Shown here: positions 1 through 64,000 of the stretch, in pieces
How the letters are laid out: each line of letters starts with the position of its first letter
How positions within the stretch are numbered: position 1 is the first letter of the stretch
Assembly (NCBI GenBank): GCA_001465015.1
Contig: LNEO01000085.1
Coordinates: 1-64,000 of the forward strand
DNA from: Deltaproteobacteria bacterium Ga0077539
GTDB lineage: Bacteria > Myxococcota_A > Polyangia > Polyangiales > Ga0077539
Direction of reading: 5' to 3'
DNA length: 64,000 nt
The notes under the pieces: generated by a model
Seen by the model: only the letters and a program-made list of their open reading frames with translations
Databases searched by the model: none
Told to the model about the DNA's origin: nothing
Program-made: the position numbers and the translations under genes

Positions 1-2
1 TC

Positions 3-1472
3 GAGGCGAGCGCGATGCCCGAGTGGCTCTTCGACGAGTCGCGCGCGCACGTCGGCGACACCGCCGAGACCGTCGCGCTCCTCACCCATTGGCTCCCGAC
101 GCGCGCAGCAAACGGTGACGACGACACGCACGAGCGCGAGCAAGAGCGCGAGCGGCTCGCTGGACTCTCGCTCGCGAGCTGGATGGAGGACGAGCTGCCC
201 AAGTGCCCCCGTGACGACGCGGACAAGCAGCGCGCTGCGCTCGGTCGATGGTGGAGCGCGCTGTCTGCGTGGGAGGCGTTCGCGCTCAACAAGCTGCTCA
301 CGGGAGCGTTTCGCGTAGGCGTCTCGGCAGGTCTCGTGCAGCGCGCCGTCGCCAACGCGATCGGCGTCGAGCTCTCGCGCGTTCAAGGCGCGTTGACCGG
401 GGATTTCACGCCCAGCGCGTCGCTTTTGTCCGAGCTCGAGTCGGCGACTTCGCCCGTCGACGTCTCCAAGCCGTACCCGTTCTTGCTGGCGCACCCGCTC
501 GAAGAGGACTTCGTCTTCGATCCTGCGCGGTGGCAGATCGAGCACAAGTGGGACGGCATTCGCGGGCAGATCGTCAAGCGCGCGGGGCAGTTGTTTCTCT
601 GGTCGCGCGGCGAGGAGCTCGTCACGGAGTCCTTTCCCGACCTGCGCGCGGCGCTCGAGGCCCTGCCCGACGGCACCACGATCGACGGAGAAATCCTCGC
701 GTGGAACGGCGAGCTCGACCAACCAGCCCCGTTCGCGACGCTGCAGACGCGGCTTCAGCGCAAGAACCTGACGGCCGCCGTGCTCAAGCAAGCGCCCGCC
801 CGCGTGATCGCCTACGACCTGCTCGAGCTCGACGGCCGAGACCAACGAGAGAGACCGCTCAGCGAACGGCGAGCGTCCCTCGAAGCGCTGGTGAAACGCG
901 CCGCGATCGCAGCGCTCTCGACCTCGCCGCTGCTCGAAGCCACGAGCCGCGACGACATCGAGTCGCTCCGCGCGAGCGCCCACGAGCACGGCGCCGAGGG
1001 CCTGATGCTCAAGGACCGCCAGAGTCCCTACGCGGTCGGACGCAAGCGCGGCCTGTGGTGGAAGCACAAGCGCGAACCGATGACCCTCGACGCGGTTCTC
1101 GTCTACGCGCAAGCCGGCTCGGGGCGCCGCGCCAACTTGTTTACCGACTACACGTTCGCGCTCTGGAAGGGCGACGAGCTCGTGAGCTTCGCGAAAGCAT
1201 ACTCGGGCCTCTCGGACGAAGAGCTCACCGAGCTCGACAAATGGATCCGAAAGAACACCCTCGAGAAGCACGGACCCGTGCGCGTCGTCCAACCCGCGCT
1301 CGTGTTCGAGCTCGCGTTCGAGGGAATCGCCAAGAGCAGCCGCCACAAGAGCGGTCTGGCCGTGAGGTTTCCCCGCATTTTGCGCTGGCGCAGGGACAAG
1401 CCCGCGCGCGAGGCCGACACCGTCGCGACCGCCGAGGCGCTGCTCACCGCGGCGACTCCTCCACCGAAGTGA
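3..1472 (+). CDS. ATP-dependent DNA ligase, N-terminally truncated by window edge
   Basis: Motif I EHKWDGIRGQ, plus DGEILAW, EGLMLKD and GLWWKHKREP. Frame is open to the window start. N-terminal VGDTAETVALL resembles the interior of ligases of the cisplatin-damage-response type. Confidence 0.9.
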   Translation, partial: EASAMPEWLFDESRAHVGDTAETVALLTHWLPTRAANGDDDTHEREQERERLAGLSLASWMEDELPKCPRDDADKQRAALGRWWSALSAWEAFALNKLLTGAFRVGVSAGLVQRAVANAIGVELSRVQGALTGDFTPSASLLSELESATSPVDVSKPYPFLLAHPLEEDFVFDPARWQIEHKWDGIRGQIVKRAGQLFLWSRGEELVTESFPDLRAALEALPDGTTIDGEILAWNGELDQPAPFATLQTRLQRKNLTAAVLKQAPARVIAYDLLELDGRDQRERPLSERRASLEALVKRAAIAALSTSPLLEATSRDDIESLRASAHEHGAEGLMLKDRQSPYAVGRKRGLWWKHKREPMTLDAVLVYAQAGSGRRANLFTDYTFALWKGDELVSFAKAYSGLSDEELTELDKWIRKNTLEKHGPVRVVQPALVFELAFEGIAKSSRHKSGLAVRFPRILRWRRDKPAREADTVATAEALLTAATPPPK

Positions 1473-2043
1473 CCGCCGAGCCGACGTCCACGCAGTACGG
1501 GAGCAGGCGCGCGATGTTGCGCGCGTCGTCGATCCCGCGGTGGTGCGTGCCCACGAGCGGAAGACCGACGACCCGAAGGGCGCCCGCCATCCCGAAGCGC
1601 TCCTCGGTGCCTCGCCGCTCGGAGAACGCGCGCTTGAGGTTCAAGTGTCGCCCGCCGAACGGCAGCCTCAGCTTGTTGCGCTTCGCCTCGATCTCGAACT
1701 GCGTGTTGTCGTAGTCGCCCCACGAGCAAAACAGCGCGTCGCCGTCGGCAAACCACAGCGACAGACCGTCCAGCGCCTCGGCCAGCGTGACTCCTTTGTC
1801 GACGTCGTACTGCCTGATTTTTGTGAGCTCCCTGCAAAACTCAGTCAGCTTCGGGTGCAGCTTCGGGCGCACGAAGCACTGATACTCATCGATCGGCTGG
1901 AGCGTGCTCGCGTCGACGAGCACTGCGCCGATCTCGATGATCTCGGTGTCGCGTCGACGAATCGAGCCGTCGTCGCAGCAAGTAGCCTCGAGGTCGATCA
2001 CGACGTAGCGCTCGCATTTCTCGTAGGATTCCCGGTGATTCAT
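1444..2043 (-). CDS. 3'-5' exonuclease, DEDDh family (KapD/ERI-like)
   Basis: YVVIDLEATCCDDGS...EIIEIGAVLVD exonuclease motif I and a FCSWGDYDNTQFE motif II region. MNHRESYEKCERYVVIDLEATC is the most natural start. Confidence 0.85.
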   Translation of the reverse strand: MNHRESYEKCERYVVIDLEATCCDDGSIRRRDTEIIEIGAVLVDASTLQPIDEYQCFVRPKLHPKLTEFCRELTKIRQYDVDKGVTLAEALDGLSLWFADGDALFCSWGDYDNTQFEIEAKRNKLRLPFGGRHLNLKRAFSERRGTEERFGMAGALRVVGLPLVGTHHRGIDDARNIARLLPYCVDVGSAVTSVEESPR

Positions 2044-3094
2044 GGTGAAGACTCCGGCCAACTCTGTGCGCCTGACTCGCGGCCGACGCCCGGACACCGT
2101 TCCGGACACGCTCGAAGGCCCGCACGCCCCCGGAGGTTACACGTGGGCCGCGCTCGTCGATCACCTCGTCGGCGCCCACGGCTCGCTCGCGCGGGTGGCC
2201 GAGCTCCTCGCCGAGAGCCGAGGGTATCGCGACGACGCTGCCAGCATCGAACGCGCGCTCCGACGGCTCCGCGCCCGCGCCGACAAGCCCGGCGGCGTCT
2301 GGGGCACCCGCGTGCTCGAGCGCTTCGGGCTACCGGACGAGCCGACGAGCCGCGCGCGCTGGATGGGCAGCTATCACTCTCGCTTCACGGACCTGCCCGT
2401 CGACGCGTGCGAGTCGCTGCTTCGCATGTGGGACTCGGGCCCCGTCCGCGAGTCGCGCGCGCGCGCTTGGATCGAGCTCGGCTTCGCCTCGGTCGCGCTG
2501 CGAAGACGAGCGCTCGACGCGGCCGATGAGCACCTCGCGAGCGCGCGGCTCGTCCTCGCCCGAGCACACCCCGCGGCGCTCGTAGAGTGGGCCCTCACAG
2601 CGGCCTTCGTCGCGTCGCGAAGAGCTTCGCCCGACCAGGTGACGAGCGCCCTCGCCCTCGCCGGCGACGCGCTCGAACGACACGCACACGAAATCGAGCC
2701 CGATGAGCTCGCGTGCCTCCACGCCCGATGGGTCGATCAGCGCGCCTTCGACCTCAACCGCACGCGCAACGCCGAGCGAGAGCGCGAAGCCATGGCGCTG
2801 TACGCGTCTCTCGAGGCGCGCGACGCGCCCCCCTTCGCGCGCAGCCGGCGCGAAAACGGGCTCGCCTACGCGCACATGCGCCTCGGGGCGCGAAGGGCAG
2901 CGCGCGAGCACGCAGAACGCGCAGCCCGGGCCGCAGGAGATGCGGGCGCTCTCCGCCTCCGCGCCATGGCGCTGCTCATGATCGTCAAGATCGACGGCGC
3001 GATCGCCGCGCAGGACGAGCTCGACCGAGCGCGCACGATCGCTCGAGCGCTCGGGGACGACGAGCTCCTCGCGCGAGTCGAGCGCGCGCGCTGA
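2042..3094 (+). CDS. Hypothetical alpha-helical (TPR-like) protein
   Basis: Long ORF with GC3-typical codon use and Ala/Arg/Leu-rich helical repeats. Start codon uncertain. Confidence 0.6.
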   Translation: MVKTPANSVRLTRGRRPDTVPDTLEGPHAPGGYTWAALVDHLVGAHGSLARVAELLAESRGYRDDAASIERALRRLRARADKPGGVWGTRVLERFGLPDEPTSRARWMGSYHSRFTDLPVDACESLLRMWDSGPVRESRARAWIELGFASVALRRRALDAADEHLASARLVLARAHPAALVEWALTAAFVASRRASPDQVTSALALAGDALERHAHEIEPDELACLHARWVDQRAFDLNRTRNAEREREAMALYASLEARDAPPFARSRRENGLAYAHMRLGARRAAREHAERAARAAGDAGALRLRAMALLMIVKIDGAIAAQDELDRARTIARALGDDELLARVERAR

Positions 3095-3145
3095 GCCCAC
3101 CGTCTCCGTCTTCGACGCTCCGCACGCAGTCGGGAGGCGCGATAT

Positions 3146-4345
3146 GTGCTAACTCCGAAGAAGCCGCGAGCGCCGATGCAACAGCCCGACGACAAGCGTC
3201 ACCCGAACCGGTCCGAACGTCCCAACCATCCCGCCGTCTCGTCGGACGAAGGCGCCGAAACGCTCGAAAAATGGGCGAGAGACGCGGCGACGCACGACCG
3301 CGCGAGGCTCGCGCTCGAGGTCGGCGCACAGCTCGGCGGGCTACAGTTTCGTGTGCGCGCGCGAGTGCTGGACGGCGCGCTCTCGATCCTGTTGCACGCT
3401 CCGGCGTCGGACCGCAGCGCGACCGACGCCACGCTCGAGACGCTTCGCGCGCTCGCCTCGTCGCTCGACCTGGACGAGCTACGAGCGACGCTCGAGGCGC
3501 TGCGGTCGGACACGCTCGCGCGACTCACGCTGATGCTCGGGCAAACGGAGCCGGCGCTCTTCGGCGTCGCGCTCTCTGCCTGGCCAGGGGCGCTCCCGTG
3601 GGTGTCCGCCGCGCGACTGATGGCGACCTGGCCGGGCGACGACGACGTGCGTCGCACGCTGTTCGCGCTGCTCGCGAGCGACGCGCGGGCGTCCAGCCGC
3701 GTTCGCGCGATCTCCGAGCTGGTCGCGCTCGGATCGTCATCGCAAACAATCGACGCGATCGCCAGCGCAGCCTCGGACGCAGTCCACGATCTTCGAACAG
3801 CCGCGGTCCGCGCGCTCGGTCGCATGGGCGCGACCGCCGCGCTCGTCTGCCTCCTCGATTCGCCGCACGCAACAGTGCGCGCCGACGCGAGGCTCCTGCT
3901 CGAACAGCTCGCCAAGCACCCCGACCAACGCCGCGCAGAGATCGTCGCGTCCCTCGTCGCTCAGTCGCTCGATCAACGTCAGTCCCCGCGCGACCGCTTC
4001 GAATCCCGGCGCGTGCTTCGATCGCTGGGCGTCCAGAGCGCCCCCGAGCCGTGGTCGCGCCTTCACCAGGACGCGGCCGACGGACTCGCGCACGAGGTCA
4101 GCACGCTGGCCAACCGCGTCGCGATCAGCGAATACGTCGAGGTGCTCGCGGACACCGACGATGAGCGCGCGTTTCGCGCGGTGCGAGACGCGCTCGCGGT
4201 GCGAGCCAAGGTCGGCCGCGCGCTGGCAGGGTTTCGCGCGTTTGTCAGGGGCCCCCGAGGCAGCGAAGCGCTGCACGAGCTCGAGCGCGACCTCGACGCC
4301 GTCGTCCGTGAGCGCGCGCACGAGCTCTCTCGAATGCGCGGCTGA
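3146..4345 (+). CDS. HEAT-repeat-like hypothetical protein
   Basis: Repeated helical units (VHDLRTAAVRALGRMGATAALVCLLDSPHATVRADARLLLEQLAK). Start may be the internal ATG at 3176. Confidence 0.65.
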   Translation: MLTPKKPRAPMQQPDDKRHPNRSERPNHPAVSSDEGAETLEKWARDAATHDRARLALEVGAQLGGLQFRVRARVLDGALSILLHAPASDRSATDATLETLRALASSLDLDELRATLEALRSDTLARLTLMLGQTEPALFGVALSAWPGALPWVSAARLMATWPGDDDVRRTLFALLASDARASSRVRAISELVALGSSSQTIDAIASAASDAVHDLRTAAVRALGRMGATAALVCLLDSPHATVRADARLLLEQLAKHPDQRRAEIVASLVAQSLDQRQSPRDRFESRRVLRSLGVQSAPEPWSRLHQDAADGLAHEVSTLANRVAISEYVEVLADTDDERAFRAVRDALAVRAKVGRALAGFRAFVRGPRGSEALHELERDLDAVVRERAHELSRMRG

Positions 4346-4350
4346 TCGGG

Positions 4351-6993
4351 TCAGTCTCGAAAGCGCTCTGGGAGCAGGCTCGACGGCCGCCCCGCGCACA
4401 CGACCCAGAGCTGATGCGCCGCGCGCGTCGAGGCGATGTGCAGAAGGTGCCGGTTCTCGTCACCCTCGGGAAACATGCTCTCGGTCACGTCGACCATCAC
4501 GACGTAGTCCCACTCGAGCCCCTTCACCTGCCGAACGTCCGTCACCTCGACGCCGTTCTTGAAGGTGAAATCCTGGTTGCGCACTCGCGTGAGCCGCGGG
4601 ACCTCGGCCTTCTCGAGCCCTTGATAATAGAGGTCCGCACGGTCCGGGTCCTTCGCGATCACGCACACGTTCGCGCGAGGCTCGTCGAGCATCAACCCGC
4701 GCAGCGCTTCGCCGAGAAACGCCATCGCCGCGCCCGTGTCCGCAAACCGATGCACTTCGACGGGGGCGCCCGATCGCGTCGCTTGCGGGGGATTGGGATC
4801 GGCCAACGGCCCGAGGACGTGCCGAGCGAACTCCAACACCTCTGCGGTCGAGCGATACCCGATCCGCAGCGGCTCGACGTCGACGCTCTGCAGCCCGAGG
4901 TCTTTGAGCACGCTGCGCCAATCGGTGAAGCCGTTGTCCATGAGCAGTCGCTGCGCGGTGTCGCCCGCGAGCGTCACGCTGCGCGCCGGCGTCACGCAAT
5001 CGAGCAAGAGCGAGAGCTCCATCGGCGAGAGGTCCTGCGCCTCGTCGACGAAGACGTGCTCGTACAAGAGCACGTTCTTTCGATCGCGACGAAGCGGGCC
5101 GCGCTTCTTCTGATAGAGCCGCAGCAGCAGCGCGTCGTCCTCGTAGTCGAGCGCGACGTCGTCGTCGCCTGCCCGCTCGTCGCGGCCGTCGATCGCCCGA
5201 TACGGATCGTCCTCGGGCTCGTCGTCGTCGCGAGAGCGCCGCTTCGAACGGCCCTCGCCGTCGCCGCCGACCTGCTCGACGTCGAGCATGTCGAGGGCGT
5301 CGTCGCGATCCTGCCGCGTACGCAGCGGCTTGACCTTGCGCTCTCGCTGCGCGTCATCGTCTTCGGTGACCAGATCGTCGCCGTCCTTCGGCGCTCCGGG
5401 CTCGTCCGCGATGCGCCCGACGCGATCGGCGCAGTAGCGCACGGCGCTCGCGAGCTCGTCGTCGCTGAACGCCTCCGGGTCGCGGGCGTCGAACGCCCGT
5501 CGCAAGAGCTTGAAGTTCGTGAGCAGCTCGGCCCAATCCCACACGACGTCTTGCGCCCGGCGACGAACGCGATCGAGCGCGCTCTCCACGGCCATGCGCG
5601 TGTCGCTCGAGAGCCCCGCGCCTTTGTCTCCAGCGACCTCGCGATCGCCGCGCAGCCAAAGCCCCATCGTCGCGACGCGCTGCGCCGGCGGCCACTCGGA
5701 CATCGAGCGCCACACGACGTCGGCCCGCGCGTGGTCGCGCGTCGAGCCGATCGCCCTGGTCACGGCTTGATCGATCGCGCGGGATTCGTCGGCGACGCGC
5801 TCGTCGATCAACTGCAACAGCACGGGGTGCTTCTTGAGCCGCGTGACGACCGTCGGCGTGTCCTCGGTGTACTCCGTCGGCAGCTTCGGCAAGTGCTTCT
5901 TGCGCTGCTGCATCGCCCAGTCGCGAAAGGTGCTCACCGTCACGCCTTCGACGCCGAGCGAAGGCAGCACGCGCGAGATGTAGCTCGCGAGCGCCTGGTT
6001 GAAGACGACGACCATCATCTTGTCGGCGCTGAACCGGCGAGGCTCCTGAAAGTTGAGGTACGCGATGCGGTGCAGACCGATCGTCGTCTTGCCCGAGCCC
6101 GCGCCGCCCTGAATCACGACGAGGCCCGAGGTCGGCTTGGAGATCAGCTCGAACTGTCGCTTATCGATGAGCGCGGGAATATCCGGCAGGTGTCGCTCTT
6201 CGCGCCCCGCGATGCGAACGCCGAGCCGGCCTCGCTTGATCAGGTACTCGTCGAGCGCGGGAGGACGCTCTGCCTTGCCCTGTCCTCCTGCCAGCTTGGT
6301 CGACGACGCGTCGATGCGATGCCACTTGGGCGGCGCGCCCCTTCGCACAAACGTCCCCTGCGGCGCGATCACGCGACGGAGCACAGAGTCCGCGACGACA
6401 ACCGCCCGACGGATGGACATCACGCCTTCGATCGTTCGGCCGGCGATCTCTTCTTCGTAATCGTCGCCTTCGCTGTAGCGGTAGTAGAGCTTGGACACCG
6501 GCGCGTCGCGCCAGTCGACGATGCGAACGCCGCGATCGGTGTCGACGTAGGTCCCGTTGCCCACGAGCACGTCCCGCATACGGCCGTTTTCGATGAGCCG
6601 CATGTGCCCGAAGTACGGCGACCCTTTGTCCACCCTCACCGCGGGGACCTCGGCGCGCCGCGCCATGATCCCTTGCAGGCGTTCCATCTGCTGCACGAGC
6701 GGCGGAAGGTCCTCGGTCCGCGCTTCGGCGATCTGATCGCGCAACGACAAGAGCTCTTCGTCGTAGCTCACTGTGTACTGCGTCTCGATCGACGCCAGCG
6801 CTTCGAGCGAACGCTGCAACAGCCCCGCTTCCTGGTCGACGATCGTGTCTCTCTCGGCGTCGGGTTCGTGCTCCGCAGCCACCGCTGGATCTGGGCGGTT
6901 TTCGGTCTCGGGTTCGGGCGTCGTATCAGCCACAGGTGCGTCTACTCCTTCGCGCTCGGACGATGGCCGCTCGCAAAAATGGCCGATGGGCAT
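4351..6993 (-). CDS. UvrD/Rep-family DNA helicase (HelD/helicase IV-like)
   Basis: Walker A GGAGSGKTTIGLHRIAYL; VFVDEAQDLSPMELSLL; superfamily I motifs near the C-terminus (VRQVKGLEWDYVVMVD). Confidence 0.9.
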   Translation of the reverse strand: MPIGHFCERPSSEREGVDAPVADTTPEPETENRPDPAVAAEHEPDAERDTIVDQEAGLLQRSLEALASIETQYTVSYDEELLSLRDQIAEARTEDLPPLVQQMERLQGIMARRAEVPAVRVDKGSPYFGHMRLIENGRMRDVLVGNGTYVDTDRGVRIVDWRDAPVSKLYYRYSEGDDYEEEIAGRTIEGVMSIRRAVVVADSVLRRVIAPQGTFVRRGAPPKWHRIDASSTKLAGGQGKAERPPALDEYLIKRGRLGVRIAGREERHLPDIPALIDKRQFELISKPTSGLVVIQGGAGSGKTTIGLHRIAYLNFQEPRRFSADKMMVVVFNQALASYISRVLPSLGVEGVTVSTFRDWAMQQRKKHLPKLPTEYTEDTPTVVTRLKKHPVLLQLIDERVADESRAIDQAVTRAIGSTRDHARADVVWRSMSEWPPAQRVATMGLWLRGDREVAGDKGAGLSSDTRMAVESALDRVRRRAQDVVWDWAELLTNFKLLRRAFDARDPEAFSDDELASAVRYCADRVGRIADEPGAPKDGDDLVTEDDDAQRERKVKPLRTRQDRDDALDMLDVEQVGGDGEGRSKRRSRDDDEPEDDPYRAIDGRDERAGDDDVALDYEDDALLLRLYQKKRGPLRRDRKNVLLYEHVFVDEAQDLSPMELSLLLDCVTPARSVTLAGDTAQRLLMDNGFTDWRSVLKDLGLQSVDVEPLRIGYRSTAEVLEFARHVLGPLADPNPPQATRSGAPVEVHRFADTGAAMAFLGEALRGLMLDEPRANVCVIAKDPDRADLYYQGLEKAEVPRLTRVRNQDFTFKNGVEVTDVRQVKGLEWDYVVMVDVTESMFPEGDENRHLLHIASTRAAHQLWVVCAGRPSSLLPERFRD

Positions 6994-7080
6994 ACGCGCC
7001 GGCGCCCCCTAGCGCAAGTGCATCCCCGACAATGAGTCCCGACCCCCGCGATTTGCGACGAAGTGACAACGGCGCGTCGC

Positions 7081-8221
7081 TCAGCGCGGCGGCGTCGCTC
7101 CACCCGCCGCCGGGGTTGTTGCCGCCGCCGGGGTCGTCGCGGTCCCTGCAGCAGCCGGGGCGGTCGCTCCCGCAGCGGCAGGCGGCGCGTCCGCTGCCGG
7201 TGCAGTCTCCGTCGCGGCGGGCGGCGGAGCGGTCGCAGGCTCTGGGCAGGTCGGGCACGTCGGGCACGGCGGCGCGGCGGGCGCCGCAGGCGGCGGCGGG
7301 GCGTCGAACGAGTGCGAGAAGTTCAGCGTGAGCAAGACGTTGTGGTCATCCGCTCGGTTGTTTCCGATCGGCTGAACGAGCAGGCGGAGCGCGTATTGCG
7401 CGCCGACCGAAAAGAAGTCGCTCACCTTGACGGAGCACGCGAATGTCGGGCGGCGCGTTGACGCCCGTCATTCCAGGCACCGGCGAAGTGAGGCCGAGGA
7501 AGTTCACCAACGTCTCGAGGCCGGCGTTGAACGAGAACATGCTCGACGAGTTGTCTTCGTAGCCGAGATACACACGGCCCATGAACGCGAAGCTGCCGCA
7601 CTCCGCGGTGCTGCCCATCGCGGCAGCCATCGTCCCTGCAGCGCAGCGCGCGGGAACCATCGCGCCGAACTGTAGAATCTCGTAGGTAGCGTCGATGCCG
7701 AACTCACCCTTGAACTTGCGACGGCCGGGGTCGTTGTAGAAATTTCGCAGGTACCCTGCCTGTCCAGAGGCACGGGCAGCGAAGCCCGCAAACGTGTCGC
7801 GGAAGAACAACGGGCTGATCCAGATCGAGTTGTCGCCGAAGTACCGGTCGTACCGCGCGCGAAGGAGGTAGTTCTCCGCGTTGCGCTGGTAGCCCGCGGC
7901 CATCATCATCGGATTCACCGCGAACCCGAGGTTCACGATGCCCTCGCTCGTCAGCTCGTTCGCGCCGCGCCGAAGCTGGTAGCGAACCGCAGCGTTGGCT
8001 GTCACGGAGCGGGCGTTTCCTTCGACGACCGCAGCTCCGACCTGCGCGCGAAGCCGATGCTCGTCCGTCGCCTCGACGCGACCGGCTCCGGCCTCGAACT
8101 GGTTGGCGTTGCGGTTGGCCACGGCGATGTCCTGCGCGGTCGCCAGCGAAGGAACAACCGTCGCACCGATGAGCGAAAGTGCCGCAATCGCGGCGCGAGA
8201 TGGATTGGCGTGAGTCGACAT
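7081..8221 (-). CDS. Outer-membrane beta-barrel-like protein, interrupted by an apparent frameshift near 7430-7470
   Basis: Signal peptide MSTHANPSRAAIAALSLIGATVVPSLATAQ. Frame A ends at ...LGLTSPVPGMTGVNAPPD. The coherent C-terminus (KVSDFFSVGAQYALRLLVQPIGNNRADDHNVLLTLNFSHSFD plus Pro/Ala tail) is in another frame. Confidence 0.7.
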
Positions 8222-8363
8222 GCTCGCGCTTGTCTCGTACTTCGTCCGGCCTGTCAAAAGACAAACGCCGCGGATAACGCCTCGTGATTCGCGGCTGGCT
8301 TCGCGAAATCGCCGTTGGACGCAGGGACGCTTCGCACGATTCGAATCGACGCACACAACGCAA

Positions 8364-10832
8364 TCAGGGCGCTCCGCCGTCGGTGTTCGCAACGGAGTTC
8401 GGTATTCTGAAAGATCCGTCGCCATCCGCGTCGACCCAGACCGGCCCCGTGAAGCCGATCGGACGCGCGCGCGGGTACGGCGGCAGCACGTGCGGAATCG
8501 GCGTCTCGGCGCTCGCCCACGCGATCACAACGGCGTCAGCCGAGAGCGCGAGATCTACGGTCCTCTCGAATCTCACCGTGGACGAGACCCCACCGTCTCC
8601 ACGCGCGGTCGGCGCGGGAGCGTCGACGGTCGCCTCGAAGGCCACCGCGTCGTTGACCCACAACTCCACCCGCTCGACGGGAATCCACGACGACGCGCTC
8701 ACACGAACGCGGGCGCGAACCCGACGCGAGCCGCCAGCGCGAAGCAGGTTGTCGCCAGGCTCGACGTTGTCCACCCACAGCTCCACCAGCGGTCCCGAAG
8801 ACACCGTCGTCCTGGCCATCCGCAGCCCCTCCATTGCGCGCGAGGATCGCTCATCGATGGGCGAAGGCGACGCGCGAACATACGTCCGAGGCCACCCGGC
8901 CTCTTCGAACACCAGGTGATGCGAGTCGCTGTTGCCCGTGACGCCTGGCCGCGCACCGGCGCGCGCGAGACCGACGACGTCGCGAACGCCTTCGCGCACG
9001 CGCTGGGGCTCCTCGAGATACATCCCGTTGAACGCCTCGAACGCGTCGAACCCGCTCGCGAATCGCGGGCCGCCTTGACCGGTTCTCGCGTCGAAGCCCG
9101 TCAGCTCGAAGTACCCGATGCTCGGCCCCATCCGCGCGTGATTGACCTGAACGACGCTCGCGCCCGCCCGCCGAGCGTTGGTGATGATCTCTCGCGCAGA
9201 GACGTCGTGATACGGCATCGCCGCCGCGTATCCGCTGCCGTTGACGGGAAACACATTGAAGTGCCCGAGCAGCGCGCCCGTGGTCGTGAGCTCGTCGCCC
9301 ACGATCGTCGCGATCCGTTGATCCAACCCCAGCGCGCGCACCGCCGGCGCGTAGTCGGTCACCGCGTTGTGGTCGGTCGCCACCGCCACCTCGACGCCGT
9401 TGCAAACGAGGGACGCGACGCGCGCGGGCAGCGACACGTTGGAGTCCGGCGACGGCGCGGCGTGCAAGTGAAAGTCCCCCGCGATGTATCGACTCGTGTC
9501 GAGCTCGCGCACAACGCTGTCGCGCACTTCGACCACGGCGCCGTTCGCGACGTCGACCTCGCGAACCGACAGAGAAAACGCAGGTCCCCGCGTCGCGATG
9601 ACGCGGTACCGCCCCTCGCGAACCGGGAGCTCCGACCAACCGTCGAGCGCGTAGACCGTGCTGTGCGCGGCGAAGTTTCGACCCGAGCTCACGAAGACGG
9701 GGTCCGGTGTTCCGTTGATTCCGCGCACGATGATCTTGGTCGGCGCGGCCGCGCCCGCCTCGTCGACGAACGTCGCGCGAATGACGCCGAACCGCGCTTC
9801 ACCAGAGCCAATCGCGCCCTCGATGGGTCGCTGCGACGCTCGGGTGATCCCGACGTGATCGCGCACGTCCAACGTCGCTCCGAAGCTCGGAGGAAGCCTC
9901 AACTCCGTCGACCTCCCGCGCACCTCGAACGTCCCGATCGGCTCGCCGCTCCCGTCACGAAGAACGATCGATCCTCCCTGCGCGCCCGGAAAACTCACCG
10001 TAGCACGCGGCCTCGCCCCCGCTGCGCCGCGCACCTTCGCGATCGCCGCCAGCGCGCCCCCCTGCGCCACGTGCAGCGTCCTGCTCGCGCGCAGGCCATC
10101 CCAACGCACCCGCGCCTCGGCGCGAAACACCTCGGCGGCGATGCGAATCACGCGACGCTGCACGACGCGCGCGCGGTCGAACTCGAGCGCCGCGCCGACG
10201 GAGCTCTCACCGAACGCGAGCCACTCGGTCTCGACGCGCTCTTCGAAGCGCTCGCCCACGCGGTCGGCGTAGAGCGTAGACGCACCAGTATTCAACTCGT
10301 CCGCCACGGATGCGCCCGGGGGCATCCCCCGCAGCGCGCGGGTCTCGATCGAAAACGCGCCGCGCGGCTGCGGGCACACGTGCGTCTCGAGCCTCGCGCC
10401 TGCGACGTCGCCCACCACTTTGACGCCCGCCGCGCCGCTGGGACACGTCATCTCTGTCACGGCGCTGGCGATGAGCGCAGAGAACGTCCCATCCTCGAGC
10501 GACACACCCGTGCGCCACCAGAGCAGACCGTCTCCCTGCGAGTCCGCGCGGTGCTCACCAATATCAACGAGGCTCCCGCGGAGCGGCCGTTGTCCACGGG
10601 CGTCTTCGGCCGCGGCGAACACGACCCGCGCGCCCTCGGTGCCCTCCAACACGCGATCGCCGACGCGGGCGTACAGCTCGGGGGCCGAGACGACCGCAGA
10701 TAGCGTGGTGGTCGTCGAACGCACGCCGGCGCTCGCGTCCCGCGACCGGGGCGGGGGCTCGCCGCACCGACTGCATCCCGTGATCGAGCAAAGCAACAAC
10801 AGCGACGAGGCGCGGTACAGCGAGGCAGACAT
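8364..10832 (-). CDS. CehA/McbA-type PHP-domain metallohydrolase, lipoprotein
   Basis: PHP-like GDFHLHAAPSPDS, VAVATDHNAVTDY and GDELTTTGALLGHFNVFPV; lipobox SITGC after MSASLYRASSLLLL. Confidence 0.8.
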   Translation of the reverse strand: MSASLYRASSLLLLCSITGCSRCGEPPPRSRDASAGVRSTTTTLSAVVSAPELYARVGDRVLEGTEGARVVFAAAEDARGQRPLRGSLVDIGEHRADSQGDGLLWWRTGVSLEDGTFSALIASAVTEMTCPSGAAGVKVVGDVAGARLETHVCPQPRGAFSIETRALRGMPPGASVADELNTGASTLYADRVGERFEERVETEWLAFGESSVGAALEFDRARVVQRRVIRIAAEVFRAEARVRWDGLRASRTLHVAQGGALAAIAKVRGAAGARPRATVSFPGAQGGSIVLRDGSGEPIGTFEVRGRSTELRLPPSFGATLDVRDHVGITRASQRPIEGAIGSGEARFGVIRATFVDEAGAAAPTKIIVRGINGTPDPVFVSSGRNFAAHSTVYALDGWSELPVREGRYRVIATRGPAFSLSVREVDVANGAVVEVRDSVVRELDTSRYIAGDFHLHAAPSPDSNVSLPARVASLVCNGVEVAVATDHNAVTDYAPAVRALGLDQRIATIVGDELTTTGALLGHFNVFPVNGSGYAAAMPYHDVSAREIITNARRAGASVVQVNHARMGPSIGYFELTGFDARTGQGGPRFASGFDAFEAFNGMYLEEPQRVREGVRDVVGLARAGARPGVTGNSDSHHLVFEEAGWPRTYVRASPSPIDERSSRAMEGLRMARTTVSSGPLVELWVDNVEPGDNLLRAGGSRRVRARVRVSASSWIPVERVELWVNDAVAFEATVDAPAPTARGDGGVSSTVRFERTVDLALSADAVVIAWASAETPIPHVLPPYPRARPIGFTGPVWVDADGDGSFRIPNSVANTDGGAP

Positions 10833-10894
10833 CGGGTGCGGGCCGCCACTATAGCGGAGCAGCGCCGAGTCCGCGGAACGCGTTGGTGTCGCGC

Positions 10895-10912
10895 TCGTCA
10901 CACCGTCGTCAC
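10895..10912 (+). promoter_or_regulatory. Pho-box-like direct repeat TCGTCAC-ACCG-TCGTCAC
   Basis: Two 7-bp repeats with a 4-nt spacer (11-bp period) in the divergent intergenic region between the PHP gene and exbB. Weak match to the CTGTCAT consensus. Confidence 0.3.
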
Positions 10913-11031
10913 AACAAGCGATCCTCAGTTTCGGCGTCGTCACACGGGCAACACGGGCGTGACAACCGTCGCTGGTAGCACTCGTTCGCCGCTCGCGACG
11001 TCAACGTCCGAGTGACCAACGGAGCCACGCC

Positions 11032-11820
11032 ATGTTGTACGTCGGACTCGCCGCGAACTCAGGGTTGATCGCGATCTTCACGCGCTTTGCGCTGCTCGGC
11101 GCCGAGTGGGTGATGTGGGTGCTCATCGCGCTGTCTGTGCTGTCGATCGGCGTGATGATCGAGCGCTGGCGCTACTTTCGATCGCTGCGCGACGACCTCG
11201 GCGCGCTCGGACGAAAGCTCGCGACGTTGCTTCGACAGGGCAAGCTCGAGGACGCTCGCGCCGCGCTGCGCGCGTCACCCTCTCCCGCAGCGCTCGTCGC
11301 GCTCGCGGGTCTCGATCACGACGAGGACGGCCCCGAAGCCCGAGAGAAGGCGATGCACTCCGAGCTCGCCCGCGTACGCCCATCGCTCGAGCGCAACCTC
11401 GCCTTCTTGGGAACAGTTGGCAACAACGCCCCGTTCATCGGACTCTTCGGCACGGTCATCGGGATCATCCAGTCCTTCGATGCCCTCAAGGCGCCCACGG
11501 GCAGAACCGCCGCTGCCGCCCAGGCCGCCGCGCAAGCCGCCACCTCTCGCGTGATGGGGACGATCGCTGAAGCGCTCGTGGCGACCGCGGTCGGTCTGCT
11601 CGTCGCGATCCCCGCGGTCGCCGCGTTCAACTACTTTCAGCGCATCGTCAAGCAGCAGCTGGGCCTGACCGAGACGCTGACGCAGCTGGTCCTCTCGCAC
11701 GCTCACGCCCTGCACGACCGCGAGCTGCGCGAGCACCGCGTCGACCTCGTTCGGACCATCGATCGTCCGGTGCCCGGCATGTCGCGCGAGCCCACCCCGC
11801 CGATGCCCGCGCAAGCGTAG
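11032..11820 (+). CDS. exbB: MotA/TolQ/ExbB proton channel family protein
   Basis: LAFLGTVGNNAPFIGLFGTVIGIIQSF and MGTIAEALVATAVGLLVAIPAVAAFNYF. Confidence 0.93.
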   Translation: MLYVGLAANSGLIAIFTRFALLGAEWVMWVLIALSVLSIGVMIERWRYFRSLRDDLGALGRKLATLLRQGKLEDARAALRASPSPAALVALAGLDHDEDGPEAREKAMHSELARVRPSLERNLAFLGTVGNNAPFIGLFGTVIGIIQSFDALKAPTGRTAAAAQAAAQAATSRVMGTIAEALVATAVGLLVAIPAVAAFNYFQRIVKQQLGLTETLTQLVLSHAHALHDRELREHRVDLVRTIDRPVPGMSREPTPPMPAQA

Positions 11821-11877
11821 CCCGAGCGTCGAGCACGACCAGACCACGCAGAAGCTCACCACGAGAGGAAGAAACCA

Positions 11878-12318
11878 ATGGCTGGCGGCGCGAGCATGGG
11901 CGGCGATGACGAAGGAATCACCGGGATCAACGTGACCCCGTTCGTCGACATCTGCCTCGTCCTCTTGATCATCTTCATGGTCACCGCGAAGTACATCACT
12001 TCGCAGTCCATCCCCGTCGACCTTCCCGAGGCAGCTTCCGCCAGCGACACGCAGCAAGTCGCGGTCGCCAACGTCAGCATCAGCGCTACCGGGCAAATGT
12101 ACGTCGATCTCGAGCCGGTCGACGACGCGCTCCTTCGCGCGAGGATGCAGACGCGCCTCACACAGAATCCCGAGCTTCGCGCGATCATCAACGCCGATCG
12201 CGCCACGCCGCACGGCCGAGTCACGCAGGCGATCGACATCATTCGACTCGCCGGCGTGACCAAATTCGCGATTCAAACCACCCAGCCGGCCGAAGGCGAG
12301 CCCGGAGCCGCGCGGTGA
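11878..12318 (+). CDS. exbD: ExbD/TolR biopolymer transporter
   Basis: GINVTPFVDICLVLLIIFMVTA and a TolR-like C-terminus; directly follows exbB. Confidence 0.93.
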   Translation: MAGGASMGGDDEGITGINVTPFVDICLVLLIIFMVTAKYITSQSIPVDLPEAASASDTQQVAVANVSISATGQMYVDLEPVDDALLRARMQTRLTQNPELRAIINADRATPHGRVTQAIDIIRLAGVTKFAIQTTQPAEGEPGAAR

Positions 12319-13193
12319 GCACGAGCCCCGACGCAAAGCCTCCAGCGAGCGGCCCGGCGTCGAACCCTCCCGCAGCCGGCGACGGTAGCGACGCGAAGCG
12401 ATCTCGCGCAGAGAGCACAGTCTTCGCCAAGCAGAGCGCCTCCGGTTGGGTTGGCACGATCCTCGTCCACGTCGGACTCGGGCTCATCGGAGTGTTCGCC
12501 GTCACGCTCGGCGTCTCCCCCGAGGCGCGCCGACGAATCGCGAGCGTCGTGAATTTCGACGCGCCGCCGCCACCGCCGCCACCCCCACGGCAACCGCCGA
12601 CTCCAGTCACGCCGCCTCGTCCGCGTCCGACCGCGCGCAGACCCGAGCCCCGACCGCAACAGCAGCCCCAAGACCAGCCGCCTCCCTCCGCCGCCCCTCC
12701 GCCCATCCTGACGGCCGCAGGCGGCACAGGGAGCGGCGGCTTTCGCATGCCCACCGGCGACAACACCGACTACCGCGGCGGAAACATCTCGAATACTGGT
12801 GTCCGTACCGCCCTCGGCGGCACCGGCAACGTCGGCGCTCGTGACGCGGGCGTTCGCGTCGCGGACTCTGGCGTCGGCGAGCGCGTCGGTCGGTCCGGCG
12901 CGATCCCAGTGCCCGAAGATGGACCGCCGCTCGTTCCTCTCGAGCGTCCCACGCCGGAGTATCCCGCGAGCGCGCGCGCCAACGGCGTGCAGGGCACTGT
13001 GCTCATCGGCGTGATCATCGGCGAAGACGGCCACGTCCTGCAGGCGGTCGCCCTTCGCGGCCCCGAAGAGCTCCGCGAGAACGCGCGTCAGGCTGCCCTG
13101 CGCTGGCGCTTTCGCCCGTACATCGTCGAGGGACTCGCCGTCCGCATTCGCTACGTCATTCCGTTTCCGTTCGAACTCACGAACCTCCCCTGA
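12315..13193 (+). CDS. tonB: TonB-family energy transducer
   Basis: Pro-rich linker. C-terminal RPTPEYPASARANGVQGTVLIGVIIGEDGHVLQAVALRG...ALRWRFRP. ATGA-type overlap with exbD. Confidence 0.92.
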   Translation: MSTSPDAKPPASGPASNPPAAGDGSDAKRSRAESTVFAKQSASGWVGTILVHVGLGLIGVFAVTLGVSPEARRRIASVVNFDAPPPPPPPPRQPPTPVTPPRPRPTARRPEPRPQQQPQDQPPPSAAPPPILTAAGGTGSGGFRMPTGDNTDYRGGNISNTGVRTALGGTGNVGARDAGVRVADSGVGERVGRSGAIPVPEDGPPLVPLERPTPEYPASARANGVQGTVLIGVIIGEDGHVLQAVALRGPEELRENARQAALRWRFRPYIVEGLAVRIRYVIPFPFELTNLP

Positions 13194-13205
13194 GCACGAT
13201 CGCTC

Positions 13206-16200
13206 GTGGCGTCGCCCCCTGCGTCGCCGCGACGCAAGAAGACAGCGACGCGAGCGCTCACCCAAAGAGCCGCCGTGAAGAGACTCAATTTCGCAAGTTC
13301 GACCCCCGCGCTCGTCGCATTGTTCGCAGCGCAGAGCGTCAGCGCTCAGACGCTCGACGGTGGGGCTATTGTCAGCGGCGACGCCGCGATCGCCGCGAAC
13401 GACGCAGCAACTCCGCTCGTCACCGCGGAGGCCGGCGCGAGCAGCGCCGAACCCATTTCGCCACCACAACCGCAGCAACCGCAGCAGCCACAACAGCAAG
13501 TGGCCCCTGTGCTCCAGGGCGACCTCGCGGACGCGAGCGAGTTCGGCGTCGTCGACGAGCCCCCACCTGCGGAGACACACACCGGGCTCTCGGGGCGCGT
13601 CATCGACCAGTCGACACGCCAACCCATCATCGACGCCCTCGTCGTCGCCGTCGGAACCCGCCACCGAACCCGCACCAATCCCGCGGGAAACTTCGCGTTC
13701 GACCTCCCCCCTGGCCGCTACACGATCCGCGTCGTGTATCCCGGCTATCGCACGATTCGCTACGATCGAATCCAGGTTCGGCAGGGCGAGAACACGCAGC
13801 TCAACGTCGATCTGCCGCTCAACGCACGGGCGCCGCTCATCGAAGCGCGCACCACGGGCCGCGCCGATCGAAACACCGCGGCCACCCAGATCGCGATTCG
13901 TCGCAACAGCGCCTCCGTTCAAGACAGCGTATCCGCCCAGGAAATCGCACGCGCCCCCGACGCCGCCGCGAGCGACGCCGTGCGACGCGTCGTGGGGGTG
14001 TCCATCGCCGACGGTCGCTACGCGGTCGTCCGAGGCCTCGGCGGTCGCTACGTCAACGCGATGCTCAACGGCGTTCCGCTCCCGCCGACGGACCCCGACG
14101 TGCCTGGCGTGCAGCTCGACTTGTTTCCCGCGTCGCTCCTCACCAGCCTCAGCGTGGTCAAGAGCTTCATGCCCGAGCTGCCCGGCGATTGGGCGGGCGG
14201 ATCGCTGCAGATCGCGACCAGGGATTTTCCTGAGCGATTCACGATGCAAGCGAGCGGATCGCTCGGGTTCGACACGCTGACTCACCTCGATCAATCCTTC
14301 GCCAACGGCGGCCTCGGCGCGCTGCGATACGACGGGGGAGCGCTCGACTTTCTCGGGATCGACGACGGCACCCGTTCGCTGCCCGCTGGCGTGCCGCGGC
14401 GCCCGCTCGTCGCCGGGCTCGACGGCATCACACGCGATCAAGTCGTCGCTGCAGGACGCCTGCTCCCTGCGCGATGGGGCATCTTCAACGACGTCGCGTA
14501 CCCGAACGGATCGCTCTCGTTTCAGCTGGGAAACACCTCGCGAATCGCGGGCAGACCCTTCGGCTACCTCCTCGCGCTCACCTACGGCGCCACCACGCGC
14601 GCCCGCCTCGGCGCCGTCGCCCGCACGCGCCTCGAGGGCGAAGGCGCGATGGCTCGCGTCGTCGAACGCGAACGCGCGATGTACCGCGGAACGCAGCTCG
14701 ACATTCAGTGGGGCGCCCTCGCGACCCTGTCCTACAGCCCCGCGCCCGACAACGACCTGTCCTTCGTCGGGCTCTTCAACCAGGCGGCCACCGACGAAGC
14801 TGCGTTTCGAACGGGCTTCAGCGAGGACGCCGGCAGCGACCAGACCACCCGCGTCCAACGCGCTGTGCATCGAACGCTCTTCTTCGCGCAGCTCAGCGGC
14901 GACCATCGAGGATCGAGCACGCGCAGCGGACGCTTTCGATGGAGCGGCTTCATGTCCGCCTCCGAGCGAGGTGAGCCGGACACGCGCTTCTTCAAGTACT
15001 CGCTCGACGACCCGTCGCGGCCTCGCGCTGCCTTCGGCACCGGAGGAATCGACCGCATCTACACCGGACTCTCACAGCTCGAGGGCGGCGCGTCGCTCGA
15101 CGTCACCGCGCCTGCTGGACCGCTCGTCCTTCGCGCCGGCGCCCTCTCGCGCTTCACCGGTCGTGACTTCTCTGCGCGACGATTCACCTACGAAGAGTCT
15201 CCGGGAAACAACGATCCAGACCTCGCGTTTCGTCTCCCCGACGCCATCCTCTCCCGCGACAACATCGGGTCCGCGGTCGAGCTGCGCGAGTACACCCAGC
15301 CCAACGACAGCTACCGAGGAAGCGCGCAGTACCTCGCGCCCTACGCGCGCATCGACGGCAAGCTCTTCAACGACCGCCTCCGCTTCGCCACAGGCGCGCG
15401 CGTCGAGTACTACCGACAGTTCGTGCTCTCGGCCTCGCCCTTCGCGACCGAGCAGACGATCACGTGCCGCACCGAGCGCAGCGAGTCCGGCGCGCTTCCG
15501 AACTGCACCGACCGAACGGACGTCAACGTGCTGCCCGCGCTCGGGTTGGTCGTCGAGCTCAACCCCGCAATGAGCCTCCGCGCGAACTACGGAGCGACCG
15601 TCGGACGACCGCTGTTTCGCGAGCTCGCGCCGTTTCTCTTTCCCGACGTCGTCCGCAACCGGCTCATCACCGGCAATCCGCAGCTCCGCACCGCCAACAT
15701 CCACAACGTCGACCTCCGCTGGGAGTACTTTCTCGGCGGCAGCGAGCTGTTCGCGGTCAGCGCGTTCGCGAAATCCTTCGCAGACCCGATCGAAGCGGTG
15801 AACAACGCGCAGGGCTCGTCGGCGTCGCTCACCTACTGCAACGCCCGCGACGCCGTCGTGGTCGGCGGCGAGCTCGAGGCCCGCGTCTCGATGGCGCGCG
15901 TGCATCGCTCGCTCTCGGCGCTTTCGGTCGCCGCCAACCTCTCGCTCTCGTGGTCCGAGGTGAACATCCCAGCGGACTCTTGCGGCGGCTCGACGTTCTT
16001 GCTCACCAACACGAGGCGACCGCTCGGCGGGCAGTCTCCGGTCGTCGCCAACGTCGTCGTCGGCTTCGCGCCCACGTCGCTGCCGATCGCCGCGTACGCG
16101 TTCTACAACGTGTATGCGTCGCGCCTGGAAGAAGCAGGCTCCTTCGGCCTGCCCGACGTCTACCAGGACACGTTTCACCAGCTCGACTTCGCCTTCAACT

Positions 16201-16343
16201 GGACACCGTCCGAGCGATTCAACCTCCGCTTCACCGCGAAGAACGTCCTCGGACAACCCGTGCTCCTCCGGCAAGGCAACATCGTCGTCGAAGAGCGACT
16301 CGCCGGCGCGGCGTTCGCGCTTCGCGCCCAGCTCAACTACTGA
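13206..16343 (+). CDS. TonB-dependent outer-membrane receptor with N-terminal CarboxypepD_reg-like domain
   Basis: LSGRVIDQSTRQPIIDALVVAVGTRHRTRTNPAGNFAFDLPPG, a plug (VVGVSIADGRYAVVRGLGGRYVNAMLNGVPLPPTDPD) and a long barrel ending in an aromatic residue. Start may be GTG at 13275 (VKRLNFASS signal peptide). Confidence 0.92.
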   Translation: MASPPASPRRKKTATRALTQRAAVKRLNFASSTPALVALFAAQSVSAQTLDGGAIVSGDAAIAANDAATPLVTAEAGASSAEPISPPQPQQPQQPQQQVAPVLQGDLADASEFGVVDEPPPAETHTGLSGRVIDQSTRQPIIDALVVAVGTRHRTRTNPAGNFAFDLPPGRYTIRVVYPGYRTIRYDRIQVRQGENTQLNVDLPLNARAPLIEARTTGRADRNTAATQIAIRRNSASVQDSVSAQEIARAPDAAASDAVRRVVGVSIADGRYAVVRGLGGRYVNAMLNGVPLPPTDPDVPGVQLDLFPASLLTSLSVVKSFMPELPGDWAGGSLQIATRDFPERFTMQASGSLGFDTLTHLDQSFANGGLGALRYDGGALDFLGIDDGTRSLPAGVPRRPLVAGLDGITRDQVVAAGRLLPARWGIFNDVAYPNGSLSFQLGNTSRIAGRPFGYLLALTYGATTRARLGAVARTRLEGEGAMARVVERERAMYRGTQLDIQWGALATLSYSPAPDNDLSFVGLFNQAATDEAAFRTGFSEDAGSDQTTRVQRAVHRTLFFAQLSGDHRGSSTRSGRFRWSGFMSASERGEPDTRFFKYSLDDPSRPRAAFGTGGIDRIYTGLSQLEGGASLDVTAPAGPLVLRAGALSRFTGRDFSARRFTYEESPGNNDPDLAFRLPDAILSRDNIGSAVELREYTQPNDSYRGSAQYLAPYARIDGKLFNDRLRFATGARVEYYRQFVLSASPFATEQTITCRTERSESGALPNCTDRTDVNVLPALGLVVELNPAMSLRANYGATVGRPLFRELAPFLFPDVVRNRLITGNPQLRTANIHNVDLRWEYFLGGSELFAVSAFAKSFADPIEAVNNAQGSSASLTYCNARDAVVVGGELEARVSMARVHRSLSALSVAANLSLSWSEVNIPADSCGGSTFLLTNTRRPLGGQSPVVANVVVGFAPTSLPIAAYAFYNVYASRLEEAGSFGLPDVYQDTFHQLDFAFNWTPSERFNLRFTAKNVLGQPVLLRQGNIVVEERLAGAAFALRAQLNY

Positions 16344-16356
16344 GCGCGTTACTCGG

Positions 16357-16374
16357 TCGTCACAAACTCGTCGC
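16357..16374 (+). promoter_or_regulatory. Pho-box-like direct repeat TCGTCAC-AAAC-TCGTCGC
   Basis: 7+4+7 direct repeat with the same half-site as at 10895, upstream of the beta-helix lipoprotein. Confidence 0.3.
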
Positions 16375-16471
16375 CCACAAGGTTCACCGGATCCGCGGCG
16401 ACGACACGAAGGTCTGACACAAAGCCACCGCGTGCGAGGCCGCCCGCTTCGCTCACTGTGACGCTCGGAGA

Positions 16472-18013
16472 ATGGTCTACCAGATGAACACACCAAGCTC
16501 GCTTCGACTTCGCGCTCCGCTCGCGCTCCTCTCGCTCGTTTCCTTCGTTGCTGGATGCCCGGGCCGCATGGAGGCGATGGACGTCCAGAATCCACCCGCC
16601 GACGTGGTCGCCGACACAACGCAAGCCGATGTGCAGACCATGGACGCCACCGTCAACGACGTTCAGATGCCGACCGACACGCCTGTGCCGACCGACACGC
16701 CTGTGCCGACCGACACGCCGACTGGCTGTCCGGCCAACGCGCCCGAAGAGATGGTCACGGCCGGTGACCTCATGGGCGATCGCACCTGGGACTGCAACCG
16801 AACGTATCGCCTCACGGGCCTGACCTACATCCGCGGCGGAACGCTCACGATTCGCGCCGGCACGAAGATCATCGGCCTCGGCATGGGCGCCGCGCTCGTG
16901 ATCACCCGCGGGGCGCGCATCGACGCGCAAGGCACACGAAATCAACCTATCGTCTTCACCAGCGCCAACCCCGCGGGCATGCGTCGGCAGGGAGACTGGG
17001 CCGGCGTCGTGCTCCTCGGCGCAGCGCCGATCAACGTCACGGGCCCTGGCGCCGCGATGGGAACGAACAACGTCGAGGGCATCGAGGCGAGCGACGCCCG
17101 CGGCAACTACGGCGGGAGCGACCCCGAGCACAACTGCGGCACCGTCCGATACGTGCGCATCGAGTTCGCTGGACAGGGGCTCTCGATGGGCAACGAGCTC
17201 AACGGCCTCACCACCGGCGGCTGCGGTCGCCAGACGACGATCGACTTCGTGCAGGTCCACCAGGCCGCCGACGACGCGTTCGAGTTCTTCGGAGGAACCC
17301 ACGACGCGCGCCACCTGATCTCGACCCAGCAGGACGACGATGGTCTCGACTGGGACTTCGGTTGGACCGGCCGGTCGCAGTTCGTGGTCATTCAATCGCC
17401 GCCGACCTCGGGCGAGAGTGACCCGCGCGGCATCGAAGCGGACAACAACGGCGCCAACAACGACGCGACCCCTCGCTCGTCGCCGACCATCTACAACCTC
17501 ACCGTGATCGGCGCCGACGGCGCAGAGCCGTACACGCAGCCAGGCATCGTCCTTCGCCGCGGAACGGCCGCCGCCATCCACAACGCCATCGTGATGGACT
17601 ACAAGCAGGGCGCCGTCGACGTCATCGACAACGCCAGCGCTGCCCTGACGCGCACCGCGCCTCCGACGCTGTTCATCCGCAACTCGCTCTTCTTCCGCAA
17701 CGGAACCGACGGAATGACGCACTTCACGGACCTGTCCTCTTCGGCCGCGGAAGGAATGCCCGCGCTCGACGAGAACATGTTCTTCCGCGACGCGATGTGG
17801 ATGAACCGCTTCGACGCCGATCCGATGCTGCCCTCGGCGACCAACCGCACCGCTCCGGTCTTCGCTCCGGCGATGACCTCCCCGGCGGCCACCGGCGCTG
17901 CGACGCCCCCTGCGGGCTTCGACGGGACCGCCACCTTCGTCGGCGCGGTGCGCCCTGGCGCGACCGGCGCAGACGACTGGACGACCGGCTGGACGGCATT
18001 CCCGGCCAACTGA
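16472..18013 (+). CDS. Lipoprotein with right-handed beta-helix-like repeats, TonB-receptor-associated
   Basis: Lipobox FVAGC, Asp/Thr/Pro-rich linker, then repeated beta-strand/turn pattern (GGTLTIRAGTKIIGLGMGAALVITRGARIDAQGTRNQPIVFTSA). Confidence 0.75.
   Translation: MVYQMNTPSSLRLRAPLALLSLVSFVAGCPGRMEAMDVQNPPADVVADTTQADVQTMDATVNDVQMPTDTPVPTDTPVPTDTPTGCPANAPEEMVTAGDLMGDRTWDCNRTYRLTGLTYIRGGTLTIRAGTKIIGLGMGAALVITRGARIDAQGTRNQPIVFTSANPAGMRRQGDWAGVVLLGAAPINVTGPGAAMGTNNVEGIEASDARGNYGGSDPEHNCGTVRYVRIEFAGQGLSMGNELNGLTTGGCGRQTTIDFVQVHQAADDAFEFFGGTHDARHLISTQQDDDGLDWDFGWTGRSQFVVIQSPPTSGESDPRGIEADNNGANNDATPRSSPTIYNLTVIGADGAEPYTQPGIVLRRGTAAAIHNAIVMDYKQGAVDVIDNASAALTRTAPPTLFIRNSLFFRNGTDGMTHFTDLSSSAAEGMPALDENMFFRDAMWMNRFDADPMLPSATNRTAPVFAPAMTSPAATGAATPPAGFDGTATFVGAVRPGATGADDWTTGWTAFPAN
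16670..16719 (+). repeat. 18-bp tandem repeat (ccgaccgacacgcctgtg, about 2.8 copies)
   Basis: Exact consecutive copies encoding PTDTPV in the lipoprotein linker. Confidence 0.9.
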
Positions 18014-18083
18014 GCGCCCTCCGCGGGCTGCTCCCGGCCGCCCCGCGCGGCGCAGCCCTCGATCGCCCCCCGCTCAGCGTGCG

Positions 18084-19721
<1,638 letters not shown>

Positions 19722-19903
19722 TGGACGCCGCGCGGTGTTGCCCAGATACCGCCCAAAGTCAATTCACGACGGCCTCAATCGCCGCACGGACGACGGGCTT
19801 CTGACCGCTCCCGCGCGCTCGTCCGCCCGTGAAATCCAGCGCAAACCAAGAGCGCGGAGCGAGCGCACTCCGGAGCGCGCCGCGGCTCGGTTCACCGCGA
19901 AAT

Positions 19904-20203
19904 TCACGGGGACGGCAGCGTGATCTTCGGCTCCTTCGGGTGCCTGCGATAGAGAAGGATCGTCCCTCCCATCACCTGCGCGACTTCGCTCTTTGTCTGC
20001 GTCGCGAGAAACTCCGACGCCTCGTGACGATCCTCGTCCGCGCCCGATCCAAGCTTCACCTTGATGAGCTCGTGTCGCTCGAGCGCGACGTCGACCGCAC
20101 GCACGACGCCCTCGTCGATGCCGTCTTTTCCCAAGCGAACTATCGGTTGCAGCGCGTTTCCGATCGAGCGCAAATGGCGCTTTTGCTTTCCTGTAAGGGT
20201 CAC
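19904..20203 (-). CDS. yhbY: YhbY/CRM-domain RNA-binding protein
   Basis: LTGKQKRHLRSIGNALQPIVRLGKDGIDEGVVRAVDVALERHELIKVKL...GGTILLYRR. GTG start inside a larger spurious ORF. Confidence 0.92.
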   Translation of the reverse strand: MTLTGKQKRHLRSIGNALQPIVRLGKDGIDEGVVRAVDVALERHELIKVKLGSGADEDRHEASEFLATQTKSEVAQVMGGTILLYRRHPKEPKITLPSP

Positions 20204-20214
20204 GGCGCCCGGTT

Positions 20215-21057
20215 CTACCTCACTTTTCCGGTGCCGTTGGCCACAGCCTCGCTGCACACATCGTCCAGGCGATCCCCGCGGAGCGCCGCGACCGGCTCGC
20301 TCACGACGACACGCACCCCGCTGCGTTCGACGCGCGGCGAGCCCAACTTGCCTTCGTCCTCCGGGTCGACGTCGCGTGTCTGCCGGGCGATCCTGGCCTT
20401 TTCGTTCGCCTCGGCGCGCGCGTAGAGCGCCGCCACAGCGCGCAGCGAGCGGGCCGACCCCATCGCCCGCCCGAGCGCGTACAGCGAGAACCACAGCGGA
20501 ACGAGCGTCGAGCTCGCGCCATACGTCGCCCGCGTCGCGGCCACGGCCAGGAGCGAGACGACCGACGCGATCACCGCGAGTCGAAACGCCGCTGCCGTCT
20601 CGGACGCGGCGATTTCGTACGAGGTCTCCCAGCGATCCCACGCCGCGTGAAACTGCGACAACGCCGCGGCGATCCAGCCGATCGCAACGAGCAGTCCGCT
20701 GCCGTACGCCACGGAAAAATCGTCGAACAACGGTGTCTTGCTCGAGAGCCAGATCGACACCGGGATCCACGCGCCGCAGAGCACGCCTCCCACGAACATC
20801 GACGCGGCCGCAGAGAGCGCCCTTCGAGCGCCGCGCCCCACCGGAGCGGGCGCGCCAGACTCGATCGAAACCACCCTCTCGACCTCGACGCTCCTCGTCC
20901 GATACGCGCCAACTCCAGCGCGCTCTTCGGTGTGCGTCCTCGTGATCGTCTGCGGCCAGCGCGCGCGCGTCTGCTCCCTTCGCGAGTACGCGAGCACCCA
21001 CGGAACCGCCAACACCGAGAGCACCGACCCGGCAACGATGAGGAGAATGAGCTCCAC
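20215..21057 (-). CDS. Hypothetical multi-pass membrane protein
   Basis: GTG start, VELILLIVAGSVLSVLAVPWVLAYSRR and several further hydrophobic segments. Confidence 0.65.
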   Translation of the reverse strand: MELILLIVAGSVLSVLAVPWVLAYSRREQTRARWPQTITRTHTEERAGVGAYRTRSVEVERVVSIESGAPAPVGRGARRALSAAASMFVGGVLCGAWIPVSIWLSSKTPLFDDFSVAYGSGLLVAIGWIAAALSQFHAAWDRWETSYEIAASETAAAFRLAVIASVVSLLAVAATRATYGASSTLVPLWFSLYALGRAMGSARSLRAVAALYARAEANEKARIARQTRDVDPEDEGKLGSPRVERSGVRVVVSEPVAALRGDRLDDVCSEAVANGTGKVR

Positions 21058-21117
21058 TCTTCGAGTGTCCCATCGCCCCGACCGCGACGCACGCCGCCCC
21101 AACCCGAGGAAGCTCGA

Positions 21118-21489
21118 TCACCCCGCGGTCGCCGCAAAAGTCGCCGCCGTCTGCCCACACGTCCCACACACGCCCCCGTGGTCGAGCACGCCAGTGCACA
21201 GGTCGTTTGGACAGCACTCGCGCTCGACCTCCGCGCCGCCGCCTTCACTGGCTTCTTCTTCGCCTCGCTCGCTCGCTGCCATCTCCGCGGCAACCGGCGA
21301 ATCATCCAGGTTCTCCGCGATCGACTCAGGACCGCTCGTCGGGGCAACGTCCGAGTCGTCGCTGCTCCGGGCGTACTGGCTGAAGAGCCTCCCGCACGTT
21401 CCGCACAAGCCGGTCGCGTCGAGCGCGCCAGTGCACAGGTCGTCGGGACAACACACTCGTACCTCTTCGATTTCGCTCTCGCTCTGCAC
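21118..21489 (-). CDS. Small protein with duplicated zinc-ribbon-like motif
   Basis: CCPDDLCTGALDATGLCGTCG and CCPNDLCTGVLDHGGVCGTCG flank an acidic linker. GTG start inside a larger ORF. Confidence 0.65.
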   Translation of the reverse strand: MQSESEIEEVRVCCPDDLCTGALDATGLCGTCGRLFSQYARSSDDSDVAPTSGPESIAENLDDSPVAAEMAASERGEEEASEGGGAEVERECCPNDLCTGVLDHGGVCGTCGQTAATFAATAG

Positions 21490-21635
21490 GAGGCAACCAT
21501 ACCTCGGTCTGGACTCCAGCTCACGACGGACATCACCGACGCGCGCCGCGATCAGCGCCGCTGCCCCGCAGTCGCCCCGACGAGCGCCCATCGAGCAGTT
21601 GAACAACGCGTTGGACCACGGCACGATGAAGCGCG

Positions 21636-23522
21636 GTGCGCGCACGGGCGTCCAACTCATTCGCGGTTTGCTCTGCGCTCGCGCTGTTCGCGTCGGGCAG
21701 CAGCTGCACGCGCGCGACGATCCCCGAGCTCGAGCAATGGGACGCGCAACCGCGCGCGGACCGCCCATCGATGGACCCCGACGCTCGCGTGCTGCTGTGC
21801 AACGGCGTCCCCTGCGTCGACGACGATCCGTGCACGGTGTCCGAGTGCGTCGACCGCACGATGTGCGTTCACCTCAACGCGCCCACGCTGTGCCGCTGCG
21901 CGCCGGGCTGCGTCGCTCGAGCAGCGGGACAAGACGCCGCGCCCTGGTCGCTCGACGCGAGCGCCGAAGCAGGGACCTCCCTCGTGCTGACCAACGAAGG
22001 GGCGCTCACGACCGTGGTCGAGCAAGAAGAGCAGGACTTCTTGTGGGTTCCCAACACCAACGAGAGCACGATTTCTCGATGGGACGCCCGCCAGCAGCGC
22101 GAGCTCGCGCGGTATCGAGTCGGCGCGCAGACCGGCGAGTGCCTCGGGCGATGCTGCTGGGAAAATGGCTGCAACATGCCGTCGCGCACCGTCGTCGACG
22201 CCCGGGGTGACGCCTACATCGCGAGCCGCGGCTTCATGATGCAAGGCACCGTGAGCAAGATCGCCGCGCGACGCGCAGACTGCGTCGACCGCAATGGAAA
22301 CGGGACGATCGACACGAGCTCCGGGCCCACAGACGTCCGTCCCTACGGCCAAGACGAGTGCGTCCTGTGGACCGCAAACGTAGGGCCGATCAACGCGGTG
22401 CTTCGCTCGCTCGCCATCGACCGCGGCGACGAAGCGACCCCCAACGGCTACCCGTGGGTCGGCGCGTGCGCAAACCTCACTGGCGTCGGAAACGCCGGGC
22501 TCTTTCAGCTCGATCCGCGCACCGGCGCGACCATTCGTAGCGTCCCGTTCGATCGCTGCGCCTATGGCGCCGTCGTCACGTCGGACGGAACGCTCTGGCA
22601 GCACGCCTACTCGCGCGGACTCGTGCCGGTCAACCCGTACTCCGCCACCGTGGGAACGTTCGTCCCGCTGCCCACCACCTTCGCTCGAACGTGCACCGGC
22701 GGCACCAGCTACGGCATCACCGCAGACCTCTCGGGTCGCCTCTGGCTCTCGGGTCTTACGTGCTCCGACGCGCTCGGCTACGACCCACGCTCGAGAGCTT
22801 GGACGCGCGTCGATCTCCGCGCGCTCGGCGCGCGAACGGCCGGACTCGGGATCACGACGGACAACACCAACCGCATCTGGATGCCATCACTCGGCGCACC
22901 GCCCAAGCTCTTCGGATGGAGCGCCGACGCGTTCGTTCGCAACGCGAACATTCGCGAGAGCGAGATCCGGACGATCCATTTGTCGCTGTCCAGTCCGACC
23001 TCGTTCGCTCCCAGCGCGGTCGGCGCAGATCGCCTTGGTGCGCTTTGGGTCGCGTCCTACTCGACGTCATCACCGCTCGTGCGCGTCGACCCCGCGACCA
23101 ACAACCAGCAGAGCTTCGACGGGCCGAGGCGCGTGTACACGTACACGGATTTCACCGGCGGAGTGCGGCGGCTGCTCCTCGGCTCGGCGACCCACAGCGA
23201 GGTGATCGACACCGGCTGCCGCGCCCCTCAGCTCGCCGAGCTCACATGGGAAGCCGACACGCCGCCGTCGACGGCGTTGTCGTTTTCTCTACGAACGGCG
23301 TCCTCGCTCGAAGCGCTCGCGTCCGCGCCGCTCGTGGCGGTCGCGACAGTTCCGCCAGACACCGCGCCGGCAAACCTCACCGACCGACTGCGCAGCGCGG
23401 GCACCGTCGGAGCACGATTTGTCCGAATCAGCACAGCGTTTACTCCCTCGAGCACGCCGGTCGGAGCGCCGACGCTCCGCTCGCTCGAGCTCGCCTGGCG
23501 GTGCCTCAGCGGCCCTGGTTGA
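21636..23522 (+). CDS. Secreted/lipoprotein with Cys-rich N-terminus and propeller-like body (family A, copy 1)
   Basis: CNGVPCVDDDPCTVSECVDRTMCVHL, DFLWVPNTNESTISRWDARQQRELARYRVG, PYGQDECVLWTANVGPINAVLRSLAIDRGDE. Paralogous to 23638-25572 and 41699-43639. Confidence 0.8.
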   Translation: MRARASNSFAVCSALALFASGSSCTRATIPELEQWDAQPRADRPSMDPDARVLLCNGVPCVDDDPCTVSECVDRTMCVHLNAPTLCRCAPGCVARAAGQDAAPWSLDASAEAGTSLVLTNEGALTTVVEQEEQDFLWVPNTNESTISRWDARQQRELARYRVGAQTGECLGRCCWENGCNMPSRTVVDARGDAYIASRGFMMQGTVSKIAARRADCVDRNGNGTIDTSSGPTDVRPYGQDECVLWTANVGPINAVLRSLAIDRGDEATPNGYPWVGACANLTGVGNAGLFQLDPRTGATIRSVPFDRCAYGAVVTSDGTLWQHAYSRGLVPVNPYSATVGTFVPLPTTFARTCTGGTSYGITADLSGRLWLSGLTCSDALGYDPRSRAWTRVDLRALGARTAGLGITTDNTNRIWMPSLGAPPKLFGWSADAFVRNANIRESEIRTIHLSLSSPTSFAPSAVGADRLGALWVASYSTSSPLVRVDPATNNQQSFDGPRRVYTYTDFTGGVRRLLLGSATHSEVIDTGCRAPQLAELTWEADTPPSTALSFSLRTASSLEALASAPLVAVATVPPDTAPANLTDRLRSAGTVGARFVRISTAFTPSSTPVGAPTLRSLELAWRCLSGPG

Positions 23523-23637
23523 GCGGACGATCGTCGTCGCGTGGATGTTGCCAACCGGGCGCTTCGTTTCGCGGTAGAATCGGAGGACAATCATCTGGAT
23601 TCGCGCGCCTCGCGCCCCTTCGGATTGGAGCTTCATC

Positions 23638-25572
23638 ATGCGGCGAGCACTGCTCACATTACTTTCAGTCACTTGCGGATGGCTCGTGCACTGTACGGAC
23701 GCGACGCCCATCGAGGCGATCGACTCCGGCAACGATCGAGTCTCGATTCCAACGGACGGAATTCGGACCGACGCCACACAGCCCGGCGACGTGACCGCGC
23801 CGACGGACGTCGTTCGGCCGAGGACGTGCACGATCAACGACGAGTGCGACGACGGCAATCGTTGCACGATCGATGAGTGCGACATGAGCACGCGCATGTG
23901 CCGCTCGATCAACGACGTGTCGCAATGCGCGTGTGACCCTGCGTGCATGACGACCGGCATCGGCGGCATGGGCGGACGGCCCTTCTCCGACGAAGGACGC
24001 CGCGGCGTCGAGTTCGACGCGCCGTCCGGCGGACTGTTGGTCCGCGCAGAGTCTCGACGCGCTGACTACCTCTGGGTTCCCAACGTAAACGAGAGCACCG
24101 TCTCGAAGTGGGACGCGACGATGGCCCGCGAAATCGCTCGCTATCGCGTCGGCATCGCCGCCGGTGAGTGTCGAGGAATGTGCTGCCACGCCTCGCCGTG
24201 CAACATGCCGTCGCGCGTCGTGATCGACGGCTTCGGTGACGTGTACGTGGCCAACCGCGGCTTCGGCATGCAAGGCACCGTCACCAAGGTCGCCGCGGAT
24301 CAACGCGACTGCGTCGATCGCAACGGCAACGGCATGATCGACACGAGCACCGGACCTTCCGACGTCCGTCCGTACGGCGAGGACGAGTGCATGCTCTGGA
24401 CGAGCAACGTCGGAATGCCCAACGCGATCCTCCGATCGATCGCGATCGACCGAGGCAACGAGGACTTCCCGCAGGGCTTCCCGTGGGTCGGATCGTGCGC
24501 CGATGCCAACTTCGGCGCCGCGACCAACGCGGGGCTCTTCAAGCTCAACCCGCGAACCGGCGCGGTGATCGCGACAGCGCCCATGGGCCGCTGCGCGTAC
24601 GGCGCCGTCGTCACACCGGACGGAACGCTCTGGGAGCACGCGCTCGGCGAAGGCGTCGTTCCCGTCAACGTGACGACAGCAACCACAGGCGCCATGGTGC
24701 CCGAGCCGGCGGTCGGCTCGCCGTTGCGCAACGAGTGCAACCGGACGAACACCTGGGAGCGCTCGTATGGAATCACCACGGACATTCGAGGCCGCATCTG
24801 GTTGTCCGGCTCGGGCTGCTCCGACGTGATCGGGTACGACCCGGCGTCGCGCACGTGGTCGCGCGCGGCGCTGCACGCGGTCGCGGGCGTTCCGTTCGGC
24901 ACGTTCGTGGGCTCGGGTGTGACCGTCGACCCGATGAATCGCGTGTGGGCGCCGATGAGCGGCAACCCATTCAGGCTCTTCTCGTTCGACGCCGACTCGT
25001 TTGCTCCCAACGCGCTGATCCCCGCCGCCGCAATCACGACGCGAACGATCCCGCGCGCGTGGAACTCGAGCGCGATCGGCGCCGATCGCGCTGGCATGCT
25101 CTGGGTCGCTACGTCCGACGTAGGACCGTTGCTTCGCTACAACCCGATGACCAACGCCGTGGACACCTTCGACGGCCCCAACCGCGTATACACGTACACG
25201 GACTTCACGGGCGCCGTTCGCCGCCTGGTGATCGGAACCGGCACGCACACCGAGCTCTTCAGCGCGTGCCCCGGCGCGCTCTGGGCAGAGCTGCGCTGGG
25301 ACGCGAACCTTCCGCCCGGCACGTCGCTGGTGTTCAACGTTCAGTTCGCAGAGACGATGGTCGGCCTCGGCTCGGCGGCGCCGATCGCGCTCGCGACCAC
25401 CACGCGTGACACGTCGCCGGTCGACATCCAGAGCAAGCTGCGGATGCTCATGATGACCAACCCCGGCCGCTTTGCGCGCCTCACGGTGACCTTCAACCCG
25501 ACGAGCATGCCCGTCGCGTCGCCGGTCCTGCGATCGGTCTCGCTCGGTTGGCGCTGCCCTGGCGAGGGTTGA
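23638..25572 (+). CDS. Lipoprotein with Cys-rich N-terminus and propeller-like body (family A, copy 2)
   Basis: CDDGNRCTIDECDMSTRMC, GRPFSDEGRRGVEFDAPSGGLLVRAESRRADYLWVPNVNESTVSKWDA. Confidence 0.85.
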   Translation: MRRALLTLLSVTCGWLVHCTDATPIEAIDSGNDRVSIPTDGIRTDATQPGDVTAPTDVVRPRTCTINDECDDGNRCTIDECDMSTRMCRSINDVSQCACDPACMTTGIGGMGGRPFSDEGRRGVEFDAPSGGLLVRAESRRADYLWVPNVNESTVSKWDATMAREIARYRVGIAAGECRGMCCHASPCNMPSRVVIDGFGDVYVANRGFGMQGTVTKVAADQRDCVDRNGNGMIDTSTGPSDVRPYGEDECMLWTSNVGMPNAILRSIAIDRGNEDFPQGFPWVGSCADANFGAATNAGLFKLNPRTGAVIATAPMGRCAYGAVVTPDGTLWEHALGEGVVPVNVTTATTGAMVPEPAVGSPLRNECNRTNTWERSYGITTDIRGRIWLSGSGCSDVIGYDPASRTWSRAALHAVAGVPFGTFVGSGVTVDPMNRVWAPMSGNPFRLFSFDADSFAPNALIPAAAITTRTIPRAWNSSAIGADRAGMLWVATSDVGPLLRYNPMTNAVDTFDGPNRVYTYTDFTGAVRRLVIGTGTHTELFSACPGALWAELRWDANLPPGTSLVFNVQFAETMVGLGSAAPIALATTTRDTSPVDIQSKLRMLMMTNPGRFARLTVTFNPTSMPVASPVLRSVSLGWRCPGEG

Positions 25573-25684
25573 GAGCGCACGCAGCGGACCGCCAGCGCGG
25601 CGGACCGCCGCATAGCCTGTTCGCGCTCAGCGAAGACCCCGGACTCGAAGTCGACGCGTCGAGTTCGAGGGGGAGAAAGTAAAA

Positions 25685-25730
25685 CAGCGGCAAGGTGGCG
25701 TGGGGGGGGGACCGCCTCAGCTTGCCGCTG
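25685..25730. terminator. Putative bidirectional stem-loop between convergent genes
   Basis: CAGCGGCAAG...CTTGCCGCTG perfect 10-bp stem, inner GGCG/CGCC, and a G9 run in the loop. Confidence 0.5.
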
Positions 25731-25852
25731 CAAGAGAGAGTCTGGCACAACCGCGAATTGTTGCAAGCCAGATTTCGTTCACCGAACACTTTTTCGACGC
25801 GAAGCGAGTTCCGTGTTCGTGAAGGACATCGCGGCGTCGAACGCGCTCGCGA

Positions 25853-26863
25853 CTACCAGTCGCCGCCGCCGCCGCCGCCAGAGTCTCCGCCGCCGGAGTC
25901 CCAACCGGAGCTGCTTCCACCAGCGTCGTAGGAGCTCCCACCGCCGTAGTCCGACGTTCCCGAAGGCGTCTCGTACGTCGTCGTCGTGTAGGTCTCGCTT
26001 CCGTGGTTGTCCATTGCACGGCCGATGGCATAGCCAGCGATCCCGCCGACGGCAGCGCCTGCGACGCCCGCGGCCACCGGCGAAATCCCGCCGCCGCTGC
26101 CGTAGCCCGGACCGTAGCCCGGACCGTAACCGGGTCCGTACCCAGGTCCCTGCGGACCGAAGCCCGGACCGCCAGGCGGACCGTACCCGCCGTTGAAGCC
26201 CGGCGCGGAGCCACGCGAGGCGCGGCGGATGAGCGCGATGGCGCCGAAGATCACGAGCGCGCCGATGCCGAGGCACAAGAATGTGCCGATCGGCGAGCCG
26301 CTTCGCTCGCGGTTCGTCGACGTGCGATAGCCCGACCGAACGGGCGGCGCGTAGTTGTTGTACGGGTTGACGTTCTGCGGCGGCATGTACGCGGGGCCCG
26401 AGCCGACGAAGGTCTGCGCTCGGCCGAGGATCGCGTTGATGCCCATGCCCCACTGCGACTGCCGGAAGAACGGGTCGCCCGCGTCCTCGATCGATCGCCA
26501 CGTCTGCGGACCGATGCGCGTCCCCGTCCCGAAACGAACGCTGGTGCGTCGAATGTTCGGCGCGATCGCGACGACCACGACGTTGGGCGCGCCGACCTGC
26601 GCGCCGACATGCCGGTCGAACGCGTTTCGATCGAAGAACGCGTTCGTCGTGAGGACGCGGACATCGAATGGATACATCGCGACCGCGCTCTGCATGGTGG
26701 CGCGCTCCATCGGCGAGAGCAGCGAGGCCTCGTCGCGGACAGCCAGCATCCCGGCCTCCGCTGTCGATGCGACGGACGAAACAGCGAGCGCCGCGGCGAG
26801 CGCCAGCGGCATCGTCACCCGACCCCAGGTCAACCGACGAGACACCAATCTTGAGAGAGCCAT
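25853..26863 (-). CDS. TPM-domain-like secreted/membrane protein with Gly-rich tail
   Basis: Signal peptide, LAVRDEASLLSPMERATMQSAV, hydrophobic IGTFLCLGIGALVIFGAIALI, and tail SSSGWDSGGGDSGGGGGGDW. Confidence 0.75.
   Translation of the reverse strand: MALSRLVSRRLTWGRVTMPLALAAALAVSSVASTAEAGMLAVRDEASLLSPMERATMQSAVAMYPFDVRVLTTNAFFDRNAFDRHVGAQVGAPNVVVVAIAPNIRRTSVRFGTGTRIGPQTWRSIEDAGDPFFRQSQWGMGINAILGRAQTFVGSGPAYMPPQNVNPYNNYAPPVRSGYRTSTNRERSGSPIGTFLCLGIGALVIFGAIALIRRASRGSAPGFNGGYGPPGGPGFGPQGPGYGPGYGPGYGPGYGSGGGISPVAAGVAGAAVGGIAGYAIGRAMDNHGSETYTTTTYETPSGTSDYGGGSSYDAGGSSSGWDSGGGDSGGGGGGDW
26098..26157 (-). repeat. 12-bp imperfect tandem repeat encoding GPGY
   Basis: Successive GTACCC/GTAGCCCGGACC-type units; protein GPGYGPGYGPGYGPGY. 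Confidence 0.75.
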
Positions 26864-26984
26864 GTTCGGTCCTCCTTCACGCCAGCCGCTCATAGGGGGA
26901 AACAGCCTTGGGCAAGCGTGAGAACACGCGGAGGATAAAGCTCCCATCCGGGATAGCAAGCCGCGCTTTTTTCGCAGGATGCCC

Positions 26985-27623
26985 TCAGCTCGCTCGAGCG
27001 CCGTCCAGCGGACCGGCGTCCCGGGCGAACAACAGGGCGTGCGTCGCGAACACGAGCGGCACGATAAACAACGGGATCAGGACGAACGGCAGCCGCCCCG
27101 CCATCGCGATGAACCGCCCGTCCCGCTCGACGAGCGCCACGAACTGCGCGTGAAACACCACCGTGACGATGTCCACCAATCCGACGACGCCCCACGCTCG
27201 CCGCGCGAGCCGAGACGACGGCGCGCGCGAAGCAACCATCGCGAGCAGCGCAGCGCCGACACCCACAACCAAATCGCCCCAGCCAGCGTGCGACGCCCAA
27301 CGCTCGGGCAACACGCTCTTGGCGCCGAAGAACACAAAGGCCGCGCCGATCGGGGCGCGCAGCGCCTGAAACCAAAGGATCCTCCTCGTCTCGATCCCGT
27401 CCACCGACGATCGAAACCGGGGCAGCTTTCGATAGGCCATCCACAGAAGCACGTTCGTCCCGAGCACCACCGCCGGAATCACTGGTGGCGCAATCCCCAC
27501 GAACGCGCCTGCCGCTCCCGCGATCAGCACCGCCACCCCCCAACACCCAACGACCCACAGCACCGCGCCCTCCTTCGAGCGGCCCCGTCCATCACCCTCG
27601 ACGTTCGTGACAATCGACTGCAT
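26985..27623 (-). CDS. Hypothetical membrane protein
   Basis: ATG at 27623 (MQSIVTNVEGDG) followed by about six hydrophobic segments. Confidence 0.65.
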   Translation of the reverse strand: MQSIVTNVEGDGRGRSKEGAVLWVVGCWGVAVLIAGAAGAFVGIAPPVIPAVVLGTNVLLWMAYRKLPRFRSSVDGIETRRILWFQALRAPIGAAFVFFGAKSVLPERWASHAGWGDLVVGVGAALLAMVASRAPSSRLARRAWGVVGLVDIVTVVFHAQFVALVERDGRFIAMAGRLPFVLIPLFIVPLVFATHALLFARDAGPLDGARAS

Positions 27624-27768
27624 CGTTAATCCTCGCCTTCTTCGACGAGCTCGATCTTCAACACGCATACCAAGGCCACGCCCGGCGACCCGCGTGGCGT
27701 CGAGCGCGTAAATCGCTGACGGCCTCGCGCGGCCCCAGTCGAGCCGCGCCTCGAGAGCTGTCAGATCT

Positions 27769-27980
27769 GACACGCGCCCGAATGAACCCCGGGGCGTGTC
27801 TGCTTCCAACCTCGGCGTCGAATGACAATCGCTCCGCCTTCGGTTGGCGACACGCGCCCGAATGAACCCCGGGGCGTGTCTGCTTCCAACCTCGGCGTCG
27901 AGTGACAATCGCTCCGCCTTCGGTTGGCGACACGCGCCCGAATGAACCCCGGGGCGTGTCTGCTTCCAACCTCGGCGTCG
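27769..27980. repeat. 80-bp tandem direct repeat, about 2.65 near-identical copies, each with two inverted repeats
   Basis: Unit starts gacacgcgcccgaatgaaccccggggcgtgtctgcttccaacctcggcgtcg at 27769, 27849 and 27929; copies 1 and 2 differ at about one base. Confidence 0.97.
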
Positions 27981-28011
27981 CTGGCGGCATCTTCATTGCT
28001 ACGCTCGCGCT

Positions 28012-29289
28012 GTGACGTCCGCCGACGCGAGCTCGATCATCGCTGGCCGCGTGGCCGCCATCGCCGGCGGGTTCTTTCGCTTTCGTGCCACCCTCGTGCC
28101 GCCTGCCGCGCTCCTCGCCTGGATCGTAGCGATGGCGCACGGAGCGCCGCGATCGCAGCTCGTCGCGCTGGCGACGGGCATGACCGTCACCTCGCTGTTC
28201 TTCGTCTACGAAGCGCGACGCGCGGAGCGGCCGATGAGCGAGAACCGCTTCGCCGTGTCTCTCTCGGTCACGATCGTGGCGCTGGGCGCCGCGACGCTCA
28301 TCACCGGAGGAATCACGAGCCCGATGCTCCCGTTGCTCTTTGCGCCGACCATCACAGCGTTCGCGGCATTCGCGCGCAGGCGTGCCTCGTTGGCCATCCT
28401 CGTGAGCTTCGTTTGCATCGTCATCGCGCTCTTCGCGCTGGGGGACCGAACGCCGTTTTCTCCGCTCGCGATCGAGGCGCGCGTCGCGCTGACGGCGTTG
28501 TTTTCGCTCGTGACCGCAGCGCTGCTCTGGTCGAGCGTCGCAGGGCTCGCCGACGGCTACACGCGCGCCGCAGCAGAGGTCGCGTCGCTCCGCGAGGACA
28601 CCGTCGCGCGCGTGCTCGAGCGCTCTCGGGTGCTCGACGCGGTGGGCGCAAAAGTAGCCCATGAAATCAAAAATCCGCTGGCGGCGATCAAGGGTCTCGC
28701 GCAGCTCTCGCGCAGACAAGCGACGGACGAGCAGAGCGAGCGGAGGCTCGCGGTGATCGAGCGCGAGGTCGAGCGCATCGAGGCCGTGCTTCGCGACTAC
28801 CTCACCTTCGCGCGGCCCTTCGACGCGCTCGAGCGCGAACCCGTGGCGATCGACGCGCTCGTCGAGCGAGTGCTCGCCGCGCTCGAGCCACGGGCTCAGC
28901 GCGCAGAGGTCACACTGCAGTACAAATCGCGCTGCTCAGCAGTGATACAGGGCGACCGACGCAAGCTCGAATCCTCCCTCATCAACGTCGGGATCAACGC
29001 GATCGAAGCGTCTCCCAGGGGCGCATCGGTGACGTTCGAGTCCGCCCAGCACGAGGTCGAGCGCGTATTGGTCACAGTTCACGACGAGGGCCCGGCGCTG
29101 AGCGCCGCGACCCTCGCGCGGATCGGCACTCCGTTCTTTACGACGCGCTCCGACGGGACCGGCCTCGGGGTCGCCATCGCCCGAGGGGCCGTCGAGCAAC
29201 ACGGCGGCACGCTCGAGCTCTCCTGCCCCGAGCGCGGAGGAACGACCGTCACGATCACCCTCCCCAACACCGAGGCGATCAGCGCATGA
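28012..29289 (+). CDS. Sensor histidine kinase
   Basis: H-box AHEIKNPLAAIKGLAQLSRR, N-box INVGINAIEAS and G-box GTGLGVAIARGAVEQHGG; hydrophobic N-terminal segments. Probably GTG start. Confidence 0.92.
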   Translation: MTSADASSIIAGRVAAIAGGFFRFRATLVPPAALLAWIVAMAHGAPRSQLVALATGMTVTSLFFVYEARRAERPMSENRFAVSLSVTIVALGAATLITGGITSPMLPLLFAPTITAFAAFARRRASLAILVSFVCIVIALFALGDRTPFSPLAIEARVALTALFSLVTAALLWSSVAGLADGYTRAAAEVASLREDTVARVLERSRVLDAVGAKVAHEIKNPLAAIKGLAQLSRRQATDEQSERRLAVIEREVERIEAVLRDYLTFARPFDALEREPVAIDALVERVLAALEPRAQRAEVTLQYKSRCSAVIQGDRRKLESSLINVGINAIEASPRGASVTFESAQHEVERVLVTVHDEGPALSAATLARIGTPFFTTRSDGTGLGVAIARGAVEQHGGTLELSCPERGGTTVTITLPNTEAISA

Positions 29290-30683
29290 ACGAGCTCGTG
29301 TTCATCGTCGACGACGAAGCGTCGATGCGCTTCATGCTGGCCGAGGTGCTCGACGCTGCGGGCTTCGAGACGCGCTCGTTCGACACCGCGCCGGCCGCGC
29401 TCGCGGCGCTCGCGGCGCTCGAAGAGAGCGACGCGAAGCGTCCGTCCGTGGTCCTGACGGACCTCGCGATGGAGGGAAGCGACGGAATGGCGCTGCTCGC
29501 GTCGGTGCGCGAGCGCGACGAGTCCCTGCCGGTCATCGTCCTCACAGCGCGCGGCAGCGAGCGAGCGGCGGTCGCCGCGATGAAGGCCGGAGCGTACGAC
29601 TACCTGACCAAACCCGCGGACATCGACGAGCTCGCGCGCGCCGTGGCCCGCGCCGTCGAAGCCAAACAGCTCCGCGATCGCGCGCGGGCGCACGAAGTCG
29701 AGCGGGTCGTCGGCGCGCCCATCATCGGAGCCAGCGCGCCGATCCGCGCGCTGCTGCGAGACGTTCGGCGGCTCGCGCGGCTCGGCGCCCCGCTGCTGCT
29801 CCGCGGCGAGACAGGAACAGGAAAGGAGCTCTTCGCATCGCTCGCCCACGCCGCGAGCGCACGCGCTGGTGGACCTCTCGTTCGCTTCAATTGCGCGGCG
29901 ATCGCGTCGGAGCTCGCCGAGAGCGAGCTGTTTGGCCACGTCCGCGGAGCGTTCACTGGCGCGCAGCGCGCTCACGCTGGCTACTTCGCGCGCGCCCACC
30001 GAGGCACCCTCGTGCTCGACGAGGTCGGCGAGCTACCCCTCGCGATTCAGGCGAAGCTCCTTCGAGCGCTACAGCACGGCGAGGTGCAGCCGGTCGGCGC
30101 GGGGCGCGTCGAGACCGTCGACGTACGGGTGGTCGCGTCCACCAACCGAGACCTGCGCGCAGAGGCGACGGCCGGCAGGTTTCGCGAGGATCTCTACTAT
30201 CGCCTCGCGGTGTTCGAGCTGGTGGTCCCGCCGCTGCGCGACCGACGCGAGGACATCCCGGCGCTCATCGAGCACTTTCGACAGAGATTCTGCAGAGAAT
30301 TCTCCCTCGACGACGTTCGCCTCTCGCCCGGGCTGACGAGCGCGCTCTCCGCCCGAACGTGGGCAGGCAACGTGCGCGAGCTCGAGAGCGCCGTCGCGCG
30401 CATGCTCGCGTTCGCGACGAGCGACACGGTGGACGTCGAAGCGCTCGAGCGGCTCGGACCCGACGATCGAGCGGGCCCAGCGAGCGACGCGGCTGACGCC
30501 AGGGCGCAAGAGGATCGCGACGCGCCGCTCCGCGAGCGGCTCCAGTCCTTCGAGCGCGCCGAGCTCGCGCGGGCCCTTGATTCATGCACAGGAAATCAAA
30601 GCGAGGCCGCCCGCCGCCTCGGCCTCACGCGCGCCTCGCTCATCGACAAGTGCAAGCGCTACGGAATCTCGCTCAAACGATGA
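29286..30683 (+). CDS. Sigma54-dependent response regulator (NtrC family)
   Basis: FIVDDEASMRFML receiver, GETGTGKELFA, GAFTGAQRAHAG, and C-terminal HTH GNQSEAARRLGLTRASLIDKCKRYGI. Overlaps the kinase stop (ATGA). Confidence 0.95.
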   Translation: MNELVFIVDDEASMRFMLAEVLDAAGFETRSFDTAPAALAALAALEESDAKRPSVVLTDLAMEGSDGMALLASVRERDESLPVIVLTARGSERAAVAAMKAGAYDYLTKPADIDELARAVARAVEAKQLRDRARAHEVERVVGAPIIGASAPIRALLRDVRRLARLGAPLLLRGETGTGKELFASLAHAASARAGGPLVRFNCAAIASELAESELFGHVRGAFTGAQRAHAGYFARAHRGTLVLDEVGELPLAIQAKLLRALQHGEVQPVGAGRVETVDVRVVASTNRDLRAEATAGRFREDLYYRLAVFELVVPPLRDRREDIPALIEHFRQRFCREFSLDDVRLSPGLTSALSARTWAGNVRELESAVARMLAFATSDTVDVEALERLGPDDRAGPASDAADARAQEDRDAPLRERLQSFERAELARALDSCTGNQSEAARRLGLTRASLIDKCKRYGISLKR

Positions 30684-30717
30684 GCGGCCCATCGGTCCGA
30701 GCACGCACGGCGCCACA

Positions 30718-32082
30718 CTACGGGCAGGGAAACAGCGCTTCGAGGTCCGCCGACGCGCGCCCCGCCTGCGTCGTCGTGATCGACTCTCCCGCGCGTAGCT
30801 CGGCGATCGCCCTGGTCACGACGCCCGCGGCCACGCTCGCTCGCCGCGACGCCCACGATCCCCGAGACCAGCGCTCGATGCCGTTGGCGAGCAGCGGCCC
30901 GACGACGCCGATCCACGCCGCGTGCGCTCGACGCTCAGCGGCGCGTACGGGGTCTCCGTCCGTGCTCGCAAACGCGCGCAGTCGCGATTGAACGATCAGC
31001 ACGATCCCGCGCGTGAGCGCGGCGTCTTGCTGGTTGCGAGCCCGCTCGCGGAGCATCTCGTCGGTCGCGGGCATGGTCGTCCCACCGTCGCTCATGCGAC
31101 CGCCATCGAGGTCGCGCCAGCAACGCACCGCGAGCATCGCGTCCCAGATGCGGTCGTGCGCGACGCGACCGGAGTCTCCGAGCGCGAGCAGCGAACGGGC
31201 GAGGCCGAACTGCACCGCGTCGTTGCGGCCCGCCGTTCCAGCGTAGTAGCCGGCGGCCGAGTCGCAGTCGGCGCGGACCGGAGCGCACGTAAGCGACTCT
31301 TTGTACGCCGAGAGATACAGCCACCATTCGTAGACACCCTGGATTCGGGCGGCGTGAACGCGGGACGATCCCATCCCCGCCATCCCCGCTGCGAGGCTGT
31401 CGTTGAGCACCGCGTTGAGCGAGACTGGCCCAGCGCAGTAGTCCATGTTGGCCATGGCGTTCGCGGCTGTTCCGCAGAAGTCCTGGTAGGTCGAGTTGAG
31501 GGCCAGGCCTGCGGGAACGGCGTAGTGCTCGTCCGCGCGACGTTGAAAGCGCGTCGCCACTCCCGTGTCTCGAAAGAGAAACTCCGCGCTCGTGTTGGCG
31601 CCCGCGTCGACGGAAGCCGCGACGAACTCACTCGGCGCCGGGTCCCGCGTCGGATCGAAGAATCCACCGGGAGCCTCGAGCGCACCGAGGCGCGCGACCC
31701 GCACCGGCGCCGCAGCGGACATGCTGAAGTACGGATACCGATTGGGATCGGACACCGCCATGCAGCCGCTCCACGGCGCGGCCCAGCTCGCCATCGCCGT
31801 CCGTGGCTGAAAGTCTGTCGCCGCCGGCGAACAAATCGGAGTCACCACGTCCGCCGCATCCCCTGCATCTGGCGCACTCGATGCGTCGATCACGTCGGGA
31901 CCAGCCTCCATCGCGACGTCTTCGGGAGTCACGACGTCACCACCATCGCCCTGCGCCATGCTGTCGACGCCCGTATCCGCGACCGCGTCGACGGGCTGCA
32001 CGTCGTTGGTCGGCCGAGGCGTCTCGCAGGCGGCGGCGAGCAGCGAAACTCCAAGCCCCCAAATTCTCCTATGTTTGTTCAT
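30718..32082 (-). CDS. Lipoprotein of unknown function, downstream of TonB receptor
   Basis: MNKHRRIWGLGVSLLAAACETP lipobox and Asp-rich linker; immediately follows the receptor on the same strand. Confidence 0.75.
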   Translation of the reverse strand: MNKHRRIWGLGVSLLAAACETPRPTNDVQPVDAVADTGVDSMAQGDGGDVVTPEDVAMEAGPDVIDASSAPDAGDAADVVTPICSPAATDFQPRTAMASWAAPWSGCMAVSDPNRYPYFSMSAAAPVRVARLGALEAPGGFFDPTRDPAPSEFVAASVDAGANTSAEFLFRDTGVATRFQRRADEHYAVPAGLALNSTYQDFCGTAANAMANMDYCAGPVSLNAVLNDSLAAGMAGMGSSRVHAARIQGVYEWWLYLSAYKESLTCAPVRADCDSAAGYYAGTAGRNDAVQFGLARSLLALGDSGRVAHDRIWDAMLAVRCWRDLDGGRMSDGGTTMPATDEMLRERARNQQDAALTRGIVLIVQSRLRAFASTDGDPVRAAERRAHAAWIGVVGPLLANGIERWSRGSWASRRASVAAGVVTRAIAELRAGESITTTQAGRASADLEALFPCP

Positions 32083-32144
32083 CGGAATCTCCTCGTGTTC
32101 ATCAGCTCGATCGATGACCCGCGCGCACGCGGACCGTACTTCGT

Positions 32145-34406
32145 TCACCAACCCGCAGCGGCCTGGACGAGCAGACCGCGACCCGGTCCGTTGACGCTCG
32201 ATCCGTGCACTCGCCATGCCGTGTCGAAGACGTTTTCGAACACCGCGTTGATCCTCAAGAAGCGCGACACGCGCGCGCCGACGCGCAGGTCCAGAAGCGC
32301 GTAGCCCGGCGTTCCGCCAGCGGGAATCCTCGGATCGAGCGTGTCTTGGTACGCGAGCCGATCTTGCGCCGTCGCCCAGCGAAACGCGCCGCCAACATAG
32401 GTCTCTCGGCTCACCGCGAACCTGCCCTCGACCGTCCCCTGCAACGGAGGAACGCGCGACAGCGGCAACCGTGGCGCACCCGCCTCGAGCGGGCTCGTCG
32501 CCTCGCCCCACGCGTAGCTCACCGTCGCTGTGCCCTCGAAGCGCGAGCCCGCCCGCACCTTGAGCGCCGCCTCTGCGCCGAGCAGCCAGGCGGCGTCTTT
32601 TACGTTCACGAGCGCGATCCGCGAGCTCGACATCGCGCACAGTCCGCCGCCGCCCGCGCAATCCGAGAGCGTTCGCGGCGCGCGCACCATCGCGCCGTCG
32701 ATCCGCATGGCGAAGCCCCACGCGTCGAGCTCGATCGGCTGCGTGCGCAGCCGCGCCCCGAGCTCGTATGTCGTCGATCGCTCCGGCGCGAGGTTGGGGT
32801 TCTCTATTTGAAAACCTGGGCCTGTAATCTGTCGCGACGTCAGGTCGTCGAGGTTGGGCGGACGAAACCCCTGGTCGATGTTGGCGAACAGCGCGAGGCT
32901 GGCGATGGCACGCCATTCGAGTCCGGCTCTCGCGACGAACGCGCCCCAGCCACGCGCAACGGACTGCGACGCGGAGATCGGCTCGCTCGGCGCGTTCGCG
33001 TACGCGAAGGCGAAGCGACCGCCAGTGCGCAGAACGAGCTTGTCTCGCAGCGCGAACTCTCCCTCGCCAAACGCGCCGCCAGACCAGTAGCTCGAGCCGT
33101 CCACGTATTGACCGCGCGGCGAATCGATGACGAATCCCGAGCGATTCACCGTCGCCCACTCGGCGCTCTGGACGGTGTCGCGCCACGCGTCGAGCCCGTA
33201 GCGCACCGTGAGCCCCACCGCGCCATATCGCGAGATGGGCATCCTCGGCGTCGCGCCGCGCGCGCTGAGGCCGATTGTGTCCACCGAGTCGATCCACCCC
33301 TGACTCGTGAAGCCCGTCGGGTTGTCGAAGCGCCTTCGCTCGTACGAGCGTTGATAGGACACCGTCACCGACAGATCCCGGATCGAGCCGACATCGCCGC
33401 GCAGCGTGCCGTAGGCCATCGTGCGAAATTGCTCTTCGAAGCGCATGCACGCGCGATCGCTCGCCCACGTCGGCGGACACAGATCCGTCCGCGGGGCGTC
33501 GAACATCCGGTATCCGTACACCGCCGCGATCGCCTCGAGCTTCGGGCGCACCCGCACGACCACTCGTCCGTCGAACGTGAACTCTCGAAACCCAGTGCCG
33601 CGCTGCGTGGCGCAGTCGTCCTCGAGCACCGGCGTTCGCGCCAGAGACCCGTCGGCGAGCGAGCGCACCCCGCCTCGACAACGATCGATCGTCGATGGGG
33701 CTGGCGTTCCGTCCGCGAGCAGGCGGCGATCGCCGTTTCCCCCGCGAAGCGGCTGCGCCACGCGATACCCGACGCCCGCGACGAGCGCGACGCGATCGCT
33801 GAACTGCGCCTCCACCTCGCCGCGCGTGCCCGGCGATTGGTCCGCGCTCGTGTACGTGGCGAACGCCCGAGCGCGCACCGCCACGCCGCGCACCGCGGGA
33901 TCGAACCGCGGCGCGATCGGCCTCGCGATGATCACGCCCCCGATCGCGTCGCTGCCGTAGCGAACAGACGCGCTGCCTCGCTCGACGTCGATGTGCTCGA
34001 CGCTGCCCACGTCGACCGTGAAGAAGTACTGATTCGGTCCCTGGCGATAGAGCGCGTTGTTCAGCCGAACACCGTCGAACAACAGCAACACATGCTGCCC
34101 CGTCACGCCGCGCACGTACGGCGACGCCTGCCCGTGCGCCGTCTGTTGAATCGCGACTCCTGGCTGAAATCGCAGCGCGTCCGGCGCGCTTCGAACGACC
34201 CGCTCGTCCATCTCGCGACGCGCCGTCGTCGACACCGCCCGCGCGTCGTCCGATCGCGCCTCAGCGCCACGATCAGCGCGCACCACCACGCCCGACGTTC
34301 GGTCGCTCGAAGGACGCGCAGCAGGCCTCAATTGCGCAGAGACACGCGATGGAAGAGCCCCCATCACGAGCACCGCGAGCAACGTCGACGTCCACCGGGT
34401 AAGCAA
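32145..34406 (-). CDS. TonB-dependent outer-membrane receptor
   Basis: Plug DALRFQPGVAIQQTAHGQASPYVRGVTGQHVLLLFDGVRLNNALYRQGPNQYFFTVD...IERGSASVRYGSDAIGGVI-like sequence and a long barrel with terminal W. Confidence 0.93.
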   Translation of the reverse strand: MLTRWTSTLLAVLVMGALPSRVSAQLRPAARPSSDRTSGVVVRADRGAEARSDDARAVSTTARREMDERVVRSAPDALRFQPGVAIQQTAHGQASPYVRGVTGQHVLLLFDGVRLNNALYRQGPNQYFFTVDVGSVEHIDVERGSASVRYGSDAIGGVIIARPIAPRFDPAVRGVAVRARAFATYTSADQSPGTRGEVEAQFSDRVALVAGVGYRVAQPLRGGNGDRRLLADGTPAPSTIDRCRGGVRSLADGSLARTPVLEDDCATQRGTGFREFTFDGRVVVRVRPKLEAIAAVYGYRMFDAPRTDLCPPTWASDRACMRFEEQFRTMAYGTLRGDVGSIRDLSVTVSYQRSYERRRFDNPTGFTSQGWIDSVDTIGLSARGATPRMPISRYGAVGLTVRYGLDAWRDTVQSAEWATVNRSGFVIDSPRGQYVDGSSYWSGGAFGEGEFALRDKLVLRTGGRFAFAYANAPSEPISASQSVARGWGAFVARAGLEWRAIASLALFANIDQGFRPPNLDDLTSRQITGPGFQIENPNLAPERSTTYELGARLRTQPIELDAWGFAMRIDGAMVRAPRTLSDCAGGGGLCAMSSSRIALVNVKDAAWLLGAEAALKVRAGSRFEGTATVSYAWGEATSPLEAGAPRLPLSRVPPLQGTVEGRFAVSRETYVGGAFRWATAQDRLAYQDTLDPRIPAGGTPGYALLDLRVGARVSRFLRINAVFENVFDTAWRVHGSSVNGPGRGLLVQAAAGW

Positions 34407-34478
34407 GACCGCGGCTCAGGACCCTACCGAGCACAGGCTCGATCCGCGTCCGTGCTTTCCCCTACGAATTCAAAACGG

Positions 34479-34507
34479 TTGACTTAGTTGCTATCTGCAA
34501 CTAAGAT
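34479..34507 (+). promoter_or_regulatory. Sigma70-like promoter TTGACT-N17-TAAGAT overlapped by 9-5-9 palindrome CTTAGTTGC-TATCT-GCAACTAAG (34483-34505)
   Basis: Perfect 9-bp arms read directly. The palindrome spans the tail of the -35 element, the spacer and part of the -10. Lies upstream of the nicotinamidase ATG at 34593. Confidence 0.65.
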
Positions 34508-34592
34508 CCTGTCGTCGAGCCCAGTGCCGGTCACTGAGCTCGTCCAACGCTCGCCTCGCGGCCCCTCCGGGCCGAACGGAGGGTTCAACGCC

Positions 34593-35252
34593 ATGCGCCG
34601 CATCTACGTCGACGTCGATACACAATACGACTTTTGCGCGCCCGGCGGCGCGCTCTTCGTCGAGGGAGCGCCGCAAGCCGCCGCGCAGTGCGCCCGCATC
34701 ATCGGACGCGCCGTCGACGAAGGCGCCGCGATCGTCGGCTCGGTCGACTCGCACGCCCACGACGCGTGGGAGTTTTCGAGCAACGATCGACGCGGTCCCA
34801 ACGGAGAAAAGCCCAACTTTCCTCCGCACTGCGTCAAGGGGACGCGCGGCTGGCTCAAGCTCGAAGAGACGCTCACGCGGCGCTTCGTGTTCGTGCCCGT
34901 CGACGCGTCGACGCCGCGCGTTCCTGAGGGCACCGACGCTGTGTACTTCGAAAAAGAAGTGTACTCGCTCTTCGCCAACCCCAACGCCGCCCGTTGGCTC
35001 GATGTCCTCTGCCGCGGCGAGCCCGCGGAGTTCGTCGTGTTCGGCGTCGCGACGGACTACTGCGTCCGCGCCGCGGCGCTCGACGCGCTCTCGTGGGCAA
35101 AGGCCAGCGGGGGACGCGTCGCAGACAGCCGCGTGATCGTCGTTCGCGACGCCATCGCAGGGGTCGCCAAAGAGAGCACCGACCGCGCGCTCGCCGAGCT
35201 CCGCGCCGCGGGCGTATCGCTGCCAAACTACGACGAGCTCTTCTCGCGCTGA
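34593..35252 (+). CDS. pncA: Nicotinamidase / isochorismatase-family hydrolase
   Basis: YVDVDTQYDFCAPGGALFVEGA, VGSVDSHAHDAWEF, NFPPHCVKGTRGW, VFGVATDYCVRAAA. Confidence 0.88.
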   Translation: MRRIYVDVDTQYDFCAPGGALFVEGAPQAAAQCARIIGRAVDEGAAIVGSVDSHAHDAWEFSSNDRRGPNGEKPNFPPHCVKGTRGWLKLEETLTRRFVFVPVDASTPRVPEGTDAVYFEKEVYSLFANPNAARWLDVLCRGEPAEFVVFGVATDYCVRAAALDALSWAKASGGRVADSRVIVVRDAIAGVAKESTDRALAELRAAGVSLPNYDELFSR

Positions 35253-35286
35253 GCCATCGCTCACTCAACGATCAACCATCATCACC

Positions 35287-36036
35287 ATGCCCAACTCTCC
35301 ACCCTTCGATCGCGCGCGCTTCGAGCAGCCGAGCCTCACCGTCGACGTCGTCGTCTTCGCGATGCGCGAAGCCGCCATCAACCTGCTCGTGATCGAGCGC
35401 GGGATCCCTCCCTTCGAAGGACGCTGGGCGTTGCCTGGAGGGTTCGTCGTCCCCAGCGAGACCGTAGAGCGAGCAGCGGCCCGCGAGCTAGAAGAAGAGA
35501 CAGGCCTCACCGGCGTGTACCTCGAGCAGCTCTACACGTTTTCGGCGCCCGACCGAGACCCGCGCGGTCGCGTCGTGAGCGTCGCGCACATGGCGCTTCT
35601 GCCCGCGGATCGAATCGACGCGGTCCGCGGCGGCAGCGACGCGCGACGCGCCGAATGGGTCGCGATCCCCGAGGCGATCGAGAAGGTCGAGCCCGCCGGA
35701 CTCCCCGCCCCTGGCGCGCGCAGCCGAAAGAAGCTCGACGCACGCGAGCCTCACTTCGCGTTCGACCACGACGTCATCGTCGCCACCGCGCTCGCCCGCT
35801 TGCGAGGGAAGCTCGAGTCCACAACGCTCGCGTTTCAACTATTGCCCGAGGAGTTTACGCTCACCGAAGCGCAGCGCGTGTACGAGGCCATCCTCGGTCG
35901 AGCGATCGACAAAGTCACCTTTCGTCGCAGGCTCACGCAGCTCGAGCTCGTCGAAGAGACCCCGCGCATGCGCCGCGGCGCGCACCGCCCAGCGCGGCTC
36001 TACCGCGCAGCGCCCCGAGACAGCGTCTGGATCTAA
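35287..36036 (+). CDS. nrtR: NUDIX protein with C-terminal winged-helix domain, NrtR-like NAD-metabolism regulator
   Basis: NUDIX region LPGGFVVPSETVERAAARELEEETGL plus C-terminal LTEAQRVYEAILGRAIDKVTFRRRLTQLELVEETP; next to pncA. Confidence 0.82.
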   Translation: MPNSPPFDRARFEQPSLTVDVVVFAMREAAINLLVIERGIPPFEGRWALPGGFVVPSETVERAAARELEEETGLTGVYLEQLYTFSAPDRDPRGRVVSVAHMALLPADRIDAVRGGSDARRAEWVAIPEAIEKVEPAGLPAPGARSRKKLDAREPHFAFDHDVIVATALARLRGKLESTTLAFQLLPEEFTLTEAQRVYEAILGRAIDKVTFRRRLTQLELVEETPRMRRGAHRPARLYRAAPRDSVWI

Positions 36037-36056
36037 GCGAGCCTTCTCGGCCCCGC

Positions 36057-36398
36057 TCAGCGGCCGAGCCAGCGTCGAAAGATCGCTTCGTCCCACCCGC
36101 CGAGGATTTCTCCTCCGCACGCCAGCGTCGGAGCGCGAAGCGTCCCGCTGGTGCCGAGAAACGCCTTCGCGATCTCGTCGTCCGTCGCCTTCTTGGGATC
36201 GAGCTCGACGAGCTTCGCTCCCTTCTTGGCGTACGCCTTCGAAAACGTCCGCACGAGCGCGACGGTGTCCGCGCGGGACACCGGCTCCTTGCGCACGTCT
36301 TCGAACTCGAACTCGACCTTGTTTCGCGCGAGAAACTCCCGCACCGGCTTGCAGCCCGTTCAGGCCCGCCCGTAGAACCGAATCGTCTCTTTCGCCAT
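36057..36398 (-). CDS. ArsC/Spx-like thioredoxin-fold protein with in-frame UGA in a UxxC motif; putative selenoprotein
   Basis: ATG at 36398 with AAAGGGA-like SD: MAKETIRFYGRA-[UGA]-TGCKPVREFLARNKVEFEFEDVRKEP...GTLRAPTLACGGEILGGW. Continuous frame apart from the single TGA at 36362-36360. Confidence 0.75.
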
Positions 36399-36450
36399 CG
36401 CTGATCCCTTTGCTACCACCGTCGCGGAGAGCATCGCCACTCGACGGCAA

Positions 36451-37503
36451 TCACCGAACCCGACGCGCCCGAAACGGGAGCATCTTCTGCATCGTCGAGA
36501 GCGCGAAGCGGTCGAGGTCGAGGTGCTCGCCCACCGCCGGCGATCCGTCCGGCGTCTTCGCGGTGTATCGCGCGTAGAAGGGCGAGCTCTCGACGCGACG
36601 AACGTCGCGCAGCGCCGTGCGGTCGTCGACCATGAGCCGCGCGGGCTCCATCAGCGTCCATCCGCCCATCTTGAGCTCCATCGCGCGAGGCTCGAGCCGA
36701 TGGTCGATGTGAAGGCGATCCCGTGAGAGCTCGAGGTCGAGCACTCGACGCGTTCCGTCTCGCAGCGCGCGGTCGTAGCGGATGCGCGTGCGCGACGGCT
36801 CGTGCGACCGCGCCCAATGCCAGCGCAGAAAGGCGTCGCCGAGCCGCTCGTCACCGTGATTGACGTCGTGATACCCGCTGCCCGCAAACCGAATCGACGG
36901 CGAGCTGAACGTCGCGTCCACGCGACAGCGAGGCGCGATCGGCGCCCATCGATGCGCGCCCGCTCGATCGAGCACAAACGGCCCCGTCGAGGGCGTCGCG
37001 CTCCCGCCGTCGGGCGTGAAGCGAACGCGCCCGCGCAGCGACAGCGGAAGGCCGAAGCGAGGCGGCTCGTCGTCGAGCGACAGCTCGTACGCGCCGTCGC
37101 GCTGCTTGATCAACCGGTTGCGCCCGATCGAGAGCCCCGCGTCGAGCGTCCCCTCGAAGGACGAGTACTCCGAGAAGATCCACCGCGATCGAAGCGGCCC
37201 GCCGCGCTTGCTCGAGAGCGCGACGTTGATCGCGCTGTGCTCGCGCGGCCGCGCTCGTTCGCCTCGCGCGAGACGCTCGAAATACCAGGGAGAAAACACG
37301 CTGCCGACGAAGAAGATCACGACGAGCGCGTGCTCGCCGTCGTCGGACGTCGCGTCGAAGTACCACCACTGGTAGGCGCCGGGCCGGTCTGCGTCGATCG
37401 CCAACGACTCCTCGACGCTCGAGGGAGAGCGCAGCGGTTCGTCCGCGCTGTGATCACCGAAAGAGTCCGCGCGGTTCACTGTCGTCACTGAATCACCGTT
37501 CAT
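36451..37503 (-). CDS. crtC: Carotenoid 1,2-hydratase (hydroxyneurosporene synthase)
   Basis: GAYQWWYFDATSDDGEHALVVIFFVGSVFSPWY and GSGYHDVNHGDERLGDAFLRWHWAR. Confidence 0.88.
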   Translation of the reverse strand: MNGDSVTTVNRADSFGDHSADEPLRSPSSVEESLAIDADRPGAYQWWYFDATSDDGEHALVVIFFVGSVFSPWYFERLARGERARPREHSAINVALSSKRGGPLRSRWIFSEYSSFEGTLDAGLSIGRNRLIKQRDGAYELSLDDEPPRFGLPLSLRGRVRFTPDGGSATPSTGPFVLDRAGAHRWAPIAPRCRVDATFSSPSIRFAGSGYHDVNHGDERLGDAFLRWHWARSHEPSRTRIRYDRALRDGTRRVLDLELSRDRLHIDHRLEPRAMELKMGGWTLMEPARLMVDDRTALRDVRRVESSPFYARYTAKTPDGSPAVGEHLDLDRFALSTMQKMLPFRARRVR

Positions 37504-37521
37504 CGTTGCTGCCAGCTGCGC

Positions 37522-39045
37522 TCAACGCGCCAGAGATGACGCGTCCTCGCGGATCAGCGTCGATGCGTGTTCGCCCCCGAGGGTCACCATCGCGACGCCG
37601 CCGCCCGGGTGCGCGCTGCCGCCGACGAGGTAGAGCCCGCGCAGCGCGTCGACGCGCTGCTTCGGGCGTCGAAAGGGAGCCGTCGTTCCGTGAGGAGCCT
37701 CGCCGTAGATCGCGCCGCCCACGCTGCCGAGCGCGGCGATGTCCAGAGGCGTCACCCTCGAACGCACACGAATTCGAGACGCGACGTCGGGAAGCAGCTC
37801 GCTCAACCGATGCACGATCGCCTCGTCGACGCGCGCCACCTCCGGGGACCCTTCGCTCCAGCGCTCGGGCTCGTCTCCCGTCGCGGGCGCGTTGACCAGC
37901 ACGTACAGCGAGTGGCACCCCTCGGGCGCGACGCCCGCCTCGGTCAACGACGGTACGTTCACGTAGATGGTGGGATCGGTGGGGGCGACGCGGCGCCGGT
38001 AGATGTCCGAAAACTCCCTCGAATAATCGCGAGGAAAATACAGCGTGTGGTGCGCCAGCGGGCTCACAGGACCCTCGACGCCGAGCAGCAGCGCGTAGCA
38101 CGACACGCTTCGCTCGCGCTTTCGCAGCGCCGAGAGCTCGAGCTCCTTGGCGCACCGCGCGAGAAAGCTCTCAGCCGCCGTCTGCGGGTCGACGTTGACC
38201 ACGACCGCGTCGCAGCGAATGGGCTCGGGCTCTCCTTCGACGCGCACGCCCCAGACGCGCTCGCGCTCGACGAGCACCTCTTGGACCTTCGCGCCGCAGC
38301 GGATCGTCGCGCCCTTGCCCTCGATGCGCGCGGCGAGCGACCGCGCGATCGCCGCCATTCCGCCACGCGGATGCATCGCGCCCATCGTGCACTCGACGTG
38401 CGCGATGTTCGCGTACGCCGCGCTCGTCAGCGACGGATCACCGCCGACGTACGTCGCGAAGCGCTCGACGAACATCCGAAGCTGCGGCGAGCGAAAGTAC
38501 TCGCGCGCCAGACCCTCGAGCGTCCCGAGGTTCTTGCCGAGCTTGACCGCGCCGAGCCCGCGCTTGAGCACCCGAAGCGTAAACGCCGAATACCCCGTGA
38601 ACGGAACCTCGAGGTACGGCTCGCTCGCGTACCGCCAGATCGTCGCGGCGTGCTCGATGAATTTCTTGTAGGCGGCGCCCTCCCCCGCGAACACCGCCTC
38701 GATGTTGCGGGCCGTCTCGTCCGGGTCCTGCACGACGTCGACCCGCGCTGGCCGCCCGTCCTTCGACGAAAAGAAGTACCTGGTTTCAGGATGGATCGGC
38801 GAGAGCCCTACGTCGCGGTCGAGATCGCCTCCCACCGCGCGAAACGCCCGGCGAACGACGTCCGCCATCGTCAACAAAGTCGGCCCCGTGTCGAAGCGAA
38901 ACCCGTCGATCACCCGACGACCGGCTTTGCCGCCCACCGCAGCGGTGGACTCGAAGACGCGAACGCGGTGGCCCTGCGACAAAAGATGCGCCGCGGCCGA
39001 GAGCCCGCCCATCCCCGCGCCGATCACGACAATGTCCAGTGCCAT
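37522..39045 (-). CDS. crtD: Carotenoid desaturase, CrtD/CrtI family
   Basis: VIGAGMGGLSAAAHLLSQGHRVRVFESTAAVGGKAG, FDTGPTLLTM, and C-terminal GLYLVGGSAHPGGGVAMVTLGG. Symbol tentative (paired with crtC). Confidence 0.88.
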   Translation of the reverse strand: MALDIVVIGAGMGGLSAAAHLLSQGHRVRVFESTAAVGGKAGRRVIDGFRFDTGPTLLTMADVVRRAFRAVGGDLDRDVGLSPIHPETRYFFSSKDGRPARVDVVQDPDETARNIEAVFAGEGAAYKKFIEHAATIWRYASEPYLEVPFTGYSAFTLRVLKRGLGAVKLGKNLGTLEGLAREYFRSPQLRMFVERFATYVGGDPSLTSAAYANIAHVECTMGAMHPRGGMAAIARSLAARIEGKGATIRCGAKVQEVLVERERVWGVRVEGEPEPIRCDAVVVNVDPQTAAESFLARCAKELELSALRKRERSVSCYALLLGVEGPVSPLAHHTLYFPRDYSREFSDIYRRRVAPTDPTIYVNVPSLTEAGVAPEGCHSLYVLVNAPATGDEPERWSEGSPEVARVDEAIVHRLSELLPDVASRIRVRSRVTPLDIAALGSVGGAIYGEAPHGTTAPFRRPKQRVDALRGLYLVGGSAHPGGGVAMVTLGGEHASTLIREDASSLAR

Positions 39046-39090
39046 GCTGTTCGACGTACGATGCCACGGCACAGCGATCGGTTTCGTCGG

Positions 39091-39975
39091 TTATCGCTGG
39101 AGCCGTTCGAGCGAGAACCGGGCGACCGCCGAGAGCTTTCCCGCCGTCGAAACCCGCGCCCTGCCCTCGAGCACGTCCCACCCTCTCGCTTCGAGCACCG
39201 TCAGGATCTCCGAGTAGGCTGCGCGCATCACCGTCGTCGCCGCGCGACCGGCGGCCGACGTGATCATCCCGATCCCCTCGTCCGCGCTCGCGTACCGCGC
39301 GCGGGCGCGCCCTGCGTACTCGGCCACGAGCTCGCGCAACGCGGGCGACGCCGTGTCGCGACCGAGCTCGTCTCGCGCGATCCCGTACCGCGCCAGGGCG
39401 GTCTGCGGTAGGTACACCCGGCCGCGCTGACGATAGTCCTCGCGCACATCGCGAAGGATGTTGGTGATCTGCATCGCGACGCCCAGGTCCGTCGCGCGCG
39501 GCAGCGCCTCGGGGCCGCTGGTGCCGAACAGCTGCGCCATCATGGCACCCACCGTCCCTGCCACGAGATAGCAGTATCGCTCGAACTCTTCGTCGTCCGC
39601 GATCTGCTCGAGCGTCACGTCCCACGCGACGCCGTCGATCAGCTCGTCGAACGGGCGACGCTCGAGCGCGAACCGCCGCGTCGTATCCCGCAGCGCCGCG
39701 AGCGACGGATCCTCCAGAACGTCGAACGAACACACAGCGTCGAGCATCGCGCGAAGCGATCGAACGCGACGCTCGAGCTCGTCGCGCGGGGCTCCCTCGG
39801 CCTCGTCGATCGCGTCGTCGATGCGTCGGCAAAACGCGTAGACCGCGTACGCGCCGCGGCGCGTGTGACCCGCGAGCGCGTGCGACGCGAGGTAGAAGCT
39901 CGCGGCGTGCGCGCGCGTGGTCTCGCGGCAGGCCTCGTATCCCCGCGCGACGAGCGCGGCTTCAGCGCGGCTCAC
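39091..39975 (-). CDS. crtB: Phytoene synthase
   Basis: SFYLASHAL, AVYAFCRRIDDAIDE, ATDLGVAMQITNILRDVREDYRQRGRVYLP. GTG start overlapping the upstream gene's stop. Confidence 0.92.
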   Translation of the reverse strand: MSRAEAALVARGYEACRETTRAHAASFYLASHALAGHTRRGAYAVYAFCRRIDDAIDEAEGAPRDELERRVRSLRAMLDAVCSFDVLEDPSLAALRDTTRRFALERRPFDELIDGVAWDVTLEQIADDEEFERYCYLVAGTVGAMMAQLFGTSGPEALPRATDLGVAMQITNILRDVREDYRQRGRVYLPQTALARYGIARDELGRDTASPALRELVAEYAGRARARYASADEGIGMITSAAGRAATTVMRAAYSEILTVLEARGWDVLEGRARVSTAGKLSAVARFSLERLQR

Positions 39976-41666
39976 AGAAGGTCCATCGCCAGAGCGCGCG
40001 ATCGATCGAGCGCGACGTCGCTGATCGAGCTGAGCCCGCGCTGCTGAAAGCGCTGCGCGGAATAGAGCGCGCGCGGATCGGACTCGTGCTGACCGCTCCA
40101 CGCCGCGTGCGCAGACAAGAGCGCGAGGGACAACGATCGAGCCAGGGTCATCGCGATCGCCCTCGCCGACGCCTCGACGATCGCGAGCTGATCGCCGTGC
40201 GCAGAGAGCGCCTCGAGCGCCTGCTGCGCCGCGTAGAAAGCTGCCCTCGCGCACACTCCCGCGCCCCCGTCGCCCGCGAGCGCAACACACCGGCGAACCT
40301 CGTCGAGCACTGCCTCCGCCGCCTCGGGCCTGGCGAGCGCCTTGAGCACGTCCAGAGACAGGACGTTGGTTGTCCCCTCCCAGATTGGCAGCACCTGCGC
40401 GTCCCGCAAGAGCACGGGAAGCCCGGTGTCTTCGACGTAGCCCGCGCCGCCGAAACACTCGAGCGCCTCGCTCGTGATCGAGACCGCCTGCTTGCCCGTC
40501 ATCAGCTTCGCGAGCGGGGTCATCACGCGAAGAAGCTGCTCGCCTTGCGCGTCGAGCGCGCGGTCGTCGTCCTGACCGAGCAGCTCGCACACGCGAAACG
40601 TCAGGTGAAATGCCGCCTCGAACTCGCACTGCATGTCCGCGAGCGTCTCGGCGTGCAGCGGCTTCTCTGCGAGGGTCGCGCCGAAGGCGACGCGCTTTCG
40701 AGCATAGTCTCGCGCGAGCGACAGGCCGCGACGCATCGCGCTGATCGAGCAGATCGCGTTCCACGTGCGCGTACTGTTGAGCATCGGCGTGATCGCGCGA
40801 ACCCCGTCGCTGGTGCCCACGACGGCGACCGCGGGCGTGTCCCTGAGCTCGAGCTCGGCCGTCGGCACCTTTCGCGTGCCGAGCTTGTCCTTCAGGCGAT
40901 TGATCGTGATGTTCTCGAGCCGTCCCTCGCTGTTGCGAAGCTCGACGTAGAACAACGCCAGCCCCTTTCCGCCGCGCGGATTGCCCTCGGGCCGCGCGAG
41001 GGTGAGCGTCATCTCGCTCGTGGTCGCGCTCGTGAACCATTTGGTCCCCGACAAGAGCCATCGTCCGTCGCCAGCGCTGCGCGCCACGGTCTCGCTCAGC
41101 CCGACGTCGCTGCCGCCAGTGCGCTCGGTCATCCACTGACCGCTCGTCCACATCGTGCTGGCATCGCGCGAGGTGAGGCGAGGAATCGCTCGCTCGATGA
41201 GCGCCTTGTTGCCGTGCGCCAGCAGCGTCCGCGCCGCGCCGTCGGTCATCGCGAGCGGACAGGTGTACACGTCGCTCGACGGCGCAAAGAGATACACCAA
41301 CGCGAACTGGGCGACGCGCGAGAGCGACCCGTACGCCCGCTCGTAGCCGGTCGCGACGAGCCCGTACTTCGCGGTGACCTCCTTCGCGCGCTTCCAAAGC
41401 GGCGTCAGCTCGATGCGATCGACGCGATTGCCCCACGGGTCCCACGACGTGAGCACCGGCTCGTTCAAGCGATCTTCGAGCGAGAGCGGGTGAAGCTCGT
41501 CGCGCACGACAGCCGAGAGCGACGCGAGGTCGGCCTCGAGCTTGGATCGCGCGTCTCCCGCGGCGAACGTCCGCGCGAGATACGAACGGAGAACGCGGTC
41601 GGTCGAGAACGGATCTTCGAGGGTCGGAGGCTGCTGAAAGAACGCCATGGGGTCTGTCGGATCCAC
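39972..41666 (-). CDS. Acyl-CoA dehydrogenase family protein (AidB-like)
   Basis: WMTERTGGSDVGLSETVA, SGTKWFTSATTSEMTLTLARPEGN, ECFGGAGYVEDTGLPVLLRDAQVLPIWEGTTNVLSLD. Confidence 0.92.
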   Translation of the reverse strand: MDPTDPMAFFQQPPTLEDPFSTDRVLRSYLARTFAAGDARSKLEADLASLSAVVRDELHPLSLEDRLNEPVLTSWDPWGNRVDRIELTPLWKRAKEVTAKYGLVATGYERAYGSLSRVAQFALVYLFAPSSDVYTCPLAMTDGAARTLLAHGNKALIERAIPRLTSRDASTMWTSGQWMTERTGGSDVGLSETVARSAGDGRWLLSGTKWFTSATTSEMTLTLARPEGNPRGGKGLALFYVELRNSEGRLENITINRLKDKLGTRKVPTAELELRDTPAVAVVGTSDGVRAITPMLNSTRTWNAICSISAMRRGLSLARDYARKRVAFGATLAEKPLHAETLADMQCEFEAAFHLTFRVCELLGQDDDRALDAQGEQLLRVMTPLAKLMTGKQAVSITSEALECFGGAGYVEDTGLPVLLRDAQVLPIWEGTTNVLSLDVLKALARPEAAEAVLDEVRRCVALAGDGGAGVCARAAFYAAQQALEALSAHGDQLAIVEASARAIAMTLARSLSLALLSAHAAWSGQHESDPRALYSAQRFQQRGLSSISDVALDRSRALAMDLL

Positions 41667-41698
41667 TTACCGCGTCCGCAGACCTCTGGGGAAGAGCC

Positions 41699-43639
41699 TC
41701 ACCCCACGCCGCCGCAGCGCCACGTAAACGACAGCGACCGCAAAATCGGCGTCGCCACCATCGGCATCGAGACAGGAACGAACGTCACCGTGATTCGCGC
41801 GAATCGCCCGAGGTTCATCACGCCGGCTTCACGCAGCTTCTGCGCGATGTTGATCGGCGAGCGCATCATGGGGGCGCTTCCCAGCGAGATCGGTCTCGCC
41901 ATCGCGAGACCCGTTCGGCTGTCGGCGATCTGAATGGAGAACACGAGCGAGGTGCCCGCGGGCGTCTCTGCGTTCCAGTAGAGCTCGCCGTACGTGCCGC
42001 CCTCGCAGGTCTCGTAGTCCTCGCTGTAGGTCCCTCGCCCGATCACGAGTCGTCGCACGGCGCCCGTGAAGTCCGTGTATGTATACACCTGGTTGGGTCC
42101 GCTGAAGCTGGTCCAGCGATTCATCGCGGGCTCGTAGCGCACCAGCGGCGAGGGCATCGCGGCCGACGCGACCCAGATGTTGCCTGCGCGGTCAGCGCCG
42201 AGCGCCGTCGGCTGCTGGTGAGGCACCGTCGGCGTGAGCGCCGTCACACGAGAGGACGGGACCGTCGCGTCGGGCATGAAGTCATCGGCGTTGAAGTACC
42301 CGATGCGCGTCGGCCCGGTCCAATCGCCGCTCTGCGACAGCGGAACCCACACGCGATTCATCGGGTCGACCGTGATGCCGAGGCCCGCGCCTCCGCCCGG
42401 CGGAAGATGCGCGGACATATCGACGCGCGTCCATCGTCCCGTCATCGGGTTGTAGCCAACGACGTCGCGGCAGGTTCGGCCAGAGAGCCAGATCCGACCG
42501 CGCACGTCCGTGGTGATTCCGTAGGATGCCCCGCAGTTTCCACGGGTCGCGCTGGGGACGTCGACGTGCGGACCGACGGTGCCAGTCGTGACGTTGACAG
42601 GCGTGATGCGCGCGCTGATCGAGTGCTGCCACAGCGTGCCGTCCGGAGTGACGACGGCGCCGTACGCGCACGTCGCGAGCGGGACGGCGCGAATCGTCTC
42701 GCCGGTCCTCGGGTTGAGCCGAAACAGCCCCGCGTTGCCCATGGTGGTGCCGGTCGCGCACGAGCCCACCCAGGGATATCCCTGGGGAAACATCTCGTCG
42801 CCCTGATCGATCGCGATCGACCGAAGCACCGCGTTGACCGGACCAACGTTGGCCGTCCACAGCACGCATTCGTCCTGACCGAACGGCCTCACGTCGCTCG
42901 GCCCCGAGCTCGTGTCGATCATCCCGTTGCCGTTGCGATCGAGGCAGTCGCGACGATCCGCGGCGATCTTCGTCACCGTGCCCTGCATCATGAACGCACG
43001 ATTGGCGACGTACGCGTCGCCCACGCCGTCGACGACGGTGCGGGACGGCATGTTGCAGCCATTCTCCCAGCAGCATCGGTTGACGCACTCGCCCGAGGGC
43101 AATCCAACGCGATAGCGGCCGATCTCGGTGCCGGTGTTGGCGTCCCACTTCGAGAGCGTGCTCTCCGCGGTGTTGGGGATCCACAGGTAGTCCGCGCGGC
43201 GCGACTCTGCGCGCACGATGAGGCCGCCCGAGGGCATGTCGAACGCGACGCCCTGCTGACCCTCGTCCGAAAACGGTCGACCGCTGGTGCCCGTGCGCAC
43301 GGAGTTGCACGACGTGTCTCGCGTCCACTCGCAGAGCCCGCGCGCGTTGCACACGTCGATGGTGCAGCCCTCTTGATCGTCGCAGTCGAGGTTGTCGCCA
43401 CACGCGCGAACGACGCCGCCCTCGCCAGCGCCCGTGTCGGCAACGACTCCGCCGTCGCCACCGTCACCGCCGCCGCCTCCATCCTGCGAAGCGCCATCGA
43501 CGCGAGCGTCGCCTGTCACGATCCGCCCTCCGTCCCCTGCATCCGTCGGGTCGAAGGGCGTCCCGCCCTCGCTGCACGCGACGAGCGCGACAGAGGACAG
43601 CAAGGCCAAGGTCAACGAAAGGCTGAAGCGCATGATCAA
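41699..43639 (-). CDS. Lipoprotein with Cys-rich N-terminus and propeller-like body (family A, copy 3)
   Basis: Lipobox ALVAC, DCDDQEGCTIDVCNARGLCEW, GRPFSDEGQQGVAFDMPSGGLIVRAESRRADYLWIPN. Confidence 0.87.
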   Translation of the reverse strand: MIMRFSLSLTLALLSSVALVACSEGGTPFDPTDAGDGGRIVTGDARVDGASQDGGGGGDGGDGGVVADTGAGEGGVVRACGDNLDCDDQEGCTIDVCNARGLCEWTRDTSCNSVRTGTSGRPFSDEGQQGVAFDMPSGGLIVRAESRRADYLWIPNTAESTLSKWDANTGTEIGRYRVGLPSGECVNRCCWENGCNMPSRTVVDGVGDAYVANRAFMMQGTVTKIAADRRDCLDRNGNGMIDTSSGPSDVRPFGQDECVLWTANVGPVNAVLRSIAIDQGDEMFPQGYPWVGSCATGTTMGNAGLFRLNPRTGETIRAVPLATCAYGAVVTPDGTLWQHSISARITPVNVTTGTVGPHVDVPSATRGNCGASYGITTDVRGRIWLSGRTCRDVVGYNPMTGRWTRVDMSAHLPPGGGAGLGITVDPMNRVWVPLSQSGDWTGPTRIGYFNADDFMPDATVPSSRVTALTPTVPHQQPTALGADRAGNIWVASAAMPSPLVRYEPAMNRWTSFSGPNQVYTYTDFTGAVRRLVIGRGTYSEDYETCEGGTYGELYWNAETPAGTSLVFSIQIADSRTGLAMARPISLGSAPMMRSPINIAQKLREAGVMNLGRFARITVTFVPVSMPMVATPILRSLSFTWRCGGVG

Positions 43640-43751
43640 TGACTCCTCGAAGATCGCTCACGAAGCGATCTCCCGGAGTGTACGCGAAAACGCAAGCGCA
43701 GGCAGCGGCCGCGACGGCGAACGCGCAGCGCTCTTCGCGCGGCGGAGCGTT

Positions 43752-44708
43752 CTATCCGTTGAGCTTCTCGATGAGCTCGGCGAACACGCGTCGCGCTTTG
43801 GGCAGCTCGGTTCCCGGCAACGAAATCGCGCCGACGACGGGATGACCGCCGCCGCCGTACTGCTCACAAAGCTCGGCGACGTTGTGGTTGCGGGGCTTCG
43901 ATGACCAGGGATTGAAGCCCACCGACAGCTTCGCGCGCCGCGGCGTCCACGCCAGCACAACCGAGTACATCGCCGTCGGAAAGAGCTTGTAGCCCACGAA
44001 CTTCGCGACCGTGTCGAGCGGCTGCTCGCTGAGGTCGAAATGCGCGACGACGCCCTTCTGCTCGCCGACGCGCGCCATGCGCTCGGTGAGCGCGGCCTGG
44101 CGCTCGCGGATCGGACCGATGCGCGCTTGCACGATGGGGCTGCGCGCGATCGCGTCGAGGCCTTCGTTCGCGAGCCGCGGGATGATCTCCGAGCAAAACG
44201 CGTCGTCGCCGCACTCTTGAACGACCGCAGTGATCGCCAGCGCGGGCTCGTCCAGGCTCGTGGCGATGTCGGCGTTGGCGAAGCGAGCGGCGTCGACGAT
44301 GTCGGCCCAACGAATCATTTCGCTGAGGTCCGGCGCCTGCCAGCCGGTGTGCTCGCGGAGGATGTCCGCGATGAACTGCGTGCACGAGCCGTAGGCCCCG
44401 TCATGAAACTTCTTTCGCGTCGTGTCGGACTCGAAGTGCGCCTTCGAGCCCGGTTCTTGAAACGCGCTCACGTGGTGATCGAAGTACCAGGTGAGCAGGG
44501 GGCTCTGCGTGTAGCGAAAATCGAGGATCGCGTTGATCGCGCCGTCGACCAGCTTGTCCGCGATGGGCGGAGCGTTGGGCTCGTACGCGAGGCCCTTGTA
44601 GATGAAGCTGCGCTGGTTCTCCCGTTCGCGGAGGTACCTGGTGAAAATCGCGGCGCTGCACGCGCCATCGAAACAGTGCCCGTGGTGGGCAATCACGACG
44701 TCGCTCAC
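43752..44708 (-). CDS. DHH-family phosphoesterase
   Basis: VIAHHGHCFDGACSAAIF, YFDHHVSAFQ, and a glycine-rich GGGGHPVVGAI DHHA1-like C-terminus. GTG start. Confidence 0.87.
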   Translation of the reverse strand: MSDVVIAHHGHCFDGACSAAIFTRYLRERENQRSFIYKGLAYEPNAPPIADKLVDGAINAILDFRYTQSPLLTWYFDHHVSAFQEPGSKAHFESDTTRKKFHDGAYGSCTQFIADILREHTGWQAPDLSEMIRWADIVDAARFANADIATSLDEPALAITAVVQECGDDAFCSEIIPRLANEGLDAIARSPIVQARIGPIRERQAALTERMARVGEQKGVVAHFDLSEQPLDTVAKFVGYKLFPTAMYSVVLAWTPRRAKLSVGFNPWSSKPRNHNVAELCEQYGGGGHPVVGAISLPGTELPKARRVFAELIEKLNG

Positions 44709-44873
44709 CAGCGGACGAGAGCACGGGCGACGGGGCACCCGTCAACTCGAGACAACAACTGCCAACCAAGTTGACACACAATCCGCGAGAATCCGTGTAA
44801 CTGTATCAATACACACTCAACGAAATGCTGGCATACCCATTGCTCGAGAAAACCTCTCAGGAGGTATTGCGAA

Positions 44874-46868
44874 ATGAACAAGTCCCCCGCGAAGCCAGCG
44901 AACGCAAAACGAATCATTTGGGTCACTGCAGCCGCAGTCAGCGCAGGCTGTCTGGACCGACCCGTGGCCTCGGTCCGACCGCAGATCCAGTCCGCGGCGC
45001 AATACGTCGCGTCCGCAGACCGCACGGATCGAGTCGACCTGCTCGTGGTCGTCGACAACTCGGGCTCGATGGCGGCCAACCAGAGCAACCTGATGGCGCA
45101 GCTCGGCCCGATGATCGAGCAGCTCGTCTCGCCTCGGTGTCTCTCTCGCGCCAACCCAAGCGCCGCGCCGCACGCGTGCGATTCGCGCAACGCGGACGAC
45201 GTCCCGCAGTACCCCGCGGTCAAGGACCTTCACGTCGGCGTGATCTCGACCGACCTCGGAACGGCCGGGCAGCTCGACTGCGGCTCGACGGGCGCGGCCT
45301 CGATGACCGGCGACGACGGGCTGCTCAACCCGATGCGCTTCGGCGCTGCGATGGCGCAGCACCTTCCGTGGAGAAACCCGGCGCTTCCAGCGGGGTTTCG
45401 CTCGGCATCGTGCGGGATGGACCCGATGCGGTTTCCTCGGTTCATCGGCTTTTGCTCGAACGAGGCGGACGCGAGCTGCGACGCGCCGGGCGCGGACACA
45501 TCGACGCGAGATCCGGCGCTGTTCTCCGAGTGGTTTCGCTGCAACGCCGGACTCTTCGTCGGAGGCTGCGGCATCGAGCAGCCCCTCGAGGCCGCGTGGC
45601 GCGCGCTCGTCCACCACGACGCGCGATCACTCCCAGGAAACACCAGCCAGAACGCGGGATTTCTCCGCGAAGAGGCGCTCCTCGCGATCGTCGTGCTCAC
45701 GGACGAAGAAGACGGCTCCGTTCGCTTGTGCGATCGAGACGAGGGCTTCTCTGCGCAGACCGGAAGCGCCTGCTCCGACGCGCGCACCGTGTTTCGGCCG
45801 GACAGCCGCGAGTGGGCCAACGCCGTCACCGCCGGCGGGCAGCAAGACATCAACGGGCGGTTCTACGGCTACCGCCCCGGAAGCGCGCAGGACCCGACGT
45901 GGTCGGTCGATCGCTACTTCAACCGCGCCGCCGCCGAAGCGCCCGGTCGGTGGTCGCGAGACCTGCTCTCGCTCAAGCCGGGACACCCCGAGCGAATCGT
46001 GTTCGCGGCGATCGCCGGCGTTCCGCTCGCGGTGCCGACGCGCAGCGTCGATGGGCAGCAGCTCACCGATTGGGCCGCGCTGCTCGGAGCTCCGGGCCCC
46101 GGTGGCGCCGATGATTTCGTGGGTCGCGACGTCTCGACGGCCGCTGCAGGGACGCAAGGCGCAGCGGGCGCCTGGTCGATGCGCGGCGCACGCGCGGCGG
46201 GCTGCGAGCACGTCGAACCCGCGTGCCGTCGCGAGGGATCGACGCCCCACCCGACCAACGCCTGCGCGGCGACCGGCACTGTGCCTGGGCAGTACATGGC
46301 GTTTCCCTCGCGCCGCGTGATCGAGCTCGCGCGACGGTTCGACGAGAGCCCCGTCTGCAACGGCGCGCCGTGCCGCAACGGAATCGTGACCTCCATCTGC
46401 TCGTCGGACTATCGCGGAGCGATGTCGTCGATCGTCGAGAAGATCCAGCGTCGACTCGAGACGCCGTGCCTGAACCGCGCGCTCGACACCAGCCTGGATT
46501 CGACCGGCGCCGTTCGGGCGACGTGCATCGTGCGCGAGGCGCAGCCCGACGGAACGACCAGCTGCGATCGGTCCCGCGGACGGCTTCCCATCGATGGCGA
46601 GCGCGGCGTCGACAGCGCTGGCCGTGTGCTCTGCGAGGTGGCCCAGATCGCGACGCACCCACAGAGCAGCGGGACGCCGCTGGCACCCGTGAGCGACGAA
46701 GCCGGCTGGTTCTACGATCAACGCCCGGACCCGAGAAACGCTGCCTGCCGCTCGAGCGTTCGCTTCACCGCGGCGGGCGAGCCGAGGACCGGAGCCCGCG
46801 TCCTGCTCGAATGCATCCAGCGCGTCGAGCAGTCGTCCGAAGAGTCCCCAGCGACTGGGATGCGCTAG
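44874..46868 (+). CDS. VWA-like lipoprotein (family B, copy 1)
   Basis: Lipobox VSAGC, VDLLVVVDNSGSMAANQSNLM (MIDAS-like DxSxS), LTDEEDGS. Confidence 0.85.
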   Translation: MNKSPAKPANAKRIIWVTAAAVSAGCLDRPVASVRPQIQSAAQYVASADRTDRVDLLVVVDNSGSMAANQSNLMAQLGPMIEQLVSPRCLSRANPSAAPHACDSRNADDVPQYPAVKDLHVGVISTDLGTAGQLDCGSTGAASMTGDDGLLNPMRFGAAMAQHLPWRNPALPAGFRSASCGMDPMRFPRFIGFCSNEADASCDAPGADTSTRDPALFSEWFRCNAGLFVGGCGIEQPLEAAWRALVHHDARSLPGNTSQNAGFLREEALLAIVVLTDEEDGSVRLCDRDEGFSAQTGSACSDARTVFRPDSREWANAVTAGGQQDINGRFYGYRPGSAQDPTWSVDRYFNRAAAEAPGRWSRDLLSLKPGHPERIVFAAIAGVPLAVPTRSVDGQQLTDWAALLGAPGPGGADDFVGRDVSTAAAGTQGAAGAWSMRGARAAGCEHVEPACRREGSTPHPTNACAATGTVPGQYMAFPSRRVIELARRFDESPVCNGAPCRNGIVTSICSSDYRGAMSSIVEKIQRRLETPCLNRALDTSLDSTGAVRATCIVREAQPDGTTSCDRSRGRLPIDGERGVDSAGRVLCEVAQIATHPQSSGTPLAPVSDEAGWFYDQRPDPRNAACRSSVRFTAAGEPRTGARVLLECIQRVEQSSEESPATGMR

Positions 46869-47186
46869 GGACAACAAGGCTGCCAACTCTGTTGGCGGTC
46901 TCGGGGGGCGGCGCTGGCGGCGCTCGAACCGCTCGACCCGCGTTCGTTCTGCGAAACGACAGCGTGTTTGCTGCGGTTGCATCGCGATCCTTCCGTAGGC
47001 CCGAGGTTTGCTCTCGGAAGTTGGAGCGTACGGGCGAAAGGGTTTGACCCTTCTGTCCGCAGGTCGGTAACGTAGGCGCCCGCTGGGTGTTCGCTGGAGT
47101 TTCGCCGATGCGAAGCTGCAATGATCTTCAGAAGGCGTCGAATCAGAGGGCCGCTACAGACGCGGCCGTCGGAGGCAAGAGAAGCG

Positions 47187-49148
47187 ATGATCGTGGCGCG
47201 TAAAGGAGCTGGCGGCGTAGGAGCCGCGCTCGCCGTCGTCGGAGCGATGGGCGCAGTGGCGCTCGGCTGTTTGGATCGACCGGTCGCTGCCGTTGTTCCG
47301 GTGGTGCAATCGGGCGTTTCCGAGGTGGTCCGCAACGAGGCCGTCGAGAAGGTCGACCTGCTCATGGTGGTCGATAACTCGGGTTCGATGGCGGACAACC
47401 AGGCGAACATCATGGCGCAGCTCGGTCCGCTCATCGACCAGCTGACCAATCCCCCGTGCATCTCGCGTTCGACGCCCGGCGGCGGAACGCCGCACGCGTG
47501 CAACCCGATGAACATGGACGACGTCCCGCAGTACCCCGCCGTGAAGGATCTTCACGTGGGCGTGATCTCGACGGACCTCGGCACCCCTGGCTCGATGGTC
47601 CCCGGCTGCGACGATGCGTCGCGCGGCGATCACGGCCTGCTCAACCCGATCCGCAACGGATTTGCGCTGCAAGCCCACCTTCCGTGGGCTCCGCGCAGGC
47701 CCAACGCGGTCACCGCACCCGCGGGCTTCCGGCCGATGGCGTGCAACAACGACCCCAACCAGTTTCCGAGCTTCATCACGTTCTGCTCGAACGCCGCGGA
47801 CATGTCCTGCGACGTTCCCGGCATGAACGCGTCGACCCGCAACCCGGCGACGTTCTCGGACTGGTTCAAGTGCAACGCCGGTATCTTCATCAACGGCTGC
47901 GGTCTCGAAGCACAAATCGAGTCCGTGTGGCGCGCGCTGATCTTCCACGACGCTCGCTCCGTGCCGGGCAACATGTCGCCCAACGCAGGCTTCCTCCGCG
48001 AAGACGCGCTGCTCGCGATCATGATGCTCTCGGACGAAGAAGACGGCTCGGTGCGCAACTGCGACTACGACCAGGGCTTCTCTGTCGCGAACGGCGCGGC
48101 GGCCTGCACCGACGCCAAGGACGTGTACAACACGAGCTCGATGGCGTGGGCGCACCCCACCAACCCCGACCTTCGGTTCTACCTCTACCAGCCCGGCGAC
48201 AACCGCGATCCCAACTGGGACCTCAATCGCTACGTCAACACGGCGCCGGCGAGCCCGACCCGCTGGGGCAAGGACCTGCTCTCGCTCAAGCCTGGACACC
48301 CCGAGCGAATCATCTTCGCGGCGATCGCTGGCGTTCCGCTCATGGTGCCGACCCGCCCGGGTCCTGACCCATCGGAGCCGTCCACCGACTGGAACGCGCT
48401 GCTCGGCGCCCCCATGGGCAGCCCCGAGAACTTCTACGGTCGCGACACCGCGATGTCCATCTCGGGCATGCAAGAGACGGCCGGTCCGTTCTCGATGCGC
48501 GCCGCGAACATGGACCCCAACTGCTCGCACGTCGTGCCCGCGTGCCGCCGCGCAGGCAGCACGTACAACCCGATGATGACGTGCTCGAACAGCCAGCAGA
48601 TGGCCTTCCCGTCGCGTCGTATCGTCGAGATCGCGCGCCGCTTCGACGAGAGCCCGCTCTGCAACGGAGCGCCTTGCCGCAACGGTCTCGTGACCTCGAT
48701 CTGCTCGACCAACTTCACCGTCGCGATGCGCACCATCGTCCGCAAGATCGCCTCGCGCATCGGCGGCAAGTGCCTGCCCCGCGTGCTCGCCACGCAGGCT
48801 GACAGCTCCGGCAACAACGTCGTCTCGTGCGTCGTTCGCGAGATCCTCCCGATCGGCGCGACCTCCTGCGACGCAGCCCGCGGCCGCACGGTCCCCGAGC
48901 AGGAGCAGGACCGCACGTTCGTCGACGAAATGGGCGGCACCCACGTTGTCTGCGACATTCAGCAGATCGCCACCAACATGATGTCGCGCATGCCTGTCAG
49001 CGCGATGCCTGGCTGGTACTACGACACCGCGGCCGATCCGCAGAACCCGACCTGCACGCAGCGCATCTCGTTTACGGCGATGGGCGCGCCCGGACCGGGA
49101 ACCGTCACTCGTCTCGAGTGCATCCAGTCCGTGCCCACCGGCATGTGA
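47187..49148 (+). CDS. VWA-like lipoprotein (family B, copy 2)
   Basis: VALGCLDRPVAAV, VDLLMVVDNSGSMADNQANIMAQLGPLI, MLSDEEDGSVRNCDYDQGF; tandem paralog of 44874-46868. Confidence 0.85.
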   Translation: MIVARKGAGGVGAALAVVGAMGAVALGCLDRPVAAVVPVVQSGVSEVVRNEAVEKVDLLMVVDNSGSMADNQANIMAQLGPLIDQLTNPPCISRSTPGGGTPHACNPMNMDDVPQYPAVKDLHVGVISTDLGTPGSMVPGCDDASRGDHGLLNPIRNGFALQAHLPWAPRRPNAVTAPAGFRPMACNNDPNQFPSFITFCSNAADMSCDVPGMNASTRNPATFSDWFKCNAGIFINGCGLEAQIESVWRALIFHDARSVPGNMSPNAGFLREDALLAIMMLSDEEDGSVRNCDYDQGFSVANGAAACTDAKDVYNTSSMAWAHPTNPDLRFYLYQPGDNRDPNWDLNRYVNTAPASPTRWGKDLLSLKPGHPERIIFAAIAGVPLMVPTRPGPDPSEPSTDWNALLGAPMGSPENFYGRDTAMSISGMQETAGPFSMRAANMDPNCSHVVPACRRAGSTYNPMMTCSNSQQMAFPSRRIVEIARRFDESPLCNGAPCRNGLVTSICSTNFTVAMRTIVRKIASRIGGKCLPRVLATQADSSGNNVVSCVVREILPIGATSCDAARGRTVPEQEQDRTFVDEMGGTHVVCDIQQIATNMMSRMPVSAMPGWYYDTAADPQNPTCTQRISFTAMGAPGPGTVTRLECIQSVPTGM

Positions 49149-49218
49149 GCGACGCGCGAACAGCGTGACGCGACGCGAGGGCGGCGCGAGGCGAGAGCCT
49201 CCGTCGCCCTCGGCGCAT

Positions 49219-50259
49219 TTACCACTCGGTCTTCGAGCCGCCGAGCGCCGCGAGCGCCGCCGCGAAATCCACTGGAATATCCGCGGTCAATCGAAGCAGC
49301 CGCTCGGCGTCCGAAGGGTGCGAAAATCCCAGCTCGCGCGCGTGGAGCATCGCCCGCTCGCACTCGATCGGTCGCTCGATGGCGCGCCCGTACACCCGCT
49401 CGCCCACCAAAGGATGGCCGCTCTCCGCGAGATGAATGCGGATCTGATGCGTGCGCCCCGTCTCGAGCTGGCATCGAACGAGCGACGAGCGGTCGAGCCG
49501 CTCGAGCACTTCGATGTGGGTGATCGCTCGCTTTCCTGCGGACGCGGGCCCGCCGCGCATCGACCCGCGCAGGCCGTCTCCTCGGTCATCGACGAGGATC
49601 GTGTCGACCGTCCACCGATCGCGCGAAGGGTGCCCGCAGACCAGCGCCAGATACCTGCGCTCGATCGCGTGCGCGCGAAACAACCCGGCCAGGTGCCGCT
49701 TCGCGAGCCACGTGCGGCCGAACACCACGAGCCCCGAGGTGTCCTTGTCGATTCGATGAACCACGAACAACGGCGCGTTCGCCCCCGCCCCGCGCTTCTT
49801 GTGCAGCCACTGCTGCACTCGATCGACGAGGGTCCCGCGCTCTCCCTCCTCGAAGGGAATCGTGCTCAGCCCCGCGGGCTTGTCGACCACCACGATCTGC
49901 TCGTCGACGTAGCGAATCGCCGCGGAATCGAGCACGCTCTCGGCGCGGTCCACGCGGGGCGCGGCGCGCATCAGCGCCACGCTTTGTCCGAGCGCGAGCC
50001 GCTTGGCCGGGTCGGTCACCACCTTGCCGTCGATCGAGACCTTTCCCCGCGTGATCGCTTCGCGCGCCTGGTTCCACGAGCACTCGAGCAGCTCGCGGGC
50101 GACCGCGCCGAGGGTCACGCCGACCCGCGCCTCGTCGATCTCGCGCTCTGCGTCCTTGCGTCCGGCGCTCGCCCGATCCGCGACCGCCGTGGGGACGGGT
50201 GCGACGGGAGGCGATACCTCGCGCGAGGGGCGCTGCCGTTCTCGATCTCGACGGTTCAT
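49219..50259 (-). CDS. RluA-family pseudouridine synthase
   Basis: S4-like N-terminus, VVDKPAGLSTIP, VVHRIDKDTSGLVVFGRT, LETGRTHQIRIHLAESGHPLVGERVYG. Confidence 0.95.
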   Translation of the reverse strand: MNRRDRERQRPSREVSPPVAPVPTAVADRASAGRKDAEREIDEARVGVTLGAVARELLECSWNQAREAITRGKVSIDGKVVTDPAKRLALGQSVALMRAAPRVDRAESVLDSAAIRYVDEQIVVVDKPAGLSTIPFEEGERGTLVDRVQQWLHKKRGAGANAPLFVVHRIDKDTSGLVVFGRTWLAKRHLAGLFRAHAIERRYLALVCGHPSRDRWTVDTILVDDRGDGLRGSMRGGPASAGKRAITHIEVLERLDRSSLVRCQLETGRTHQIRIHLAESGHPLVGERVYGRAIERPIECERAMLHARELGFSHPSDAERLLRLTADIPVDFAAALAALGGSKTEW

Positions 50260-50420
50260 CACTGGCGATTCTACGGTGGTACAATCGCGAGCGTCTTGTC
50301 GATGAACATTCAGACGAGGATGCGCACGGCGTTCATCCAGGTTGGGCAGCGAGCGCGCCCGCTCGCGCTCGAGGTCGCCGCGCAAAGCGACCGCGGGACC
50401 ACATCCGAGAGGCGCTCACC

Positions 50421-52187
50421 ATGAAGATCTGCCCCACGTGCGGACTGCGCTACCCAAGCGACGCCACGCAGTGCTTCGTCGACCGCGCGACGCTCGTCGT
50501 CGCGCCCGACCCCTACATCGGACAGCTCATCGGCGGCCGCTACCGCATCGAATCGCAGCTCGGCGAAGGCGGAATGGCGACGGTCTACGCCGCGCGTTCG
50601 GCGCTCGATCAGAAGCCGGTCGCGATCAAGATCTTCCGCAAGGAGCTCGCGAAAGACGAGAAGCTCCGCGAGCGCTTCAAGCGCGAAGCGACGAGCGCCC
50701 AACGTCTCTCGCACCCGCACATCATCGAGATCCTCGGCTACGGCGAAACCGAGGACAAGACGCAGTACCTCGTCATGGAGTACCTCCATGGTGAGTCCCT
50801 CGAGAGCGCGCTCGAGCACGGCCCGATCCCGCTCGCGCGCGGGCTCGACCTCATGCTGCAGACGCTCGACGCCCTCGCGCGCGCACACGATTTCGAGGTC
50901 GTCCACCGCGACCTCAAGCCGGACAACCTCTTCGTCGTGCGCAAAGAAGACGGCTCGGATCACGTGAAGATCCTCGACTTCGGCATCGCGCGCTCGATGC
51001 ACGACCCGCGCTTGACCAAGGCGGGCGAGGTGTTCGGCACGCCGCAGTACATGGCGCCCGAGCGAATCACGTCGATCGACGCCGGTCCTGGCGCGGACCT
51101 CTACGCGGTCGGCGTGATGCTCTACCAGATCGTCGCCAACCAGCTGCCGTTCGAGGCAAACGACATCTCGGGGTTCTTGCTGAAGCACCTGCGCGAGATG
51201 CCGGTGGCGCCTAGCAAGCACAACCCGCAGATCCCGCCGGCCCTCGACAACTTGATCCTGAAGCTCCTCGAGAAAGACCCCAACAAGCGCCCGGTCGACG
51301 CGCACGCGGTCATCAAAGAGCTGAGCGCGATCGCCGCGCAGGTTCCGAGGCCTCAGCAGGCGCGCAAGCCGCCGCCGCCACCCCCACCGCGAAGGCCCAA
51401 CCCTGCCCTCGAAGCGACGCCGTTCGATGGTCAGCCGAAGCCCCCACAGGCCACCAAGGGAACGCTCGCGCCAGCGACGTTCGAGCGTTGGGAGCGACGC
51501 GTGCAGCTGTTCGCGCAGATGCTCGGGCGCGCGTACCCAGACGGTCGCGGAAGAAACGACCTGTTTCAGCTGCTCGAACGAGTGCGCGTAACCGTCGGTC
51601 GGATGGGCGAATGTCGCCAGCGATCTCTGCGCGAGCAGATGAAGCTCGAGTCGATTCGCACGCAGGCTCGCGAGGCGCAGGCGCGCTTCGGTCGAGCGAT
51701 GGACACCCTCGGCCAGGACCTCTCGCGCGTGCGCGAAGAGCTCGTGCGCGCCAAGCAAGTGCGAGACGAGTACGCTCAAGTGCTGGCCCGCGGCGGAGCG
51801 CCGTTCGCGCAGATTCACGCGAAGGTCGTCGCGTCTCCTGCGGCCCCGACGGCAGAGCTCGCGATGCTCTATCGCGCGGGTCTCGACGCGCTCGAGAGCC
51901 TCGGCCGCGCGATGCAAGAGCATCAGCGCGCTGGCGCGTGGCTCGAGGCGAAAGAGCGCGAGGCGCCCGACCTTCAGCTGCAGATCGACACGCTGCGCGG
52001 ACAGCTCGCGAAGCTCTCGCAGGCGTCCGAAGACGAGAGCGCGCAGGTGCAGAACATCGTCGGTCAGCTCGGCGCCGAGATGGCGCAGACAGAGCAGACG
52101 CTCATGGCCGACGCGGGAAGACTCGCAGACGAGCTGCGTCCGGACGCGCGGATGCGCGACCTGTTCGCCGAGCTCGAGGCGAACTAG
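50421..52187 (+). CDS. Serine/threonine protein kinase with N-terminal zinc-ribbon-like segment and C-terminal coiled coil
   Basis: MKICPTCGLRYPSDATQC, GEGGMATVYAAR, VVHRDLKPDNLFV, DFGIARSM, GTPQYMAPE; long Gln/Glu/Ala-rich helical tail. Confidence 0.94.
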   Translation: MKICPTCGLRYPSDATQCFVDRATLVVAPDPYIGQLIGGRYRIESQLGEGGMATVYAARSALDQKPVAIKIFRKELAKDEKLRERFKREATSAQRLSHPHIIEILGYGETEDKTQYLVMEYLHGESLESALEHGPIPLARGLDLMLQTLDALARAHDFEVVHRDLKPDNLFVVRKEDGSDHVKILDFGIARSMHDPRLTKAGEVFGTPQYMAPERITSIDAGPGADLYAVGVMLYQIVANQLPFEANDISGFLLKHLREMPVAPSKHNPQIPPALDNLILKLLEKDPNKRPVDAHAVIKELSAIAAQVPRPQQARKPPPPPPPRRPNPALEATPFDGQPKPPQATKGTLAPATFERWERRVQLFAQMLGRAYPDGRGRNDLFQLLERVRVTVGRMGECRQRSLREQMKLESIRTQAREAQARFGRAMDTLGQDLSRVREELVRAKQVRDEYAQVLARGGAPFAQIHAKVVASPAAPTAELAMLYRAGLDALESLGRAMQEHQRAGAWLEAKEREAPDLQLQIDTLRGQLAKLSQASEDESAQVQNIVGQLGAEMAQTEQTLMADAGRLADELRPDARMRDLFAELEAN

Positions 52188-52221
52188 CGCGACGGCAGCG
52201 CGGGTAGTGGCTCGCGAGCCA

Positions 52222-53814
52222 CTACTCAGCAGCGTCCGCGAGCGTGGCGAGCATGGGGGCGCTCGCGGCGCGGGTCTCGACGACGCTTCTCACGGGCGCG
52301 CGCAGGTCGATCGCGATCGACTCGTCGCGAAGGATGCGCTCTGCCGCGAGGCGGCCCGAGAGCGCGACCAGCGGGATGCCCGTTCCCGGCTGCGTGCTCG
52401 CGCCGGCGAAGTAGAGGTTCTTGAAGCGCGAGTCGCGGTTCTTCGGGCGAAACGGGCCGACTTGATCGAGCGTGAGCGACAGGCCAAACGCCGAGCCGTG
52501 CACGAGGTTGAACATCCGCGCCCAGCCGTTGGGGTCGATTCGTCGCTCGAACTTGATGTGGCGCTCGATTCCCGGCGCGACCGTGCGATCGAGCGCGGAG
52601 AGCACCTTGGCGCGGAGCCGATCGCCAGCTTGAGACCAGTTGATCTTGTCGGTCTGGTGCGGAACGGGCACGAGCACGTACAAGCTCGAGCCGCCGGCGG
52701 GGGCGACAGAGGGGTCCGTGACCGACGGAGCTGCCACGTAATAATGCAGCTCTTCGGGCAGCACTTTGTCGTCGAAGATCTCTTGAAAGCTCTCGCGAAA
52801 GCGCGCGCCGAAGAACGTGTTGTGGTGCAACAGCTCGGGGTACTTCCGGTCGAGCCCGAGGTAGAGCATGAACCCGCTCGAGGTGAACTTCAGCGAATCG
52901 CGCCGCGGAAGACGCGCCTCGGGGATGAGCGAGTCGTAGACGTACGGCAGGTCCGCGTTGGCCACGACGATGTCGGCCGCGATGCGTTCGCCGCTCTCGA
53001 GGACGACCTCTCCGACGCGCCCTCCCTTGGGAACGAGCCTCGCCACCGGCTCACCGTAGCGAAACTCGACGCCGAGCTCGCGCGCGAGTCGCTCGAGGGC
53101 GAGCGGGATCTGGTAGAGCCCGCCCCGCGCGTAGAACACTCCGTCGTTGATCTCGGTGAACGGCAATAGACCGTAGATTCCCGGGGCGAAGTACGGCGAG
53201 AGGCCGAGGTACATCGTCTGATACGAGAAGGCCATCCGCAGCCGCTCGTCTCGAAAGTACTTCGCGACGTTGCGCGAGACCGTCGTGTAGGCGCGCGCGC
53301 GCAGGAGGTCCTTCGCGGTTCCGAGCGAGACGAAGTCGCTGAGCGAATCGTAGTGGTTGACGACGAAGCGCGAGAGCGCCGCGTCCATCATCGATCGAGC
53401 CCCCTCGTAGAACTCATTGAAGCGCGCGGCGCTGCCGGGCTCGATGCGCTCGAGCTCGCTCGCGAGCAGATCGCGCTCACGATAGAGCGTGACGTTGGAG
53501 CCATCCGCGAAGTTCACCCGGTAGTTCGGCGAGAGCGCTTGAATGTCCAAGTAGTCGCGGACGTCTCGCCCTGCGTCGCGAAAGAGCTCTTCGAGCACAG
53601 AAGGGACGAGCAGGATCGTGGGTCCGATATCGAAATGAAATCCGTCACCATGCACGCGACCGCAGCGACCGCCGGGCTCGGAGTTCTTCTCGAACACAGT
53701 CACGCGCAGGCCTGCGCGGGCGAGGCGAATCGCGGTGGTCAAGCCGGCGATGCCTGCCCCTACAACGGTGGCGTGGCGTCTCTGAGCGGGGGTGGCCGAG
53801 CGGATCTGTGTCAT
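52222..53814 (-). CDS. crtI: Phytoene desaturase (CrtI family)
   Basis: TVVGAGIAGLTTAIRLARAGLRVTVFEKNSEPGGRCGRV, FDIGPTILLVPSVLEELF, NLYFAGASTQPGTGIPLVALSGRLAAERIL. Confidence 0.92.
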   Translation of the reverse strand: MTQIRSATPAQRRHATVVGAGIAGLTTAIRLARAGLRVTVFEKNSEPGGRCGRVHGDGFHFDIGPTILLVPSVLEELFRDAGRDVRDYLDIQALSPNYRVNFADGSNVTLYRERDLLASELERIEPGSAARFNEFYEGARSMMDAALSRFVVNHYDSLSDFVSLGTAKDLLRARAYTTVSRNVAKYFRDERLRMAFSYQTMYLGLSPYFAPGIYGLLPFTEINDGVFYARGGLYQIPLALERLARELGVEFRYGEPVARLVPKGGRVGEVVLESGERIAADIVVANADLPYVYDSLIPEARLPRRDSLKFTSSGFMLYLGLDRKYPELLHHNTFFGARFRESFQEIFDDKVLPEELHYYVAAPSVTDPSVAPAGGSSLYVLVPVPHQTDKINWSQAGDRLRAKVLSALDRTVAPGIERHIKFERRIDPNGWARMFNLVHGSAFGLSLTLDQVGPFRPKNRDSRFKNLYFAGASTQPGTGIPLVALSGRLAAERILRDESIAIDLRAPVRSVVETRAASAPMLATLADAAE

Positions 53815-53940
53815 TGGGTTGAACGGTTTGAAGCCGATCCGACCGGAATATCGCGCACCTTCGAACTTCTTGCGATCGTCGCGCACGATTTGGTCGACAC
53901 CGGCATCCAAACCCGAGAACAGCGCAGGAGACAGCACCAA

Positions 53941-54498
53941 ATGAACCGTAGAGACTTCCTGGCGATCGGCGGCGCCTCCATTGCGTCGGCGGGCTCGTTG
54001 GCCGCCTTGCTCACGCCGAGCACAGCCCTGGGCCAGGCCGCGCCAGGTGCAGTCGATTTCTCGCTGCCGACCACGTCGGGTCGAGATCGAAACCTCTCGC
54101 AATTTCGCGGGAAGGTCGTGGTGCTCTTCTACGAGACGCGCGGGACCATCACGCAGAACCAGCACGTCAAAGACGCGATGGGCGTGCGCTTCAACCGTGA
54201 CCGGGCGCTCGCCAACCGGTTCACGCTGATCGCGGCGTGCAACGTGGCCGAGTACAATTCCTGGCCTTCGCAGTATTTCGCACGCGAAGCGATCACGACC
54301 GTCGCCCGCTCGCAACGAATCGAGCTCTGGCTCGACTGGAACCGCACGCTGATCCAGCGGCTCGGTCTTCGCGATGGCACCTCGAACATCGTGTTGGTGG
54401 ACAAGCTGGGGCGGATTCGCGAGCGCAACTGGGGCCGCGTCGCCGACGCGAACGTGAACGCGCTGCTCGACCGAATGATCGCGCTCGGCAACGAGTAA
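53941..54498 (+). CDS. Redoxin/thioredoxin-fold secreted protein lacking the catalytic CxxC, Tat-like signal
   Basis: MNRRDFLAIGGASIASAGSLAALL, VDFSLPTTSGRDRNLSQFRGKVVVLFYETRGTITQNQ. Confidence 0.75.
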   Translation: MNRRDFLAIGGASIASAGSLAALLTPSTALGQAAPGAVDFSLPTTSGRDRNLSQFRGKVVVLFYETRGTITQNQHVKDAMGVRFNRDRALANRFTLIAACNVAEYNSWPSQYFAREAITTVARSQRIELWLDWNRTLIQRLGLRDGTSNIVLVDKLGRIRERNWGRVADANVNALLDRMIALGNE

Positions 54499-54504
54499 CT
54501 CGGT

Positions 54505-54526
54505 CGCGTGTCGCCAACCGAAGGCG
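54505..54526 (-). repeat. Exact 22-bp fragment of the 80-bp repeat at 27769-27980, opposite orientation
   Basis: cgcgtgtcgccaaccgaaggcg is the reverse complement of 27835-27856 and 27915-27936. Confidence 0.9.
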
Positions 54527-54576
54527 CGGGACGAGCGTCACGCATTGCAGCTGTGCTAGCGTGAAGAGCACGAGCC

Positions 54577-55158
54577 ATGAGCGACGCGTATCGGAACGAG
54601 CACGAAGCGGCTCTGCGTCACCTCGACGCTCTCCGCAGAGAAAACGCAGAACTTCGCGAGCGTCTCGGACAACAAGACGCTGCTTCCAGCGCGGGCGACG
54701 ACCTGGCGCGCGGGCCGCGACAAAGCGCGGTGCTCGCGCTGATTTCGGCGGTGTTCTTCCTCGCCGGCGCCATCACGATCGCCGGCGCCTCGCCTGGTCA
54801 TCGAGCACGACGGTTCGGCGCGCCGTGTCCGTACGCCGCGCACGGCGAGGGAGCGTTCGCTCGAGGAGAGCGGCTGCTCCGCGCCGAGCCTGGACAGATT
54901 CGGGTCGAGCTCGCCCCCGGCAACGAGACCGCGCGCGTTCGGGTGGACGGGATCGACGTGCCCCGATCAGGCTCGATCGCGCTGAGCGGTCCGCTCGCAG
55001 GAGGGGCCACGCACATCGTCGACGTGAGCGAAGGCGGGTTCATCCACTCGCGCTCGCGCGTTCGAGTGACTCCCGGTCGCACCGAGGTCGTGCGCGTCGC
55101 GCTCGCCGTCGACCCGTCGGCCAAGTCGGTCGACGACGACAAGGTCGGCGAAGAATAG
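54577..55158 (+). CDS. Hypothetical single-TM protein with coiled-coil N-terminus and PEGA-like C-terminus
   Basis: Coiled coil NEHEAALRHLDALRRENAELRERL, TM SAVLALISAVFFLAGAITIAG, beta-rich extracytoplasmic region. Confidence 0.6.
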   Translation: MSDAYRNEHEAALRHLDALRRENAELRERLGQQDAASSAGDDLARGPRQSAVLALISAVFFLAGAITIAGASPGHRARRFGAPCPYAAHGEGAFARGERLLRAEPGQIRVELAPGNETARVRVDGIDVPRSGSIALSGPLAGGATHIVDVSEGGFIHSRSRVRVTPGRTEVVRVALAVDPSAKSVDDDKVGEE

Positions 55159-55267
55159 TCGCTGAAATCGCCGAATGAATCTCGTTCAGCGCCAGAGGCT
55201 CTCCGCGATGCGGGCGAGCTTCGACGCGCCGACGATCACCGTCGCGACGCCCCGGCGTCCGTGACGA

Positions 55268-56302
<1,035 letters not shown>

Positions 56303-56599
56303 CGTCGTTGTCCTTCGCTGTCGCTTCGCCCGTGGTTGCTCGCGCCACACGCACCGCGCGCCCGGCGCGTCGGGCTGCGGTCGAAGCAAAAGCGCGAGGC
56401 GTGCCACCGCGATTCGCCTGTGATTTGCTGCGTTTCAACGACGTCCCCCTGGCGGCCACCATGGCGGCCGCCACTGGCGGCATGGCGGTCCAACCATGGT
56501 TAGCGAAGCCCACGCGTCTCGCCCCCCCACCATGAGGACGCAAACAACCACACGGAGCATCGCGTCGATGACAGGGATCGAGCGCGACGAGCGTCGCGG

Positions 56600-58495
56600 T
56601 CAGTCGTGCGTGTCGCAGTCGAAGCCGATGAGCTCTTGGACTTCTTTGATTCCCTTGAGGTGCGCCTCGAAGCGGCGCGGCTCGGGCTCGAGCGCGCCAA
56701 GCACCGACGACACCGCGGGGTGCAGCGAGAGCGCCTTGGTGACCACGACCTCGCCAGCGTGCGCCTGCGCTTGCAGCCGCGCAGCGACGTTGACCGTCGT
56801 GCCGAAGTAATCGAGCTTGTCGTTTGCCCGCACCGCGAGGCACGGCCCCTCGTGAAAGCCGAGCTTCACGGTGAGCCCCTCTTTCGCGTGCGCCTCGTGG
56901 CAGCGCCGAACCATTTCGACCGAGCACCGCGCGGCGTCCGACGGAGACGCGAAGCTGGCCATCACCGCGTCGCCCATCGTCTTGATCACAGCGCCGTTGT
57001 GGGCGCTCACGAGGCCGAGCATGATGTCGAAGTGCTCTTGCACCAGCGCGAACGCCCGCGCGTCGCCGAGCCGCTCGTACATCGCGGTCGAGCCCGTGAG
57101 GTCCGAGAACAGAATCGTCAGCGACGAGACCGTGAGCTCGACACCAGACGCTGGCGCCTCCGTTGAAAACAAATCCACGAATTCAGGCATGGACGCGATC
57201 GTCGAGCCGAGGACGATCTCCGCGCTCCACCCGGCGCGCTCGATCAGAAGATACTGCGCGCGGTCGGTGTCGTTGGCGACCTCGAGCTCGGTGTCCACGC
57301 CCGGCGCCGCTTCGCCGCTCGCAGAGATGTCCATCGACTCACTGGTGATCGTGATCGACACCGTCGCCGGACGAGCGGCGATCTCGAGCTCGACTCGACG
57401 CTTTGCCTCGAGCGTTCGAAACAACAGCTCGGCCGTGGGCAGAGGCACCGACACCTTGCGCCTCTCGCCCTTGGCCACCCGTACCTGCGCGAAAATGTGA
57501 GGTCGAAACCAGGGTGAACTCGCGCAGTACACCGCGGTGTCCACCTTGCGAACCGCGGGGTTCGGCGTGAACACCGCCTCGACATACTTCGCGAAATCGA
57601 CGTCGAAGTCGATGTTGCACGAGTCGCAGTGCGCCGTGCGCCTCACCGAAGACAGCGTGCTCTCGTTTTGCGCTCCGACTCGGCAGGTCGGGCAGTTGAG
57701 CTGCCAGCGGAGATCGACGAGCCCCGCGCGCGCCGCATACAAGAACGCCCGCAGGGCGTCGCGTCGATCGACGTGCCACGCGTGCGCCAGCTCGAACGGC
57801 CGGATCGCCTGCACCTCGTCGTCCGCGCGCTCCTTCAAGAGGTTGACGATCTTGTCGCGGAGCTCCTTGGGCACGGGGCTCTCGAAGAGCTTCTTCGCGG
57901 CGTAGCCGAGGTTGTGCTCGTCGACCGAGCTCACCGGTCCGGCGCTCACGGTGTCTACTCCGACGTCGAGCAGCGTCCTGCGGACGAAGGCAGACGCGGG
58001 CTCCGCGGAGTCGCGCGCCGCGAGCTGCGCGCGCATATCCGAGAGCGCCTTGGCGATGGACTCGAGGTAGCGGTGACACCCGCGACGCATCCCGGGTCGC
58101 TTCGCGATGAACCCCAGCTTGCCGACCGGATTCGTGGCGGCCGAAAAGATCCTCGCCTTCACGAGGGTCTTTTCGCCCTGCGGCTCGAGGGTCACCTCGA
58201 ATCCGCCGCGCGTGACCGGGCCGGCGATGAATCGTCGCTCGCCGCGAACCGAGCGCCCCTCGACCCACTCGTACGGAGGCTCGATCCACCGCAACGTGAG
58301 CCCCAGCTCCTTCGCCTGCGCGACGCGCTCGCGCGAGGTCGGATCGCCGGGGACGATCTCTTCGAACGAGTACGTTCCCGCGGTGAGGCCGATCGCTCGG
58401 TCGACGCGGTTGGTGTCGCTCACGAGCGCCCACACGACGTCGCTCGGCGCGTCGATCACACGAGTCGTCGAGACGTCGAACTCACTCTCAGCCAT
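56600..58495 (-). CDS. Class III adenylate/guanylate cyclase with SRPBCC-like N-terminus and a Cys-pair central region
   Basis: C-terminal LTILFSDLTGSTAMYERLGDARAFALVQEHFDIM...VIKTMGDAVMASF. Central CPTCRVG...HCDSCNIDFDVDF. N-terminal VIDAPSDVVWALVSDTNR. Confidence 0.88.
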   Translation of the reverse strand: MAESEFDVSTTRVIDAPSDVVWALVSDTNRVDRAIGLTAGTYSFEEIVPGDPTSRERVAQAKELGLTLRWIEPPYEWVEGRSVRGERRFIAGPVTRGGFEVTLEPQGEKTLVKARIFSAATNPVGKLGFIAKRPGMRRGCHRYLESIAKALSDMRAQLAARDSAEPASAFVRRTLLDVGVDTVSAGPVSSVDEHNLGYAAKKLFESPVPKELRDKIVNLLKERADDEVQAIRPFELAHAWHVDRRDALRAFLYAARAGLVDLRWQLNCPTCRVGAQNESTLSSVRRTAHCDSCNIDFDVDFAKYVEAVFTPNPAVRKVDTAVYCASSPWFRPHIFAQVRVAKGERRKVSVPLPTAELLFRTLEAKRRVELEIAARPATVSITITSESMDISASGEAAPGVDTELEVANDTDRAQYLLIERAGWSAEIVLGSTIASMPEFVDLFSTEAPASGVELTVSSLTILFSDLTGSTAMYERLGDARAFALVQEHFDIMLGLVSAHNGAVIKTMGDAVMASFASPSDAARCSVEMVRRCHEAHAKEGLTVKLGFHEGPCLAVRANDKLDYFGTTVNVAARLQAQAHAGEVVVTKALSLHPAVSSVLGALEPEPRRFEAHLKGIKEVQELIGFDCDTHD

Positions 58496-58580
58496 CGTGA
58501 TCGCACCGAGCGTACCCTCTCTTCTCAGCGAAGGGGCGACGCTCTTGTCCCTACGTCACGAGGCCCCCGGTCCGATTTGC

Positions 58581-60374
58581 TCACTCGCTGCGACGGATCA
58601 CGTGGAAGCCGAACTCGGTCTCGATGATGCCGCTCGTCTCGTTGACCTCGAGGCCGAACGCCGCTTCTTCGAAGGCGCCGACCATCATTCCTCGGCGAAT
58701 CGAGCCGAGGTCCCCGCCGCGCTCGGCGGCGCCGGGCTCGTCGCTGTACTCGCGGACGATGTCGACGAAGGGCCGCCCTCGGCGAAGCTCGCCGACCGCT
58801 CGCTGAGCGCGCTCGAGCGCCTGCTCGCGCGATCGCGAGATCCCCTCGGGCGCTCGGCTCGAGCCGACGTGCATCACGAGAAAGTGCGCCACGCGCACCG
58901 CGGGTGGCCCCTGACGAAACACCGCCTGCGTGGCTCCCGTCGAGGTGAGCCGCTCGTAGACGTCCGCGGCGACGACTCCCTGCTCGACCTGCGCGCGCGC
59001 GTCGGTCAACGCACGCTGAAACGCCGCTTCGAGCTCCTCGATCGGCCGGGCTCCGACCACGCGCCGACCGTTGATGAACGTCGTCGGCGTCCCATCGACG
59101 CCGAATTGTCTGGCGATCTGACGGTCGCGCTCGATCGCAGGCTGGTGCGTCTGCTGCGCGATCGCGAGGTTCATGCGGTTCATGTCGAGCCGCATCTGCC
59201 GCCCGTACTCGAGGAGGTTGTCGCGCTCGAGCGCGTCTTGGTGCGCGAAGAGCAGGTCATTGGCCGCGAAGAAGCCTGCGTCACCGCGCTGCGCGCGAGC
59301 CTCCTCGGCGAAGGTCGCGGCGTCGACTGCGTGTGTGTGCCTCGAGCCAGGCGCGTGACGAAACAACACGCGGAGCTCGGCGGGGTGCCGGCGCAAGAGC
59401 TCCGCGAGCGTCGGCTCGAGCCGAGCGCAGTAGCCGCACTCGAAATCCGAGAAGACGACCATCGTCACGAGCGCCGCGGTCGCTGCCGCCCCTCGCGCTG
59501 GCGCCCCAGCCAACCGAATCGCGTGGACCGCGTCGCGGTCGAACTCGGGCTCGGGCGGATCGGGAAGGTCCTCGGGCTCGGGTCGCAGCGGACGCGCCGT
59601 CATCTCGGCGTACACGCGCTCGCGCGGCGTAATCGTGCGGGCTTGCGCGAGCACGCGCCCGATGACGCGCTGCACGTGGCCGAAGGGCTTGGCGCCGCGA
59701 ATGATCGTTCCGTTGGCGAACATCGACGGCGTCGCGCTCACGCCGAGCACCCGAGAGAGCGCGATGTCCCGCTCGATCGCGGCGCGGTGCGTGTGCGCGT
59801 CGAGATCCGCGCGAAAGCGCGTCATGTCGAGCTGCAGCTGCTCGGCGTAGCGCTCGAGGTCTTCACGCTCGAGGCGCTCTTGCTGCGTAAAGAGCAGGTC
59901 GTGATATTCCCAGAACTTTCCCTGCGCGTTGGCGGCCATCGCCGCCTCGGCGGCGAGCCGCGCGTGACGGTGACGGCTGAGGGGCGCGTGCTTGAACACG
60001 ATGCGCACGTCCTCGGCGTACCGCTCGTTGATGAGCGACAGGACCCGCGCGAGGCGCTCGCAGTACGGGCACTCGAAATCCGAGAAGACCACGAGCGTGA
60101 CGAGCGCGTTGGCCGGCCCGCGCGTCGGCGAACCCGTCACCGGAATCGACGCGCTGTCAGCGAGCGTCGCCCGCGCAGCCCCGCCGCTCGACGCGGAATT
60201 GGCGCTCGTCGTCGCGGTCTCGGGCTCGTCAGGAGGCTCTCGCCACGAAGCACAAGAAATCAAAGCGAACGCCAGCAACGAAGCGAGCGCGCTCCGCGCC
60301 CAACTGGCTCGACTCGACGCGCGCCGATCGCGCAGCACGCCGCTGATTCCCCTCACCTTCGAAGCTGTCTGCAT
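58581..60374 (-). CDS. Lipoprotein with two DsbA/thioredoxin-like domains fused to a parvulin-type PPIase
   Basis: Lipobox ALISC; VFSDFECPYCERLARVL and VFSDFECGYCARLEPTLAEL; C-terminal RVAHFLVMH...REYSDEPGAAERGGDLGSIRRGMMVGAFEEAAFGLEVNETSGIIETEFGFHVIRR. Confidence 0.88.
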   Translation of the reverse strand: MQTASKVRGISGVLRDRRASSRASWARSALASLLAFALISCASWREPPDEPETATTSANSASSGGAARATLADSASIPVTGSPTRGPANALVTLVVFSDFECPYCERLARVLSLINERYAEDVRIVFKHAPLSRHRHARLAAEAAMAANAQGKFWEYHDLLFTQQERLEREDLERYAEQLQLDMTRFRADLDAHTHRAAIERDIALSRVLGVSATPSMFANGTIIRGAKPFGHVQRVIGRVLAQARTITPRERVYAEMTARPLRPEPEDLPDPPEPEFDRDAVHAIRLAGAPARGAAATAALVTMVVFSDFECGYCARLEPTLAELLRRHPAELRVLFRHAPGSRHTHAVDAATFAEEARAQRGDAGFFAANDLLFAHQDALERDNLLEYGRQMRLDMNRMNLAIAQQTHQPAIERDRQIARQFGVDGTPTTFINGRRVVGARPIEELEAAFQRALTDARAQVEQGVVAADVYERLTSTGATQAVFRQGPPAVRVAHFLVMHVGSSRAPEGISRSREQALERAQRAVGELRRGRPFVDIVREYSDEPGAAERGGDLGSIRRGMMVGAFEEAAFGLEVNETSGIIETEFGFHVIRRSE

Positions 60375-60381
60375 GGTCACA

Positions 60382-61230
60382 CTATGTCCGTTGAATGATG
60401 CTCTGCGCCGCAGGGACGAGCACTCGTGACACAACCAACCCCACCGTGTCGATCACCACGTGCGCGATGATCGCCGGCCAGATCGAACGAAACCTCGCTG
60501 CGACCGCGCCCAGGATCACGCCCACGACCGTGGTCTGCAAAACGCCCATGGGGCCTTGGTAGATGTGACCGAGGCCGAAGAGCACCGCGCCGATGAGCAC
60601 CGCGCCATACCGCGCGGAGGCTCTCGGGTGCTCTGTGCCCGCCAGCGCACGTGAGACCCTGCTCTGCAAGAAGCCTCGCACGAGCACCTCTTCGTACACG
60701 CCGGCCATCACCGCGGTCGGGACGAGCGCCGCCAGGGGAATCTTCACGAACTCGCGCAAGACCTCGAGCTTCTGCCGCGTCATGTGCGCCTGGGCCGGGC
60801 CGCGCACGAGCAGCGCGACCGCGAGCGTGAGCGGAACCATCACGACGTAGACGAGGCCCACGGTGCTCAGGCCTCGCAGCGTTTCGAGCCACCATTTCGT
60901 GGGACGCGCGGCGCCGATCGAAGCCCACCCCTCGCGGGTGAACGCGAGCGTCAACCCCACGATGAGCAGCGCCCCGACGCCCGGAATGAACACGTGCGCT
61001 GGGATCTCCCACGCGGGAAACCGCTGCGCGATGTACTCGAACACATGCAAGAGCTCGGCGCCGATCCGCACGGCGAAGAACGCGATGAGCACCAACGACA
61101 GCTGCATGATCGCGCCTCGTCGCACCGATCGCTTCTCGGCCGACGTGGGCTCGGGAGGGCGGCGCTCGTCGAGCTCGTCGTCGCCCTCGTCGGTGTCGAG
61201 CTCGTCTTCGAAGCCGTCCTTCGCGTACAC
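60382..61230 (-). CDS. CPBP-family intramembrane metalloprotease
   Basis: AGVYEEVLVRGFLQSRV, AVLFGLGHIYQGPMGVLQT, WPAIIAHVVIDTVGL. Confidence 0.9.
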   Translation of the reverse strand: MYAKDGFEDELDTDEGDDELDERRPPEPTSAEKRSVRRGAIMQLSLVLIAFFAVRIGAELLHVFEYIAQRFPAWEIPAHVFIPGVGALLIVGLTLAFTREGWASIGAARPTKWWLETLRGLSTVGLVYVVMVPLTLAVALLVRGPAQAHMTRQKLEVLREFVKIPLAALVPTAVMAGVYEEVLVRGFLQSRVSRALAGTEHPRASARYGAVLIGAVLFGLGHIYQGPMGVLQTTVVGVILGAVAARFRSIWPAIIAHVVIDTVGLVVSRVLVPAAQSIIQRT

Positions 61231-61233
61231 TGC

Positions 61234-62094
61234 TCAATCGCCTCGCGCTACGACGAGCGGCAATCTGCGCTTCGTCTGCGGTTGTGTGAGCGGATCCGAG
61301 CGATCTTCGCCGCCATCGAGCGTCGGATCCTTCGCGCCCGAGACCTCCGTCACGAGCGCACGGTCCAACAGGTGCGACGGAACGACGTTACCCAGCGCCG
61401 CGAGCATCGATTGACGCACCTGCGGGTGGCTCGATTCGAGCGTGTCGAGCAGCAGCTTCATCTGCTTTCGCTGCGCGTTTTGCTGCGATCCGCAGAGGTT
61501 GCACGGAAGGATCGGAAAGCCGCGCTCGACCGCGTACGCCGCGAGGTCCGCCTCGGCACAGTAAATCAACGGCCGAATCACGGTGTTTCTCTGGTCCTCG
61601 GTGCGCAGCTTCGCCGGCATCGCCGCGATCTTGCCCGCGAACAAGAGGTTGAGCATCAGCGTCTCGATCGCGTCATCGCGGTGATGCCCCAGCGCGATCT
61701 TCGTGCAGCCCATGCGCTCGGCGGCCGTGTACAAGATGCCGCGACGCAGCCGCGAACAGAGCGAGCAGTACGTCTTTCCCTCGGGGACCTTGTCGATGAC
61801 GACGGAGTAGGTGTCCTCGCGAAGCACCTCGAAGCGGTGCCCCTCTCGCTCGAGCCACGCCCGCAGCGGCGCGCCGTCGTAGCCGGGCTGCCCCTGGTCG
61901 AGGTGCACCGCCACCAACTCGAACCGCACGGGCGCTCGTCGCTGAAGCGAAACGAGCAGCTCGAGCATGGCGTAGCTGTCCTTGCCGCCCGAGACCGCGA
62001 CCATGATCCGATCGCCGTCCTCGATGAGCTGGTGCTCACCAACCGCTCGACCGACCTCGCGTCCGAGCCTCTGCGCAACCTCCGATAGCCTCAT
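61234..62094 (-). CDS. ttcA: tRNA 2-thiocytidine synthetase, TtcA/TilS-like ATPase
   Basis: PP-loop VAVSGGKDSYAML, YCSLCSRLRRGILY, GHHRDDAIETLMLNLLF, CNLCGSQQNAQR. Confidence 0.92.
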   Translation of the reverse strand: MRLSEVAQRLGREVGRAVGEHQLIEDGDRIMVAVSGGKDSYAMLELLVSLQRRAPVRFELVAVHLDQGQPGYDGAPLRAWLEREGHRFEVLREDTYSVVIDKVPEGKTYCSLCSRLRRGILYTAAERMGCTKIALGHHRDDAIETLMLNLLFAGKIAAMPAKLRTEDQRNTVIRPLIYCAEADLAAYAVERGFPILPCNLCGSQQNAQRKQMKLLLDTLESSHPQVRQSMLAALGNVVPSHLLDRALVTEVSGAKDPTLDGGEDRSDPLTQPQTKRRLPLVVARGD

Positions 62095-62124
62095 GAACAA
62101 TCCGAGCCGCAAGGTATACCTCGC

Positions 62125-62979
62125 TTGATGCCCTCGGTCGCCCCAGTCCGCGCCGCCTCGCTCGCGCTCATCACCGCCGCGCTCGCTTTGTCGTGCGCGC
62201 CGCGACCGGTGCGACCCGAAGCGGGCGCCGACGCCGGCCCGGTCGAGGTCGACGTCGTCGTCGATGACCGACCCCGCCCCGACCGCGACAACGATGGTCT
62301 CTGCGACGACACCGAGATGCGCGTCACCGGGACTGATCCCGACGATGTCGACACCGACAACGACGGCTTCATCGACAGCTTCGAGTACAGCTACGGGCTT
62401 CTACCCAACAGCGCCACCTCGCCCTCGTCCGAGCGCGTCTTGCAGTGGTCCGAGGCGCCGGGCGAGCCATTTGATTACGTGTTCAATTTCACCTTCCGCG
62501 GTAACGGACAGGGGGTCTTCGGGCTCTTCTACGAGAGCGCGCCTGGGATCGACGGCTTTCGCGGCGAAGACCTCGGGCTCAGGATCGAGGCGCTCTCCGC
62601 GGTTCCTCCGTCCAACGCGCCAGACATCGCGGGTGAGCGGTTTGTCTCGGTCGTAGGGATGACCCGACTGAGCTTCAGGATCATCGGCGATTGGCCCGCG
62701 CGCGCCCCACTGACCTGTCGCCGCGCGTACGTCCTGTACCCCAGCGCGTACGCAGAAGAGCTCGGGTTGCTCTACTTGCGTTCGTTCTTCCTCGACGTTC
62801 GAGCCTCGAGCGCGCCCTTCGACGCGGGCGCGCCTTCGGACGCGAGCGACGCGAGCAACGTCCCAGACGCCAGTGACGCAGCCGCGTTCGACGCGACCAG
62901 CGTGGACGCCAGCGCCCCTTCGCCCTGGCCGTTTCAGCGCGACGGCTACTGCCTTCCGCGCCCGGGATCCTGCCGCTGA
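62125..62979 (+). CDS. Lipoprotein with thrombospondin type-3-like Ca-binding repeats
   Basis: Lipobox ALALSC, DRDNDGLCDDTEMRVTGTDPDDVDTDNDGFIDSFEYSYG. Confidence 0.75.
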   Translation: MMPSVAPVRAASLALITAALALSCAPRPVRPEAGADAGPVEVDVVVDDRPRPDRDNDGLCDDTEMRVTGTDPDDVDTDNDGFIDSFEYSYGLLPNSATSPSSERVLQWSEAPGEPFDYVFNFTFRGNGQGVFGLFYESAPGIDGFRGEDLGLRIEALSAVPPSNAPDIAGERFVSVVGMTRLSFRIIGDWPARAPLTCRRAYVLYPSAYAEELGLLYLRSFFLDVRASSAPFDAGAPSDASDASNVPDASDAAAFDATSVDASAPSPWPFQRDGYCLPRPGSCR

Positions 62980-62990
62980 CCCGAAGAGGC

Positions 62991-63998
62991 TCAGCGCGCC
63001 GCTGAAAAGTCGCAGCTGTTCGCGGGCATGTTGTTCGCGCACCGCGGCGGAAGCGTCGCGCGAGGCGCGCCCATCCACACGCTCTGGATAAACGAGAAGA
63101 TCTGCTCGCGCGCCGCCAGACCAGCCGGCGTGTCGCGCGCGCCAAAGCCGTGCACGTCGTACGCGCCGGTCACGTTGGACGGCACTCGATACTGCGTAAA
63201 CGAAACGCCGTTGACGACCGTGTCGTTCATCGCGCGCGTCACGCCCGGCACCGTCGAGAGCGGCGCGCCGATCTGCGAAGCGCCCGTGGCGGTCGCGACC
63301 ATCTCCGTTCCGGGCGCAGGAAGCACAGGGTCCCCCATGCTCTGCTGCACCACGAGCGGAACCCGTCGCGCCATCGCCGCGCCCGCCCAGTTCGCGCCGT
63401 CGATCGCGTCGAAGTTGCTCTGCGCGATCGCCACCGCGAGCTGAAGGTTTACGTCGGAGCGGTAGTTCGCGAGCAACACCCCGCGCCCCAACGAGAACAC
63501 CGACGAGAGCACCAGATACCCCGTCCAACCCGCGCCGGGAACGTTGAGCACCGCCGCCTCGATCGACGGCTCGAGCTGCGAGAGCACGAGGCCTAGCGTT
63601 CCGCCAAGCGATCCGCCCGCCCACACTTGCCGGGTCGTATCCACTCGACGCCCAGCGGCAGGGTTGACCATCGTGCCCAGCATCGGCGCAGCGAGCGCGT
63701 CGCCGAGCCTCCCGGCGAGCGCGCGCTGAATCGCGCACACCTCCGCGAGGCTCTGTTGCGTGAGCGCCGCAGCCCACTCGCTGCCAGTCGCCGCCCGCTG
63801 CAGCCCGCCGATCGTCTCGATCACGTCATCCGCGGTCAGCCCCGCGAAACGAACGCTCACCTTCGCAGCGCCGACCCGAGCGATGTCCGGGTCGAAGCTG
63901 TCGTCCGTGTAGTCGCCGCCGAGGCCGTGACCGAAGAGAATCGCTCGATATCCGCCAGTGCCCCGCGGGATCGTCACCCGAAACGGCGCGTCGTGCAT
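62991..63998 (-). CDS. Alpha/beta-hydrolase-like secreted protein, N-terminus beyond window
   Basis: YRAILFGHGLGGDYTD, VWAGGSLGGTLGLVLSQL (GxSxG nucleophile elbow), FGARDTPAG. Confidence 0.65.
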   Translation of the reverse strand: MHDAPFRVTIPRGTGGYRAILFGHGLGGDYTDDSFDPDIARVGAAKVSVRFAGLTADDVIETIGGLQRAATGSEWAAALTQQSLAEVCAIQRALAGRLGDALAAPMLGTMVNPAAGRRVDTTRQVWAGGSLGGTLGLVLSQLEPSIEAAVLNVPGAGWTGYLVLSSVFSLGRGVLLANYRSDVNLQLAVAIAQSNFDAIDGANWAGAAMARRVPLVVQQSMGDPVLPAPGTEMVATATGASQIGAPLSTVPGVTRAMNDTVVNGVSFTQYRVPSNVTGAYDVHGFGARDTPAGLAAREQIFSFIQSVWMGAPRATLPPRCANNMPANSCDFSAAR

Positions 63999-64000
63999 GC

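Follow-up and report, generated by a model that had tools for sequence, protein, structure and literature searches.

An in-frame UGA in a divergent Spx/ArsC-like gene of Myxococcota is predicted to encode selenocysteine

A short reading frame with an internal UGA

We asked whether a TGA triplet that falls inside a short gene of the window, the 64,000-nucleotide stretch of DNA analyzed here, ends translation or encodes selenocysteine (Sec) at the active site of a redox protein. The window comes from a 9.7-Mb Myxococcota assembly of 486 contigs that is 91% complete. The gene is described by three features:

36057-36398, minus strand: predicted selenoprotein gene, Spx/ArsC-like thioredoxin fold with U13-x-x-C16 (single-TGA frame, five orthologs, Spx/ArsC relatives)
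36360-36362, minus strand: UGA codon of residue 13, predicted to specify selenocysteine (all six orthologs and 75 of 76 sequences of the family have TGA, L062 has TGC)
36405-36411, minus strand: Shine-Dalgarno-like AAAGGGA 5' of the ATG at 36398 (read from sequence)

Read codon by codon on the minus strand from 36398, the gene begins ATG GCG AAA GAG ACG ATT CGG TTC TAC GGG CGG GCC TGA ACG GGC TGC and runs to 36057 as a frame of 113 residues, in which the sole in-frame TGA, at codon 13, yields U-T-G-C. The terminal stop is itself a TGA (36059-36057), so that this triplet would act as both Sec codon and true stop in one gene. This agrees with the initial annotation, which had described an otherwise unbroken frame around the TGA, an AAAGGGA upstream of the ATG, and a later GTG at which standard gene callers would begin. 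The nearest ortholog likewise has AAGGGA 5' of its ATG, and the conventional open reading frame (ORF) indeed begins with the GTG at 36344, which lies at the foot of a hairpin (see below), with the consequence that the active site is lost from the called protein.

Among 58 relatives searched, we found five orthologs besides that of the window (in genomes G001, G002, G006, G043, and G019), with 54 to 96% identity to the window protein, and all six genes carry TGA at the same codon. A search with the NCBIfam model NF041106 found relatives in 88 of 386 Myxococcota genomes, nearly all with one TGA. In the 76 full-length family sequences extracted from Myxococcota, the Sec position is encoded by TGA 75 times and by TGC once (L062), meaning that residue 13 holds Sec or Cys, as had been anticipated for homologs. 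In one genome (G043:C129, locus L022), a short tandem repeat with several copies of GACTGAC abuts the start codon of the ortholog on its 5' side.

Relation to known families and folds

The best NCBIfam match of the window protein is NF041106, with 68.7 bits compared to a cut-off of 85, and the scores of three clade members (68.7, 61.5, and 67.4 bits) all lie below this cut-off. An hhalign comparison with NF041106 proteins gave a probability of 99.6% over 99 columns. Both families share the UxxC at the same position, a similar length and domain span, the L-R-A-P motif, and an in-frame TGA followed by an equally spaced hairpin, but their identity is 23 to 35%, and the window family has its own signature, FYGRx-UTGC-[KR]PVREFLAR, as well as GG[WF]D where NF041106 has VGF. 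Residues 13 and 16, R88, and P90 are invariant over 43 sequences (with Sec written as C). In a tree of 76 rows, the six orthologs form a clade that has 100/100 support and a very long stem (2.39 changes per column); with 112 alignment columns, the exact attachment of this clade is uncertain. Judged by the tree and by the unambiguous profile comparison, the window protein is homologous to NF041106 but outside the model as curated.

ArsC-like UxxC selenoproteins are already known. NF041106 (ArsC_rel_Se_1, ArsC family (seleno)protein, UxxC) is listed in a 2026 review (PMC13188914), and the GOS survey names “Arsenate reductase 2, cd03032, UxxC” among its selenoproteins (PMC2398784), which is probably the same family. 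The six-ortholog clade is a divergent addition with an ordinary mechanism, that is, a selenoprotein subfamily that is truncated by ORF callers and falls below the threshold of the existing NCBIfam model. Selenoproteins of Anaeromyxobacter dehalogenans have been listed (PMC1794560); our literature search found no paper on Myxococcota selenoproteins as a group, and a search of plasmid records returned no relative.

A profile search of the PDB ranked Spx first, followed by YffB and ArsC-related structures, and the profile alignment matches Sec13 and Cys16 to the first and second Cys, respectively, of the CxxC in Spx. An initial AlphaFold2 model built on six sequences matched no fold meaningfully; a model built on a deeper alignment (pLDDT 81.6) had Spx as its best Foldseek matches (E 2.5e-5), with a moderate fold match (TM 0.56-0.59, rmsd 6-7). 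The likeness to Spx of Bacillus subtilis (PDB 1z3e, 3gfk, and 7f75) consists of the CxxC/UxxC position, the ArsC-type fold, and the R-x-P segment; the difference is an identity of ∼18% in structural alignments, and the window protein misses the cut-off of the Spx regulator model TIGR01617 (29.8 versus 75.05 bits). Glutaredoxins (PF00462), which include selenoprotein glutaredoxins, share the UxxC and match weakly across the half that contains the active site (20.9 versus 22.9 bits), but the window protein has 113 residues with an ArsC-type middle, in contrast to the compact glutaredoxin of 80 residues. The ArsC model PF03960 gave no match to the window protein up to an E value of 0.1 and matched 27 of the 43 aligned proteins with E values up to 0.01. 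Overall, the profile and fold searches bear out the Spx/ArsC assignment proposed from the sequence at the outset.

Selenium machinery of the genome

The four machinery genes whose presence the initial annotation had suggested checking (selA, selB, selC, and selD) were all found in the genome, above their cut-offs: the tRNA-Sec scores 61.2 bits and is called SeC(tca) by ARAGORN, and selB, selA, and selD score 340.9, 510.2, and 380.9 bits, respectively. The selD gene has an in-frame TGA of its own, which would give U18 within GAGUACK (L027:1531-1533 (+), G000:C270), so that the organism has at least one further predicted selenoprotein.

At the level of the class, selA is present in 137 of 322 genomes, namely, in 32 of the 35 with the gene versus 105 of the 287 without it (Fisher p 2e-10, a significance inflated by the shared ancestry of the genomes). 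All six genomes of the window's clade contain selA, and the three gene-bearing genomes without a selA match (G523, G429, and G459) are incomplete or contaminated assemblies. Taken with the occurrence of the ArsC-like family across the phylum, these counts show that Sec use is widespread in Myxococcota. The only Cys form found (L062:1953-2291 (+), G397:C28) lies ∼100 bp from a divergently oriented selA (G397:C28:295038-296348, minus strand), a curious case of a Cys-for-Sec replacement adjoining the gene of the Sec synthase.

A SECIS hairpin downstream of the UGA

Two hairpins can be drawn in the transcript immediately after the UGA:

36326-36344, minus strand: SECIS hairpin, stem 36344-36337 with 36333-36326, loop GUU at 36336-36334 (pairing, covariation, published model)
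36346-36356, minus strand: short hairpin between UGA and SECIS, GGCU-GCA-AGCC (folds in the window)

The initial annotation had placed a hairpin (GCGGGAG-UUU-CUCGCGC, with one mismatch) at the site of the first. Its location held, while its register was off by one nucleotide, which had hidden the loop G; we dropped it in favor of the pairing GUGCGGGA-GUU-UCUCGCGC, which has 8 bp with no mismatch, two G-U pairs, and G as the first loop nucleotide, 23 nt from the UGA. With this shift, the proposed bacterial SECIS becomes canonical. A published model describes such elements by a loop of 3 to 9 nt located 16 to 37 nt from the UGA, a stem of 4 to 16 bp, a G in the first two loop positions, and a minimum free energy (MFE) of at most -7.5 kcal/mol (PMC13188914), and the window hairpin agrees with it on every count, the MFE of -15.9 kcal/mol being that of a 45-nt stretch with both hairpins. 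Taken alone, the MFE is weak evidence (z -1.3). A stem of 8 bp with a 3-nt loop anywhere in the 42 nt arose in 0.6% of mononucleotide shuffles, and Rfam has no match at the hairpin.

The fold GUGCG[GA]GA-GUU-[UC]CUCGC[GA]C is possible in all six ortholog transcripts, at a distance of 23 nt between the UGA and the loop. Covariation is thin within these six: two pairs vary consistently with pairing, one member has lost a top pair, and it is the wider family that contributes the double changes. In a set of 13 sequences that share the window register, 99% of the cells are paired and three pairs have changed on both sides, a covariation score reached by none of 500 shuffles, and sliding the partners destroys the signal. 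No single register accommodated the entire family, given that most of the distant members pair nt 16 to 35 after the UGA rather than nt 16 to 34; the two registers were therefore counted as separate sets, and the one longer by one nucleotide, at the same place in most of the remaining family, covaries too. Over the 20 codons that follow the UGA, synonymous divergence falls to 0.25, versus 0.56 and 0.49 on the flanks, as expected if the same nucleotides must encode protein and form an RNA signal at once. At the site of the small hairpin, CGGGC-UGYC-GCCCG can pair in four of the five orthologs, the pairs in the window and L019 being different from those of the other four orthologs.

UGA is the leakiest stop codon, and regulated read-through with Trp or Cys could in principle turn this one into a translational switch that involves no Sec. 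We regard this as very improbable, given that the codon aligns with the catalytic Cys of Spx/ArsC proteins, that a bacterial SECIS follows at canonical spacing, that the genome has the complete Sec machinery, and that one relative (L062) has Cys instead.

Selection on both sides of the UGA

The nine codons upstream of the TGA have a pN/pS of 0.44 (pS 0.56, pN 0.24), the downstream part has 0.50, and the motifs YGR and UTGC are kept in all six orthologs. By these values, purifying selection acts on both sides of the TGA. The conventional ORF with its start at GTG 36344 would instead be a shorter protein without the active site, with the upstream match being accidental. This is even less credible than read-through: the upstream codons are conserved as protein, the GTG forms the base of the SECIS stem, and the short product would be devoid of the first strand and the UxxC.

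A pseudogene, in which the TGA is a nonsense mutation of a former CxxC protein, would take a single substitution (TGC to TGA) in a short frame, but the recurrence of this TGA in six orthologs of such divergence and throughout the wider family already refutes it, in addition to the selection on both sides, leaving it with hardly any probability. Least probable of all, to the point of being negligible, is a sequencing or assembly error for TGC or TGT, which the fragmented assembly might suggest but which is already refuted by the same codon in separate public assemblies: three of the five orthologs match such records, including JAEUKI010000057, JAAFIF010000093, and JAUXYJ010000014. The initial concern that reads might show TGC or TGT is likewise inapplicable; the TGA recurs in independently assembled relatives.

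Predicted mechanism

The analysis shows the gene with its conserved UGA and hairpin, the genes of the machinery, and the fold family, whereas Sec insertion in the cell and the chemistry, reductant, and substrate of the protein are inferred. Our confidence is high that this is a real selenoprotein gene, short of its chemistry, and very high that it encodes a Sec-containing redox protein of the Spx/ArsC-type thioredoxin fold whose UGA is read as Sec by means of SelB and the hairpin; Sec is almost certainly inserted in the cell at this active-site position. SelB carrying Sec-tRNA-Sec would recognize the hairpin 3' of the UGA, so that a selenol would stand where the CxxC has its catalytic (N-terminal) Cys. 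The protein would then most likely be a thiol/selenol-disulfide oxidoreductase, in which Sec13 would attack an oxidized substrate (a disulfide, a sulfenic acid, a glutathionylated protein, or a small oxyanion), Cys16 would resolve the intermediate as a selenenyl-sulfide, and a thiol system would reduce the latter.

Genomic context and possible role

One neighbor on the same strand belongs to the context of the gene and is no part of the selenoprotein:

36451-37503, minus strand: crtC-like carotenoid 1,2-hydratase, 52 nt upstream of the selenoprotein gene (NF045922, 1.1e-32, below the equivalog cut-off)

The position after a carotenoid operon on the same strand, pointed out initially, was recovered, and in three genomes (G000, G001, and G006) the selenoprotein gene is preceded by crtC, a crtI-type desaturase, and other members of a carotenoid cluster. 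The interval between crtC and the selenoprotein gene holds no promoter- or terminator-like pattern, which is weakly consistent with cotranscription. In G002, the ortholog lies ∼40 nt after a photolyase-related gene (PF04244 and PF03441, DPRP plus FAD_binding_7; L105:6639-8354 (+), G002:C165), and in G019 and G043 its neighbors are unrelated. The carotenoid link is common to close relatives and may simply be inherited, while the photolyase link in G002 is separate from it.

Both links point to a role under light or oxidative stress that can be tested. As a tentative and on balance unlikely hypothesis, these proteins would act in the photo-oxidative stress of myxobacteria as a selenol form of the Spx/ArsC type. 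With the gene at the end of the carotenoid operon in three genomes and directly after a photolyase-related gene in a fourth, Sec may, on this hypothesis, provide fast, oxidation-resistant repair of damage by light or singlet oxygen.

Convergent with the selenoprotein gene, an NrtR-like Nudix regulator (35287-36036, plus strand) and a nicotinamidase-like isochorismatase (34488-35252, plus strand) lie side by side and are probably an NAD-salvage pair.
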